Assembly (NCBI GenBank): GCA_024276495.1
Contig: JAJRXC010000012.1
Span: forward strand, 1-39,017
Length of the DNA stretch: 39,017 nt
Direction of reading: 5' to 3'
Origin: Actinomycetes bacterium
GTDB taxonomy: Bacteria; Actinomycetota; Acidimicrobiia; Acidimicrobiales; Aldehydirespiratoraceae
Shown: positions 1 through 39,017 of the stretch, one piece after another
Layout of the letters: each line of letters starts with the position of its first letter
How positions within the stretch are numbered: the first letter of the stretch is position 1
Notes under the pieces: generated by a model
The model's database searches: none
What the model was told of the DNA's origin: nothing
The model's input: only the letters and a program-made list of their open reading frames with translations
Made by a program: the position numbers and the translations under genes

Positions 1-96
1 CCGATGGTGCGTTGTGTGGATGCGGCGAGCAGCATGCGAGTGAAGGTCAGTTTCGGAAGAGTCGGGATGGGAACGGACGGGAATTTCTACCAGGTG

Positions 97-960
97 TCAG
101 ACGCAGTTGGGCCCTTCGGCCTCCTGGCCGGTGGTGTTGGTGCCGATGGCGGGGCCCTGGATGATGTTGCCGGTGTCGACCGTGAGGAAGCCGTTGCTGA
201 TGCTCATCGCGAACCGGTCCATTCCGCGAGGCGCCGGGCCTCCTCGCTTCTCGCCGACCTGGTTGTACTTCGATCCGTGGCAGGGGCACTCGAACCACTG
301 CGATGAGTTGCACTCGGGAACCCGACATCCGAGGTGCGGGCACTTCTGGTAGAGCGCCAGGATGCCGGAGTCGAGCCCGAGGTTGTGACCGGCGTTCATG
401 CCGACGAGCTCCGCGGCCGAGTAGGTCGCCGCAGCCTTCTCCGTCGCGCCGTTCGGATATTCGGTGAGCCACATCCGGCCTTCGGCCTTGTAGAGGAACC
501 CGTTGTTGGCCCGGATCTCGGCGAGGAGGTCGCTGACGAGACCGACCTTAAGCGCCGAACCGAACCCGCCACCGAGTTGGGGCCACAGGAACGCGATCGA
601 GGCGGTGCCGAATCCGGCGAGGCCGAGGCCGAACATCAACACGATCGAACGGTTGAAGAACTGGCGACGACTGACTCCGATCGCTTCGGGGTCCGGCGGG
701 ACATACGGGGCCGGGGGCGCTGCGCGCCCGGCCAGGGCGAGCTCTTTGGACGCGGCCTTGCGCTCGATCACGACGGCCTGTTCGACCTGCTTGCCGGTGA
801 GTTGGGACGGTGCGCCGAGCACCGAGGTGCCGGCGTCGCGGTGTTGCGTCTCGCGCGACAGCATGCCGACGGCGTCATCGGTCTGACGCGACCGAGCCGA
901 TGCCAACATCGCCACCAGGGCGAGAACGGCCAGGACGATGATTCCGATTACGAGTTCCAT
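97..960 (-). CDS. qcrA: Rieske iron-sulfur subunit of a cytochrome bc/b6f-type complex
   Basis: This 287-residue protein is the high-potential [2Fe-2S] subunit that takes an electron from quinol and passes it to a cytochrome c. Ligand motifs are visible as CPHLGC (C207, H209, C212) and CPCHGS (C225, C227, H228). C207, H209, C225 and H228 should bind the cluster, and C212/C227 should form the stabilising disulfide. There is one hydrophobic helix at residues 2-20 and a second at about 105-127, the latter preceded by a twin-arginine pair (SRRQFF, 97-102). This suggests Tat-dependent insertion of the cluster-bearing domain after an N-terminal anchor. It is the last gene of a five-gene minus-strand operon, after the PetD-like and b6-like genes. 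The start is the ATG at 960. The Rieske identification is secure; the exact topology is inferred. Confidence 0.96.
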   Translation of the reverse strand: MELVIGIIVLAVLALVAMLASARSRQTDDAVGMLSRETQHRDAGTSVLGAPSQLTGKQVEQAVVIERKAASKELALAGRAAPPAPYVPPDPEAIGVSRRQFFNRSIVLMFGLGLAGFGTASIAFLWPQLGGGFGSALKVGLVSDLLAEIRANNGFLYKAEGRMWLTEYPNGATEKAAATYSAAELVGMNAGHNLGLDSGILALYQKCPHLGCRVPECNSSQWFECPCHGSKYNQVGEKRGGPAPRGMDRFAMSISNGFLTVDTGNIIQGPAIGTNTTGQEAEGPNCV

Positions 961-1036
961 GAGTTGCCTCCGATCGGGGTCATACCCATCTTCGCAAGGG
1001 TGAGGGGCCCACGCACGCCGGGATGGTGGTCATTCA

Positions 1037-1807
1037 TCACAGCTCGAAGAAGAGTCCGGCTTCCCACGGGAAGACGAAGTTGAAGCCGGGACCACGGAAG
1101 AACGAGCCGATCAGCACGAGAACCGACCAGAACATCAGGTGAATCGTCATCAGCGAGATGGCGAACTTGCGGTCTTCGGGCTTGTTGGACGGGTTCTTGT
1201 CGATGTACGGGGCGAGGATCAACACGAAGAGCCCCATTCCCGGAATCGTCACCCCGGCGACCATCGGGTGGAACATGGTGAGCAGTTCCTGCAGACCCAG
1301 GAAGTACCAGGGTGCCTTCGACGGGTTCGGGGTCTCGTTGAAGTTGGCGAGCTCCAGCAGCGGAGCGTTGACGAAGATCGAGAAGATCAAGGTGAACGCG
1401 GTGATCAGCAGCGCCGCCGCGAACTCGATGACGAGGAGGTGGGGCCACACGTGGACCTTGTCCTGCGGCACCGCCTTGACGTCTTGGATCGATCCGGATT
1501 TGACGACGGTCAACAGCCGCTGGGTGTGGCCTCCGGGCCCGGTGGCCAGGGGCGCGCCCGAGGCCTCGGCCGGCGCCGCCGTGGTCGTCGCGGTCGCGAC
1601 CGCGCCACCGGCGTCGCCGCCTTCCGCCTTCGCCTTGGCGGCCTTGGAACGTTCGAGCAGGTGGGCCGGGATCTTCGACGCGGCTTCCTGTTGCTCGGCG
1701 CTCAGCTCGGCGTCGTCGCCACCTCCGGCCGATTCGGCCTTGGCCGCGGCGGCCTTCGCTCGCGCCTCTTCCGCTCGCTTGCGGAGGTGCTCGGGGACTT
1801 CGGTCAT
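1037..1807 (-). CDS. Cytochrome b C-terminal (PetD / subunit IV-like) subunit with duplicated N-terminal motif
   Basis: This 256-residue membrane subunit corresponds to the C-terminal half of cytochrome b. Helices lie at about 124-146, 181-203 and 218-240. The quinol-oxidation-site signature, PEWY in b6f, is here APWY (165-168) in the context NPSKAPWYFLGLQELL. Before the membrane domain is a soluble Ala/Lys/Glu-rich extension of about 95 residues containing two copies of a short motif: PEHLRKRAEEARAKA near residue 5 and PAHLLERSKAAKAKA near residue 47. The cytochrome c encoded upstream on the other strand starts with the same motif. Splitting cytochrome b into b6-like and subunit IV-like genes is typical of b6f and Firmicutes complexes and differs from the fused QcrB of most actinomycetes. 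The start is the ATG at 1807. Its partner gene ends 30 bases upstream. Confidence 0.92.
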   Translation of the reverse strand: MTEVPEHLRKRAEEARAKAAAAKAESAGGGDDAELSAEQQEAASKIPAHLLERSKAAKAKAEGGDAGGAVATATTTAAPAEASGAPLATGPGGHTQRLLTVVKSGSIQDVKAVPQDKVHVWPHLLVIEFAAALLITAFTLIFSIFVNAPLLELANFNETPNPSKAPWYFLGLQELLTMFHPMVAGVTIPGMGLFVLILAPYIDKNPSNKPEDRKFAISLMTIHLMFWSVLVLIGSFFRGPGFNFVFPWEAGLFFEL

Positions 1808-1837
1808 GTCCTGGTCTCGCCTTTCCGAACCATGGCC

Positions 1838-2635
1838 CTACAACGGACCCGAGATTCCGCCGTCCTTGCGCACCCGCCAGAAATGGATCGCCATGAAGAT
1901 GACGATCACGAACGGGAGCATGAGGACGTGGAGCACGTACCAACGCAACAAGGTGTCGGTGCCGATCTCGACGCCGCCGAGCAGCACGAATCGCACCTGA
2001 TCACCGAAGACGGGGGTGTACCCCATCATGTTCGTTCCCACCGTGACCGCCCAGAGCGCCAGTTGGTCCCAGGGCAGCAGGTAGCCGGTGAACGAGAGCA
2101 GCAAGGTGAGCATGAGCAGGATCACGCCGATCACCCAGTTGAACTCACGGGGCGGCTTGTAGGCCCCGTGGTAGAAGACGCGGGCCATGTGGAGGAACAC
2201 GGTGAGCACCATGAGGTGCGCACCCCATCGATGCATGTTGCGAACGAGCAGGCCGAACGTGACCGAGGTCTGCAGGGTGTAGATGTCGTCCCAGGCCGCG
2301 GCGGCGGTCGGGCGGTAGAAGAACATCAAGAAGATGCCGGTGACCGTGAGCAAGATGAACAGGAAGAAGCTGAGACCGCCGAGGCACAGGGTGTAGCTGA
2401 CCTTGACCGCGTGGCGCTTCACCTTCACCGGGTGAAGGTGGTACATGACGCTGTTCATGATCACGTAGGAGCGGTTTCGGGGGCTGTCGGTGTAGCCCTT
2501 GCGAAAGATCGACCCGGGCCGGAAGATCGAGTTCCAGGCCTGGCTCGAGACGATGTTGTCGCCCAGCTCTGACATGGAGTCCTGCATCCGCTGCGGGAGC
2601 GGCTTTTGGATCTCGTCGTCGGTATCAGTTGCCAT
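1838..2635 (-). CDS. Cytochrome b6-like N-terminal cytochrome b subunit
   Basis: This 265-residue protein is the dihaem core of the quinol:cytochrome c oxidoreductase. Four helices carry haem ligands H135/H149 (13 residues between) and H236/H251 (14 residues between). The 14-residue spacing is characteristic of b6-type rather than mitochondrial bc1-type proteins. The sequence CLGG with C84 aligns with the cysteine that binds the extra covalent haem (c_n, or c_i) in cytochrome b6, and the C-terminus RVRKDGGISGPL also resembles b6. The PWDQ motif is at 188-191. The ATG at 2635 is chosen because GGAG lies about 11 bases upstream and because residues before it in the open frame have no cytochrome b similarity. 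It lies between the ferredoxin and PetD-like genes. Confidence 0.95.
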   Translation of the reverse strand: MATDTDDEIQKPLPQRMQDSMSELGDNIVSSQAWNSIFRPGSIFRKGYTDSPRNRSYVIMNSVMYHLHPVKVKRHAVKVSYTLCLGGLSFFLFILLTVTGIFLMFFYRPTAAAAWDDIYTLQTSVTFGLLVRNMHRWGAHLMVLTVFLHMARVFYHGAYKPPREFNWVIGVILLMLTLLLSFTGYLLPWDQLALWAVTVGTNMMGYTPVFGDQVRFVLLGGVEIGTDTLLRWYVLHVLMLPFVIVIFMAIHFWRVRKDGGISGPL

Positions 2636-2664
2636 AACGTGCGTTTCTCCTACGATGCCCGGCC

Positions 2665-3081
2665 TCAGCCGAGACGCATTCCGTAGCCGTAGCCGTGTGC
2701 GTTGGTCCGCTGGTGGGCATCGCCGGCCACGGCGGGATCGCCGATCTTGCCGAGGATGATGACACCGGTGGGACAGCGATCGACGCAGAGCGCGCAGCGG
2801 GTGCACACGTCGTCGTCGATCATGAAGATCACCTTGTCGTTGGGGTCGAGCCCGGGCTGCTCCGTGCCGACGGCCTCGTCGATGGCGTCGGGGCGCACCA
2901 TGAAGATGCACTTCCACGGACAGATGTCGACGCAGCCCTCGCACATGATGCACTCGGACTGGTCGATGTGGATGAACTGCTTGGGCTTGACGGCCTGGCT
3001 GAGCCAGGCCGCGTCGACCTCTTGGAGGACGTAGTCGTCGCGAAACGCCGGCATCGGCGGGTTCGCATCAGTTTTCGTCAC
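2665..3081 (-). CDS. Dicluster [4Fe-4S] ferredoxin-like protein of the b6-like operon
   Basis: This 138-residue soluble protein has two CxxCxxCxxxC motifs: C44-C47-C50-C54 and C93-C96-C99-C103, with the usual following Pro. An additional C58 lies just after the first motif. Such proteins carry two low-potential [4Fe-4S] clusters and shuttle electrons. The GTG start at 3081 is chosen because it overlaps the TGA of the upstream membrane-protein gene (GTGA, 3078-3081), implying translational coupling. A much longer open frame upstream is a shadow of that membrane gene. Placement inside the cytochrome b operon suggests it delivers electrons to, or takes them from, the quinol/cytochrome complex. 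The partner is inferred, not shown. It could instead serve another oxidoreductase and merely be co-transcribed. Confidence 0.9.
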   Translation of the reverse strand: MTKTDANPPMPAFRDDYVLQEVDAAWLSQAVKPKQFIHIDQSECIMCEGCVDICPWKCIFMVRPDAIDEAVGTEQPGLDPNDKVIFMIDDDVCTRCALCVDRCPTGVIILGKIGDPAVAGDAHQRTNAHGYGYGMRLG

Positions 3082-3563
3082 GACGCGGCGCCCTCCTTGA
3101 CGAGGGGGCGTCCGAAGGCCGAACGAGCCGGCGCGGCGTCGGCCTCCTGGGCCTTGCCGCGACCTTGCCACACACCCCACAGCCAGATGTTGCCGCCGAG
3201 CATCACGCCGTAGATCCCCACGACGATGATGTGCTCGACCACCTGATAGTTCAGCGTGATGGGGTTCCATCCACCGGCCGGTTGCGGCTTGAGGAATCCG
3301 CCCCATCCGATGAGGAACTTGTCGGTGCGCCAGTTGAGCTCGTTCTCGGCCCACACCAGCCATTGGTGGGGTACGACGCCGTAGGCCCAGAACATCAAGA
3401 AGAACACGACGAAGGCACCGAGCATCGCCTCGCCCCAGGTGTGGGGCTGGCCGGCCGGGCGTCGCTTCGAGTACGCGACGATGCCCCAGACGATCAAGGC
3501 GGTGATGAGGACAGACAGGGTGAAGGCGACCACGATCGGCTCCTGTAGGGGTCGCGGATCCAT
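3078..3563 (-). CDS. Three-helix membrane protein, first gene of the b6-like operon
   Basis: I do not recognise this 161-residue protein. It has three predicted membrane helices, at about 10-31, 46-64 and 108-131. A Trp-rich loop lies between the second and third (VPHQWLVWAENELNWR, 64-79; GWGGFLKP, 86-93). The C-terminal tail is hydrophilic and ends in GAAS. The last codon overlaps the ferredoxin start by four bases. The ATG at 3563 is chosen because the first helix follows soon after. Upstream in-frame starts (GTG at 3584, ATG at 3689) would add residues without helix character. Context makes it a candidate accessory or anchoring subunit of the cytochrome complex, perhaps docking the ferredoxin. 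That role is inference from operon position alone. Confidence 0.8.
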   Translation of the reverse strand: MDPRPLQEPIVVAFTLSVLITALIVWGIVAYSKRRPAGQPHTWGEAMLGAFVVFFLMFWAYGVVPHQWLVWAENELNWRTDKFLIGWGGFLKPQPAGGWNPITLNYQVVEHIIVVGIYGVMLGGNIWLWGVWQGRGKAQEADAAPARSAFGRPLVKEGAAS

Positions 3564-3585
3564 GAAGCTCGTGAATCCACGCACA

Positions 3586-3591
3586 AGTGTA
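3586..3591 (-). promoter_or_regulatory. Possible -10 box for the b6-like operon
   Basis: TACACT on the minus strand lies 22 bases upstream of the ATG at 3563. It fits the TANNNT pattern seen before other genes here and would give a leader of roughly 15 bases. No convincing -35 element is visible. The intergenic space to the divergent cytochrome c gene (3564-3807) otherwise shows no strong structure. Confidence 0.3.
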
Positions 3592-3807
3592 GACCCGGTG
3601 AGGCGGACCTCTCGGGTTGGGGAAGGGTTTACCACGTGAAAAGTCGACCGGACCCAATCCGGCGGGAGGGAATATTCTCGCGACGGCATGCGCCGCCGGG
3701 TTTGCCTCCGCGTGCGACACTGCCTCTATCCTCCACACGGTCTACGCACGCGCAGCACTACCTTGTGTCGTGACCGACCAGTTCCTGACCCCGCACCGGA
3801 GACGACG

Positions 3808-4626
3808 GTGACCGAGATACCCGAGCATCTGCTCAAGAAGGCCGCCGAGGCCCGAGCCCGCCTCTCCGGCGACGACGCCGCGGCGCCGGCCGACGACGCC
3901 GCCCCCGCGAGCACGCCCGCACCGGCACCGGCCGCCGCGGTTCCCGCGGTCGTGGCCGAGCCCGAACCCCCCGCCGTCCCCGAACCCGACGCGCCGTGGG
4001 TTGCCGCGGCCAAGGCCCGCAAGACCATCCCGGTCTGGGTCATGCCGGTGCTGTTGTTCCTGCCGATCTGGGCGATCTACTACGTCGGCTATCTCGAACG
4101 CCCCGCCGCCACCGGCGGTCTCGCGGTCGAGGGCGCCGAGATCTACGCCACCTGCGCCGGCTGCCACGGTGTCGGTGGTGGCGGCGGAAGCGGCCGTGCG
4201 CTCAACGACGGTCAGGTCACCGCGACCTTCCCCAACGGCATCACCGCCGGCGGGTACGACGGCCTCGCCGGGCAGATCGCGTGGGTCGCGAACGGCTCCG
4301 CCGGCACCGCCGAGCTCGAAGGTGCCGCGACCTACGGTGATCCCGAGCGGGTCGGCGGTGCCCACCAGATCGGCGCGGTGCTCGGCAACATGGCCGGGTT
4401 CGGCGCCAGCCTCAGCATCGAGGAGCTGGTCGCCGCGGTCTTCCACGAGCGCGCCCAGTTCGGCAACCTCGACGCGGCGCAGGTCGAAGAGGAACTCGCG
4501 CTGCTCGAGGAGTTCATCGTGATCCGCGAGGAGAGCGGCGACGACGACCTCGTCGGCGAGACGGTCGAGGAGATCAGCGCCGATCTCGACGAGGCCCGCG
4601 CCGCGCTCGGGATCAGCGAGGGCTGA
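3808..4626 (+). CDS. Membrane-anchored monohaem cytochrome c with PEHLL motif
   Basis: This 272-residue electron carrier probably accepts electrons from the Rieske protein encoded divergently. It starts with TEIPEHLLKKAAEARARL, matching the N-terminus of the PetD-like subunit. An Ala/Pro-rich spacer follows, then a membrane helix at about 74-97 and a periplasmic haem c domain with CAGCH at 116-120. GNMAGFG supplies a likely axial Met. A Glu/Asp-rich helical tail follows to the C-terminus. The GTG at 3808 is preceded by GGAG at good spacing and places the shared motif at the N-terminus, so it is preferred over the ATG at 3688. The last 14 bases overlap the convergent metalloprotease gene. The haem site is certain; the redox partner is inferred. 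Confidence 0.92.
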   Translation: MTEIPEHLLKKAAEARARLSGDDAAAPADDAAPASTPAPAPAAAVPAVVAEPEPPAVPEPDAPWVAAAKARKTIPVWVMPVLLFLPIWAIYYVGYLERPAATGGLAVEGAEIYATCAGCHGVGGGGGSGRALNDGQVTATFPNGITAGGYDGLAGQIAWVANGSAGTAELEGAATYGDPERVGGAHQIGAVLGNMAGFGASLSIEELVAAVFHERAQFGNLDAAQVEEELALLEEFIVIREESGDDDLVGETVEEISADLDEARAALGISEG

Positions 4627-5419
4627 CGCCGCCGGCTCCCACCCCGAGCCGGACCCGAAGATCACGAGCGAGTCCGGCGAGCTCCGGGTCGGCGGCGAGC
4701 ATCTCGATCTTGGCCTCGATCGTGGCACCCTCCACGGGCCACCCGAGCGCCCACGCCGTGAAGGTCTCGGCGAGGTCCTCGTGTGGTGCGCTGGCCGCGT
4801 AGTCGTTCACGAAGTCGGCCGGCAGGGCCGCCTGTGCGCCGCCGGGCCAGAACCGGGTCGCGAACTGGGCCAGGATCGTGCCCTCGGCCGCGCAGCCGAG
4901 CGACATCGGGACTCCGTCGCAGTCGGTACCGGCGCCGAAGCGGAAGACGTCGTCGTCGAGCGTGACCGCGTGCGACAGCTCGTGGACGATGGTCTCCTCG
5001 ATGAGCGGTCGATCGTCGAGATCCGCGACGTCGAGGCTGAGGATCCACCCCCCGGTCGCCGACGGATGGACGACGCCCACGAGCCCACGGGGTTCTTCGC
5101 GCACCACCGAGACCTGCGCCAACTCGTCGCGGTGGCTGTCGGGCCACGTCGCGTCGACGACCTCCCAGATCGCGGCCAGCTCGCCGCTGAGCTCATCTCG
5201 TGGTCGACCGTCGACGATGACGATGTCGCCGATCCGTTCGACGTCTTGTCGGTAGTTCACCCGTTCGACGATTCGGGCGGTGTCGTCACCGAGCACCACG
5301 CCAGCGGTGCCCACCCTCGTCTCGGGCGGCTCGTTGACGAACGGGTCGGTGACGTTGACGTACGCGGCGATGCCCACTGCGATCGAGAGCCCTGTGATGC
5401 GTACCCGGCGAGTGATCAT
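4613..5419 (-). CDS. Membrane-anchored HExxH zinc metalloprotease-like protein
   Basis: This 268-residue protein has an N-terminal hydrophobic segment (about 7-22) that should act as signal or anchor, placing the remainder outside the membrane. HELSH at 146-150 is a zinc-binding HExxH motif, and HEDLAE at 213-218 could supply the third ligand, as in gluzincin-type peptidases. Cysteines 167 and 176 flank the segment between the motifs and could form a disulfide. I cannot assign a named family. The ATG at 5419 gives a sensible signal sequence; the open frame continues far upstream, but that part overlaps pgi and is not credible. The gene is convergent with the cytochrome c gene, overlapping it by 14 bases. 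Substrate unknown. Confidence 0.75.
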   Translation of the reverse strand: MITRRVRITGLSIAVGIAAYVNVTDPFVNEPPETRVGTAGVVLGDDTARIVERVNYRQDVERIGDIVIVDGRPRDELSGELAAIWEVVDATWPDSHRDELAQVSVVREEPRGLVGVVHPSATGGWILSLDVADLDDRPLIEETIVHELSHAVTLDDDVFRFGAGTDCDGVPMSLGCAAEGTILAQFATRFWPGGAQAALPADFVNDYAASAPHEDLAETFTAWALGWPVEGATIEAKIEMLAADPELAGLARDLRVRLGVGAGGVSPR

Positions 5420-5600
5420 GAGTTGTCCGTCCACTCCCGAGCGTAGAGAGCCGACCTCGCCGGCCACATGAGGCATCCGACCCAGCGGCGACCGCCGACG
5501 GGTCGCCGCATGAGCCGAAGGGACCACTCCACGACGTCCGCCACCGCATCCCGGGCCGGAGCGGCGAGACTCGACGCAGACACGACCCGGGAGGCCCGCC

Positions 5601-7238
5601 GTGGACATCACGACAACCGACGAATGGGCGACACTGCGCGACGCCGCGACGGCGTTCGACGAGCTCGGCCTCCGCGCCCTCTTCGCGGCCGACCCCGACC
5701 GGGCCGAGCAGATGACGTTGACCGTCGGTGATCTGGTGGTCGACCTGTCGAAGCACCGGGTCGACGCCACCGTCATGGCCGGCCTCGTCGCCTTGGCCGA
5801 ACGAGCCGGTCTGCCCACCCGCATCGAGGCCATGGCGCGAGGCGATCGGATCAACACCACCGAGGACCGCGCCGTCTTGCACACCGCCCTTCGGGCCCCG
5901 GCCGAACGAACGATCGAGGTCGACGGGGTCGACGTGGTCGCTGCCGTGCACGATGTGCTCCGGCGGATGGCCGCGTTCACCGATCGGGTCCGTGACGGCG
6001 ACTGGACCGGCCACACCGGCGCGGTCATCGAGACCGTCGTGAACATCGGGATCGGAGGATCCGACCTCGGGCCGGTGATGACCTACGAAGCACTCGCGGC
6101 CTTCCACCATCCGCGGCTTCGGGGCCGGTTCGTCTCGAACGTCGACGGCAGCGACTTGTTCTCCGCCCTCCGGGATCTCGATCCGGCGACGACGTTGTTC
6201 GTGATCGCATCGAAGACCTTCACGACCCAGGAGACGCTCACCAACGCCCGGTCGGCCCGGGCCTGGCTCACCGCCTCCCTGGGCGACGATGCCGTCGCGA
6301 AGCACTTCGTGGCGGTGTCGACCAACCGCGACGAGGTCGCGGCGTTCGGCATCGACACGAACAACATGTTCGGGTTCTGGGATTGGGTCGGAGGGCGCTA
6401 CTCCGTCGACTCCGCCATCGGCTTGTCACTGATGCTTGCGATCGGTGCGGAGCGGTTCTCGGAGTTCCTGGCCGGCTTTCGCGTCGTCGACGACCATTTC
6501 GCATCGACGCCCCTCGACCGCAACGTCCCCGCCCTGCTCGGCCTCATCGAGGTCTGGTACCGGAGCTTCAACAAGCTCCCCACCCGCGCCGTGCTGCCCT
6601 ACTCACGCTACCTGCACCGCTTCCCGGCCTACCTCCAACAACTCGACATGGAGAGCAACGGCAAACGGGTCCGCGCCGATGGGGAGCCCGTCGCCTGTGA
6701 GACCGGGCCGATCGTGTGGGGCGAGCCCGGCACCAACGGCCAGCACTCGTTTCACCAGCTGCTGCACCAGGGCACGACGATCGTTCCCGCCGACTTCATC
6801 GTCATGGGCGAGCCGGACCACGACGAGAGCGAGTTTCCGGGGGCTCGGGGACACCACGACCTCCTCGTCGCCAACTGCCTCGCCCAGTCCGAGGCCCTCG
6901 CGTTCGGCCGATCGGCCGCCGAGGTCGCCGCCGCCGGAATCGAACCGGCCCTCGTCCCCCATCGCACCTTCCCCGGGAACCGTCCCTCCACCACGATCAT
7001 GGCGCCCGCCCTGACCCCCACCGTCCTCGGCCAGCTGATCGCCCTCTACGAGCACCAGGTCATGACCCAAGGTGTCGTCTGGGGGCTCAACTCCTTCGAC
7101 CAGTGGGGGGTCGAGCTCGGCAAGATGCTCGCTCGCGACATCGTCTCCGAGCTCGACGCACCCGACGATCCCGAGCTCACCCACGACGCGTCGACGAACG
7201 CGCTGATCCGGCGCTACCGCGACCTGCGGGGACGTTGA
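5601..7238 (+). CDS. pgi: Glucose-6-phosphate isomerase
   Basis: This 545-residue enzyme interconverts glucose 6-phosphate and fructose 6-phosphate in glycolysis and gluconeogenesis. Family signatures include [11 protein letters not shown] (sugar-phosphate binding), [17 protein letters not shown] and [18 protein letters not shown], which carries catalytic residues. The length is normal for long bacterial Pgi. The GTG at 5601 has GGGAGG seven bases upstream. The gene stands alone on the plus strand between the divergent metalloprotease gene and the convergent YceI gene, whose stop lies only four bases beyond the pgi stop. Identification is secure. Confidence 0.98.
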
Positions 7239-7242
7239 GCGG

Positions 7243-8052
7243 CTACGAACCCTGAGGGGCCGGGCCCTGCTCGACCACCAGTTGGAACTCGATGATGCCG
7301 TTGTCGGCCACGGACACCACGACCGGGGCCGACGGCGGGGTGATGCCGAAGTCCTGCCAGACGACGTCGGCGCTCCCGGTGATGATGCCGAATCCGTCGG
7401 CGCGGACGTTGGCCTCGATCTCGAAGGTGACGGGGCGGGTCACCCCGGCGACGGTCAGCTCACCTTCGACCGTGAACGAACGTGCGGCACCACCGACCTC
7501 GAGGGCCGAAACGTCGACCGCGTCGGTGAACACGAAGGTGGCGGTGGGGAAGGCGACCGCGTTGATCGCCCGGCGGATCGCGTTCTCCCGTTGGGGCCGA
7601 TCCGAGACGATCGCGGTCATGTCGACGGTGACCTCGGCGCCGGTCAACATGGCGTCCTCGATCGTGACCACGCCGCTGATCTCGCCGCTGCGACCCACCG
7701 CGGTGGTCTCGCCCACCGCGGTCAGTTCCTCCGCAACCCGGAAACCGGCGAAGCTCCCGCTCGCGGTTCGGAAGTCGAAGTCGCCGATCTCGTCGTCGAC
7801 GATCCAGTTTCCGTCGATCGTGCCGTCGAAGGCCGGTTCGGGCGGCGCTTCGGGACCGGCCGACGCAGGTGCGGCGGCCGGCGCGTCGTCCGGCTCGTCG
7901 AGCGCGGCGAGGTCTGCGTCGATCTGGGCGTTGGCCGCCGCGTTGCTCACCGCATCGGGTGCGTCGTCCTTGAAGAACAGGAACCACACTCCGACCACGA
8001 CGACGGCGAGGATCGACACCGCACCGCCGAGCAACCACTTGGTTCTGGTCAT
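7243..8052 (-). CDS. YceI-family lipocalin-like protein with membrane anchor
   Basis: This 269-residue protein has an N-terminal membrane helix (about 5-26), then an Ala/Asp/Pro-rich spacer to about residue 85. A YceI domain follows, recognisable from GNWIVDDEIGDFDFRT, the alternating beta-strand pattern, and ELTVAGVTRPVTFEIE near the C-terminus. YceI proteins form a lipocalin-like barrel that binds isoprenoid or other amphiphilic ligands. The bound molecule here is unknown, though isoprenoid quinone carriage is a reasonable guess. The ATG at 8052 has a strong GGAGGGGAG sequence upstream. It follows hemL on the same strand after 112 bases and may be separately transcribed. Confidence 0.88.
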   Translation of the reverse strand: MTRTKWLLGGAVSILAVVVVGVWFLFFKDDAPDAVSNAAANAQIDADLAALDEPDDAPAAAPASAGPEAPPEPAFDGTIDGNWIVDDEIGDFDFRTASGSFAGFRVAEELTAVGETTAVGRSGEISGVVTIEDAMLTGAEVTVDMTAIVSDRPQRENAIRRAINAVAFPTATFVFTDAVDVSALEVGGAARSFTVEGELTVAGVTRPVTFEIEANVRADGFGIITGSADVVWQDFGITPPSAPVVVSVADNGIIEFQLVVEQGPAPQGS

Positions 8053-8164
8053 GGTCGATCTCCCCTCCGAGGTCACCGATCGATTCCGGCTGCGGACCGC
8101 CCGCACCGTCCCGACACCCTGCGGGCCGGAGGGTAAGGAAGACGTAAACCTCGCGGCGACCCGG

Positions 8165-9439
8165 TCAGGGGCGAGTCGGAAGCGTGGCGGCCACCGACGC
8201 GACCGCATCGACCGTGGCGTCGATCTCGGCCGGGGTGTGGGCCAACGACGGGAAGATCGCCTCGTACGCGCCGGGGGCGAGGGCCACACCGGCCTCGAGC
8301 ATTCCGTGGAAGAAGCGCTCGTACATCCCGTTCTCACAGATCGCCTTCGCCGAGTCGAAGTCGGTCGGCGCGGTGGCCGCGAAGAACAACCCGAGCAGCG
8401 GACCGACCCGGGGCACGACCGCGGCCACGCCGGCCTCGGCGAACGCCGCCGTCATCCCCTCCTGCAGCCGGGTCGCGGTGGCGGTCAGGCGGTCGTAGGC
8501 CGACGGAGTCAGGTTGTCGAGTTGGGCGAGCCCGGCCGCGGTGGCGAGCGGGTTCCCCGAGAGCGTCCCGGCCTGGTAGACGTCGCCGAGCGGGGCCAGG
8601 TTCGCCATGATCTCGCGGGATGCGCCGAACGCACCCATCGGCAGGCCGCCGCCGATCACCTTGCCGAAGCACCAGACGTCGGGGCGCACCCCGAACCACT
8701 CGGCCGCGCCGCCGCGACACAGCCGGAATCCGGTGATCACCTCGTCGAACAGGAGGAGCGCGCCGGCGGCGTCGCAGGCGGTTCGGAGCCCTTCGAGGAA
8801 TCCCGGCTGCGGTTCGATCAGGCCCATGTTGGCCGCGATCGGCTCGACGATGACGACTGCGACGGTGTCGTCGATGTCGGGCACGACGTTGTAGGGCGCG
8901 ACGACGGTGTCGGCGACGGCCCCCTCGGTCACACCGGCCGAGCCGACGAGCCCTTGTTGGGCGATCCCCGATCCGCCGGCCACGAGCAGCGAATCGGAGT
9001 GGCCGTGATAGTTGCCGGCGAACTTGACGATGCGGTCGCGTCCCGTGGTGCCCCGAGCGAGACGGATGGCCGACATGGTGGCTTCGGTCCCGCTGGAGAC
9101 GAGCCGCACCATCTCCAGACCGTCGACTCGTCGGGTCATCTCCTCCGCGATGCGGACCTCGTTCTCGGTGGGTGCGCCATAGCTCGTTCCGTTGGCCGCG
9201 GCGGCCTGCACGGCGGCGGTGACGTCGGGATGGGCGTGGCCGAGAATCGACGGGCCGTAGCTCTGCACGTAGTCGATGTAGCGGCGCCCCTCGACGTCGT
9301 ACACGAACGGTCCCTCGGCCCGGGCCACGAAGTAGGGGGTGCCGCCGACAGAACCGAACGCCCGCACCGGCGAGTTGACACCGCCGGGGATCACCGATCG
9401 GGCGCGCTCGAAAAGGGACTGGTTGGTGGCATCGGTCAT
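8165..9439 (-). CDS. hemL: Glutamate-1-semialdehyde 2,1-aminomutase
   Basis: This 424-residue PLP enzyme converts glutamate-1-semialdehyde to 5-aminolevulinate, completing the C5 pathway begun by HemA. Signatures include PGGVNSPVRAF at the N-terminus, SSGTEATMSAIRLAR, FAGNYHGHSD, DEVITGFR and the PLP lysine K260 in CFGKVIGGGLPMGAFG. Full length. It follows hemB by nine bases and is the last haem gene of the cluster. The ATG at 9439 gives the normal N-terminus. Identification is secure. Confidence 0.98.
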   Translation of the reverse strand: MTDATNQSLFERARSVIPGGVNSPVRAFGSVGGTPYFVARAEGPFVYDVEGRRYIDYVQSYGPSILGHAHPDVTAAVQAAAANGTSYGAPTENEVRIAEEMTRRVDGLEMVRLVSSGTEATMSAIRLARGTTGRDRIVKFAGNYHGHSDSLLVAGGSGIAQQGLVGSAGVTEGAVADTVVAPYNVVPDIDDTVAVVIVEPIAANMGLIEPQPGFLEGLRTACDAAGALLLFDEVITGFRLCRGGAAEWFGVRPDVWCFGKVIGGGLPMGAFGASREIMANLAPLGDVYQAGTLSGNPLATAAGLAQLDNLTPSAYDRLTATATRLQEGMTAAFAEAGVAAVVPRVGPLLGLFFAATAPTDFDSAKAICENGMYERFFHGMLEAGVALAPGAYEAIFPSLAHTPAEIDATVDAVASVAATLPTRP

Positions 9440-9448
9440 GGTGTCGTC

Positions 9449-10429
9449 CTACTGGAGGCGCTCGGCGAGGTGCCGGGCGAAATAGGTGAGGATCAGGTCG
9501 GCGCCGGCCCGTTTGACCGCGAGGATGTGTTCGAACGCGACCGCGTCGAGATCGAGCCAGCCCCGTTCGGCACCGGCGTGGACCATCGCGTACTCCCCGC
9601 TCACGTGATACGCCGCGATCGGGACGTCGACCTCGGCACGGGCTCTCGAGATCACGTCGAGATAGGGCATCGCCGGTTTGATCATCACCATGTCGGCGCC
9701 CTCGGCGATGTCCTCCCGGATCTCCTCCATCGCCTCGCGGCCGTTGGCGATGTCTTGTTGATACCCCGAACGGTTGCCGCCACCGACGATCGTGACGTCG
9801 ACCGCGTCGCGAAACGGGCCGTAGAGGGCCGTCGCGTACTTCGCGGCGTAGGCGAGGATGGCGGTCTGATCGAACCCGGCCTCGTCGAGAGCTTCGCGGA
9901 TCGCGAACACCTGACCGTCCATCATCCCCGAGGGCGCCACGATGTCGGCGCCGGCCGTGGCCTGGGCGACGGCGATCTCCTCGTAGATCCCCAACGTCGC
10001 GTCGTTGTCGGGTTGACCGGTGACGTCGAGCACCCCGCAGTGGCCGTGGTCGGTGTACTCGTCGACACAGAGGTCGGCCACGAGGACGAGAGCGTCGCCG
10101 TGGTCGTCGCGGAGGTCGCGCAGGGCCAGTTGCACGATGCCGTCGGGATTCCACGCCTCGGATCCTTCGGCGTCCTTGTGGGCGGGGACCCCGAAGAGAA
10201 TCACCGCGGGCACGCCGAGGTCGGCGAGTTGACGCACCTCTTCCCGCAGCGATTCGCGGGTGTGCTGGAACTGCCCCGGCAAGGACTCGATCGGGTGAGG
10301 TTCGTCGATCCCCTCGCGCACGAACAGTGGTGCGATCAGGTCGTCGGGGTGGAGGCGGTTCTCGGCGACCATGCGCCGCAACGCAGGAGTCCGACGGAGA
10401 CGACGCAGACGCCGCTGGGGAAAAGTCAC
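9449..10429 (-). CDS. hemB: Porphobilinogen synthase (5-aminolevulinate dehydratase)
   Basis: This 326-residue enzyme condenses two 5-aminolevulinate molecules to porphobilinogen. The Schiff-base lysines are K197 (YAAKYATALYGPFRDA) and K251 (MVMIKPAMPYLD). The metal-site segment reads DLCVDEYTDHGHCG: C121 and C131 are present but the middle position is D123, a mixed Cys/Asp site. The GTG at 10429 is preferred because it begins the conserved RRLRR region and sits six bases after TACCCT. A GTG at 10531 would add 34 non-conserved residues. It is separated by 124 bases from the upstream HAD gene, so it may have its own promoter within the haem cluster. Confidence 0.95.
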   Translation of the reverse strand: MTFPQRRLRRLRRTPALRRMVAENRLHPDDLIAPLFVREGIDEPHPIESLPGQFQHTRESLREEVRQLADLGVPAVILFGVPAHKDAEGSEAWNPDGIVQLALRDLRDDHGDALVLVADLCVDEYTDHGHCGVLDVTGQPDNDATLGIYEEIAVAQATAGADIVAPSGMMDGQVFAIREALDEAGFDQTAILAYAAKYATALYGPFRDAVDVTIVGGGNRSGYQQDIANGREAMEEIREDIAEGADMVMIKPAMPYLDVISRARAEVDVPIAAYHVSGEYAMVHAGAERGWLDLDAVAFEHILAVKRAGADLILTYFARHLAERLQ

Positions 10430-10441
10430 CCCTTGAGGGTA
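10430..10441 (-). promoter_or_regulatory. Putative leaderless -10 element of hemB
   Basis: On the minus strand TACCCT (10441-10436) is followed by six bases (CAAGGG) and then the GTG start. In actinomycetes this spacing typically gives a leaderless transcript beginning at the start codon. The AAGGGG next to the GTG is too close to act as a ribosome-binding site. No clear -35 element is visible. The same arrangement occurs before rex and the CocE-like gene. Confidence 0.5.
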
Positions 10442-10553
10442 CCGAACCCCACTCGCGCCCCGGGGGCCGGGCGTCAGCCGTCGTGTCGCTCGCGGCGTTC
10501 CCGCGCAGCGCGGTGGCGACTGCGTGCACACCGGTGCCTCCGCTCCGTCGTCG

Positions 10554-11213
10554 TCATGACACCTGCGCCGCCAGCCCGAAGCGGTCGAAGGGGAAGTCGA
10601 CGAGCGATTCGAGCACCAGATCGGCCTCGTCGGGTCGGTCGAGCGCGGTGATCTGGTTCGGGACGACCACGCACGTCATCCCGGCGGCCTTCGCCGCGGC
10701 GCATCCGTGACGGGAGTCCTCGATGGCCACCGCCGCGGCCGGATCCACATCGAGGGCCGCGGCCGCGGCGAGGAACAGGTCGGGGGCGGGCTTGCCCCGG
10801 TCGACATGGTCGCGGGTGCGCACCGCGACGAACCGTTCGATCAGACCGAGCCGGCGGAGGTGGGGCTCGACCCACGACAAGGGCGAGCTGCTGGCAACCG
10901 CCAGCGGGACATCCGCGGCCTCGGCCGCCGCGATCACCTCCCGCACCCCCGGGAAGATCTCCATCCGGTCGTTCCAATCTTCACGACGGCGGGCCGCCCC
11001 GGCCACGATCTCGGGATCGGCCGGCGCACCGAGCGCCTCCTCGATCATCTCGGCCAACGTCATGTTGTCGGCCAACCCGATGCAACCGACCCACTCGCGC
11101 AACTCGAGCTCGAGCCCGTGGGCGCGGAACGCGTCACGGGCGACGACATAGACCGGCCATTCGGTGTCGGCGATCGTTCCGTCGAAGTCGAAAACGATCG
11201 CAGCGAGGGTCAC
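10554..11213 (-). CDS. HAD-superfamily hydrolase in the haem cluster
   Basis: This 219-residue protein has the HAD catalytic signature DFDGT (nucleophile D9, acid D11), a helical cap of the phosphoglycolate phosphatase / beta-phosphoglucomutase type, SSSP as motif II, RGKPAPDLFL as motif III lysine, and VAIEDSRHG as motif IV. It should be a small-molecule phosphatase or phosphomutase; substrate unknown. The GTG at 11213 overlaps the stop of the preceding small gene (GTGA, 11210-11213), which ties it to the haem operon. A longer start at 11270 lacks support. Its presence inside a tetrapyrrole operon is the main clue to function. Confidence 0.88.
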   Translation of the reverse strand: MTLAAIVFDFDGTIADTEWPVYVVARDAFRAHGLELELREWVGCIGLADNMTLAEMIEEALGAPADPEIVAGAARRREDWNDRMEIFPGVREVIAAAEAADVPLAVASSSPLSWVEPHLRRLGLIERFVAVRTRDHVDRGKPAPDLFLAAAAALDVDPAAAVAIEDSRHGCAAAKAAGMTCVVVPNQITALDRPDEADLVLESLVDFPFDRFGLAAQVS

Positions 11214-11545
11214 GACGGCGCGGACTGCTCGGCGCGGAGCTCGGTCGCCTTGGTCACCGTGGCGCTGCACAACAACCTGAGCCGATCATTGACCGGCCGC
11301 ACCCGCTCCTCGGCGATCGCATGACCGTTGATCGGGTCGATCACGAGATCGTGGAGGCTCCCCATTCCCCCGAACGCACCGAGCAGGTCCGTGAGGGCGT
11401 CGGGGTGGCCGTCCGCGATCAGACGGCGGTCGCGTTCGATCCAGGTCGCCCAGTGGTCCTCGTTCCAGTCGCGCAGAATCTGCGCGAGCTCGTCGAGCAC
11501 CCGAAGGAGCTCGTTTCTCTCTGTCTCCGACTCGACGGACTCCAT
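11210..11545 (-). CDS. Small conserved-looking protein of unknown function in the haem operon
   Basis: This 111-residue soluble protein is helical at first (MESVESETERNELLRVLDEL). Its core NEDHWATWIERDRRLI...DLLGAFGGMGSLHDLVI recalls small proteins of the DUF6966 type found in actinomycetes; that match is from memory and uncertain. The stop overlaps the HAD start, so the pair is translationally coupled. The ATG at 11545 has a G-run just upstream; an ATG at 11563 is an alternative adding six residues. It lies 39 bases after the hemD-GNAT gene. No catalytic motif is visible. Confidence 0.75.
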   Translation of the reverse strand: MESVESETERNELLRVLDELAQILRDWNEDHWATWIERDRRLIADGHPDALTDLLGAFGGMGSLHDLVIDPINGHAIAEERVRPVNDRLRLLCSATVTKATELRAEQSAPS

Positions 11546-11584
11546 CCCCCCAGAGTGGCGCATCCGCGGCCCGGGTTGGTGGCG

Positions 11585-12793
11585 CTACTCCAGATCGAGC
11601 TCGAACCAGTGATCGGCATGGGGATCATCGTCGAAGGCGGGCACCTCGACGAACCCCTCGCTTCGGTACAGGCCGATCGCCTCGGTCAACGTCTCGTTGG
11701 TCTCCAGGCGCACACGCCGCAGCCCCATCCCGCAGGCCTCGGCCACCAACCGCCGCAGCAGCCGTCGGCCGACACCCCGGCTCCGCACCCGGCTGCTGAT
11801 CCACATGCGCGTGATGTGCGCCACGCCCGGCTCGACGATCGTCAGCACGCCACATCCGACCGGCGCGCCGGCCAGACGGGCCGCGATGAACACCTCATCG
11901 GCGGGTTCGGTGCCGGCGGACCCGATGCTCGACGTCGAACCCCCGGCCCGGCCCCCGGCGAACCGCTCGTCGATCTCGAGCTCGTACTGATCGAGCATCC
12001 ATCGGGACTCGGCGGCGCTCGCCGGTTCCGGACGGAGCAGGACGAGACCGGGAATCGAATCGGAGATCGCCGACACGAGACCCGGGATCGTGTGTTCCCT
12101 CGCCGAGATGTCGACCTGCAGACCCAACTCGCGGGCCTGGGCCGCGGTCGCCGTGCCGATGCAGGCGACGACCGGCGGGAGGTTGGAACGGCCGACGCCG
12201 GCGACGAGGTGCGAGACGGTCGATGCCGATGTGAACGCGACGACGTCGCCATGACGACAGGCGGTGACGTCGGCCGCCGCGACCGGCAGACCGACGGTGC
12301 GGTACGCGGCGATGTCCTTCACCGTCCACCCGCGGGCCCGCAGCCCGTCGGGCAGGACCGAGCGGGCCGACTCGGCTCGGGCCAACAGCATCGTGCCGCC
12401 TCCGGCTCCGGGCCCCGGCAGATACTCGAGAAGGCCCTCGGCGATGGAGGAGCGGGGGACGAGATCCACCTTCAGCCCGAGCTCCTCGGCCCGGCGCGAC
12501 GTTCCGGGTCCGATGGCGGCCAGCGACACGCCCCGCTCGAGCAGGCACCCCTGCAGTGCCGCGGCAACCCTCGTCGCCCCGTTTGGGCTCGTGATGACGA
12601 TCCAGTCGCCGGTCTCCAGGCTCTTGAGCCCGGCCCGAAGTGCCGCGCCACCGTCGGGCGGGTCGGTGATCTCGATGACGGGCACCGGAACCGCGACCGC
12701 ACCGCGCTCTTCGAGGGCGTCGACGAGGGGCGCCGCCTGGGTCCGGGGCCGCGTGACGACGACCCGCACGCCGGCGAGAGGACGATCGCTCAT
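11585..12793 (-). CDS. hemD: Uroporphyrinogen-III synthase fused to a GNAT acetyltransferase domain
   Basis: This 402-residue two-domain protein combines HemD with a GNAT domain. Residues 1 to about 245 are a HemD domain (VVVTRPRTQAAPLVDALEERGA, ITSPNGATRVAA, IGPGTSRRAEELG, AFTSASTVSHL, CIGTATAAQARELG). HemD cyclises hydroxymethylbilane to uroporphyrinogen III. Residues about 250-402 form a GNAT N-acetyltransferase domain with an acetyl-CoA loop RVRSRGVGRRLL (335-346) and LETNETLTEAIGLYRSEGF near the end. There is no stop or frameshift between the domains. The ATG at 12793 overlaps the hemC stop (ATGA). Free-standing HemD is about 250 residues, so the fusion is real on the sequence given. The acceptor of the acetyl group is unknown. 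Confidence 0.93.
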   Translation of the reverse strand: MSDRPLAGVRVVVTRPRTQAAPLVDALEERGAVAVPVPVIEITDPPDGGAALRAGLKSLETGDWIVITSPNGATRVAAALQGCLLERGVSLAAIGPGTSRRAEELGLKVDLVPRSSIAEGLLEYLPGPGAGGGTMLLARAESARSVLPDGLRARGWTVKDIAAYRTVGLPVAAADVTACRHGDVVAFTSASTVSHLVAGVGRSNLPPVVACIGTATAAQARELGLQVDISAREHTIPGLVSAISDSIPGLVLLRPEPASAAESRWMLDQYELEIDERFAGGRAGGSTSSIGSAGTEPADEVFIAARLAGAPVGCGVLTIVEPGVAHITRMWISSRVRSRGVGRRLLRRLVAEACGMGLRRVRLETNETLTEAIGLYRSEGFVEVPAFDDDPHADHWFELDLE

Positions 12794-13692
12794 CGTGCGT
12801 CCGCCAGCAGATCGGCGCCGCCCGCGTCGTCGAGCAGGAACCGGGCGACGGCGCGCCCCAACTCGTCGGCGGCGAATCCACGTCGGCGGTCACGGATCAT
12901 CACCCGCCCGTCCAGCGACGACAGCATGCCGACCAACTCGACCTCGCCGTCGACGAGGACGCCGTGGGCGCCGGCCGGCAGATCGCAGTCCCCTCCCAGC
13001 TCGTGCAGAAACGCCCGTTCGGCATCGACGACCCGACGGGTGGGTTCGTGTTCGATCCGTCGGAGCATCGCGATGGTCTCGGCATCGTCGGCCCGGCACT
13101 CGATGGCCAGGGCGCCCTGCGCGACCTGGGGGATCATGATCGTCGGGTCGATGCGGTCGACGATCGGCGGATCGAGCGCCAACCGGTCGAGCGCGGCGGC
13201 GGCCATCACGATCGCGTCGTGGTCGGCGACCTTGTCCAGCCGGGTCGCGATGTTGCCCCGCAGCTCGGAGAACCGCAGATCGGGTCGGTGCCATGCGAGC
13301 TGGGCCCGGCGCCGAACCGAGCCGGTCGCGATGTGGGCACCGACCGGCAGCTCGGCGAACCGGGCACCGACGAGCGCGTCGCGGGGATCGGCTCGTTCGG
13401 GCACGGCGACCAGGACGAGACCGTCGGGTGTTCCGGCGGGAAGATCCTTGCCCGAGTGGACGGCGAGATCGGCGCGCCCGTCGAGGACGGCCGCCTGGAC
13501 CTCCTTGACGAACACGCCCTTGCCGCCCATGGAGTGGATCGGGGTCACGGCGTCACGGTCGCCGGCCGTGGAGACGATCACCTCGGCGACGTCCGCATCG
13601 TCCCCACCGACCGCCGCGGCCAACAAGCGGGCGACATGGCTGGTCTGCCATCTCGCCAACGCGCTCCCCCGGGTGGCCGCGCGCAACGTCAT
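12790..13692 (-). CDS. hemC: Hydroxymethylbilane synthase (porphobilinogen deaminase)
   Basis: This 300-residue enzyme polymerises four porphobilinogen units to hydroxymethylbilane. The dipyrromethane cofactor cysteine is C236 in ELGGDCDLPAGAH. Other signatures are TRGSALARWQ at the N-terminus, GGKGVFVKEVQ, AVHSGKDLP and SELRGNIATRLDK. The start lies ten bases after the hemA stop, and the stop overlaps the hemD start, making a tightly packed operon. Secure. Confidence 0.98.
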   Translation of the reverse strand: MTLRAATRGSALARWQTSHVARLLAAAVGGDDADVAEVIVSTAGDRDAVTPIHSMGGKGVFVKEVQAAVLDGRADLAVHSGKDLPAGTPDGLVLVAVPERADPRDALVGARFAELPVGAHIATGSVRRRAQLAWHRPDLRFSELRGNIATRLDKVADHDAIVMAAAALDRLALDPPIVDRIDPTIMIPQVAQGALAIECRADDAETIAMLRRIEHEPTRRVVDAERAFLHELGGDCDLPAGAHGVLVDGEVELVGMLSSLDGRVMIRDRRRGFAADELGRAVARFLLDDAGGADLLADAR

Positions 13693-13702
13693 GGCGAGGG
13701 CC

Positions 13703-14962
13703 TCAGAGATCGAAGAGATCGCGAAGCGACTCCGCCAGCCGGTCGCCGCGCGCCCGGCCCGCCGCGTCCTTCAACCGCACCGTCGGCTCGTGCAACAACT
13801 TGTTGACGATGCCCTTGGTCAGCGCCTCCACGGCCTCTCGCTCGGCCGGGCCGAGATCCGCGAGCTTCGCCGCGAAGCGAGCGAGCTCCGCCGAACGAAT
13901 CGATTCGCTTCGAGATCGCAGCTGCGAGATCAACGGCGCGACCTCTCGGGCCGACACGATCGCCTGGTACCGGTCGACCTCGCCGGCGACGATCGAACGC
14001 ACACTTTCGACTTCGCCGTTCCGGCCCTCGAGACTCTTGTCGATGAAGGCACCGATGTCGTCCATGTCGAGCAGGGTCACGCCGGCGATTCGCCGGGCCG
14101 CCGGGTCGACATCCCGGGGAACCGCGACATCGACGATCACCAGCTCACGACCTTCACGGCGAGCGGACAGGGCCGTGACGTCGCCCGCTTCGAGAATGAG
14201 CTCCTGCGCGCCGGTGGTGGTGACCAGGACATCGATGCGGGTCAGCACCGCCGCGAGGTCGTCGAGGGGCACGGCCCGGCCGGCGCAGGCGTCGGCCAGA
14301 GCCACCGCGCGCGACCAGGTGCGGTTGGCGACGAGCACTTCGGCCGCGCCGGCACCGGCCAACGACTTCACGGTGCCCTCCGCCATCTGACCGGCACCGA
14401 TGACGAGAACGGTCCGCCCCGACATCCCGTGGATTCGGGCGTCGGCCAACGCGACCGCGGCCTGGGAGACCGACGCGATGCCCCGGGCGATGGAGGTCTC
14501 GGTCCGGGCCCGTTTGCCGGTCTCGATCGCGTGCCGGAACAAGCCGCCGAGAACGGACCCGACGGTTCCCTCGACTCGGGCCGTCTCCCAGGCGTCTCGG
14601 ACCTGACCGAGGATCTCGTGCTCACCGACGACCGCCGAGTCGAGCCCGGCCGCGACGGAGAAGAGGTGGCGGACGGCCTCCGCGTCGTGGTGGGCGTAGA
14701 GATGATCGGCGACATCCTCCGGGGCGAGTCCGGCATGACGGGCCAACGACTCACGCACGTCGCGATAGCCACCGTGGAAGCGTTCGGCGAACGCGTAGAC
14801 CTCGATGCGGTTGCAGGTCGACAACACAACGACCTCGGACAGGTTGTCGGCCTGGTTCAGCTCCCACAACATCTTGGGCATGTCGGCCGGCGCAACGGTC
14901 ATCTGCTCGAGTTTGGCGAGCGGAGTGGACCGGTGGTTACAACCGATGGCGACGATCGACAT
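13703..14962 (-). CDS. hemA: Glutamyl-tRNA reductase
   Basis: This 419-residue NADPH-dependent enzyme reduces glutamyl-tRNA to glutamate-1-semialdehyde, the committed step of C5-pathway haem synthesis. The catalytic cysteine is C50 in STCNRIEVYA. GEHEILGQVRDAWE and the Rossmann motif VLVIGAGQMAEGTVKSL are present, and the C-terminal helical dimerisation domain is complete. It begins 63 bases after rex on the same strand, matching the rex-hemA arrangement known from Streptomyces. The ATG at 14962 begins the conserved MSIVAIGCNHRSTP. Secure. Confidence 0.98.
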   Translation of the reverse strand: MSIVAIGCNHRSTPLAKLEQMTVAPADMPKMLWELNQADNLSEVVVLSTCNRIEVYAFAERFHGGYRDVRESLARHAGLAPEDVADHLYAHHDAEAVRHLFSVAAGLDSAVVGEHEILGQVRDAWETARVEGTVGSVLGGLFRHAIETGKRARTETSIARGIASVSQAAVALADARIHGMSGRTVLVIGAGQMAEGTVKSLAGAGAAEVLVANRTWSRAVALADACAGRAVPLDDLAAVLTRIDVLVTTTGAQELILEAGDVTALSARREGRELVIVDVAVPRDVDPAARRIAGVTLLDMDDIGAFIDKSLEGRNGEVESVRSIVAGEVDRYQAIVSAREVAPLISQLRSRSESIRSAELARFAAKLADLGPAEREAVEALTKGIVNKLLHEPTVRLKDAAGRARGDRLAESLRDLFDL

Positions 14963-15025
14963 ACCTCTCCAGCCTGACGGACGACAGGGGTGTTTGCCAA
15001 CCCCTGGTGCGTTTCCCGACGATGA

Positions 15026-15685
15026 TCATGCCAACGACCGCGGCGACCGGTCGGCGGGAAGATCCCGCTGGAGATGAAACCCGAGGATCTGGAGCTCGGT
15101 CGACAGGTCGACCGCTCGCACCTCGACATGGTCGGGCACGCTGAGCACGGTCGAGCTGAAGTCCAGAATCGAGCGCACACCGGCGGCGACGAGACGATCG
15201 GCGGTGTCCTGCGCGGCGCCCGGTGGCGTGGCGATGACCCCGATGGCGACGTCGTGATCGGCCACCACGTCGGCGAGTCGGTCGGGCGAGTGGACCGGTA
15301 CGCCGTCGACGGTCATCCCGATCAACGCCGGGTTCACGTCGATCGCCGCGACGACCGGGAATCCGCGTTCCGTGAAACCGGTGTGGTTGGCGAGGGCCCG
15401 GCCGAGGTTGCCGAGACCGCAGACGACGACGGGCCAGGTGTTGGCGACCCCGAGCGCCCGGCTGACCTCGAAGATCAGGTGACGGACGTCGTAGCCGACG
15501 CCGCGGGTGCCGTGGGTTCCGAGATAGCTCAGATCCTTGCGGACCTTGGCCGCGTTGACCCCGGAACGTTCGGCCAGGACGTCGGAGGAGGTGGTGGACG
15601 AGCCGGCGGTCGCGAGCTCGCTGAGACTGCGCAGGTACACGGGAAGCCGAGCCACGGTCGCCTCGGGGATGTGTGCGTTCGCCAC
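15026..15685 (-). CDS. rex: Redox-sensing transcriptional repressor Rex
   Basis: This 219-residue repressor has an N-terminal winged helix (about 1-75; ATVARLPVYLRSL, DVLAERSGVNAAKVRKDLSYLG) and a Rossmann domain with GLGNLG at 90-95 that binds NAD(H). Rex leaves its operators when NADH/NAD+ rises, activating respiratory and fermentative genes. The GTG at 15685 is supported by an upstream TACGGT with six-base spacing, suggesting a leaderless mRNA, and a Rex box overlaps the promoter, so autoregulation is expected. It heads the hemA-C-D cluster. Confidence 0.96.
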   Translation of the reverse strand: MANAHIPEATVARLPVYLRSLSELATAGSSTTSSDVLAERSGVNAAKVRKDLSYLGTHGTRGVGYDVRHLIFEVSRALGVANTWPVVVCGLGNLGRALANHTGFTERGFPVVAAIDVNPALIGMTVDGVPVHSPDRLADVVADHDVAIGVIATPPGAAQDTADRLVAAGVRSILDFSSTVLSVPDHVEVRAVDLSTELQILGFHLQRDLPADRSPRSLA

Positions 15686-15691
15686 ATCTCT

Positions 15692-15721
15692 ACCGTACGG
15701 AACTCGTGATCCGATTCACAA
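15692..15721 (-). promoter_or_regulatory. Putative leaderless promoter of the rex-hem operon
   Basis: On the minus strand TTGTGA (15721-15716) is a plausible -35 element. An 18-base spacer leads to TACGGT (15697-15692) as the -10. Six more bases reach the GTG of rex, the spacing expected if transcription starts at the start codon. The -35 lies inside the Rex operator, so bound Rex would block RNA polymerase directly. Confidence 0.6.
15704..15721 (-). promoter_or_regulatory. Rex operator (ROP box)
   Basis: The minus strand reads TTGTGAATCGGATCACGA. The known Rex box is TTGTGA-N6-TCACAA; this site has both half-sites and one mismatch in 12 consensus positions. It is centred about 28 bases upstream of the rex start codon. 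Autoregulation by Rex is well established in Streptomyces. Binding here is inferred from the match. Confidence 0.8.
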
Positions 15722-15748
15722 GCGGGGCCGACGGGATCGCCCCGGCCG

Positions 15749-17245
15749 TCACCGAAGTTCGCGGCGCAGCACCTTGCCGCCGAGACCGCGCGGGATCTCG
15801 TCGACGACATCGACTTTCGTCGGACACTTGTAGCGGGCCAGCTCCGTCGCGCACCACTCGATCAGCTCGTCCTCCTCCACGACTCGACCCGGCGCGGCCA
15901 CCACGAAGGCCTTCACCGCCTCGCCGCTGTGGGGGTGGGGAATGCCGACCACGCCGGCCTCGGCCACGGCCGGATGGGTCACCAGAACCCGCTCGACCTC
16001 GGCGGGATAGACGTTGAAGCCCGACACGATGATGAGGTCCTTGGCCCGATCCACCAGGAACAGGTAGCCGGACTCGTCGACGATCGCGATGTCACCCGTG
16101 TGCAGCCAGCCGTCGGCGTCGAGAACCCGGGCGGTCGCCTCCTCGTCGCCGAGATATCCACGAAACACGTTCGGCCCGCGAACCAACAGCTCCCCGGCAT
16201 CGCCGATGTAGACGTCGTCGCCGTCAGCGTCGACGAGGCGGACCTCCACGCCGGGTATCGGTCGGCCGATCGATCCGATCGGTGCGTCGGTGCCCGACGC
16301 CATCGTGACCGACGGGCTGGCCTCGGTGAGTCCGTAGCCCTCGTGGATCCGGAACCCGAGCCGATCCTCGGCGTCACGCACGACCCGCGCCGGAATCGAC
16401 GCCGCCCCGGAGACCGCCAGCCGCAGCGACGAGAACGCCGACGCATCGACGCCGTCGAGCTGGGTCAGCGCCGACCACATCGTCGGCGGACCGGCCAGCA
16501 CCGTCACCTTCTCGTTCTCGATCATGTCGACCATCGACATCGGGTCGAAACGCTCCACGAGCACGAGCGTCGCGCCCACCCACATGGAGAGATCGAGGAT
16601 GGTGTTGAGCCCGAGAACATGGAACATCGGCACGACGCAGATCGAGACGTCGTCGGGTCGGGTCACGAGATCGGGACGCGACAGCAGCTGGCGGATGTTC
16701 GACGCGAGATTGCCGTGGGTCAACATCGCCGCCTTCGGGCTGCCCGCGGTACCGCTGGTGAAGAGCAGCGCCGCGAGATCGTCATCGGCCCGGGCGACGA
16801 TCGGCGCGCCGCTGTCGTGCGCGATCGCCTCGTCGAGGTCGACGGTCCCCTCCAACTCGGTGCCGGACGGGACCAGCAGATGGCGAAGCGCGGGAACCGA
16901 GGAACGATCGATCCGGGCCAGCGCGGCGATGCCGGCCGGCCCGGCGATCACCGCCCGCGCCTCGGCCACGGCGAGCTCGCGGGCGAGCTCCGGTCCCGGC
17001 GCCTGCGGGTTGAGCGGCACCGCCACGAACCCCGCCCCGAGGATCGCGAACCACGCCCGGACGAATCGGGGGTTCGTTCCACACAAGATGGCGACCCGGT
17101 CACCGGCGTCGAGCCCCAGTCCGCCCAGCACACCGCGGGTCGCGTCGATCTCGTCGCGGAGTCGGCCGTAGCCGATCCGGTCGCCGCCGGCGACGAGCGC
17201 GGTGTGGTCAGCGGGGTGGTCGTCGAGCAGCGTTGCGAGATTCAC
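15749..17245 (-). CDS. AMP-forming acyl-CoA synthetase / ligase
   Basis: This 498-residue member of the adenylate-forming superfamily activates a carboxylic acid with ATP and joins it to CoA. Signatures are the phosphate-binding loop LLFTSGTAGSPKAAMLTHGN, EGYGLTEASPSV, the hinge region GWLHTGDIAIVDESGYLFLVDRAKDLIIVSGFNVYP, and the C-terminal lysine in GLGGKVLRREL. Length is normal. The acid is not predictable; the sequence looks like medium- or long-chain fatty acid ligases. The GTG at 17245 has GAGGAAA seven bases upstream. It is divergent from the CAP-domain gene, and its stop falls just beyond the rex promoter. Family assignment is secure, substrate open. Confidence 0.93.
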   Translation of the reverse strand: MNLATLLDDHPADHTALVAGGDRIGYGRLRDEIDATRGVLGGLGLDAGDRVAILCGTNPRFVRAWFAILGAGFVAVPLNPQAPGPELARELAVAEARAVIAGPAGIAALARIDRSSVPALRHLLVPSGTELEGTVDLDEAIAHDSGAPIVARADDDLAALLFTSGTAGSPKAAMLTHGNLASNIRQLLSRPDLVTRPDDVSICVVPMFHVLGLNTILDLSMWVGATLVLVERFDPMSMVDMIENEKVTVLAGPPTMWSALTQLDGVDASAFSSLRLAVSGAASIPARVVRDAEDRLGFRIHEGYGLTEASPSVTMASGTDAPIGSIGRPIPGVEVRLVDADGDDVYIGDAGELLVRGPNVFRGYLGDEEATARVLDADGWLHTGDIAIVDESGYLFLVDRAKDLIIVSGFNVYPAEVERVLVTHPAVAEAGVVGIPHPHSGEAVKAFVVAAPGRVVEEDELIEWCATELARYKCPTKVDVVDEIPRGLGGKVLRRELR

Positions 17246-17349
17246 GAGAAGTTTCCTCGGTAGGGCCGAAACCAGATGATGCCACGGGCCACGGGATCGA
17301 CGCCGAGTCCCTCAAGGATCGCCCCGTCGCGGCCGACGGGGACTGCGTC

Positions 17350-17994
17350 ATGAACCGCGCGCCGGATTCCCGTCATCAACGTCAGCGGCGCCGTCTCGTG
17401 TTCATCGTCGTCGCCGCCCTGTCGGCGATCGGCTCTCTCCTGGCCACTCCCAGCGCGCCGGTCGCGGCGTCCGCCAACGAGGAAGCCGCGTTCGTCGCGG
17501 CCCTCAACCAGGTGCGGATCGACAACGGACTGGTTCCGTTCACCGTCAACGTGGAGCTGTCGAACCTGGCCCGGGCGCACGCCCAGGTGATGGCGGACGC
17601 CGGCGAGATCTTCCACGCCAGCCCGATCAGCGGCGGCTACACGGGACCCTGGGCGAAGCTCGGGGAGAACGTCGGCGTCGGCGCCAACGTGCAGGTGCTC
17701 GTCGATGCCTTCGTCGCCAGCCCGGGCCACTTCGCCAACATCGCCGATCCGGCGTTCACCCAGATCGGCGTCGGCGTCGTCTGGAAGGACGCCGCCCTCT
17801 ACACCACCCACCGTTTCCTCCAACTCCCCGGAACCGGTCCCACTCCCACGACGGCGCCGCCGGCACCCACGACCGCTCCCCAGCCGTCCGCCCCGACGAC
17901 CACCACCACGACCCTGCCACCGACGACCCCGCCGGCGATCAGCGCCGACCGCGTCCTGACGCTGCTCCGCATGCTCGACGAGGTCGGCACGTGA
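17350..17994 (+). CDS. Secreted CAP-domain (SCP-like) protein
   Basis: This 214-residue exported protein has an Arg-rich N-terminus and a hydrophobic stretch (about 16-37) ending in ATPSAPVAASA, a good signal peptidase site. The CAP domain follows (FVAALNQVRIDNGLVPF, ARAHAQVMADAGEIFHAS, GENVGVG, SPGHFANIADPAFTQIGVGV). A Thr/Pro-rich linker runs from about 160 to 195, then a short C-terminal helix. CAP proteins act outside the cell and many bind lipids or sterols; the ligand here is unknown. Its stop overlaps the GTG of the ABC ATPase gene (GTGA), so secretion protein and transporter are probably co-expressed. The ATG at 17350 is chosen for the signal peptide. Confidence 0.88.
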   Translation: MNRAPDSRHQRQRRRLVFIVVAALSAIGSLLATPSAPVAASANEEAAFVAALNQVRIDNGLVPFTVNVELSNLARAHAQVMADAGEIFHASPISGGYTGPWAKLGENVGVGANVQVLVDAFVASPGHFANIADPAFTQIGVGVVWKDAALYTTHRFLQLPGTGPTPTTAPPAPTTAPQPSAPTTTTTTLPPTTPPAISADRVLTLLRMLDEVGT

Positions 17995-18959
17995 TCGACG
18001 CCGCTCCTCCCGGCGGACCCTGCATCTCGACGCACGCCCTGTCACGATCCTTCGACGGCCGGGTCGCCGTCGACGGACTCGATCTCGACGTGCAGCCCGG
18101 TGAGGTGCTGGCCCTTCTCGGCCCCAACGGAGCCGGCAAGACCACCACCGTGCGAATGCTCAACGGGGTGCTGAGACCGGACAGGGGCCACGCCGTGGTC
18201 CTCGGCCTCGACCCGAGCGTCGACGGTGACGAGGTTCGGCGCCTCACGGGGGTGTTGACCGAGACCGCCGGCCTCGACGACCGCCTGACCGCCCGGGAGA
18301 ACCTCGAGTACACCGCGCGCATGCGGGGGTACGCGCCGCGGGAAGCCCGCACGCGGGTCAACCACCAACTGGAGCAGTTCGCCATGCTCGACGTGGCCGA
18401 CAGCCGCACCGTCGGCTTCTCCACCGGCCAACGCAAACGGGTCGCCCTCGCCCGGGCGCTCCTGCACGACCCCCAGGTACTGTTCCTCGACGAGCCGACC
18501 TCGGGCCTCGATCCGGCGGCCACCCGCGAGGTCACCGACCTCATCGGCATGCTGGCCCGGGAACGGGGCCGAACCGTGATCCTGGCCACCCACTTCCTCG
18601 GTGAGGCCGGCCGGGTCGCGGATCGCATGGCGGTGCTCGATCACGGACGTCTTCGCGCCATCGGACGGCCCGCCGATCTCGCCGCCGAGCTGTGGGACGG
18701 CATCTCGGCCGACATCGATCTCGGCGGCCCGGTCGCCCACACCGTCCTCGAGCTCATCGGATCGGTCGATGGCGTGCTGCGCCAGGAGGCCCGGGCGACC
18801 GGCGCGACGATCGCCGTGCGCGACCGGGCGACGATGGCCCGGGTGTTGGCGACGCTGACCGGTCGTGGCATCGACGTGTTCGGCGCCACGATGCGCGAGG
18901 CATCGATGGAGGACATCTACTTCGCGCTCGAATCGAACTTCGCGGCCGAGCGGTCATGA
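17991..18959 (+). CDS. ABC transporter ATP-binding protein
   Basis: This 322-residue ATPase resembles the NatA/CcmA drug- or sodium-export type. It has Walker A GPNGAGKTT, a Q-loop region TGVLTETAGL (Q replaced by E), the signature FSTGQRKRVALARAL, Walker B VLFLDEPTSGLD and the switch histidine in ILATHFLGEAG. The C-terminal extension of about 100 residues is typical of this subfamily. The GTG at 17991 overlaps the CAP gene stop, and its own stop overlaps the permease ATG. It should energise export by the following membrane protein; substrate unknown. Confidence 0.95.
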   Translation: MIDAAPPGGPCISTHALSRSFDGRVAVDGLDLDVQPGEVLALLGPNGAGKTTTVRMLNGVLRPDRGHAVVLGLDPSVDGDEVRRLTGVLTETAGLDDRLTARENLEYTARMRGYAPREARTRVNHQLEQFAMLDVADSRTVGFSTGQRKRVALARALLHDPQVLFLDEPTSGLDPAATREVTDLIGMLARERGRTVILATHFLGEAGRVADRMAVLDHGRLRAIGRPADLAAELWDGISADIDLGGPVAHTVLELIGSVDGVLRQEARATGATIAVRDRATMARVLATLTGRGIDVFGATMREASMEDIYFALESNFAAERS

Positions 18960-19801
18960 CGACGACGGCGCCCCCGGCGATCACCGGGTCGCGACTCAAC
19001 ACGGCCGCGATCAAGGCGATCATCGGTCGCGATCTCCGGGCGGTTCGGCGTTCCAAGGCCGTCGTCATCCCGATGATGCTCGTGCCGACGCTCTTGATGG
19101 TCGCGCTCCCCCTCGTGGTCGGCTACGCCGCTCGCCGGGCCGGCCAGGCCGGTGGGCGGATCCAGTTCCTGGATTCGTTGCCGTCGGCCCTCGCCGACCC
19201 GATCGCGAACCTTCCCCAGGAGGAGCAGCTGCTCACCCTCGTTCTCGGCTACCTGCTCGCCCCGCTCTTCCTGATCGTTCCGCTGATGGTCTCCGCCGTG
19301 CTCGCCGCCGACGCCTTCGCGGGCGAGAAGGAGCGCCGAACCATGGAGACCCTCCTCCATCTCCCCGTCTCCGACCGCGACCTCTTCGTCGCGAAGTTCC
19401 TCACCGGGTTCATCCCTGCGGTCTCGGTGTCGTGGATCGGCTTCGGGGCCTTCGCGATCGTCGCCAACGGTGTCTCGTGGGGAGTGGTCGACGGCCTGCT
19501 CATTCCCAACGCCTTGTGGGTGGTCGTCATCTTCTGGGTCGCGCCGGCGGTCGCCACGCTCGGTCTGGGGATCATGGTCCGGGTCTCGGCGAGATGTCGT
19601 ACGACCCAGGAGGCCAATCAGCTCGGTGGCGCGGTGATCCTGCCGTTGATCTTCGTCGCCGTCGGCCAGTCGACCGGGTTGCTGCTCGTCGACGTGCCCC
19701 TGGCGCTGGGGATCGGCGCCGCGATCTGGGTCGTCGCCGTCGCCCTCGTCGCCCGCGGCGCCAAGATGTTCACCCGCGACCGTGTGGCCGGCAACAGCTG
19801 A
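18956..19801 (+). CDS. ABC-2 type transporter permease
   Basis: This 281-residue membrane protein partners the preceding ATPase. The first helix follows RRSKAVVIPMMLVPTLLMVALPLVVGY. The sequence AGEKERRTMETLLHLPVSDRDLFVAKF is the conserved cytoplasmic loop of NatB-type (ABC-2) permeases. Five to six helices are visible, ending in AKMFTRDRVAGNS. The ATG at 18956 overlaps the ATPase stop (ATGA), so expression is coupled. An open frame extending upstream is only the shadow of the ATPase gene. Transport direction, probably export, is inferred from family. Confidence 0.93.
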   Translation: MTTTAPPAITGSRLNTAAIKAIIGRDLRAVRRSKAVVIPMMLVPTLLMVALPLVVGYAARRAGQAGGRIQFLDSLPSALADPIANLPQEEQLLTLVLGYLLAPLFLIVPLMVSAVLAADAFAGEKERRTMETLLHLPVSDRDLFVAKFLTGFIPAVSVSWIGFGAFAIVANGVSWGVVDGLLIPNALWVVVIFWVAPAVATLGLGIMVRVSARCRTTQEANQLGGAVILPLIFVAVGQSTGLLLVDVPLALGIGAAIWVVAVALVARGAKMFTRDRVAGNS

Positions 19802-19821
19802 GGATGTCGGCGGTCGGCACC

Positions 19822-19911
19822 TCAGCGGGCGAGCAGCACGAACTGGAGCGCGCCGGCCGCGAGGATCGCGATGAGGAGGACCGCGACGACGAGCGTGGTG
19901 CCGCTTCTCAT
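19822..19911 (-). CDS. 29-residue single-helix membrane peptide coupled to the SAM hydrolase gene
   Basis: The reading frame encodes MRSGTTLVVAVLLIAILAAG followed by ALQFVLLAR and a TGA. Residues 5-27 form one membrane helix flanked by Arg at both ends. The ATG at 19911 overlaps the TGA of the SAM hydroxide adenosyltransferase gene by the four-base ATGA (19908-19911). That overlap is the same coupling used elsewhere in this window and argues that the frame is translated. I know no family for it. A role as a regulatory or anchoring micropeptide is speculation. Confidence 0.6.
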   Translation of the reverse strand: MRSGTTLVVAVLLIAILAAGALQFVLLAR

Positions 19912-20777
19912 CGAACCGGCCTCTGGCCGAGCTCCACCGAGGTGACGACGCCGGACGAACGGTTGTCGTCGAGGGCCGAGATCCGCACCTCGTCTCCTTC
20001 GTGCAGGCCGAGCTCGGCCGCCGCCGACGAGCGGGCGACGGCGATCGACGACAACCCGCTGGAATCGACCACGAGACCGACCCGGCCGGTCGGGATCTCG
20101 TCGTAGGCGGCGACTCTCACCGCGATCCGCTCGTCGCCGGCGATGTTGACGGCCAGTGGATCACCGAAGGCCACCAGCTCGAGTGGGTCGACGTTGAGCT
20201 GACAGTTCCCGAACCGGTCGACCCACAGGACCTCGCTCACCAGCACACCGTCGTCGACGTGGGAGACGGGGAGCACGCCGGGGATCAACCCGGCCGGGTC
20301 GATCTCGGGTCCGAGGTCGGTGAGCGGCACCCCGTTGCACAGATGGGCGGCCGCCGGGGCGAAGATGTCGCGACCGTCGAAGGTCGCACCGGTGATCGAC
20401 GGGAGCCGGTGGTCCGGCGAGGTCAACTCGACCGCCCGGGTGGCGCCGCCGACCAGCCCGACCGCCGGCGCGAGCAGGCCGTTGTCGGGGCCGACGAGAT
20501 ACGACGCCCCGTCGCCCACCTCGAGGGCGATCGGTCGGCGACTGGTCCCCACACCGGGGTCGACGACCGCGATCACGACACCGGGACAGAGATGGTTGGC
20601 GGCTCGCGCCAGCGCGAGCCCGCCGGCGCGGGTGTCGTAGGGCGCGATGCCGTGGGTCACGTCGATGACGGTGACGTGGGGGGCGATCGATCGCACGACC
20701 GAGTGGACGACCCCCACGAACTCGTCGCCATGCCCAAAGTCGGACAGGAAGGAGACAGTGTCGAAACGGCCGGTCAC
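19908..20777 (-). CDS. SAM hydroxide adenosyltransferase family protein (DUF62)
   Basis: This 289-residue protein belongs to the family that hydrolyses S-adenosylmethionine to adenosine and methionine and is related to fluorinases and chlorinases. Signatures are FLSDFGHGDEFVGVVH near the N-terminus, VIDVTHGIAPYDTRAGGLALARA, VVDPGVGTSRRPI, PDNGLLAP and TFDGRDIFAPAAAHL; the C-terminal beta domain includes VDRFGNCQLNV. The GTG at 20777 begins just before the conserved region. A longer open frame upstream is antisense-biased shadow. It lies 43 bases after proC on the same strand and overlaps the 29-residue peptide gene downstream. The physiological role of the family is not well settled. Confidence 0.9.
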   Translation of the reverse strand: MTGRFDTVSFLSDFGHGDEFVGVVHSVVRSIAPHVTVIDVTHGIAPYDTRAGGLALARAANHLCPGVVIAVVDPGVGTSRRPIALEVGDGASYLVGPDNGLLAPAVGLVGGATRAVELTSPDHRLPSITGATFDGRDIFAPAAAHLCNGVPLTDLGPEIDPAGLIPGVLPVSHVDDGVLVSEVLWVDRFGNCQLNVDPLELVAFGDPLAVNIAGDERIAVRVAAYDEIPTGRVGLVVDSSGLSSIAVARSSAAAELGLHEGDEVRISALDDNRSSGVVTSVELGQRPVR

Positions 20778-20820
20778 GGCCTCGACGCTAGCGGCGCGAC
20801 GCGGTCGCGCCGCAGCCGGG

Positions 20821-21612
20821 TCAGTTCCCGCCCAGCTCCCGGGAGCGGGCGGTCGCGGCGGCGACGACGCGCCCGACGAGCCCGATGAGGTCGTCGTCGG
20901 CGAACACCGCGAGGCCCGCCGCGGTGGTGCCTCCCGGCGAGGTGACGTTGGCCCGCAGCACGGCCGGGTCCTCGCCGGACTCCACGAGGAGGGTCGCCGC
21001 GCCGAGCAGTGTCTGACGAACGAGGGCGTCGGCGACGTCGGGCGCCAGTCCCTCCGCGATCCCGGCGGTGACGAGGCCTTCGGCCAGGTGGAAGACGTAG
21101 GCGGGGCCGGAACCGGAGAGGCCGGTGACCGCGTCCAGCTCCGGCTCGGTGACGGTGACCACGGTGCCCACGGCCGAGAGGATCGCCGCGGCCCAGGCGA
21201 GGTCGTCGTCGGTCGCCGCGGTGCCACCGGCGATGGCGGCCGCCCCTCGCCCGACGAGAGCGGGGGTGTTGGGCATGCAGCGCACGACGGCGGGGCCGGC
21301 GCCGAGGCCGGCCTCGATGGTGGCGGTTCTCACGCCGGCCGCGATCGACAACACCCGGGGCACACGGGCGGCGACCAGGGCGGGGAACACCAGGGGCACG
21401 ATGTCGGGCTTGACGGCGATGACCGCGTCGATCTCGTCGAGGGGCTCGTCGCCGATGGACAGCCCCGGGAGGCGCACGGCGAGCTCGGCGCGGCGGTCGT
21501 CGGCGGGTTCGACCACGTGGAGCTCGTCGGCGCGTGCCCAGCGCGTCTCGATCAGCCCGCCGAGCAGGGCCTCGGCCATCTTGCCGCCACCGATCATCTG
21601 GAGTTTCGTCAC
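20821..21612 (-). CDS. proC: Pyrroline-5-carboxylate reductase
   Basis: This 263-residue enzyme reduces 1-pyrroline-5-carboxylate to proline with NAD(P)H. It shows an N-terminal Rossmann motif (LQMIGGGKMAEALLGGL), AVKPDIVPLV, VRCMPNTPALVGRG, and the C-terminal signature LSGSGPAYVF...TSPGGTTAAGL. The GTG at 21612 starts directly before the Rossmann strand and is preferred to an ATG at 21693. The upstream region holds a promoter-like sequence. The downstream partner is the SAM hydroxide adenosyltransferase gene. Confidence 0.96.
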   Translation of the reverse strand: MTKLQMIGGGKMAEALLGGLIETRWARADELHVVEPADDRRAELAVRLPGLSIGDEPLDEIDAVIAVKPDIVPLVFPALVAARVPRVLSIAAGVRTATIEAGLGAGPAVVRCMPNTPALVGRGAAAIAGGTAATDDDLAWAAAILSAVGTVVTVTEPELDAVTGLSGSGPAYVFHLAEGLVTAGIAEGLAPDVADALVRQTLLGAATLLVESGEDPAVLRANVTSPGGTTAAGLAVFADDDLIGLVGRVVAAATARSRELGGN

Positions 21613-21706
21613 GTCCGGAACCGTAGGCCGCGAAGCGCCGGGTGACCCGATGGGAACGTGATCAGCGCACTTCCCCGAGCGCCTCGCTCCCACCGGGTCG
21701 AGAACG

Positions 21707-21734
21707 AATCTACATGAGATACCACAGAATGCAA
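21707..21734 (-). promoter_or_regulatory. Putative proC promoter
   Basis: On the minus strand TTGCAT (21734-21729) and TAGATT (21712-21707) are separated by 16 bases, a reasonable sigma-70-like pair. They lie about 95-120 bases upstream of the proC start, in a locally AT-richer stretch that stands out from its surroundings. Confidence 0.45.
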
Positions 21735-21750
21735 GCAGCCCTCGCGAGGT

Positions 21751-22215
21751 TCACCCGTTGAACCGGCTGGCGAACGCGAGCCGCATCGCCGGCCGGAAGA
21801 TGAGCTCGACCGCGGCCCACATCGATCCGAGAACACGATCGAGCTCCGCTTCGTTCACCGCCGCCACCGGGAGTGAACCACGAAGAAAGATCGCGTCCTC
21901 CTCGCCGATCTCCGCATGCAGCCCGGTCAGCTTGCGGTTGCGTCGCAGAAGCTGTTCGAACACCTCGGCACGATTCTCCTCCGGGGCCGGCATGAGATAC
22001 GTCTCGAACTGGAACGTGCGTTGCCGCAACGTCCACCACGCGGTCCAGACGTCCTTCTCCTCGCCTCGCAGACGGACGAACCAGCGCACCAGGTCGTCGT
22101 CGGATCGCTCGACCGCCTCGATCGCCGGGTTCTCCTTCATCGCCCGAGCCAACCAGGCGTCGATGCGGTGTTCGAGGGCGGCGAGCTCCTCGGGGGACGC
22201 GGGTGGCGACTGCAC
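21751..22215 (-). CDS. YbjN-domain-like protein downstream of the MshA-type gene
   Basis: This 154-residue soluble protein has an N-terminal helix (EELAALEHRIDAWLARAMKEN) and an alpha/beta domain with WTLRQRTFQFETYLMP, LLRRNRKLTGLHAEIGEEDAIFLRGSLP and DRVLGSMWAAVELIF. This is the pattern of the YbjN fold, related to type III secretion chaperones. Function in actinomycetes is not established. From memory, Mycobacterium also has a YbjN-like gene next to mshA. The GTG at 22215 lies five bases after the mshA stop, so the two are probably co-transcribed. Confidence 0.8.
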   Translation of the reverse strand: MQSPPASPEELAALEHRIDAWLARAMKENPAIEAVERSDDDLVRWFVRLRGEEKDVWTAWWTLRQRTFQFETYLMPAPEENRAEVFEQLLRRNRKLTGLHAEIGEEDAIFLRGSLPVAAVNEAELDRVLGSMWAAVELIFRPAMRLAFASRFNG

Positions 22216-22220
22216 CCGGC

Positions 22221-23432
22221 TCAGGCGAGACAGTCGACGGGTTCGCGCGCACCGAGATCGTCGTAGACGCGCCGCAGACGGGCCGCCATCGTCGTCCAGG
22301 TGTACGACCTTGCCGCGTCGGCAGCCCGACGCGAGAGCTCGTCGGCGAGAATCGGCGAGTCGAGGATGCGCCGGGTCGCCGCCGCGTAGTCCGCCGGGTC
22401 ACGACCGGGGATGCGAAAACCGGTGCGGCCGTGATCGACGAGGGTGCGCAACCCACCGACGTCGGAGGCGACGACCGGTGTGCCGCAGGCGGCCGCCTCG
22501 AGCGCGACCAGACCGAACGACTCGCTGCGAGACGGGACCAGACACACGTCGGCGGCCCGGTAGTAGGTCGACAACACGTGGTGGGGCTGGGGCGCGATCA
22601 TCGTGACGCGATCGCCGAGACCACGATCGGCGATCAACTTCTCGAGCTTGCGAACCTCTTCGCCGCCCTCGAGCCCACTGGCTCCTCCGACGATGAGCAG
22701 CCGGGCATCGTCGCGACCCAGTTCGGCCAGGGTCTCGACCGCGACGTCGGCGCCCTTGAGCGGCTGGATGCGGCCCACGAAGATGAGCAGCGGTTCGGTC
22801 CCCATGTCGAGGGCGCGCCGGGCACCGGCCTGCGAGCCCGGCGAGAAGAACGCGTGGTCGACACCGGGGGGGACGACCTCGACACGGTCGGGGTCGGCGC
22901 CGTAGTGCGCGACGAGCTCGCGGAGCTCGGTGACGGAGTTCGCGGTGATCACGTCGGCGCAGCGGATCACGTCGGTCTCGGCATCGACCCGGCGCTGCGG
23001 TTCGGCGTCGCCCGTCTCGGCCTTCACCCTCGCGAGGGTGTGGAACGTGGCCACCAGCGGCAGCTCCAACTCGTGCTTCAGGCGGTGGCCGGCCACACCG
23101 GAGAGCCAGTAGTTCGCGTGGATGATGTCGACCGGGTTCCGGGCCAGGTGATCCCCGACGACCCGGGTGAAGTCGTCGACGACGTCGGGCAGCGCCTCCT
23201 TGGCCAGCCCGACGGGACCGGCATCGACGTGCACGACCCGGAACCCGGGTTCGACGTCGACGAGGTCCGGCAGATCGTCGGCCCACCGACGCACATAGAC
23301 GGTGGCGTCGGCGCCGGCCTGGGCCAGCGACGAGACGAGCTCGCGGATGTAGACGTTCATCCCACCCGCGTCGCCGTGCCCGGGTTGGACCAGGGGGGAC
23401 GTGTGGAGGGACAGGACGGCGACGCGGCTCAC
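22221..23432 (-). CDS. mshA: MshA-type GT4 glycosyltransferase
   Basis: This 403-residue GT-B glycosyltransferase resembles D-inositol-3-phosphate glycosyltransferase, which makes the first mycothiol intermediate from UDP-GlcNAc and inositol 3-phosphate. The N-terminus RVAVLSLHTSPLVQPG and DAGGMNVYIREL are characteristic. The C-terminal domain has VGRIQPLKGADVAVE and the nucleotide-sugar motif PSRSESFGLVALEAAACGTPVVA. The GTG at 23432 has GGAG at proper spacing; an ATG at 23465 would add 11 residues. Other mycothiol genes are absent from this window, so the mycothiol role is inferred from similarity. A sucrose-phosphate-synthase-like GT4 activity is the alternative. Confidence 0.85.
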   Translation of the reverse strand: MSRVAVLSLHTSPLVQPGHGDAGGMNVYIRELVSSLAQAGADATVYVRRWADDLPDLVDVEPGFRVVHVDAGPVGLAKEALPDVVDDFTRVVGDHLARNPVDIIHANYWLSGVAGHRLKHELELPLVATFHTLARVKAETGDAEPQRRVDAETDVIRCADVITANSVTELRELVAHYGADPDRVEVVPPGVDHAFFSPGSQAGARRALDMGTEPLLIFVGRIQPLKGADVAVETLAELGRDDARLLIVGGASGLEGGEEVRKLEKLIADRGLGDRVTMIAPQPHHVLSTYYRAADVCLVPSRSESFGLVALEAAACGTPVVASDVGGLRTLVDHGRTGFRIPGRDPADYAAATRRILDSPILADELSRRAADAARSYTWTTMAARLRRVYDDLGAREPVDCLA

Positions 23433-23499
23433 GTTCGACTCCAACGCCGCCGCGAGGCGGAACATTCCCCGCCGATGCAGCCGACGGTGGAGGCCGGCG

Positions 23500-24027
23500 T
23501 CATCTCGGAGCCGCCGGCGCCTCACCCGCCGCGATCCGGCGGGCGAGCTCGTCGTTGAGAAGGTCGATGGTGGCGTGCAGCGACTGACGGCTCGTCGAGA
23601 CCCGTTGTTCGAAGTCTCGCACCGCGATCATCGCGGCGGACAAGGCGTCGTCCCCCAGGGTCGCGACCTCGGTCATCACCGATGGGCCGACGGCGTCGTC
23701 GAGCACTTCGGTGAGGGGCCCCACGACCTCGTCTGGTGGGTCGAGCTCCTGATCGACCCGGCCGGAACCGGGAGCCCGCACGCCGTCGCTGAGCAATTCG
23801 GGGAGGCGGGCCACGAGATCAGCGAGGTCGCCGCCCCCTCCCTCGGCTCGGCGCTCGATCTCGGCGGCCAGGACGTCGACGCGGCCCTGGGCGAGACGTC
23901 GAACGAACGACAGCCCGTTCTCGAGGTCGGTGCACTCGACTCGCATCGCTCGAAGCGCGTCGGTGCTCGTCTCGGTGATTCCGACGAGATACCCCGGATC
24001 GAGGACTCGTTGCAGATCAGGGATCAT
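23500..24027 (-). CDS. RsiG-like anti-sigma factor candidate with two c-di-GMP signature motifs
   Basis: This 175-residue protein is predicted to form two long helices. The first contains E36-x3-S40-x2-R43-x3-Q47-x3-D51, exactly the E(X)3S(X)2R(X)3Q(X)3D signature that binds cyclic di-GMP in Streptomyces RsiG. The second contains E140-x3-S144-x2-R147-x3-H151-x3-D155, the same spacing with His for Gln. A variable Gly/Pro-rich stretch joins them. RsiG is an antiparallel coiled-coil anti-sigma that sequesters WhiG when loaded with c-di-GMP. No sigma gene is in the window. The ATG at 24027 gives the full motif-bearing protein. It lies directly upstream of mshA on the same strand. Confidence 0.82.
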   Translation of the reverse strand: MIPDLQRVLDPGYLVGITETSTDALRAMRVECTDLENGLSFVRRLAQGRVDVLAAEIERRAEGGGGDLADLVARLPELLSDGVRAPGSGRVDQELDPPDEVVGPLTEVLDDAVGPSVMTEVATLGDDALSAAMIAVRDFEQRVSTSRQSLHATIDLLNDELARRIAAGEAPAAPR

Positions 24028-24087
24028 CGCTGGCTGACTCGACCTTCGGAACTCGACCTCTCGGGTCGAAACGGACGACCGTGGAGC

Positions 24088-24348
24088 CTATCGGGACTCG
24101 ACGGACGCGTCGGATCCGCCCGACACGGGCGGAAGGACCGCCACCTCGTCGTCGGCGCCGACCGCATGGTCGCGGTCGACCGCGTCGCCGTTGCACCACA
24201 CCGTCGCCGTCTCGAGAACTCCTTCGAAAACCGGCCCGTAGCGGGCCACGGCACCGTCGAGCACCTCGCCGACCGTGGCGCCGGGGAGCTCGTCGTCGCG
24301 GGTGCCGGCCGCCTCGCGGGCCGAGGCGAACAAGCGGATTCGAGCCAT
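24088..24348 (-). CDS. MoaD/ThiS-family sulfur-carrier protein with residues beyond the Gly-Gly
   Basis: This 86-residue ubiquitin-like protein starts MARIRLFASAREAAGTRDDELPG, a MoaD-like opening, and has ATVWCNGDAV and DDEVAVLPPVSGG near the end. MoaD carries a C-terminal Gly-Gly thiocarboxylate for molybdopterin synthesis. Here eight residues (SDASVESR) follow the Gly-Gly before the TAG. The carrier would therefore need trimming before activation, or the protein has another function. The ATG at 24348 is the natural start; the frame further upstream is a shadow. It is divergent from the phosphatase gene. No other molybdenum-cofactor gene is present. Confidence 0.8.
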   Translation of the reverse strand: MARIRLFASAREAAGTRDDELPGATVGEVLDGAVARYGPVFEGVLETATVWCNGDAVDRDHAVGADDEVAVLPPVSGGSDASVESR

Positions 24349-24405
24349 GACGACCACGGTACCGGCCCGCCGGCGGGCATCCCCGGCACTGTCGGCGCGC
24401 TTCGG

Positions 24406-24411
24406 TACCGT
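24406..24411 (+). promoter_or_regulatory. Putative -10 element of the histidine phosphatase gene
   Basis: TACCGT lies ten bases before the ATG at 24422, implying a leader of only a few bases. No strong ribosome-binding site is present in the gap. The 73-base divergent space to the MoaD-like gene holds little else. Confidence 0.4.
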
Positions 24412-24421
24412 CGCCCTGACC

Positions 24422-25015
24422 ATGTTGAACGTGCTCGTCGCCCGCCACGGGCAATCGGAGTGGAACGCGTTGGGGCGCTGGCAGGGCCAGGCGGACCCTC
24501 CCCTCTCCGCGCTCGGGCGAGCCCAGGCCGCGGGTGCGGCGGCCCGGTTGGGCACGTTCGACGCCGTGATCGCGAGCGACCTCGATCGGGCCCTCACCAC
24601 CGCGATGATCATCGCCGAGCACATCGGTGTCGGGCCGGTCCTCGTCGATCCGGCCTTTCGTGAGCGTCACGCCGGCGCCTTCGAGGGCCTCACCCGGGCG
24701 GAGATCGACGAGCGCTTCCCCGGCCACCTCGACGCCGGCATCTGGCCGGCGGGTTGGGAGCACGACGATGACGTCCACGACCGCGTCATCGAGGCGCTGG
24801 GCCGGGTCGTCGAACAGGTCCGTGCCGGGCAGGTGCTCGTGGTCTCCCACGGCGGGGTGATCTACAGCCTCGAGGGTCGGCTCGGTGCCCGCTACGACCG
24901 CATCGCCAACCTCGGCGGCCGCTGGTTCCACTACGACGGCACCACCTGGCGGTTGGGCGAGCGGGTCCAGCTGTCCCCCGACGACGTCACCATCGAGAAC
25001 CAGGACATCGTCTAG
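24422..25015 (+). CDS. Histidine phosphatase family protein (phosphoglycerate-mutase-like)
   Basis: This 197-residue member of the histidine phosphatase superfamily has the phosphate pocket ARHGQSEWN with H9 as the phosphohistidine, SDLDRALTTAMIIAEHIG, the acid in RERHAGAFEGLTRAEI, and VVSHGGVIYSL supplying the second His. It is shorter than glycolytic dPGM and more like broad phosphatases of the CobC/GpgP type. In actinomycetes similar enzymes remove phosphate from glucosyl-3-phosphoglycerate; the substrate here is not predictable. It is followed two bases later by the YgjP-like gene. Confidence 0.9.
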   Translation: MLNVLVARHGQSEWNALGRWQGQADPPLSALGRAQAAGAAARLGTFDAVIASDLDRALTTAMIIAEHIGVGPVLVDPAFRERHAGAFEGLTRAEIDERFPGHLDAGIWPAGWEHDDDVHDRVIEALGRVVEQVRAGQVLVVSHGGVIYSLEGRLGARYDRIANLGGRWFHYDGTTWRLGERVQLSPDDVTIENQDIV

Positions 25016-25017
25016 CC

Positions 25018-25560
25018 GTGATGTCGTCGCGCTATCCCGTCGAGGTCATCCGGAGCGAGCGGCGGGTGAAGACCGTCTCGGCCCGCATCGTCGACGGGGT
25101 GATCCGGGTGCGAATCCCCGCGTGGATGTCGGAGGCCGACGAACGCCGGTTCGTCGATCGCGTCGTCGCGCGGATCGAACAGGAGCGCCGCTCCCACGCG
25201 ATCGATCTCGACGCCCGCGCCGCCCAGCTCGCCCGGAAGTTCGATCTGCCCCGGCCCGAATCGATCCGCTGGTCCAAGACCCAACGCCAACGCTGGGGGT
25301 CCTGCTCGGTGCATCGGGGCGACATCCGGATCTCGGATCGTCTCGTCGACGTCCCACCGTGGGTTCTCGACCACGTCATCGTGCACGAGCTCGCCCATCT
25401 GGAGGTGCCCGACCACTCGCCGGCGTTCGACGCCCTGGTCAGCCGCAACCCGCTCGCCGAACGGGCCATCGGCTACCTGATGGCGGTCAACGACCGTCTC
25501 GATCGTCTCGAGCCGGTCGAGCCCGCCGGCGGCTACGACGAGCTCGACGCCGCCGGCTAG
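25018..25560 (+). CDS. YgjP-like (DUF45) zinc metallopeptidase
   Basis: This 180-residue protein has HELAH at 123-127 and H133 in DHSPAFDAL, giving three zinc ligands with catalytic E124. The preceding RWGSCSVHRGDIRISDRLVDVPPWVLDHVIVHE is diagnostic of the YgjP/SprT-like DUF45 family. These proteins are found in many bacteria beside restriction or repair genes, but the substrate is unknown. The GTG at 25018 sits two bases after the phosphatase stop; an ATG one codon later is equally possible. The two genes form an operon. It converges on the ABC1 kinase gene one base after its own stop. Confidence 0.88.
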   Translation: MMSSRYPVEVIRSERRVKTVSARIVDGVIRVRIPAWMSEADERRFVDRVVARIEQERRSHAIDLDARAAQLARKFDLPRPESIRWSKTQRQRWGSCSVHRGDIRISDRLVDVPPWVLDHVIVHELAHLEVPDHSPAFDALVSRNPLAERAIGYLMAVNDRLDRLEPVEPAGGYDELDAAG

Positions 25561-25561
25561 A

Positions 25562-27019
25562 TCAGACCGCGCCGGCGGCCCGGCGGGCCACCCAGGCCGC
25601 TTCCTCCTCGCCCAACGGGGTGCTCGGAGGCGCATCGGTCCACACCCACAACTCCTCGGAGATGGCCCGCCAGTTCGCGGTCGCGCCGAGCTGGCCGAGG
25701 ATCGAGAAGAGACCCAGGTTGATGCGCTGGATCAGGGCGAATGTGGGCGGCACGTTCGTGTGCTTCAAGATCGCGTGGGTCTTCGCGTCGAAGGTCTGAT
25801 AGAGCAGGCCGACGCTGTAGTCCGTGGTGACGGTCACCGGCTCGTCGTCGAGGATGAGCTCGTAGTACGAGGCGAACCAGTCGAAGATGTCCTGATCCTC
25901 GAAGGGCGCGCCCGGTCGAAGCACGTTGACCTCTTCGGCGGTGCGGCGAAACTCCGCCGGGTCACGATCGATCATCGCCCGGATCAGCGCCGCGAACTGC
26001 TCGACCTCCTGCTGCTCGAAGTGCTTCACCAGCCCGAAGTCCAAGAAGGCCACCCGTCCGTCGTCGGCCAGCAGATAGTTGCCGGGGTGCGGGTCGCCAT
26101 TGAAGACGTACTGCCGGTTGAGGCTGCGGAAGACGAACCGGTACAGGATCTCCGCGACCCGTTCCCGCTCGGCCCGGTCCGCCCGGTAGATCTCCTCGAA
26201 CGGCCGGCCGGGCACGAACTCGGTGGTCAACACGTTGGTCGTCGAGAGGTCCTCGTGAACGGCCGGGATCCAGACGTGGGGATGGCCGTCGTAGTAGTCG
26301 GCGAACAGGATCTGGTTCTTCGCCTCGTGGCGGTAGTCGAGCTCCTCGTTGATCCGGGCTCGGAGCTCCTCGACCAGTTCCTCGGGGTTGAGACCGGGGT
26401 AGACCATCCCGAGCAGCATGGCGAGGCGTTCGGTGTTGTCGAGGTCCGCCGCGATCGCCCGGGCGATTCCCGGGTACTGCACCTTCACCGCGACCTCGCG
26501 CCCGTCGAGCGTCACCGCCCGATGCACCTGTCCGATCGACGCCGCCGCGATCGGTTCGGCGTCGATGGCCGCGAACATCTCGTGAAGTGGGCGACCGAGC
26601 GACCGTTCGATCTCCGTCAACGCCAGGTCCGACGGCATCGGCGGCGCATCGGCGCGCAGGCCCGCCAGCGCCTCCCGCATCGGCTCCGGCATGCCCTCGT
26701 CGAGATAGCTGGCCATCTGGCCCAGCTTCATCAACGCCCCTTTCATCTCGCCGAGCGCACCGACCACGTCCTCGGCCTCCCGCCGCTCGAGATCGGCCTG
26801 GAGTCGACGCCGGGTCTCGTCCGACGCGAGCCGGGAACGCGCCCTGGTGAAGCCGCGGTCCGCGGCGCGGCGGGCGAGCAGTCGGGCCATCTCGGTGCGA
26901 CGTTGTGCGGTGCTCAACGCCTCGATCGGGGAACCCGACGGGGGCTGCGACCAGCGGCGCACCCACACGGCCGCCGCGACCACGCCCAGGACCGCACCGA
27001 CCCGGGTAGAGCGGCGCAT
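25562..27019 (-). CDS. ABC1/UbiB-family atypical kinase
   Basis: This 485-residue protein has an N-terminal membrane-like segment (about 7-21). ABC1 signatures follow: KGALMKLGQMASYLDEG (KxGQ motif), AAASIGQVHRA, the lysine-bearing strand VAVKVQYPGI, EELDYRHEAKNQ, NGDPHPGNYLL (catalytic loop) and VAFLDFGLVKHF (metal-binding DFG). UbiB-type proteins are ATPases/kinases needed for isoprenoid quinone synthesis or transport in other bacteria. The actinomycete role is unknown and might involve menaquinone or lipid handling. The ATG at 27019 lies one base after the stop of a small acidic gene, so both are co-translated. Length is normal. Confidence 0.93.
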   Translation of the reverse strand: MRRSTRVGAVLGVVAAAVWVRRWSQPPSGSPIEALSTAQRRTEMARLLARRAADRGFTRARSRLASDETRRRLQADLERREAEDVVGALGEMKGALMKLGQMASYLDEGMPEPMREALAGLRADAPPMPSDLALTEIERSLGRPLHEMFAAIDAEPIAAASIGQVHRAVTLDGREVAVKVQYPGIARAIAADLDNTERLAMLLGMVYPGLNPEELVEELRARINEELDYRHEAKNQILFADYYDGHPHVWIPAVHEDLSTTNVLTTEFVPGRPFEEIYRADRAERERVAEILYRFVFRSLNRQYVFNGDPHPGNYLLADDGRVAFLDFGLVKHFEQQEVEQFAALIRAMIDRDPAEFRRTAEEVNVLRPGAPFEDQDIFDWFASYYELILDDEPVTVTTDYSVGLLYQTFDAKTHAILKHTNVPPTFALIQRINLGLFSILGQLGATANWRAISEELWVWTDAPPSTPLGEEEAAWVARRAAGAV

Positions 27020-27020
27020 C

Positions 27021-27209
27021 TCAGGCCGGGTCGGGGTCGGCGGACTCGTCCTCCGGTTCGACCGCCAGCTTCTCCACCAGGGTCTCCGCCGTGTCCAGAT
27101 CACCGGCATCGAGCGCCTCGAGCGCCGCGGCGACGGTGTCGAGGTCGTGCTCCACCGCGCCGCCGTCGGCGTCGATCGGCTGGGGTTCGGAGGCGGGCGT
27201 CTCGGGCAT
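27021..27209 (-). CDS. Small acidic protein upstream of the ABC1 kinase gene
   Basis: This 62-residue protein is rich in Asp, Glu, Ala and Pro, with a central helix (AVEHDLDTVAAALEALDAGDLDTAETLVEKLAVE) that looks like a single TPR-like helical hairpin. No catalytic residues, membrane segment or recognised family are visible. It ends one base before the ABC1 gene start, so the two share an mRNA. The ATG at 27209 is the only good start. It could be a binding partner of the kinase; that is inferred from position only. Confidence 0.65.
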   Translation of the reverse strand: MPETPASEPQPIDADGGAVEHDLDTVAAALEALDAGDLDTAETLVEKLAVEPEDESADPDPA

Positions 27210-27308
27210 CGCCGTGAGGGTAGTCAGCCGAGCCCGGTTCGCACCGGTCGCCCGAGCGGAACCGGCCCCGTTTCGCCGTGGACCCCGCCGCCGGTGCAGG
27301 CTGACCCG

Positions 27309-29101
27309 ATGACGTCACGTCACCCCCACGCCGGGCTGCCGTTCGACAGCGACGAGCAGATCGCCGCCGCGCTCGAGGAGGTGAGCATCCCCACGTTGCC
27401 CTGCACGATGGTCCACGTCACCGGTGACCCGTCGTGGGTTCGGGGAGACCTGCGGCCGGCCGGCCTGTTCCTCAACGAGTACCAGGGCTTCATGGACGAG
27501 GAGTCCAAGGCGGAGGTCCGACGCCGCGCCCTCCCCGCGATCATCGCCTACCGCGACGGGGGATGTGTGCCCCCCGACCCCTGGCCCGACGCCGAGCTGC
27601 TGCACGAGATGATGAACTTCGTGGGCGGCGCGGAGATTCCCGACGATGTCGTGCCGATGATGCTCGACGAGATGGGTCTCGCCACGACCGACGTGAACCG
27701 TGTCGATTGGGCCGACCGGATCCCGGCCCCCGCCCGGGCACAGTTTCCGGTCGTGGTCATCGGCTGTGGGGAGTCGGGCCTTCTCGCCGGGATCCGGCTG
27801 AAGGAGGCCGGCATTCCGTTCACGATCATCGACAGGTTCGGGGGGCCGGGCGGCACGTGGTGGGCGAACCGGTACCCGGGGGCCCGCGTCGATGTCGGCA
27901 GCCACTTCTTACTGCTACTCGTTCGAGCCGTCGGACCACTGGACCGAGTACTTCTCGCGACAACCCGAGCTCCAGCGCTACTTCCGGATCGTGATGGACC
28001 GCCACGACATCGGGCCCCACTGCCGCTTCGACACCGAGGAGCTCGGCGCGACGTTCGACGCGCCCACCGGCACCTGGTCGGTCCGGGTCCGCGGCCGGGA
28101 CGGGGCCGAGGAGACGATCGACGCCCGCGTGCTGATCAGCGCGGTGGGGTCGCTCAACCGGGCGAAGATGCCCGACATCACCGGCATCGACGACTTCGAG
28201 GGCCCGTCGTTTCATTCGTCGCGATGGGATCACTCGGTCGACATCACCGGCAGCCGGTTCGCGCCCGTCGGTGCCGGCGCCAGCGGGTTCCAGATCGCGC
28301 CGACCATTGCCGGAATCGTCGACCATCTCACGATCTTCCAGCGGACCGCCCAGTGGATGTTTCCGAATCCGAACTACCACGAGCGGGTGCCCGAGGGGCA
28401 GAAGTGGGCGATCCGCCACCTGCCCTTTTTCGGTCGCTGGTTCCGTTTCCTGCAGTTCTGGCCCGGCTCGGGCGGTGATCTCGCCGGGTCCCGAATCGAT
28501 CCGGACTTCGACGATCGAGACGGCCTCGCGGTGAGCGAACGCAACCTCGCGACCCGCGGGTTCTTCGAGGGCTGGCTCCGGGAGCAGCTGGCCGACTCGC
28601 CCGAGCTGCTGGACAAGGTCATCCCGCGCTACCCCGCAACCGGCAAGCGCACGCTCCAGGACAACGGGTAGTGGCTCCGCTGCCTGCGACGCGACGATGT
28701 CGACCTGGTCGGCGTCGGGATCGAACGCATCGAGGCCAACGGGGTCCGTACCGACGACGGCGTGCTGCACGAGGCCGATGTGATCTGCTACGCCACCGGG
28801 TTCCACCACAACCGCTACCTGTGGCCGATGGACATCCGCGGCCGAGACGGTGTCTCTCTCACCCGGCACTGGGGTGACGAGCCGACCGCCTACCTCGGGA
28901 TCACCGTGCCCGGGTTCCCCAACTTGTTACGAGCGCCGGCGAAAGGCCGAGATCGACCAGATGGTGTGGTCGCACTGGTCGATTCGCCACTCCCATTTCA
29001 AGAACGGCAACGGTGAGATCTTCACGCTCTCTCCGTGGCCGATCCACAACTACCAACAGTGGACGAAGCGGCCCGACCCGCAGGACTACGTGTTCACGTG
29101 A
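27309..29101 (+). pseudogene. Decayed Baeyer-Villiger / FMO-type flavin monooxygenase
   Basis: The remains match a type I Baeyer-Villiger monooxygenase with the long N-terminal extension of hydroxyacetophenone monooxygenase-like enzymes. FAD fold VVVIGCGESGLLAG and GGTWWANRYPGARVDVGSHF are in the first frame. An extra T near 27906-27910 shifts the frame, since YCYSFEPSDHW should follow GSHF. The second frame carries the family fingerprint FEGPSFHSSRW and the NADP fold PVGAGASGFQIA. A TAG at 28669-28671 interrupts DNG-WLRCL. After VPGFPNL (about 28925) the frame changes again with about 50 expected residues missing, and the C-terminus FKNGNG...PDPQDYVFT resumes in the third frame to the TGA at 29101. 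Three independent lesions make it inactive as a single enzyme. Confidence 0.9.
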
Positions 29102-30498
29102 GCCTGACGCGTCGTCGCGCTGCCGGACGGGTAGGCGACCGCCATCACGATCGCCGATCCGAGGAAGCAGGCGACGACCCAGGTGTAGCCGGCTCGGAAC
29201 CCGGCCAGATCGAGATCGGCGACGAGGGTCAGCACCACGGAGATGCCGATCGCGTAGCCGATCTGTTGCACCGTTCGGGTCGTGGCGTTCGCGCTGGCGA
29301 ACTGGCGGGGATCGATCTCCGACATCGCGGCGCTCTGCAGACCGGCGATCGTCGCGCCCACGCCCAAGCCGAGCAGCAGAGTCGCCGGTAAGAACACGAC
29401 GACGAACTGCTGTTCCTCCGTCAGGAGCACCAGCAACCAGAGATAGGCGGCCGCCGCCGCGACCGCGCCCGCGGAGACGACCCAGCGATGGCCGATCCGA
29501 TCGGCCAGCCCGCCGAACAGCGTCGATGTCGCGGCGCCGACGATCGGTCCCGGCGTCATCGCGAAACCGGTCGCCAGCACGCTCATGCCCCAGAGCCGCT
29601 GCAACATGAAGCTTTGGAGCAGGAATCCCGCGGTGAAGGCGAGCGCGTAGACCCACACGGCCGCGATCGCGGCGGAGAACGACCGTTGGGCGAAGAGGCT
29701 CAGGTCCAACAGGGGCGAGCGATGGTGGGCCGAACGCCACACGACGAACGGGATGAGCGCCACGCCGACGACGATCGGCAGGAGGACCGATGCCTCGACC
29801 CAGCCTGCGCTCTCCGAACGGACGATTCCCCACATGACCAGCGCGACACCGATCACGCCGACCGGCACGCCGATGAGGTCGATCGCGCCGGTGGTCTCCT
29901 CGCCCCGACTCTCGGGGACGAGGCGGCGGGCAGCCGCGACGACGATGACCCCGAGCGGCACGTTGATGAGGAAGATCACGCGCCAGCCGGACGCTTCGAT
30001 GAGCACGGCCCCGAGCGACGGCCCGAACGCGGCCCCGAGGGCTCCCATCGCCCCCCACAGGCCGATCGCGGTGCCGCGCCGGGCCAGGGGAAACTGGGGG
30101 AGCACCATCGCGAGCGACGCCGGCGTCAACAAGGCGCCACCCATCGCCTGGATCACGCGGGCGCCGATGAGGAACTCGACGTTCGGGGCGAGCCCCGACA
30201 GGGCCGAGCCGGCGAGAAACCCCCACAGGCCGAGGGTGAACATCGCGCGCCGTCCCCGCCGGTCGGCCAGACGACCGGCGAGCAGCAGCAACGACGCCAG
30301 CGAGATGTTGTAACCGGAGATGACCCACGACAGCTGCGCGGTGCTCGCGTCGAACTCGGTGGCGATCGACGGAAGCGCGATGTTGACGACCGACACGTCG
30401 ACAACGACCAGGAACGCCGCCGCGGTGGCAACACCGAGCGCCAACCAGGCCTCGCGGGAGATCTCATCGGTGACGACGGGATCCGGGGAGTTGCTCAT
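29086..30498 (-). CDS. MFS drug exporter, DHA2 (EmrB/QacA) type
   Basis: This 470-residue protein has about 14 membrane helices. The first holds AAFLVVVDVSVVNIALPSIA, the helix-1 signature of DHA2 transporters. GRLADRRGRRAMFTLGL is the MFS motif A loop, and WGAMGALGAAFGPSLGAVL matches the antiporter motif C. It probably exports a hydrophobic compound using the proton gradient; substrate unknown. The ATG at 30498 is natural. The last 16 bases overlap the end of the monooxygenase pseudogene on the other strand. The DegT-family gene ends 22 bases upstream on the same strand. Confidence 0.92.
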   Translation of the reverse strand: MSNSPDPVVTDEISREAWLALGVATAAAFLVVVDVSVVNIALPSIATEFDASTAQLSWVISGYNISLASLLLLAGRLADRRGRRAMFTLGLWGFLAGSALSGLAPNVEFLIGARVIQAMGGALLTPASLAMVLPQFPLARRGTAIGLWGAMGALGAAFGPSLGAVLIEASGWRVIFLINVPLGVIVVAAARRLVPESRGEETTGAIDLIGVPVGVIGVALVMWGIVRSESAGWVEASVLLPIVVGVALIPFVVWRSAHHRSPLLDLSLFAQRSFSAAIAAVWVYALAFTAGFLLQSFMLQRLWGMSVLATGFAMTPGPIVGAATSTLFGGLADRIGHRWVVSAGAVAAAAAYLWLLVLLTEEQQFVVVFLPATLLLGLGVGATIAGLQSAAMSEIDPRQFASANATTRTVQQIGYAIGISVVLTLVADLDLAGFRAGYTWVVACFLGSAIVMAVAYPSGSATTRQAHVNT

Positions 30499-30519
30499 GT
30501 CGGCCCCGACGGTAACCCA

Positions 30520-31725
30520 TCAACGAGCGGTGAAGAACTCCTCGATCGTGTCGCCGATGTAGGCCACGGCGTCGTCGTCGATGCCGTGGTTGCACGGAAG
30601 GATCAGTCCTTGTTCCATGACCCGGTCCGCGTTGGCGAGCCCTCCCTCGGCGACGCGGTGGGCGATGTCGCGAAACGCCGGCTGACGGGTCACGTTGCCG
30701 GTCCACACCATCCGGGTGTCGACGCCGTTCGTCTCCATGTGGTGCTGGAAGTCGGCGCGCGAGATTCCCGACTCAGGTCGGATCATCAGCGGGAACATGT
30801 GCCATCCGGTCTTCACGCCGGGCGTCACCCGCGGCAGGCCGAACACGTCGGATCGAGTCTCGAGGCGGGCCGCGAGCAGATCGAAGTTGCGGGTGCGCCG
30901 GGCCAGGTTCTCGGCCAGCTTTCCCATCTGGACGACACCGAAGGCCGCCGAGATCTCCGACGGTTCGAAGTTCCAGCCGACCTCGTCGAAGATGAACAGG
31001 TCGTCGTATTCGAGTCCGTCGACGTCGGAGAAGAACCGACGATCATCGGACTTCTTGGTCCCCCAGAGCTTCGGTTCGCTTCGTCGACCCCAGCGGCGCA
31101 ACGTGAGGCAGCGGTCGATGAGCTCGTCGTCGTCGAGGCAGATCATGCCTCCGGTGCCGGCCGCGGTGATGATGTGTGACAACGCGAAGCTGGTGAGCGA
31201 CATGTGCGCTCGGGCACCGGTGGGGGTGCCGTGCAGCGTGGCACCGAGACAGTCGCAGGAGTCCTCGATCACGACAAGTCCGTGGCGATCGGCGATCTCA
31301 CGGATGCGGTCCCAATCGGGACAGTTGCCGATCAGGTTGGGGGCCAGGATCGCGATCGTTCGATCCGAGATCGCCCCTTCGATCTGTTCGACATCGATCT
31401 GGTAGGTGTCGTCGGTGACATCCACGAAGACGGGATGCACACCGGCGCGAACCATGGGCGCGATGTCGGTGGAGAAGGTCACCGCGGAAGTGATGATCTC
31501 GTCGCCGGGCCGAGGGTCGAGCAGCTCCACCGCGAGATAGAGCGCCGACGAACCCGAGTTCACCATGATTCCCCGCCGTTTGGCGAAGGTCGCGGCGACG
31601 AGTCGTTCCATCTGCGCCACGTTGGGGCCGATGCGCAACGCGGTCGCCGGCCCGCGCAGCACCGCGAGCACGGCTTCGATCTCCTCTTCTCCGTGCACGC
31701 TTCCCGCGTAGTCGATGCGTCTCAT
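30520..31725 (-). CDS. DegT/DnrJ/EryC1-family enzyme with His replacing the PLP lysine (ColD/E1-like)
   Basis: This 401-residue aspartate-aminotransferase-fold protein shows NSGSSALYLAVE (PLP phosphate), EITSAVTFSTD, EDSCDCLGA (acid binding the pyridine nitrogen) and SFALSHIITAAGTGG. In normal sugar aminotransferases the last motif carries Lys where H184 stands here. His at this position is known from the sugar 3-dehydrases ColD and E1 (AscC/DdhC/RfbH). The cysteine-rich segment that binds [2Fe-2S] in E1 is absent after RRWGRR, favouring a ColD-like radical-free 3-dehydratase. The ATG at 31725 is eight bases after a TACGTT box. No other nucleotide-sugar genes are adjacent, so the substrate is unknown. 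Confidence 0.85.
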   Translation of the reverse strand: MRRIDYAGSVHGEEEIEAVLAVLRGPATALRIGPNVAQMERLVAATFAKRRGIMVNSGSSALYLAVELLDPRPGDEIITSAVTFSTDIAPMVRAGVHPVFVDVTDDTYQIDVEQIEGAISDRTIAILAPNLIGNCPDWDRIREIADRHGLVVIEDSCDCLGATLHGTPTGARAHMSLTSFALSHIITAAGTGGMICLDDDELIDRCLTLRRWGRRSEPKLWGTKKSDDRRFFSDVDGLEYDDLFIFDEVGWNFEPSEISAAFGVVQMGKLAENLARRTRNFDLLAARLETRSDVFGLPRVTPGVKTGWHMFPLMIRPESGISRADFQHHMETNGVDTRMVWTGNVTRQPAFRDIAHRVAEGGLANADRVMEQGLILPCNHGIDDDAVAYIGDTIEEFFTAR

Positions 31726-31733
31726 GGAGCCGC

Positions 31734-31739
31734 AACGTA
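31734..31739 (-). promoter_or_regulatory. Putative -10 element of the DegT-family gene
   Basis: TACGTT on the minus strand ends eight bases before the ATG at 31725, consistent with a leader of only one or two bases. The promoter is back-to-back with that of the CocE-like gene in an 84-base divergent spacer. Confidence 0.45.
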
Positions 31740-31772
31740 GCGCCTCGACCGGGCGGGGCCCGGAGATGCCGT

Positions 31773-31803
31773 TTGCCGTCGTCCCCGATCCGCGTCGTAG
31801 GGT
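31773..31803 (+). promoter_or_regulatory. Putative leaderless promoter of the CocE-like lipoprotein gene
   Basis: TAGGGT (31798-31803) is followed by exactly six bases (CTGCGA) and the ATG at 31810. TTGCCG (31773-31778) is a possible -35 with a 19-base spacer. There is no ribosome-binding site between the -10 and the ATG, which supports leaderless initiation. Confidence 0.5.
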
Positions 31804-31809
31804 CTGCGA

Positions 31810-34128
31810 ATGCGCCGCCCCCGGATGCTCTCGATCATCGCCGTGTTCATGGGTCTCGCCCTCCTCGCGGCCGCCTGCGGAAGCGATGCCGACACTCCGG
31901 TTCCCGTCGCCGACCCCGGCGAGAGCGGGAGCGGCAGCGGCGACGCCGGCGGTACCGAACCCGACCTCGATGTGCGCACGCTCGACGATGCCGAGGAGCA
32001 GCCGACCATCGCCGCGTCCTTCGCCGCGGCGACTGCGGCCGGCCAGGTGACCGTCACCGGCGCGAACCCGGGGGCGAACCTCGTCCTCGACGGGGGCCCC
32101 ACCTCGGCGATGGGCACCGTCGACGAGCTCGGCAACCTCTTGTTCCGCAACGTCGTCCCCGGAGGCGGCTATGTCGTACGGGACACGTCGGCGGATCCGG
32201 TCGCGATCACCGACGAGCTCACCGTTCCCTCCTTCACCGATCACCCGGGCGCAGAGTTCTACGAGGCCCAGGAGATCAGCGAGGGCTACGGCTACATCGA
32301 GATGCGCGACGGCACCCTGCTCGCGGCCACCGTGCGGCTCCCCGGCCCGATCGAGGACGGGCCCTATCCGACGGTGATCGAATACTCCGGTTACGACCCG
32401 GCCAGTCCCTACGAGGTCGAGCCGACGATCGGGATCTACGGTCGACTCGGATGGGCGACCGTTGGCGTCAACATGCGCGGCTCGGGTTGTTCGGGCGGCG
32501 CCTTCGACTTCTTCGAGCAGATTCAGACGATCGACGGCTACGACGTGATCGAGGCGATCGCCGCCCAGGACTGGGTCTACGACAACAAGGTGGGCATGGT
32601 CGGGATCAGCTACTCCGGCATCAGCCAGCTGTTCGTGGCGGCGACGCAGCCGCCGAGTCTCGCCGCGATCACGCCGATCTCGGTGATCGAGGACAGCTAC
32701 CGCTCGGTGGTCTATCCGGGTGGCATCTACAACAACGGCTTCGCGAAGAGCTGGGGCGATTCCCGCCAGGGCGCCAACGACGCCTACGGCCAGGAATGGG
32801 TCAACCGCCGGGTGATCGACGAGGGCGACGAGATCTGCGACGCGAACCAGCTGCTGCGAAGTCAGAACCGTGATCTCCGGGAGGCCGCGGCCGAGTCGGC
32901 GTTCTACACGGCCGAAGCCGGCGATCCGCTCGCCCCTCGGACGTTCGTCGACCGGATCACGGTGCCGACGTTCATCGCCGGGGCGTGGCAGGACGAGCAG
33001 ACCGGTGGTCGCTTCTCGACGATGCTCGACAACTTCACGACCGACGTCTTGAAGGTCCATCTCTACAACGGCGCTCACGCCGATTCTCTCGGCCCGGAGA
33101 GCCTGCTCCGGGCGACCGAGTTCCTCGACGTCTATGTGGCGGATCGCACGCCACGGCTCGATCCCCTCGTCCGGTTCGGGGCACCGATCCTGTACGCCGA
33201 GGTGTTCGGCGTGGAAGGTCTCGTCCCGCCACCCGACCGGTTCACATCGCTCGAGGAGGCGCGCTCGGTGATCGAGAGCGAACCACCGTTTCGTGTGCTG
33301 CTCGAGATGGGGGCCAACGAATCGGCCCTCGGTGGGCCTCTCTCGCGGGGCGAGGTGCTGTTCGACTCCTGGCCGCCGACCGAAGCCGAGACGTTCACGT
33401 GGGGTCTCGGCCCGGACGGGCGTCTCGCCGAGACGTCCGAGGGCACCGTTTCGACCGTCGAGCAGTTCACCGTCGACGTCGCCCGTTCGCAGGAGCTCAC
33501 GAAGGCCGCCGAGGACGACGACGATGGCAACGAGTTCGACGATCTCCAGTGGGCGCTCCTCGACGACGGCACCGCCCTCGTCTACGAGACACCGCCGTTC
33601 ACCGATGACCTCCTCCTGGCCGGGACCGGGCTGGTGTCTCTCGACATCCTCACCGCGGCAGGCGACGCCGATCTCCAGGTGACGATCTCCGAGGTGCGCC
33701 CCGACGGCTACGAGATGTACATCCAGTCGGGCTGGCTGCGGGCCTCGCACCGGGCGCTCGACCCGTCGGAGACGACCGACACGCTTCCGTGGCAGACCCA
33801 CACCGAAGCCGACCTCGAACCGCTCCCTGCCGATGAGTTCACGACGGTGCAGGTCGAGGTGTTCCCGGCGGCCCACGTGATCCGGGCCGGTTCGCGGCTG
33901 CGGCTGATCGTCGACAGCCCCGGCGGCAACCGGAACCTGTGGGCCTTCGACGTTCTCCCCAACGACGGCGACACGATCCAGGTCGAGGTCGGGTTCGGCA
34001 CCAACAGCTTCATCAGCTTGCCGTTCGTGCGCGACGTCCCGGTGCCAGCCGGCCTGCCGGACTGCGAGAACACCCGATCGCAGCCGTGTCGGATGTGGGT
34101 CGACTATCCCAACGACTCGGCTGGTTGA
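31810..34128 (+). CDS. CocE/NonD-family X-Pro dipeptidyl-peptidase-like lipoprotein hydrolase
   Basis: This 772-residue protein has a lipoprotein signal peptide ending LLAAAC (lipidated C23), then a Gly/Ser/Asp-rich linker and an Ig-like region. The S15/CocE alpha/beta-hydrolase follows: EMRDGTLLAATVRLPG, NMRGSGCSGG, nucleophile S267 in MVGISYSGISQ, an acid in AGAWQDEQTGG and a His near NGAHADSLG. The C-terminal jelly-roll domain (LLAGTGLVSLDI, VIRAGSRLRLIVDSPGGN) is complete. It should hydrolyse an ester or X-Pro peptide at the outer face of the membrane; the substrate is unknown. The final 25 bases overlap the convergent MFS gene. The ATG at 31810 fits both the lipobox and the promoter. Confidence 0.92.
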   Translation: MRRPRMLSIIAVFMGLALLAAACGSDADTPVPVADPGESGSGSGDAGGTEPDLDVRTLDDAEEQPTIAASFAAATAAGQVTVTGANPGANLVLDGGPTSAMGTVDELGNLLFRNVVPGGGYVVRDTSADPVAITDELTVPSFTDHPGAEFYEAQEISEGYGYIEMRDGTLLAATVRLPGPIEDGPYPTVIEYSGYDPASPYEVEPTIGIYGRLGWATVGVNMRGSGCSGGAFDFFEQIQTIDGYDVIEAIAAQDWVYDNKVGMVGISYSGISQLFVAATQPPSLAAITPISVIEDSYRSVVYPGGIYNNGFAKSWGDSRQGANDAYGQEWVNRRVIDEGDEICDANQLLRSQNRDLREAAAESAFYTAEAGDPLAPRTFVDRITVPTFIAGAWQDEQTGGRFSTMLDNFTTDVLKVHLYNGAHADSLGPESLLRATEFLDVYVADRTPRLDPLVRFGAPILYAEVFGVEGLVPPPDRFTSLEEARSVIESEPPFRVLLEMGANESALGGPLSRGEVLFDSWPPTEAETFTWGLGPDGRLAETSEGTVSTVEQFTVDVARSQELTKAAEDDDDGNEFDDLQWALLDDGTALVYETPPFTDDLLLAGTGLVSLDILTAAGDADLQVTISEVRPDGYEMYIQSGWLRASHRALDPSETTDTLPWQTHTEADLEPLPADEFTTVQVEVFPAAHVIRAGSRLRLIVDSPGGNRNLWAFDVLPNDGDTIQVEVGFGTNSFISLPFVRDVPVPAGLPDCENTRSQPCRMWVDYPNDSAG

Positions 34129-35297
34129 GGCGCTCGTCGGAGCCCGGCGACGGGGGCCATGAAGCCGCTGCGCATCAGGAGGACGGCCAGTAGCGCGGCG
34201 CCGGCGACGACCAGGTACATCCCTTCGTAGTCGACCGCGTCGGCGACGACGCCGAGCATGAGGGCGCCGGCGGAGTTCGCGAGGTCGCCGAACGTCGTGA
34301 CGGTCGCGACGACTTTCGACCGGTCGAGGTCGGTGGCCGAGTCGACCGCGATGAGCATCAACAACGGCACGTTCCACGCCATCCCGATCGCGATGACGAA
34401 CGCACCGACGTAGAGCTGCGACGCGTCGTCGGCCGTGGCGAGCAGGAACGCACCGCCCGCGACGGTCAGGTGGGCAAACGTCGCGAGGTTCCGCCGATCG
34501 AATCGGTCGAGCACCCATCCGCCCGCGACCCGCAGGACCAGCGTCGTGCCGGCGTAGGTCAACAGCAGCCACCGGGCCTCCTCGATCCCGAACTCCTCGG
34601 AGTAGGGCTGGATGAAGGCGTTGAATCCCATGAACGCGATGAAGATCAGGAGGTTGACCACACCGATCCGCGCCGCCACCGGGTGGAACAGCTCTCGGAA
34701 CCCTTCGGCCGGGCGGACCTCGTCGGGCTTCGTCTCCGGCAAGGTGAGAGCGACGAGGCCCGACACCGTCGCGCACAGCGACGCCACCGCGAAGGTCCAC
34801 CCGAACCCGTAGGCCTGCAGGACCGACTCTCCGAGGATCGGGCCGATCGCGAAGCCGACGAACACGGCGACCGAGAACGTGGAGAAGACCTTGGCCCGGT
34901 GCTCCTCGGACGGAAGCTCTGTCGCGGTGGTGGCCTGGGCGAGGTACATCAGCGAGCTGAACCCGCCGGCACCGACCCGCACGAGGAGCAGGACCCACAG
35001 CCGGCCGGTGTCGGCCGCCGGGACGTGAAGGAGTTGGAAGGCGGCGACGCCGAGGGCGCCTCCGATCATGAGCGGACGGCGACCGATGCGATCGCTGACG
35101 ACCCCGGCGATCGGCCGCACCGCCAGCATCCCGAGGGCGAAGAAGCCGAAGGCCAGGCCGATGTCGGTCTTGGAGCCGGCGAGCTCGTCCTCGACCAGGC
35201 GGGGCAGGACCGGAAACGACATTCCGGCCACGACGAAGTAGGCGACACCGGCGCCGAGCAGGGCGATCACTCGCGGCGTGTAGGCGGGTCCGGTCAC
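34104..35297 (-). CDS. MFS transporter
   Basis: This 397-residue protein has about 12 helices. MFS motif A appears as GVVSDRIGRRPLMIGG after helix 2, with a degenerate copy VLDRFDRRNLA in the second half. It resembles DHA1-type multidrug or sugar-efflux proteins; substrate unknown. The GTG at 35297 begins just before the first helix (RVIALLGAGVAYFVVAGMSFPVLP). A longer upstream frame crosses the divergent acyltransferase gene and is rejected. Its tail overlaps the CocE-like gene by 25 bases. The start is 57 bases from that of the divergent acyltransferase. Confidence 0.9.
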   Translation of the reverse strand: MTGPAYTPRVIALLGAGVAYFVVAGMSFPVLPRLVEDELAGSKTDIGLAFGFFALGMLAVRPIAGVVSDRIGRRPLMIGGALGVAAFQLLHVPAADTGRLWVLLLVRVGAGGFSSLMYLAQATTATELPSEEHRAKVFSTFSVAVFVGFAIGPILGESVLQAYGFGWTFAVASLCATVSGLVALTLPETKPDEVRPAEGFRELFHPVAARIGVVNLLIFIAFMGFNAFIQPYSEEFGIEEARWLLLTYAGTTLVLRVAGGWVLDRFDRRNLATFAHLTVAGGAFLLATADDASQLYVGAFVIAIGMAWNVPLLMLIAVDSATDLDRSKVVATVTTFGDLANSAGALMLGVVADAVDYEGMYLVVAGAALLAVLLMRSGFMAPVAGLRRAPQPAESLG

Positions 35298-35354
35298 CGT
35301 CGCACCGTACGACTGCGAGTGGCGGATCCGACAAACGGCGCTAGAACTCAGACC

Positions 35355-36041
35355 GTGCCCGACGATGGTTCTTCGCCCCCTGGTCCTTCGCCGACGGCCG
35401 AGATCGCGCGTTTCACCAAGTGGGCCCGCCGGATCCGTTTCGTCGGGAAGGCGCTGTGTCGGACCACCCACTCGCCTGACACGCTGCCCGACACCGGCGA
35501 CCGTCCGATCGTGATGGTCGCGAACCATCGCAGCCTGGCCGACGTGTTCGTGGCGATCACCGCCCTCGACCATTTCGACCTTCCTGCTCGCTGCCTCGTG
35601 CGGGCCAAGTACTTCGAGACGCCGCTCGTCGGTCGCTGGCTCCACGCCGTCGGCTGCATCCCGGCCGGCGATGGAAAACGGGGCTCGGTCGACATCGCCC
35701 TCGAGACCCTCGCCGGGGGGCGGCCCGTCGCGATCATGGTGGAGGGAAAGATCATTCCGCCCGATCGGCGCGACGAACGAGGACTCGGCGAGTTCCGCCC
35801 CGGTTTCATCGAGATCGCCCGGGCTGCCGGCGCGGTTGTGCTCCCGATCTCACTTCTCGGCACCGACGACGTGTGGGCGAGTCGGGGCCGGGGGCCTCGG
35901 ATCCCTTGGCGGGGACGGCCCTCGGTTCGAGTCCACATCGGCATGCCGATCGTGATCGACGACCTCGACGACGACGACATCATCGAGCGGACCCGCGCCG
36001 CGATCGCCTCGGCTCTCGTGGAGATGGGCGATCGCGGTTGA
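35355..36041 (+). CDS. PlsC-like 1-acyl-glycerol-3-phosphate acyltransferase family protein
   Basis: This 228-residue protein has the catalytic HX4D motif in NHRSLAD (H58, D63). The substrate-binding EG pair is at 130-131, but in IMVEGKIIPP rather than the usual FPEGTRS. RPGFIEIARAAGAVVLPISL is the next conserved block. Family members acylate lysophosphatidate or similar lipids at the membrane. The altered EG motif makes the acceptor uncertain. The GTG at 35355 is chosen because it starts in free space after the divergent MFS gene; the frame further upstream overlaps that gene. The gene ends 58 bases before tRNA-Lys. Confidence 0.88.
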   Translation: MPDDGSSPPGPSPTAEIARFTKWARRIRFVGKALCRTTHSPDTLPDTGDRPIVMVANHRSLADVFVAITALDHFDLPARCLVRAKYFETPLVGRWLHAVGCIPAGDGKRGSVDIALETLAGGRPVAIMVEGKIIPPDRRDERGLGEFRPGFIEIARAAGAVVLPISLLGTDDVWASRGRGPRIPWRGRPSVRVHIGMPIVIDDLDDDDIIERTRAAIASALVEMGDRG

Positions 36042-36099
36042 CGGACCGCTGCGCCGGATTTCGACCTCCTGGCGACCCGCCCGGCGATAGCCTCGACTC

Positions 36100-36173
36100 G
36101 GGCCGCTAGCTCATCGGGTTAGAGCAGGGGACTTTTAATCCCAAGGTGCCGGGTTCGAGTCCCGGGCGGCCCA
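36100..36173 (+). tRNA. tRNA-Lys (anticodon UUU)
   Basis: A complete cloverleaf can be drawn. The acceptor GGGCCGC pairs with GCGGCCC (36166-36172). The D stem is GCTC/GAGC, and the anticodon loop CTTTTAA has TTT at positions 34-36. The T arm is CCGGG-TTCGAGT-CCCGG and the discriminator is A at 36173. CCA is not encoded. The anticodon-stem outer pair is a G-A mismatch, as in many bacterial tRNA-Lys genes. An integrase gene follows within 100 bases, so the 3' half of this gene is the probable attachment site of an integrated element. Confidence 0.95.
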
Positions 36174-36233
36174 CCCATAAGACCAGTTTAGAAGCGATTT
36201 TCTGTATGTTGGCCTCTCGTGGGTATACGGTTA

Positions 36234-36255
36234 TGCCGCGAATCTGCCGCGAATC
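36234..36255 (+). repeat. Tandem 11-base repeat before the integrase
   Basis: TGCCGCGAATC occurs twice in direct, abutting tandem, ending three bases before the AGGAGG ribosome-binding site of the integrase. Such repeats next to an att site are typical of arm-type binding sites for tyrosine integrases or of an operator controlling int. Function inferred. Confidence 0.7.
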
Positions 36256-36269
36256 TCAGGAGGTCGACG

Positions 36270-37379
36270 GTGGGAACGATGCGGCAGCGAAGCGAAGGGA
36301 CCTGGGAGCTCACCGTCTCGGCCGGCCGCGACGCGTCGACGGGCTCGTACCGCCGGGTCATCCGAACGGTCCGCGCGTCGACAAAACGCGACGCGAAGGC
36401 AGCGTTGTCGGAGTTGGAGGTCGAGGTGCGGTCGGGCCGCGTCGGACCCGACGACGTCACTCTCGCCGAACTGCTCGAGCGATGGATGGAGCACCTTCGT
36501 TCCAAGGGCCGGTCCGAGAACACTCTCTACGGCTACCGGCGTTACATCGAACGGGACCTGGTCCCTGCGCTCGGTTCAACCAGACTCTCGAAGCTGACGG
36601 TGCTCAACGTCGACCGCTTCTACGACTCCCTGACCGACCGGGGGCTGGCCCCGGCCACCGTGAGGCAGGCGCACGCCATCCTCCGAGCGGCGCTCAACCA
36701 GGCCGAGCGCTGGGGCCTCGTCAGGCGCAACGTGGCGAAGCTGGCCTCGCCCCCGGCGCAACCCCAACGCGAGCAACAGACTCCCACCGTCGAGGAGGTC
36801 CGCTTGTTGCTCGCGACCGCCGCGGAGATCGACGCTCTGCTCGGAACCTACGTTCGGCTCGTTGCCGCAACGGGCATGCGCCGTGCCGAAGCCTGCGCCG
36901 TTCAGTGGGGTGACCTCGACGCCGACGCGGAGGTGCTCACCATTCGCCGCAGCCACGTCGCGGTGCCAGGAACTCGAACCGACAAGACAACCAAGACTCG
37001 ATCGACACGCACCGTGCGGCTCGACCCATCGACGTCTGAGGAGCTGCTCCGACTCCGCTCGACCCTCCCGGCCATGCTCCGGGCGTCTGGCCAGTATGTG
37101 TTCACGAGCGACGGCCGACTGCCTTGGCGTCCCGACACGGTCTCGACGCGGTGGGCTCGCGTCCGCGATCGTGCAGGGGTCGGCTCAGCGATTCGGCTGC
37201 ACGACCTTCGCCATTGGCAAGCCACTCAATTGCTCGATGCGGGGGTCCCGTTGCCCACGGTGGCAGCGCGACTCGGCCATGCGAGCGGCGCTACAACCAT
37301 GAAGATCTATGCCCATCGGACGATCGGTGCGGACGAACAAGCCGCCGTAGTCGTGGGCAACGCCCTCGACAACCCCTGA
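36270..37379 (+). CDS. int: Tyrosine-family site-specific integrase
   Basis: This 369-residue recombinase has an N-terminal AP2-like DNA-binding segment (TWELTVSAGRDASTGSYRRVIRTVRA), a SAM-like core-binding domain (TLAELLERWMEHL...NTLYGYRRYIERDLVP) and the catalytic domain. R204 (GMRRAE), a Lys in DKTTKTRSTRTV, H311 and R314 (HDLRHWQAT), H337 (LGHAS) and nucleophile Y347 (KIYAH) are all present, so it should be active. The GTG at 36270 is chosen because AGGAGG lies six bases upstream. A GTG at 36219 would start before the tandem repeats. Its position beside tRNA-Lys marks a prophage, ICE or genomic island whose body lies to the right. Confidence 0.95.
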   Translation: MGTMRQRSEGTWELTVSAGRDASTGSYRRVIRTVRASTKRDAKAALSELEVEVRSGRVGPDDVTLAELLERWMEHLRSKGRSENTLYGYRRYIERDLVPALGSTRLSKLTVLNVDRFYDSLTDRGLAPATVRQAHAILRAALNQAERWGLVRRNVAKLASPPAQPQREQQTPTVEEVRLLLATAAEIDALLGTYVRLVAATGMRRAEACAVQWGDLDADAEVLTIRRSHVAVPGTRTDKTTKTRSTRTVRLDPSTSEELLRLRSTLPAMLRASGQYVFTSDGRLPWRPDTVSTRWARVRDRAGVGSAIRLHDLRHWQATQLLDAGVPLPTVAARLGHASGATTMKIYAHRTIGADEQAAVVVGNALDNP

Positions 37380-37387
37380 CGTCAGGG
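37374..37387. repeat. 14-base perfect palindrome over the integrase stop codon
   Basis: CCCTGACGTCAGGG is perfectly self-complementary without a loop and includes the TGA of int (37377-37379). A loopless palindrome suggests a protein-binding site rather than a terminator. It may be coincidental. Confidence 0.5.
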
Positions 37388-37547
37388 CCTGTTGGACGCT
37401 CCCGATCGTGAGCTGATGATGAGTGGTCCAGGTGTTGTGCGGTTTCACCGCTTTGGTCCATGGTGGTCGGGCAATGTCCCGTTCGTGCACAAGACCCCTC
37501 GGTGAATCGGCCTGGTGCAGAGCGGGATCCTACGGTTTGTGTCGCAC
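37388..37547. other. Non-coding stretch after the integrase
   Basis: No credible gene is seen in these 160 bases. Short open frames exist on the minus strand but lack starts with ribosome-binding sites and run into the integrase antisense. It may be remnant DNA of another mobile element, but I cannot name it. Confidence 0.4.
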
Positions 37548-37724
37548 TCACGAGGACCGGTCGTGTCGGCGCCCCCACAGCACATGGTAGAACGGTGCCG
37601 TGAGCAAGCTGGCCGTCAACAGGGTCAACGCGCCGGGGTACACGCCGATAATTGCATCCTCGCTGTCCTTGTTGCCAATGGTTAGGAACAGCCAGAAGAT
37701 GACCGTGGCGGAAAGGAAGCCCAC
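37548..37724 (-). CDS. Small two-helix membrane protein (hypothetical)
   Basis: From the GTG at 37724 the frame encodes 58 residues with two hydrophobic helices (VGFLSATVIFWLFLTIGN and IIGVYPGALTLLTASLLTAPFYHVLW) joined by a charged turn (NKDSEDA), then WGRRHDRSS. I do not recognise it. The frame can be extended to a TTG at 37796, but that part is G-rich, low-complexity and probably not coding. Codon use is more relaxed than in the chromosomal genes. It lies inside the integrated element. Confidence 0.4.
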   Translation of the reverse strand: MGFLSATVIFWLFLTIGNKDSEDAIIGVYPGALTLLTASLLTAPFYHVLWGRRHDRSS

Positions 37725-37739
37725 ATTCGAACTGAAACA

Positions 37740-37895
37740 CCCCACACGAACCCAAAACCCCACGTCACAGACCCCCAGCACCCTCACCGACCCCAACCAC
37801 CCGCCAAACTCGGGTCAGAGCTCTGCTCTACGCCGGCAAACCTAACTGGCAACTACTCCCCACCCTCGAACCCCGCTGAAACCGGAAGCGCCACA
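37740..37895. other. Strand-asymmetric C/A-rich intergenic stretch
   Basis: The plus strand from about 37740 to 37850 is strikingly rich in C and A with runs such as CCCAAAACCCC, and few G. No credible start with a ribosome-binding site or conserved-looking frame is found. It separates two minus-strand small genes. It may be a leader or spacer; function unknown. Confidence 0.4.
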
Positions 37896-38336
37896 TTAGC
37901 CCGGATAGGACGGCCTCCAGTGCTGCGTCCCCCTGATCGGGTCGGTCAGCCGAAGGTCAACGGGAGCATCGGCCAAGAGCGCAACACGGTTGAGAACCTG
38001 GAAGATCTCGCTTCTTTCCTTAGGCCGGTACCCCGCCTGAATACGAATGATCCGCTCGTCCGTTTCCACTACTGGCAATCGACTGCGAATAGCTGGCCGA
38101 TTACACCGAAGTCGCTGAATGTGACCAACAGGAATCACGGTCTCTCGCCACATGTTTACAACGCGCAGCTCGTCCCGATCACTGACGATACATATCCGGC
38201 GAGTCCTGGCAGCGAGAGCAACGACGAGCAGAACTCCAAGAGCCCACAGCAGCCAGGCAAGCTCCCGCATCTCCGCAGCGAACAACGCATAGCCACCAAA
38301 GCCCGGGCCGTACACGACAGCATTGAGGGATGGCAT
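37896..38336 (-). CDS. Membrane protein with PH-like C-terminal domain (hypothetical)
   Basis: This 146-residue protein has one membrane helix (about 26-43, LAWLLWALGVLLVVALAA). A cytoplasmic beta-rich domain follows (RICIVSDRDELRVVNMWRETVIPVGHIQRLRCNRPA...). Single-helix proteins with a small PH-like domain are common in actinomycetes; that resemblance is only suggestive. The ATG at 38336 is chosen because GGAG lies at good spacing; an upstream start at 38411 overlaps the neighbouring gene. It follows the truncated gene by 40 bases on the same strand. If that gene encoded a toxin-like secreted protein, this could be its partner, but nothing in the sequence proves it. Confidence 0.6.
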   Translation of the reverse strand: MPSLNAVVYGPGFGGYALFAAEMRELAWLLWALGVLLVVALAARTRRICIVSDRDELRVVNMWRETVIPVGHIQRLRCNRPAIRSRLPVVETDERIIRIQAGYRPKERSEIFQVLNRVALLADAPVDLRLTDPIRGTQHWRPSYPG

Positions 38337-38376
38337 TAGAGCTTCTCCAACCACGGATCCGCGCGGCCTGAACGTG

Positions 38377-38910
38377 TCATCCACTGGGGTACTCAACCGA
38401 ATTGATGGCATCCCAGATCAGTCCAAATAGCTCCATACCGACAACCGTCACGCGACCGGCAATATCTCGTCGTTGTTCTCGGGGGAGCGAATCCCAGTAG
38501 GCCTCGACCGCCCCGCCCGTGGTGAGGCCAGCTACTGCGAATAAGCCTTCGACGATCGAATCGCGTGACGCTCCCTGCCAGTCGGCCCGCGCCCCGCCAG
38601 GAAACAGCCCGTTTTCCGAGATGATGGTCCCGATCTCGTCGGCGATATCGAGCCCGACCGCCATCCCGCATGTGACGCCAGCCGTCGAAGCACAAAGGGC
38701 CAGCGCCCCTCCAGTCAACAGCGGGTCTCTGTATCGCCAAGCCATCCTACCGACGGAGGCCACCGGACCGGGGATCTCGATCGAGATTCCGGATCCACCT
38801 GAGGGTTCGAACCTGCCGTTGTAGAATGAGAACGTGCCACCGTTTACTCCGTCAACGCGCTTTGAGGCGTTCGTGTCGAACAGGAATCCTTGGCCCTGCT
38901 GTTGCAGTTT
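38377..38910 (-). pseudogene. 3' remnant of an unknown gene cut by an insertion sequence
   Basis: An open frame of 177 residues reads from the apparent IS boundary at 38910 to a TGA at 38377. It begins KLQQQGQGFLFDTNASKRVDG, continues through GGTFSFYNGRFEPSGGSG, then a hydrophobic stretch (LLTGGALALCASTAGVTCGMAVGL) and a helical end (SLPREQRRDIAGRVTVVGMELFGLIWDAI). No good start codon with a ribosome-binding site lies inside, so it looks like the C-terminal part of a longer, possibly surface or secreted, protein. Translation from the GTG at 38763 (128 residues) is an alternative. Family unknown. Confidence 0.5.
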
Positions 38911-39017
38911 GGGTGGCGTCCCAGATTTGGTGTAACTCGGGCCTGGGCGCTGGTTCCTGATTGATGATTCTAGGCGGCGACGGTGGCGTCGTTGTCTGGG
39001 GCTGTGTCGGGCTCCTC
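38911..39017 (-). mobile_element. Partial insertion sequence, IS256-like end
   Basis: From 38911 the plus strand begins GGGTGGCGTCCCAGATTTGG and continues to TGTAACTC at 38938. This layout (GGG...GTCC...TGTAA) resembles the terminal inverted repeats of IS256/Mutator-type elements. On the minus strand a frame entering from beyond the window ends EEPDTAPDNDATVAA followed by TAG at 38970-38972, the likely C-terminus of the transposase about 60 bases from the end. Bases 38902-38910 (TTGCAGTTT) would contain the target duplication. The other end is outside the window, so the family call rests on pattern memory. Confidence 0.45.

What the first reader, a model, noticed from the sequence alone, without database searches (positions are those of the whole stretch)
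23500..24027. RsiG-like protein with both c-di-GMP motifs, one with Gln to His
Both helices carry the E-S-R-Q/H-D spacing of the RsiG signature. Streptomyces RsiG is studied with WhiG in sporulation; here it occurs in what looks like a deep-branching lineage, next to mshA. The His variant in the second motif may change c-di-GMP stoichiometry or affinity.
Basis: partly seen in the sequence, partly recalled or inferred. Interest (0 to 1): 0.72.

Follow-up and report, generated by a model that had tools for sequence, protein, structure and literature searches.

The report
Twin-motif RsiG anti-sigma factor, Acidimicrobiia
This gene encodes an ordinary relative of RsiG, a protein that uses the signalling molecule c-di-GMP to hold a sigma factor (WhiG) inactive, and the histidine that looked unusual in it is the commonest form in its bacterial class.

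Summary
The ORF at 23500-24027 (-) carries both RsiG signatures in full: E36-S40-R43-Q47-D51 and E140-S144-R147-H151-D155. It is a twin-motif RsiG: Pfam RsiG E 4.8e-26, and the predicted antiparallel coiled coil finds the solved RsiG-WhiG complex as its only clear fold match. The same genome has a WhiG orthologue with the three c-di-GMP-contacting residues, 26 GGDEF matches and 16 EAL matches. RsiG and WhiG are both present or both absent in 278 of 295 genomes of the class.

The novelty mostly falls. Twin-motif RsiG in Acidimicrobiales, and His at the stacking position of motif 1, are published, with the argument that His can stack as Gln does. His in motif 2 is no peculiarity of this protein: of 144 readable RsiGs of the class, motif 2 has His 76, Phe 26, Tyr 22, Gln 20; none is Gln/Gln. 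That class-wide trend is a modest new detail. WhiG's regulon here is unknown; a scan for its classical promoter showed no enrichment.

The parts
23500..24027 (-). rsiG, twin-motif RsiG-type anti-sigma factor, 175 aa
23875..23922 (-). c-di-GMP motif 1, ENGLSFVRRLAQGRVD, residues 36-51, Gln47 at the stacking position
   Evidence: lies in predicted helix 22-61
23563..23610 (-). c-di-GMP motif 2, EQRVSTSRQSLHATID, residues 140-155, His151 at the stacking position
   Evidence: lies in predicted helix 126-166; His in the 14 best-matching named loci
22221..23465 (-). mshA-like glycosyltransferase downstream of rsiG on the same strand; start placed by me at the ATG of MFRLAAAL, 34 bases after the rsiG stop
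   Evidence: conserved neighbour in 72 of 80 related loci
24091..24624 (-). ORF with a ThiS domain upstream of rsiG on the same strand (domain at residues 96-170, so the true gene is probably shorter); conserved context

Best explanation
The gene encodes a monomeric, twin-motif RsiG. Its two long helices form an antiparallel coiled coil, each giving one E-x3-S-x2-R-x3-[Q/H]-x3-D motif. At high c-di-GMP, a c-di-GMP dimer bound across the two motifs lets RsiG clamp the WhiG sigma factor (contig C4) and keep it from RNA polymerase; when c-di-GMP falls, WhiG is released and transcribes its genes. His151 most likely does what Gln does, stacking on a guanine. Shown here: family, motifs, predicted fold, presence of WhiG with its c-di-GMP-contacting residues, presence of GGDEF and EAL proteins, co-occurrence of RsiG with WhiG across the class. 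Inferred from the Streptomyces and Rubrobacter work: c-di-GMP binding, sequestration of WhiG, 2:1 stoichiometry. Unknown: the WhiG regulon. Flagella and type IV pili are the obvious candidates because both clusters are present, but no promoter evidence supports either.
For: Pfam RsiG 4.8e-26; PDB sequence match to RsiG 1.8e-12; model with mean pLDDT 89.4, helices 22-61 and 126-166; Foldseek: the only four chains with E <= 0.001 are RsiG of 6pfv/6pfj; VIA-align Z 13.9 over 156 residues, rmsd 4.5, next unrelated row 8.1. WhiG orthologue: TIGR02479 273.6 bits against a cut-off of 189.6, 9.1e-94 to WhiG of 6pfj with K57, G61 and R62 identical (residue roles). The two other sigma factors over that cut-off lack the set: E-T-R and K-F-Q at these three places. 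26 GGDEF and 16 EAL matches. RsiG and WhiG over 295 genomes of the class: 186 both, 8 RsiG only, 9 WhiG only, 92 neither, Fisher 1.7e-55. RsiG and GGDEF: 172 both, 22 RsiG only, 31 GGDEF only, 70 neither.
Against: Nothing here measures binding. Co-occurrence was not corrected for shared ancestry or incomplete assemblies; WhiG was counted only at about E <= 1e-65, a line that I drew after seeing the list and that drops 9 genomes with weaker matches. 22 of 194 RsiG-positive genomes have no GGDEF match at E <= 1e-20. No enrichment of the sigma-28/WhiG consensus in the genome: 24 sites against 28 for the reversed control.
Confidence: 0.92

Rival explanations
1. It is an RsiG by descent, but the His in motif 2 weakens the second c-di-GMP site, so the protein holds one c-di-GMP or responds only at higher concentration.
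For: The stacking residue does differ from S. venezuelae. The two single-motif proteins compared in the paper differ about twofold in Kd, weaker for the His protein.
Against: E, S, R and D of both motifs are intact, and the paper assigns guanine recognition to D and R and ribose contacts to S and E. Authors argue that His can stack as Gln does. His in motif 2 is the commonest state in the class, 76 of 144, and is kept in the 14 best-matching named loci, which is not how a damaged site behaves.
Confidence: 0.12
2. RsiG here acts on the flagellar-cluster sigma factor (contig C40, beside flgK/flgL-type genes) rather than on WhiG.
For: That sigma factor also passes the FliA/WhiG model, 192.3 bits against 189.6, and sits among flagellar genes.
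Against: It has E and T in place of K57 and G61; it scores far lower against WhiG of 6pfv (1.9e-38) than the C4 protein (1.7e-93); in the class, RsiG tracks flagellin much more loosely (52 both, 142 RsiG only, 4 flagellin only, 97 neither) than WhiG.
Confidence: 0.04
3. A chance helical protein that happens to carry the motif.
For: Weak matches to other helical proteins exist, for example ribosome hibernation factor at E 0.3 and 0.22.
Against: PF22802 at 4.8e-26, PDB match at 1.8e-12, and 54-79% identity in the 14 best-matching named loci.
Confidence: 0.005

Closest known systems
RsiG of Streptomyces venezuelae (6pfj, 6pfv), twin-motif monomer
   Same: Two motifs on two helices of an antiparallel coiled coil, linker between them, WhiG partner in the genome.
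   Different: Stacking residues Gln/His instead of Gln/Gln; 31-33% identity in the structural alignment; sits beside an mshA-like gene; no indication of a sporulation role was looked for or found.
Twin-motif RsiG of Acidimicrobiales (3 of 4 species in PMC8325347)
   Same: Named relatives of the window protein are labelled Acidimicrobiales or Acidimicrobiia; same twin-motif type.
   Different: The individual sequences of that paper were not seen (its supplement was not open to me), so no residue-by-residue comparison.
Single-motif RsiG of Rubrobacter and Thermoleophilia (7lq2-7lq4)
   Same: Motif 1 helix matches (E 0.0006-0.0014); both Gln and His occur at the stacking place.
   Different: Those are short homodimers with one motif; the window protein has two motifs in one chain.

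Membership tests
RsiG, twin-motif | Two E-x3-S-x2-R-x3-[Q/H]-x3-D motifs in one chain | tested here: met
   Residues 36-51 and 140-155, all five positions of each
RsiG, twin-motif | Match to the RsiG profile PF22802 | tested here: met
   4.8e-26, 90.7 bits against 27, two stretches
RsiG, twin-motif | Antiparallel coiled coil of two long motif-bearing helices joined by a linker | tested here: met
   Predicted model, mean pLDDT 89.4; best structural match RsiG of 6pfv, Z 13.9
RsiG, twin-motif | Cognate WhiG with the c-di-GMP-contacting K57, G61, R62 | tested here: met
   Contig C4:10069-10740; identical residues in the alignment to 6pfj (roles)
RsiG, twin-motif | Gln at the stacking place of motif 2, as in the published logo (as worded in the text) | tested here: not met
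   His151 here; but the text counts Q/H as the motif for motif 1 and this is not a stated condition of membership
RsiG, twin-motif | Binds a c-di-GMP dimer | not testable with these tools
   Needs purified protein
RsiG, twin-motif | Binds and inhibits WhiG in a c-di-GMP-dependent way | not testable with these tools
   Needs purified proteins or genetics
RsiG, single-motif homodimer | One motif per chain | tested here: not met
   Two motifs in one chain

The most novel reading that the evidence does not exclude
In this class the c-di-GMP clamp of RsiG has been rebuilt: motif 2 has largely exchanged Gln for a ring (His, Phe or Tyr), giving an asymmetric clamp with its own threshold, and in one group of genomes with His/His RsiG and no strong GGDEF match the switch has been uncoupled from home-made c-di-GMP and is fed by another nucleotide, an outside source, or is locked in one state.
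Probability: 0.07. Interest if true: 0.65.

Novelty: new member of a known kind. Interest (0 to 1): 0.25.

Why it matters
[quoted passage not shown] If the genomes lacking strong GGDEF matches truly make no c-di-GMP, they would test what the switch listens to. For the window protein itself the value is a correct name and a warning that its His is not a special feature.

Tried and rejected
Regulon by promoter consensus: TAAA-N15-GCCGATAA with up to 2 mismatches gave 24 sites in the genome and 28 for the reversed-pattern control, so no enrichment. A closer scan of 60 kb of contig C40 with spacers of 14 to 16 and up to 3 mismatches, printing sites within 250 bases upstream of a called gene, gave three intergenic sites with 3 mismatches and none with 2 or fewer; the gene calls used there were rough and some were wrong. 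Two of the 24 sites lie in the window (C110:37625 with one mismatch, 36111 with two); I saw no convincing gene behind either.

Output by co-occurrence: over the 295 genomes RsiG goes with PilT (158 both, 36 RsiG only, 21 PilT only, 80 neither) and less with flagellin (52, 142, 4, 97). Within the 203 genomes with GGDEF the PilT link weakens (140, 32, 19, 12; p 0.018) and the flagellin link is not significant (p 0.12); 28 of the 186 genomes with RsiG and WhiG have neither marker at my thresholds. So neither organelle is singled out. No correction for relatedness was made.

One-His-one-Gln rule: the first sequences suggested that one motif always has His when the other has Gln. The larger set has 21 His/His, so it was dropped.

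A broad 22-sequence alignment could not seed a scan of named genomes; a narrower one did, but its pattern demands Gln in motif 1, so those 80 loci were not used for motif 1 counts.

Full report
What is there. The ORF 23500..24027 on the minus strand encodes 175 aa. Its two motifs, ENGLSFVRRLAQGRVD and EQRVSTSRQSLHATID, fit E-x3-S-x2-R-x3-[Q/H]-x3-D at every fixed position, with Gln47 and His151. Pfam assigns RsiG (PF22802, 4.8e-26), and the best solved relative is S. venezuelae RsiG (1.8e-12). NCBIfam has no significant match.

Fold. AlphaFold2, from an alignment of the window protein with 58 unchanged translations of related loci, gives mean pLDDT 89.4 with two long helices, 22-61 and 126-166, each holding one motif, and a less certain linker, about 54-69 in the blocks covering residues 81-100. 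The only four PDB chains with Foldseek E <= 0.001 are RsiG chains of the RsiG-WhiG-c-di-GMP complex. VIA-align gives Z 13.9 for 6pfv and 8.1 for the next unrelated entry; that tool warns that helical proteins can reach such values by arrangement alone, so the sequence matches carry the identification.

Partner and messenger. The genome (4.33 Mb, 111 contigs, 97% complete) has three sigma factors over the FliA/WhiG cut-off. One, on contig C4, matches WhiG of 6pfj at 9.1e-94 and keeps K57, G61 and R62, the residues that touch c-di-GMP in the solved complex. By my reading of the sequence and reading frames it lies between a xerC-like recombinase and rpsB; no profile was run on these neighbours. 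The other two differ at these places. There are 26 GGDEF and 16 EAL matches. Contig C40 carries flagellar genes (MotB, a flagellin-like protein, FlgK, a sigma factor, FliW, FlhA, FliP, FliM) and, on the same contig, type IV pilus genes (PilM, a PilB-like ATPase with an MshEN domain, a second ATPase of that family, a prepilin-like protein) mixed with GGDEF proteins, one of them GGDEF-EAL.

Distribution. In 295 genomes of the class, RsiG was found in 194 and WhiG in 195, counting matches at about 1e-65 or better; 9 further genomes with matches between 1e-50 and 1e-60 were left out, a line drawn after seeing the list. Both occur in 186, neither in 92, RsiG alone in 8, WhiG alone in 9. The class is unnamed in that tool; that it is Acidimicrobiia is inferred from the named relatives, most of whose titles say Acidimicrobiia or Acidimicrobiales. 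In 396 genomes of the phylum RsiG was found in 246.

The His. I read 147 RsiG loci of the class, taken from the 154 listed best matches of the 194 positive genomes (the window's own left out). 144 gave a clear reading of both stacking places; two had no recognisable motif 2, and one, L274, was misread by the script and dropped. Pairs (motif 1/motif 2): Q/H 55, Q/F 23, H/H 21, H/Q 20, H/Y 20, H/F 3, Q/Y 2. So motif 2 is His 76, Phe 26, Tyr 22, Gln 20, and Gln/Gln is absent. 84 of these loci have all eight E, S, R and D residues; the others depart at one or two, most often Glu to Asp in motif 1 or a changed final Asp. Among 80 named loci, chosen by a pattern that requires Gln in motif 1, motif 2 reads His 54, Phe 13, Gln 9, Leu 2 in 78 readable ones; the Gln cases include four Streptomyces, a Kineococcus and a Kineosporiaceae genome. 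Of the 30 best-scoring loci of the phylum search, 22 are twin-motif (19 Q/Q, 2 H/L, 1 H/Q) and 8 single-motif; 19 of the 30 belong to one genus, so that sample is narrow. On a quick tree of 186 twin-motif proteins with the stacking residues masked, Gln against other residues at motif 2 needs at least 8 changes. The place is evolutionarily labile, and His in the window protein is the local norm.

What is published. I read the abstract, passages and five sections (5, 10, 13, 14, 15) of PMC8325347, not its supplement. It reports twin-motif RsiG in 3 of 4 Acidimicrobiales species; that the motifs are well conserved with the one exception that Gln in motif 1 is often His, suitable for the same stacking; and that a His-bearing single-motif RsiG binds c-di-GMP. 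It does not mention His, Phe or Tyr in motif 2 in the sections read. Searches of the held library for RsiG with WhiG and c-di-GMP, RsiG with Acidimicrobi, and WhiG with Acidimicrobi gave 16, 2 and 4 papers; of these I opened passages only of PMC13232838 and PMC4255298 and saw the rest as listings. The 2020 structure paper on S. venezuelae RsiG was not held and not read.

Role. In Streptomyces the switch controls sporulation and in Rubrobacter type IV pili. Here the regulon could not be found: the classical promoter is not enriched and no close match stands before the flagellar or pilus genes examined. WhiG may use a shifted promoter in this class, or its targets lie elsewhere.

Against the simple picture. 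22 of 194 RsiG-positive genomes have no GGDEF match at E <= 1e-20. 18 of them are in my fetched set: 13 are H/H, 3 H/Q, 1 Q/Y, 1 unreadable. This does not touch the window's own genome, which has many.

Verdict. A correct find of an ordinary twin-motif RsiG, with a working WhiG/c-di-GMP context, and a modest class-wide observation on motif 2.

Noticed in passing
L313:5710-6231 (-), genome G394, phylum search: A short RsiG with two His-type motifs only 85 residues apart; its halves are 27/49 identical (19/64 aligned in the window protein), and both resemble a single-motif RsiG (25/52 and 27/60). Another listed member of its family code (G599) has a short single-motif protein. It looks like a second, independent internal duplication. 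The genome has six PF22802 matches.
   Followed up: partly
Genomes of group f35 and a few others, for example L052, L057, L060, L068, L113: RsiG with intact His/His motifs in genomes without a GGDEF match at E <= 1e-20.
   Followed up: partly
window 20821-25012: Gene order proC, ybjN-like, mshA-like, rsiG, thiS-like on one strand with a phosphoglycerate-mutase-type gene on the other; at least one of these five marker genes is found near rsiG in 74 of 80 related loci, the mshA-like gene in 72.
   Followed up: yes
G000 contig C40, 20001-40000 (L083): Type IV pilus genes mixed with GGDEF-HDOD, PAS-GGDEF and GGDEF-EAL proteins; the PilB-like ATPase has an MshEN domain. That MshEN domains can bind c-di-GMP is recalled for the domain; a paper read here names MshE as a c-di-GMP target.
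   Followed up: no
L199, L203, L161, L198: Record titles say Bifidobacterium breve or Acidobacteria, although the RsiG and its pattern resemble those of Acidimicrobiia loci; probably mislabelled assemblies.
   Followed up: no
window 36220-37379 (+): A site-specific integrase-like ORF near the end of the window, possibly part of a mobile element; judged by eye from the translation.
   Followed up: no
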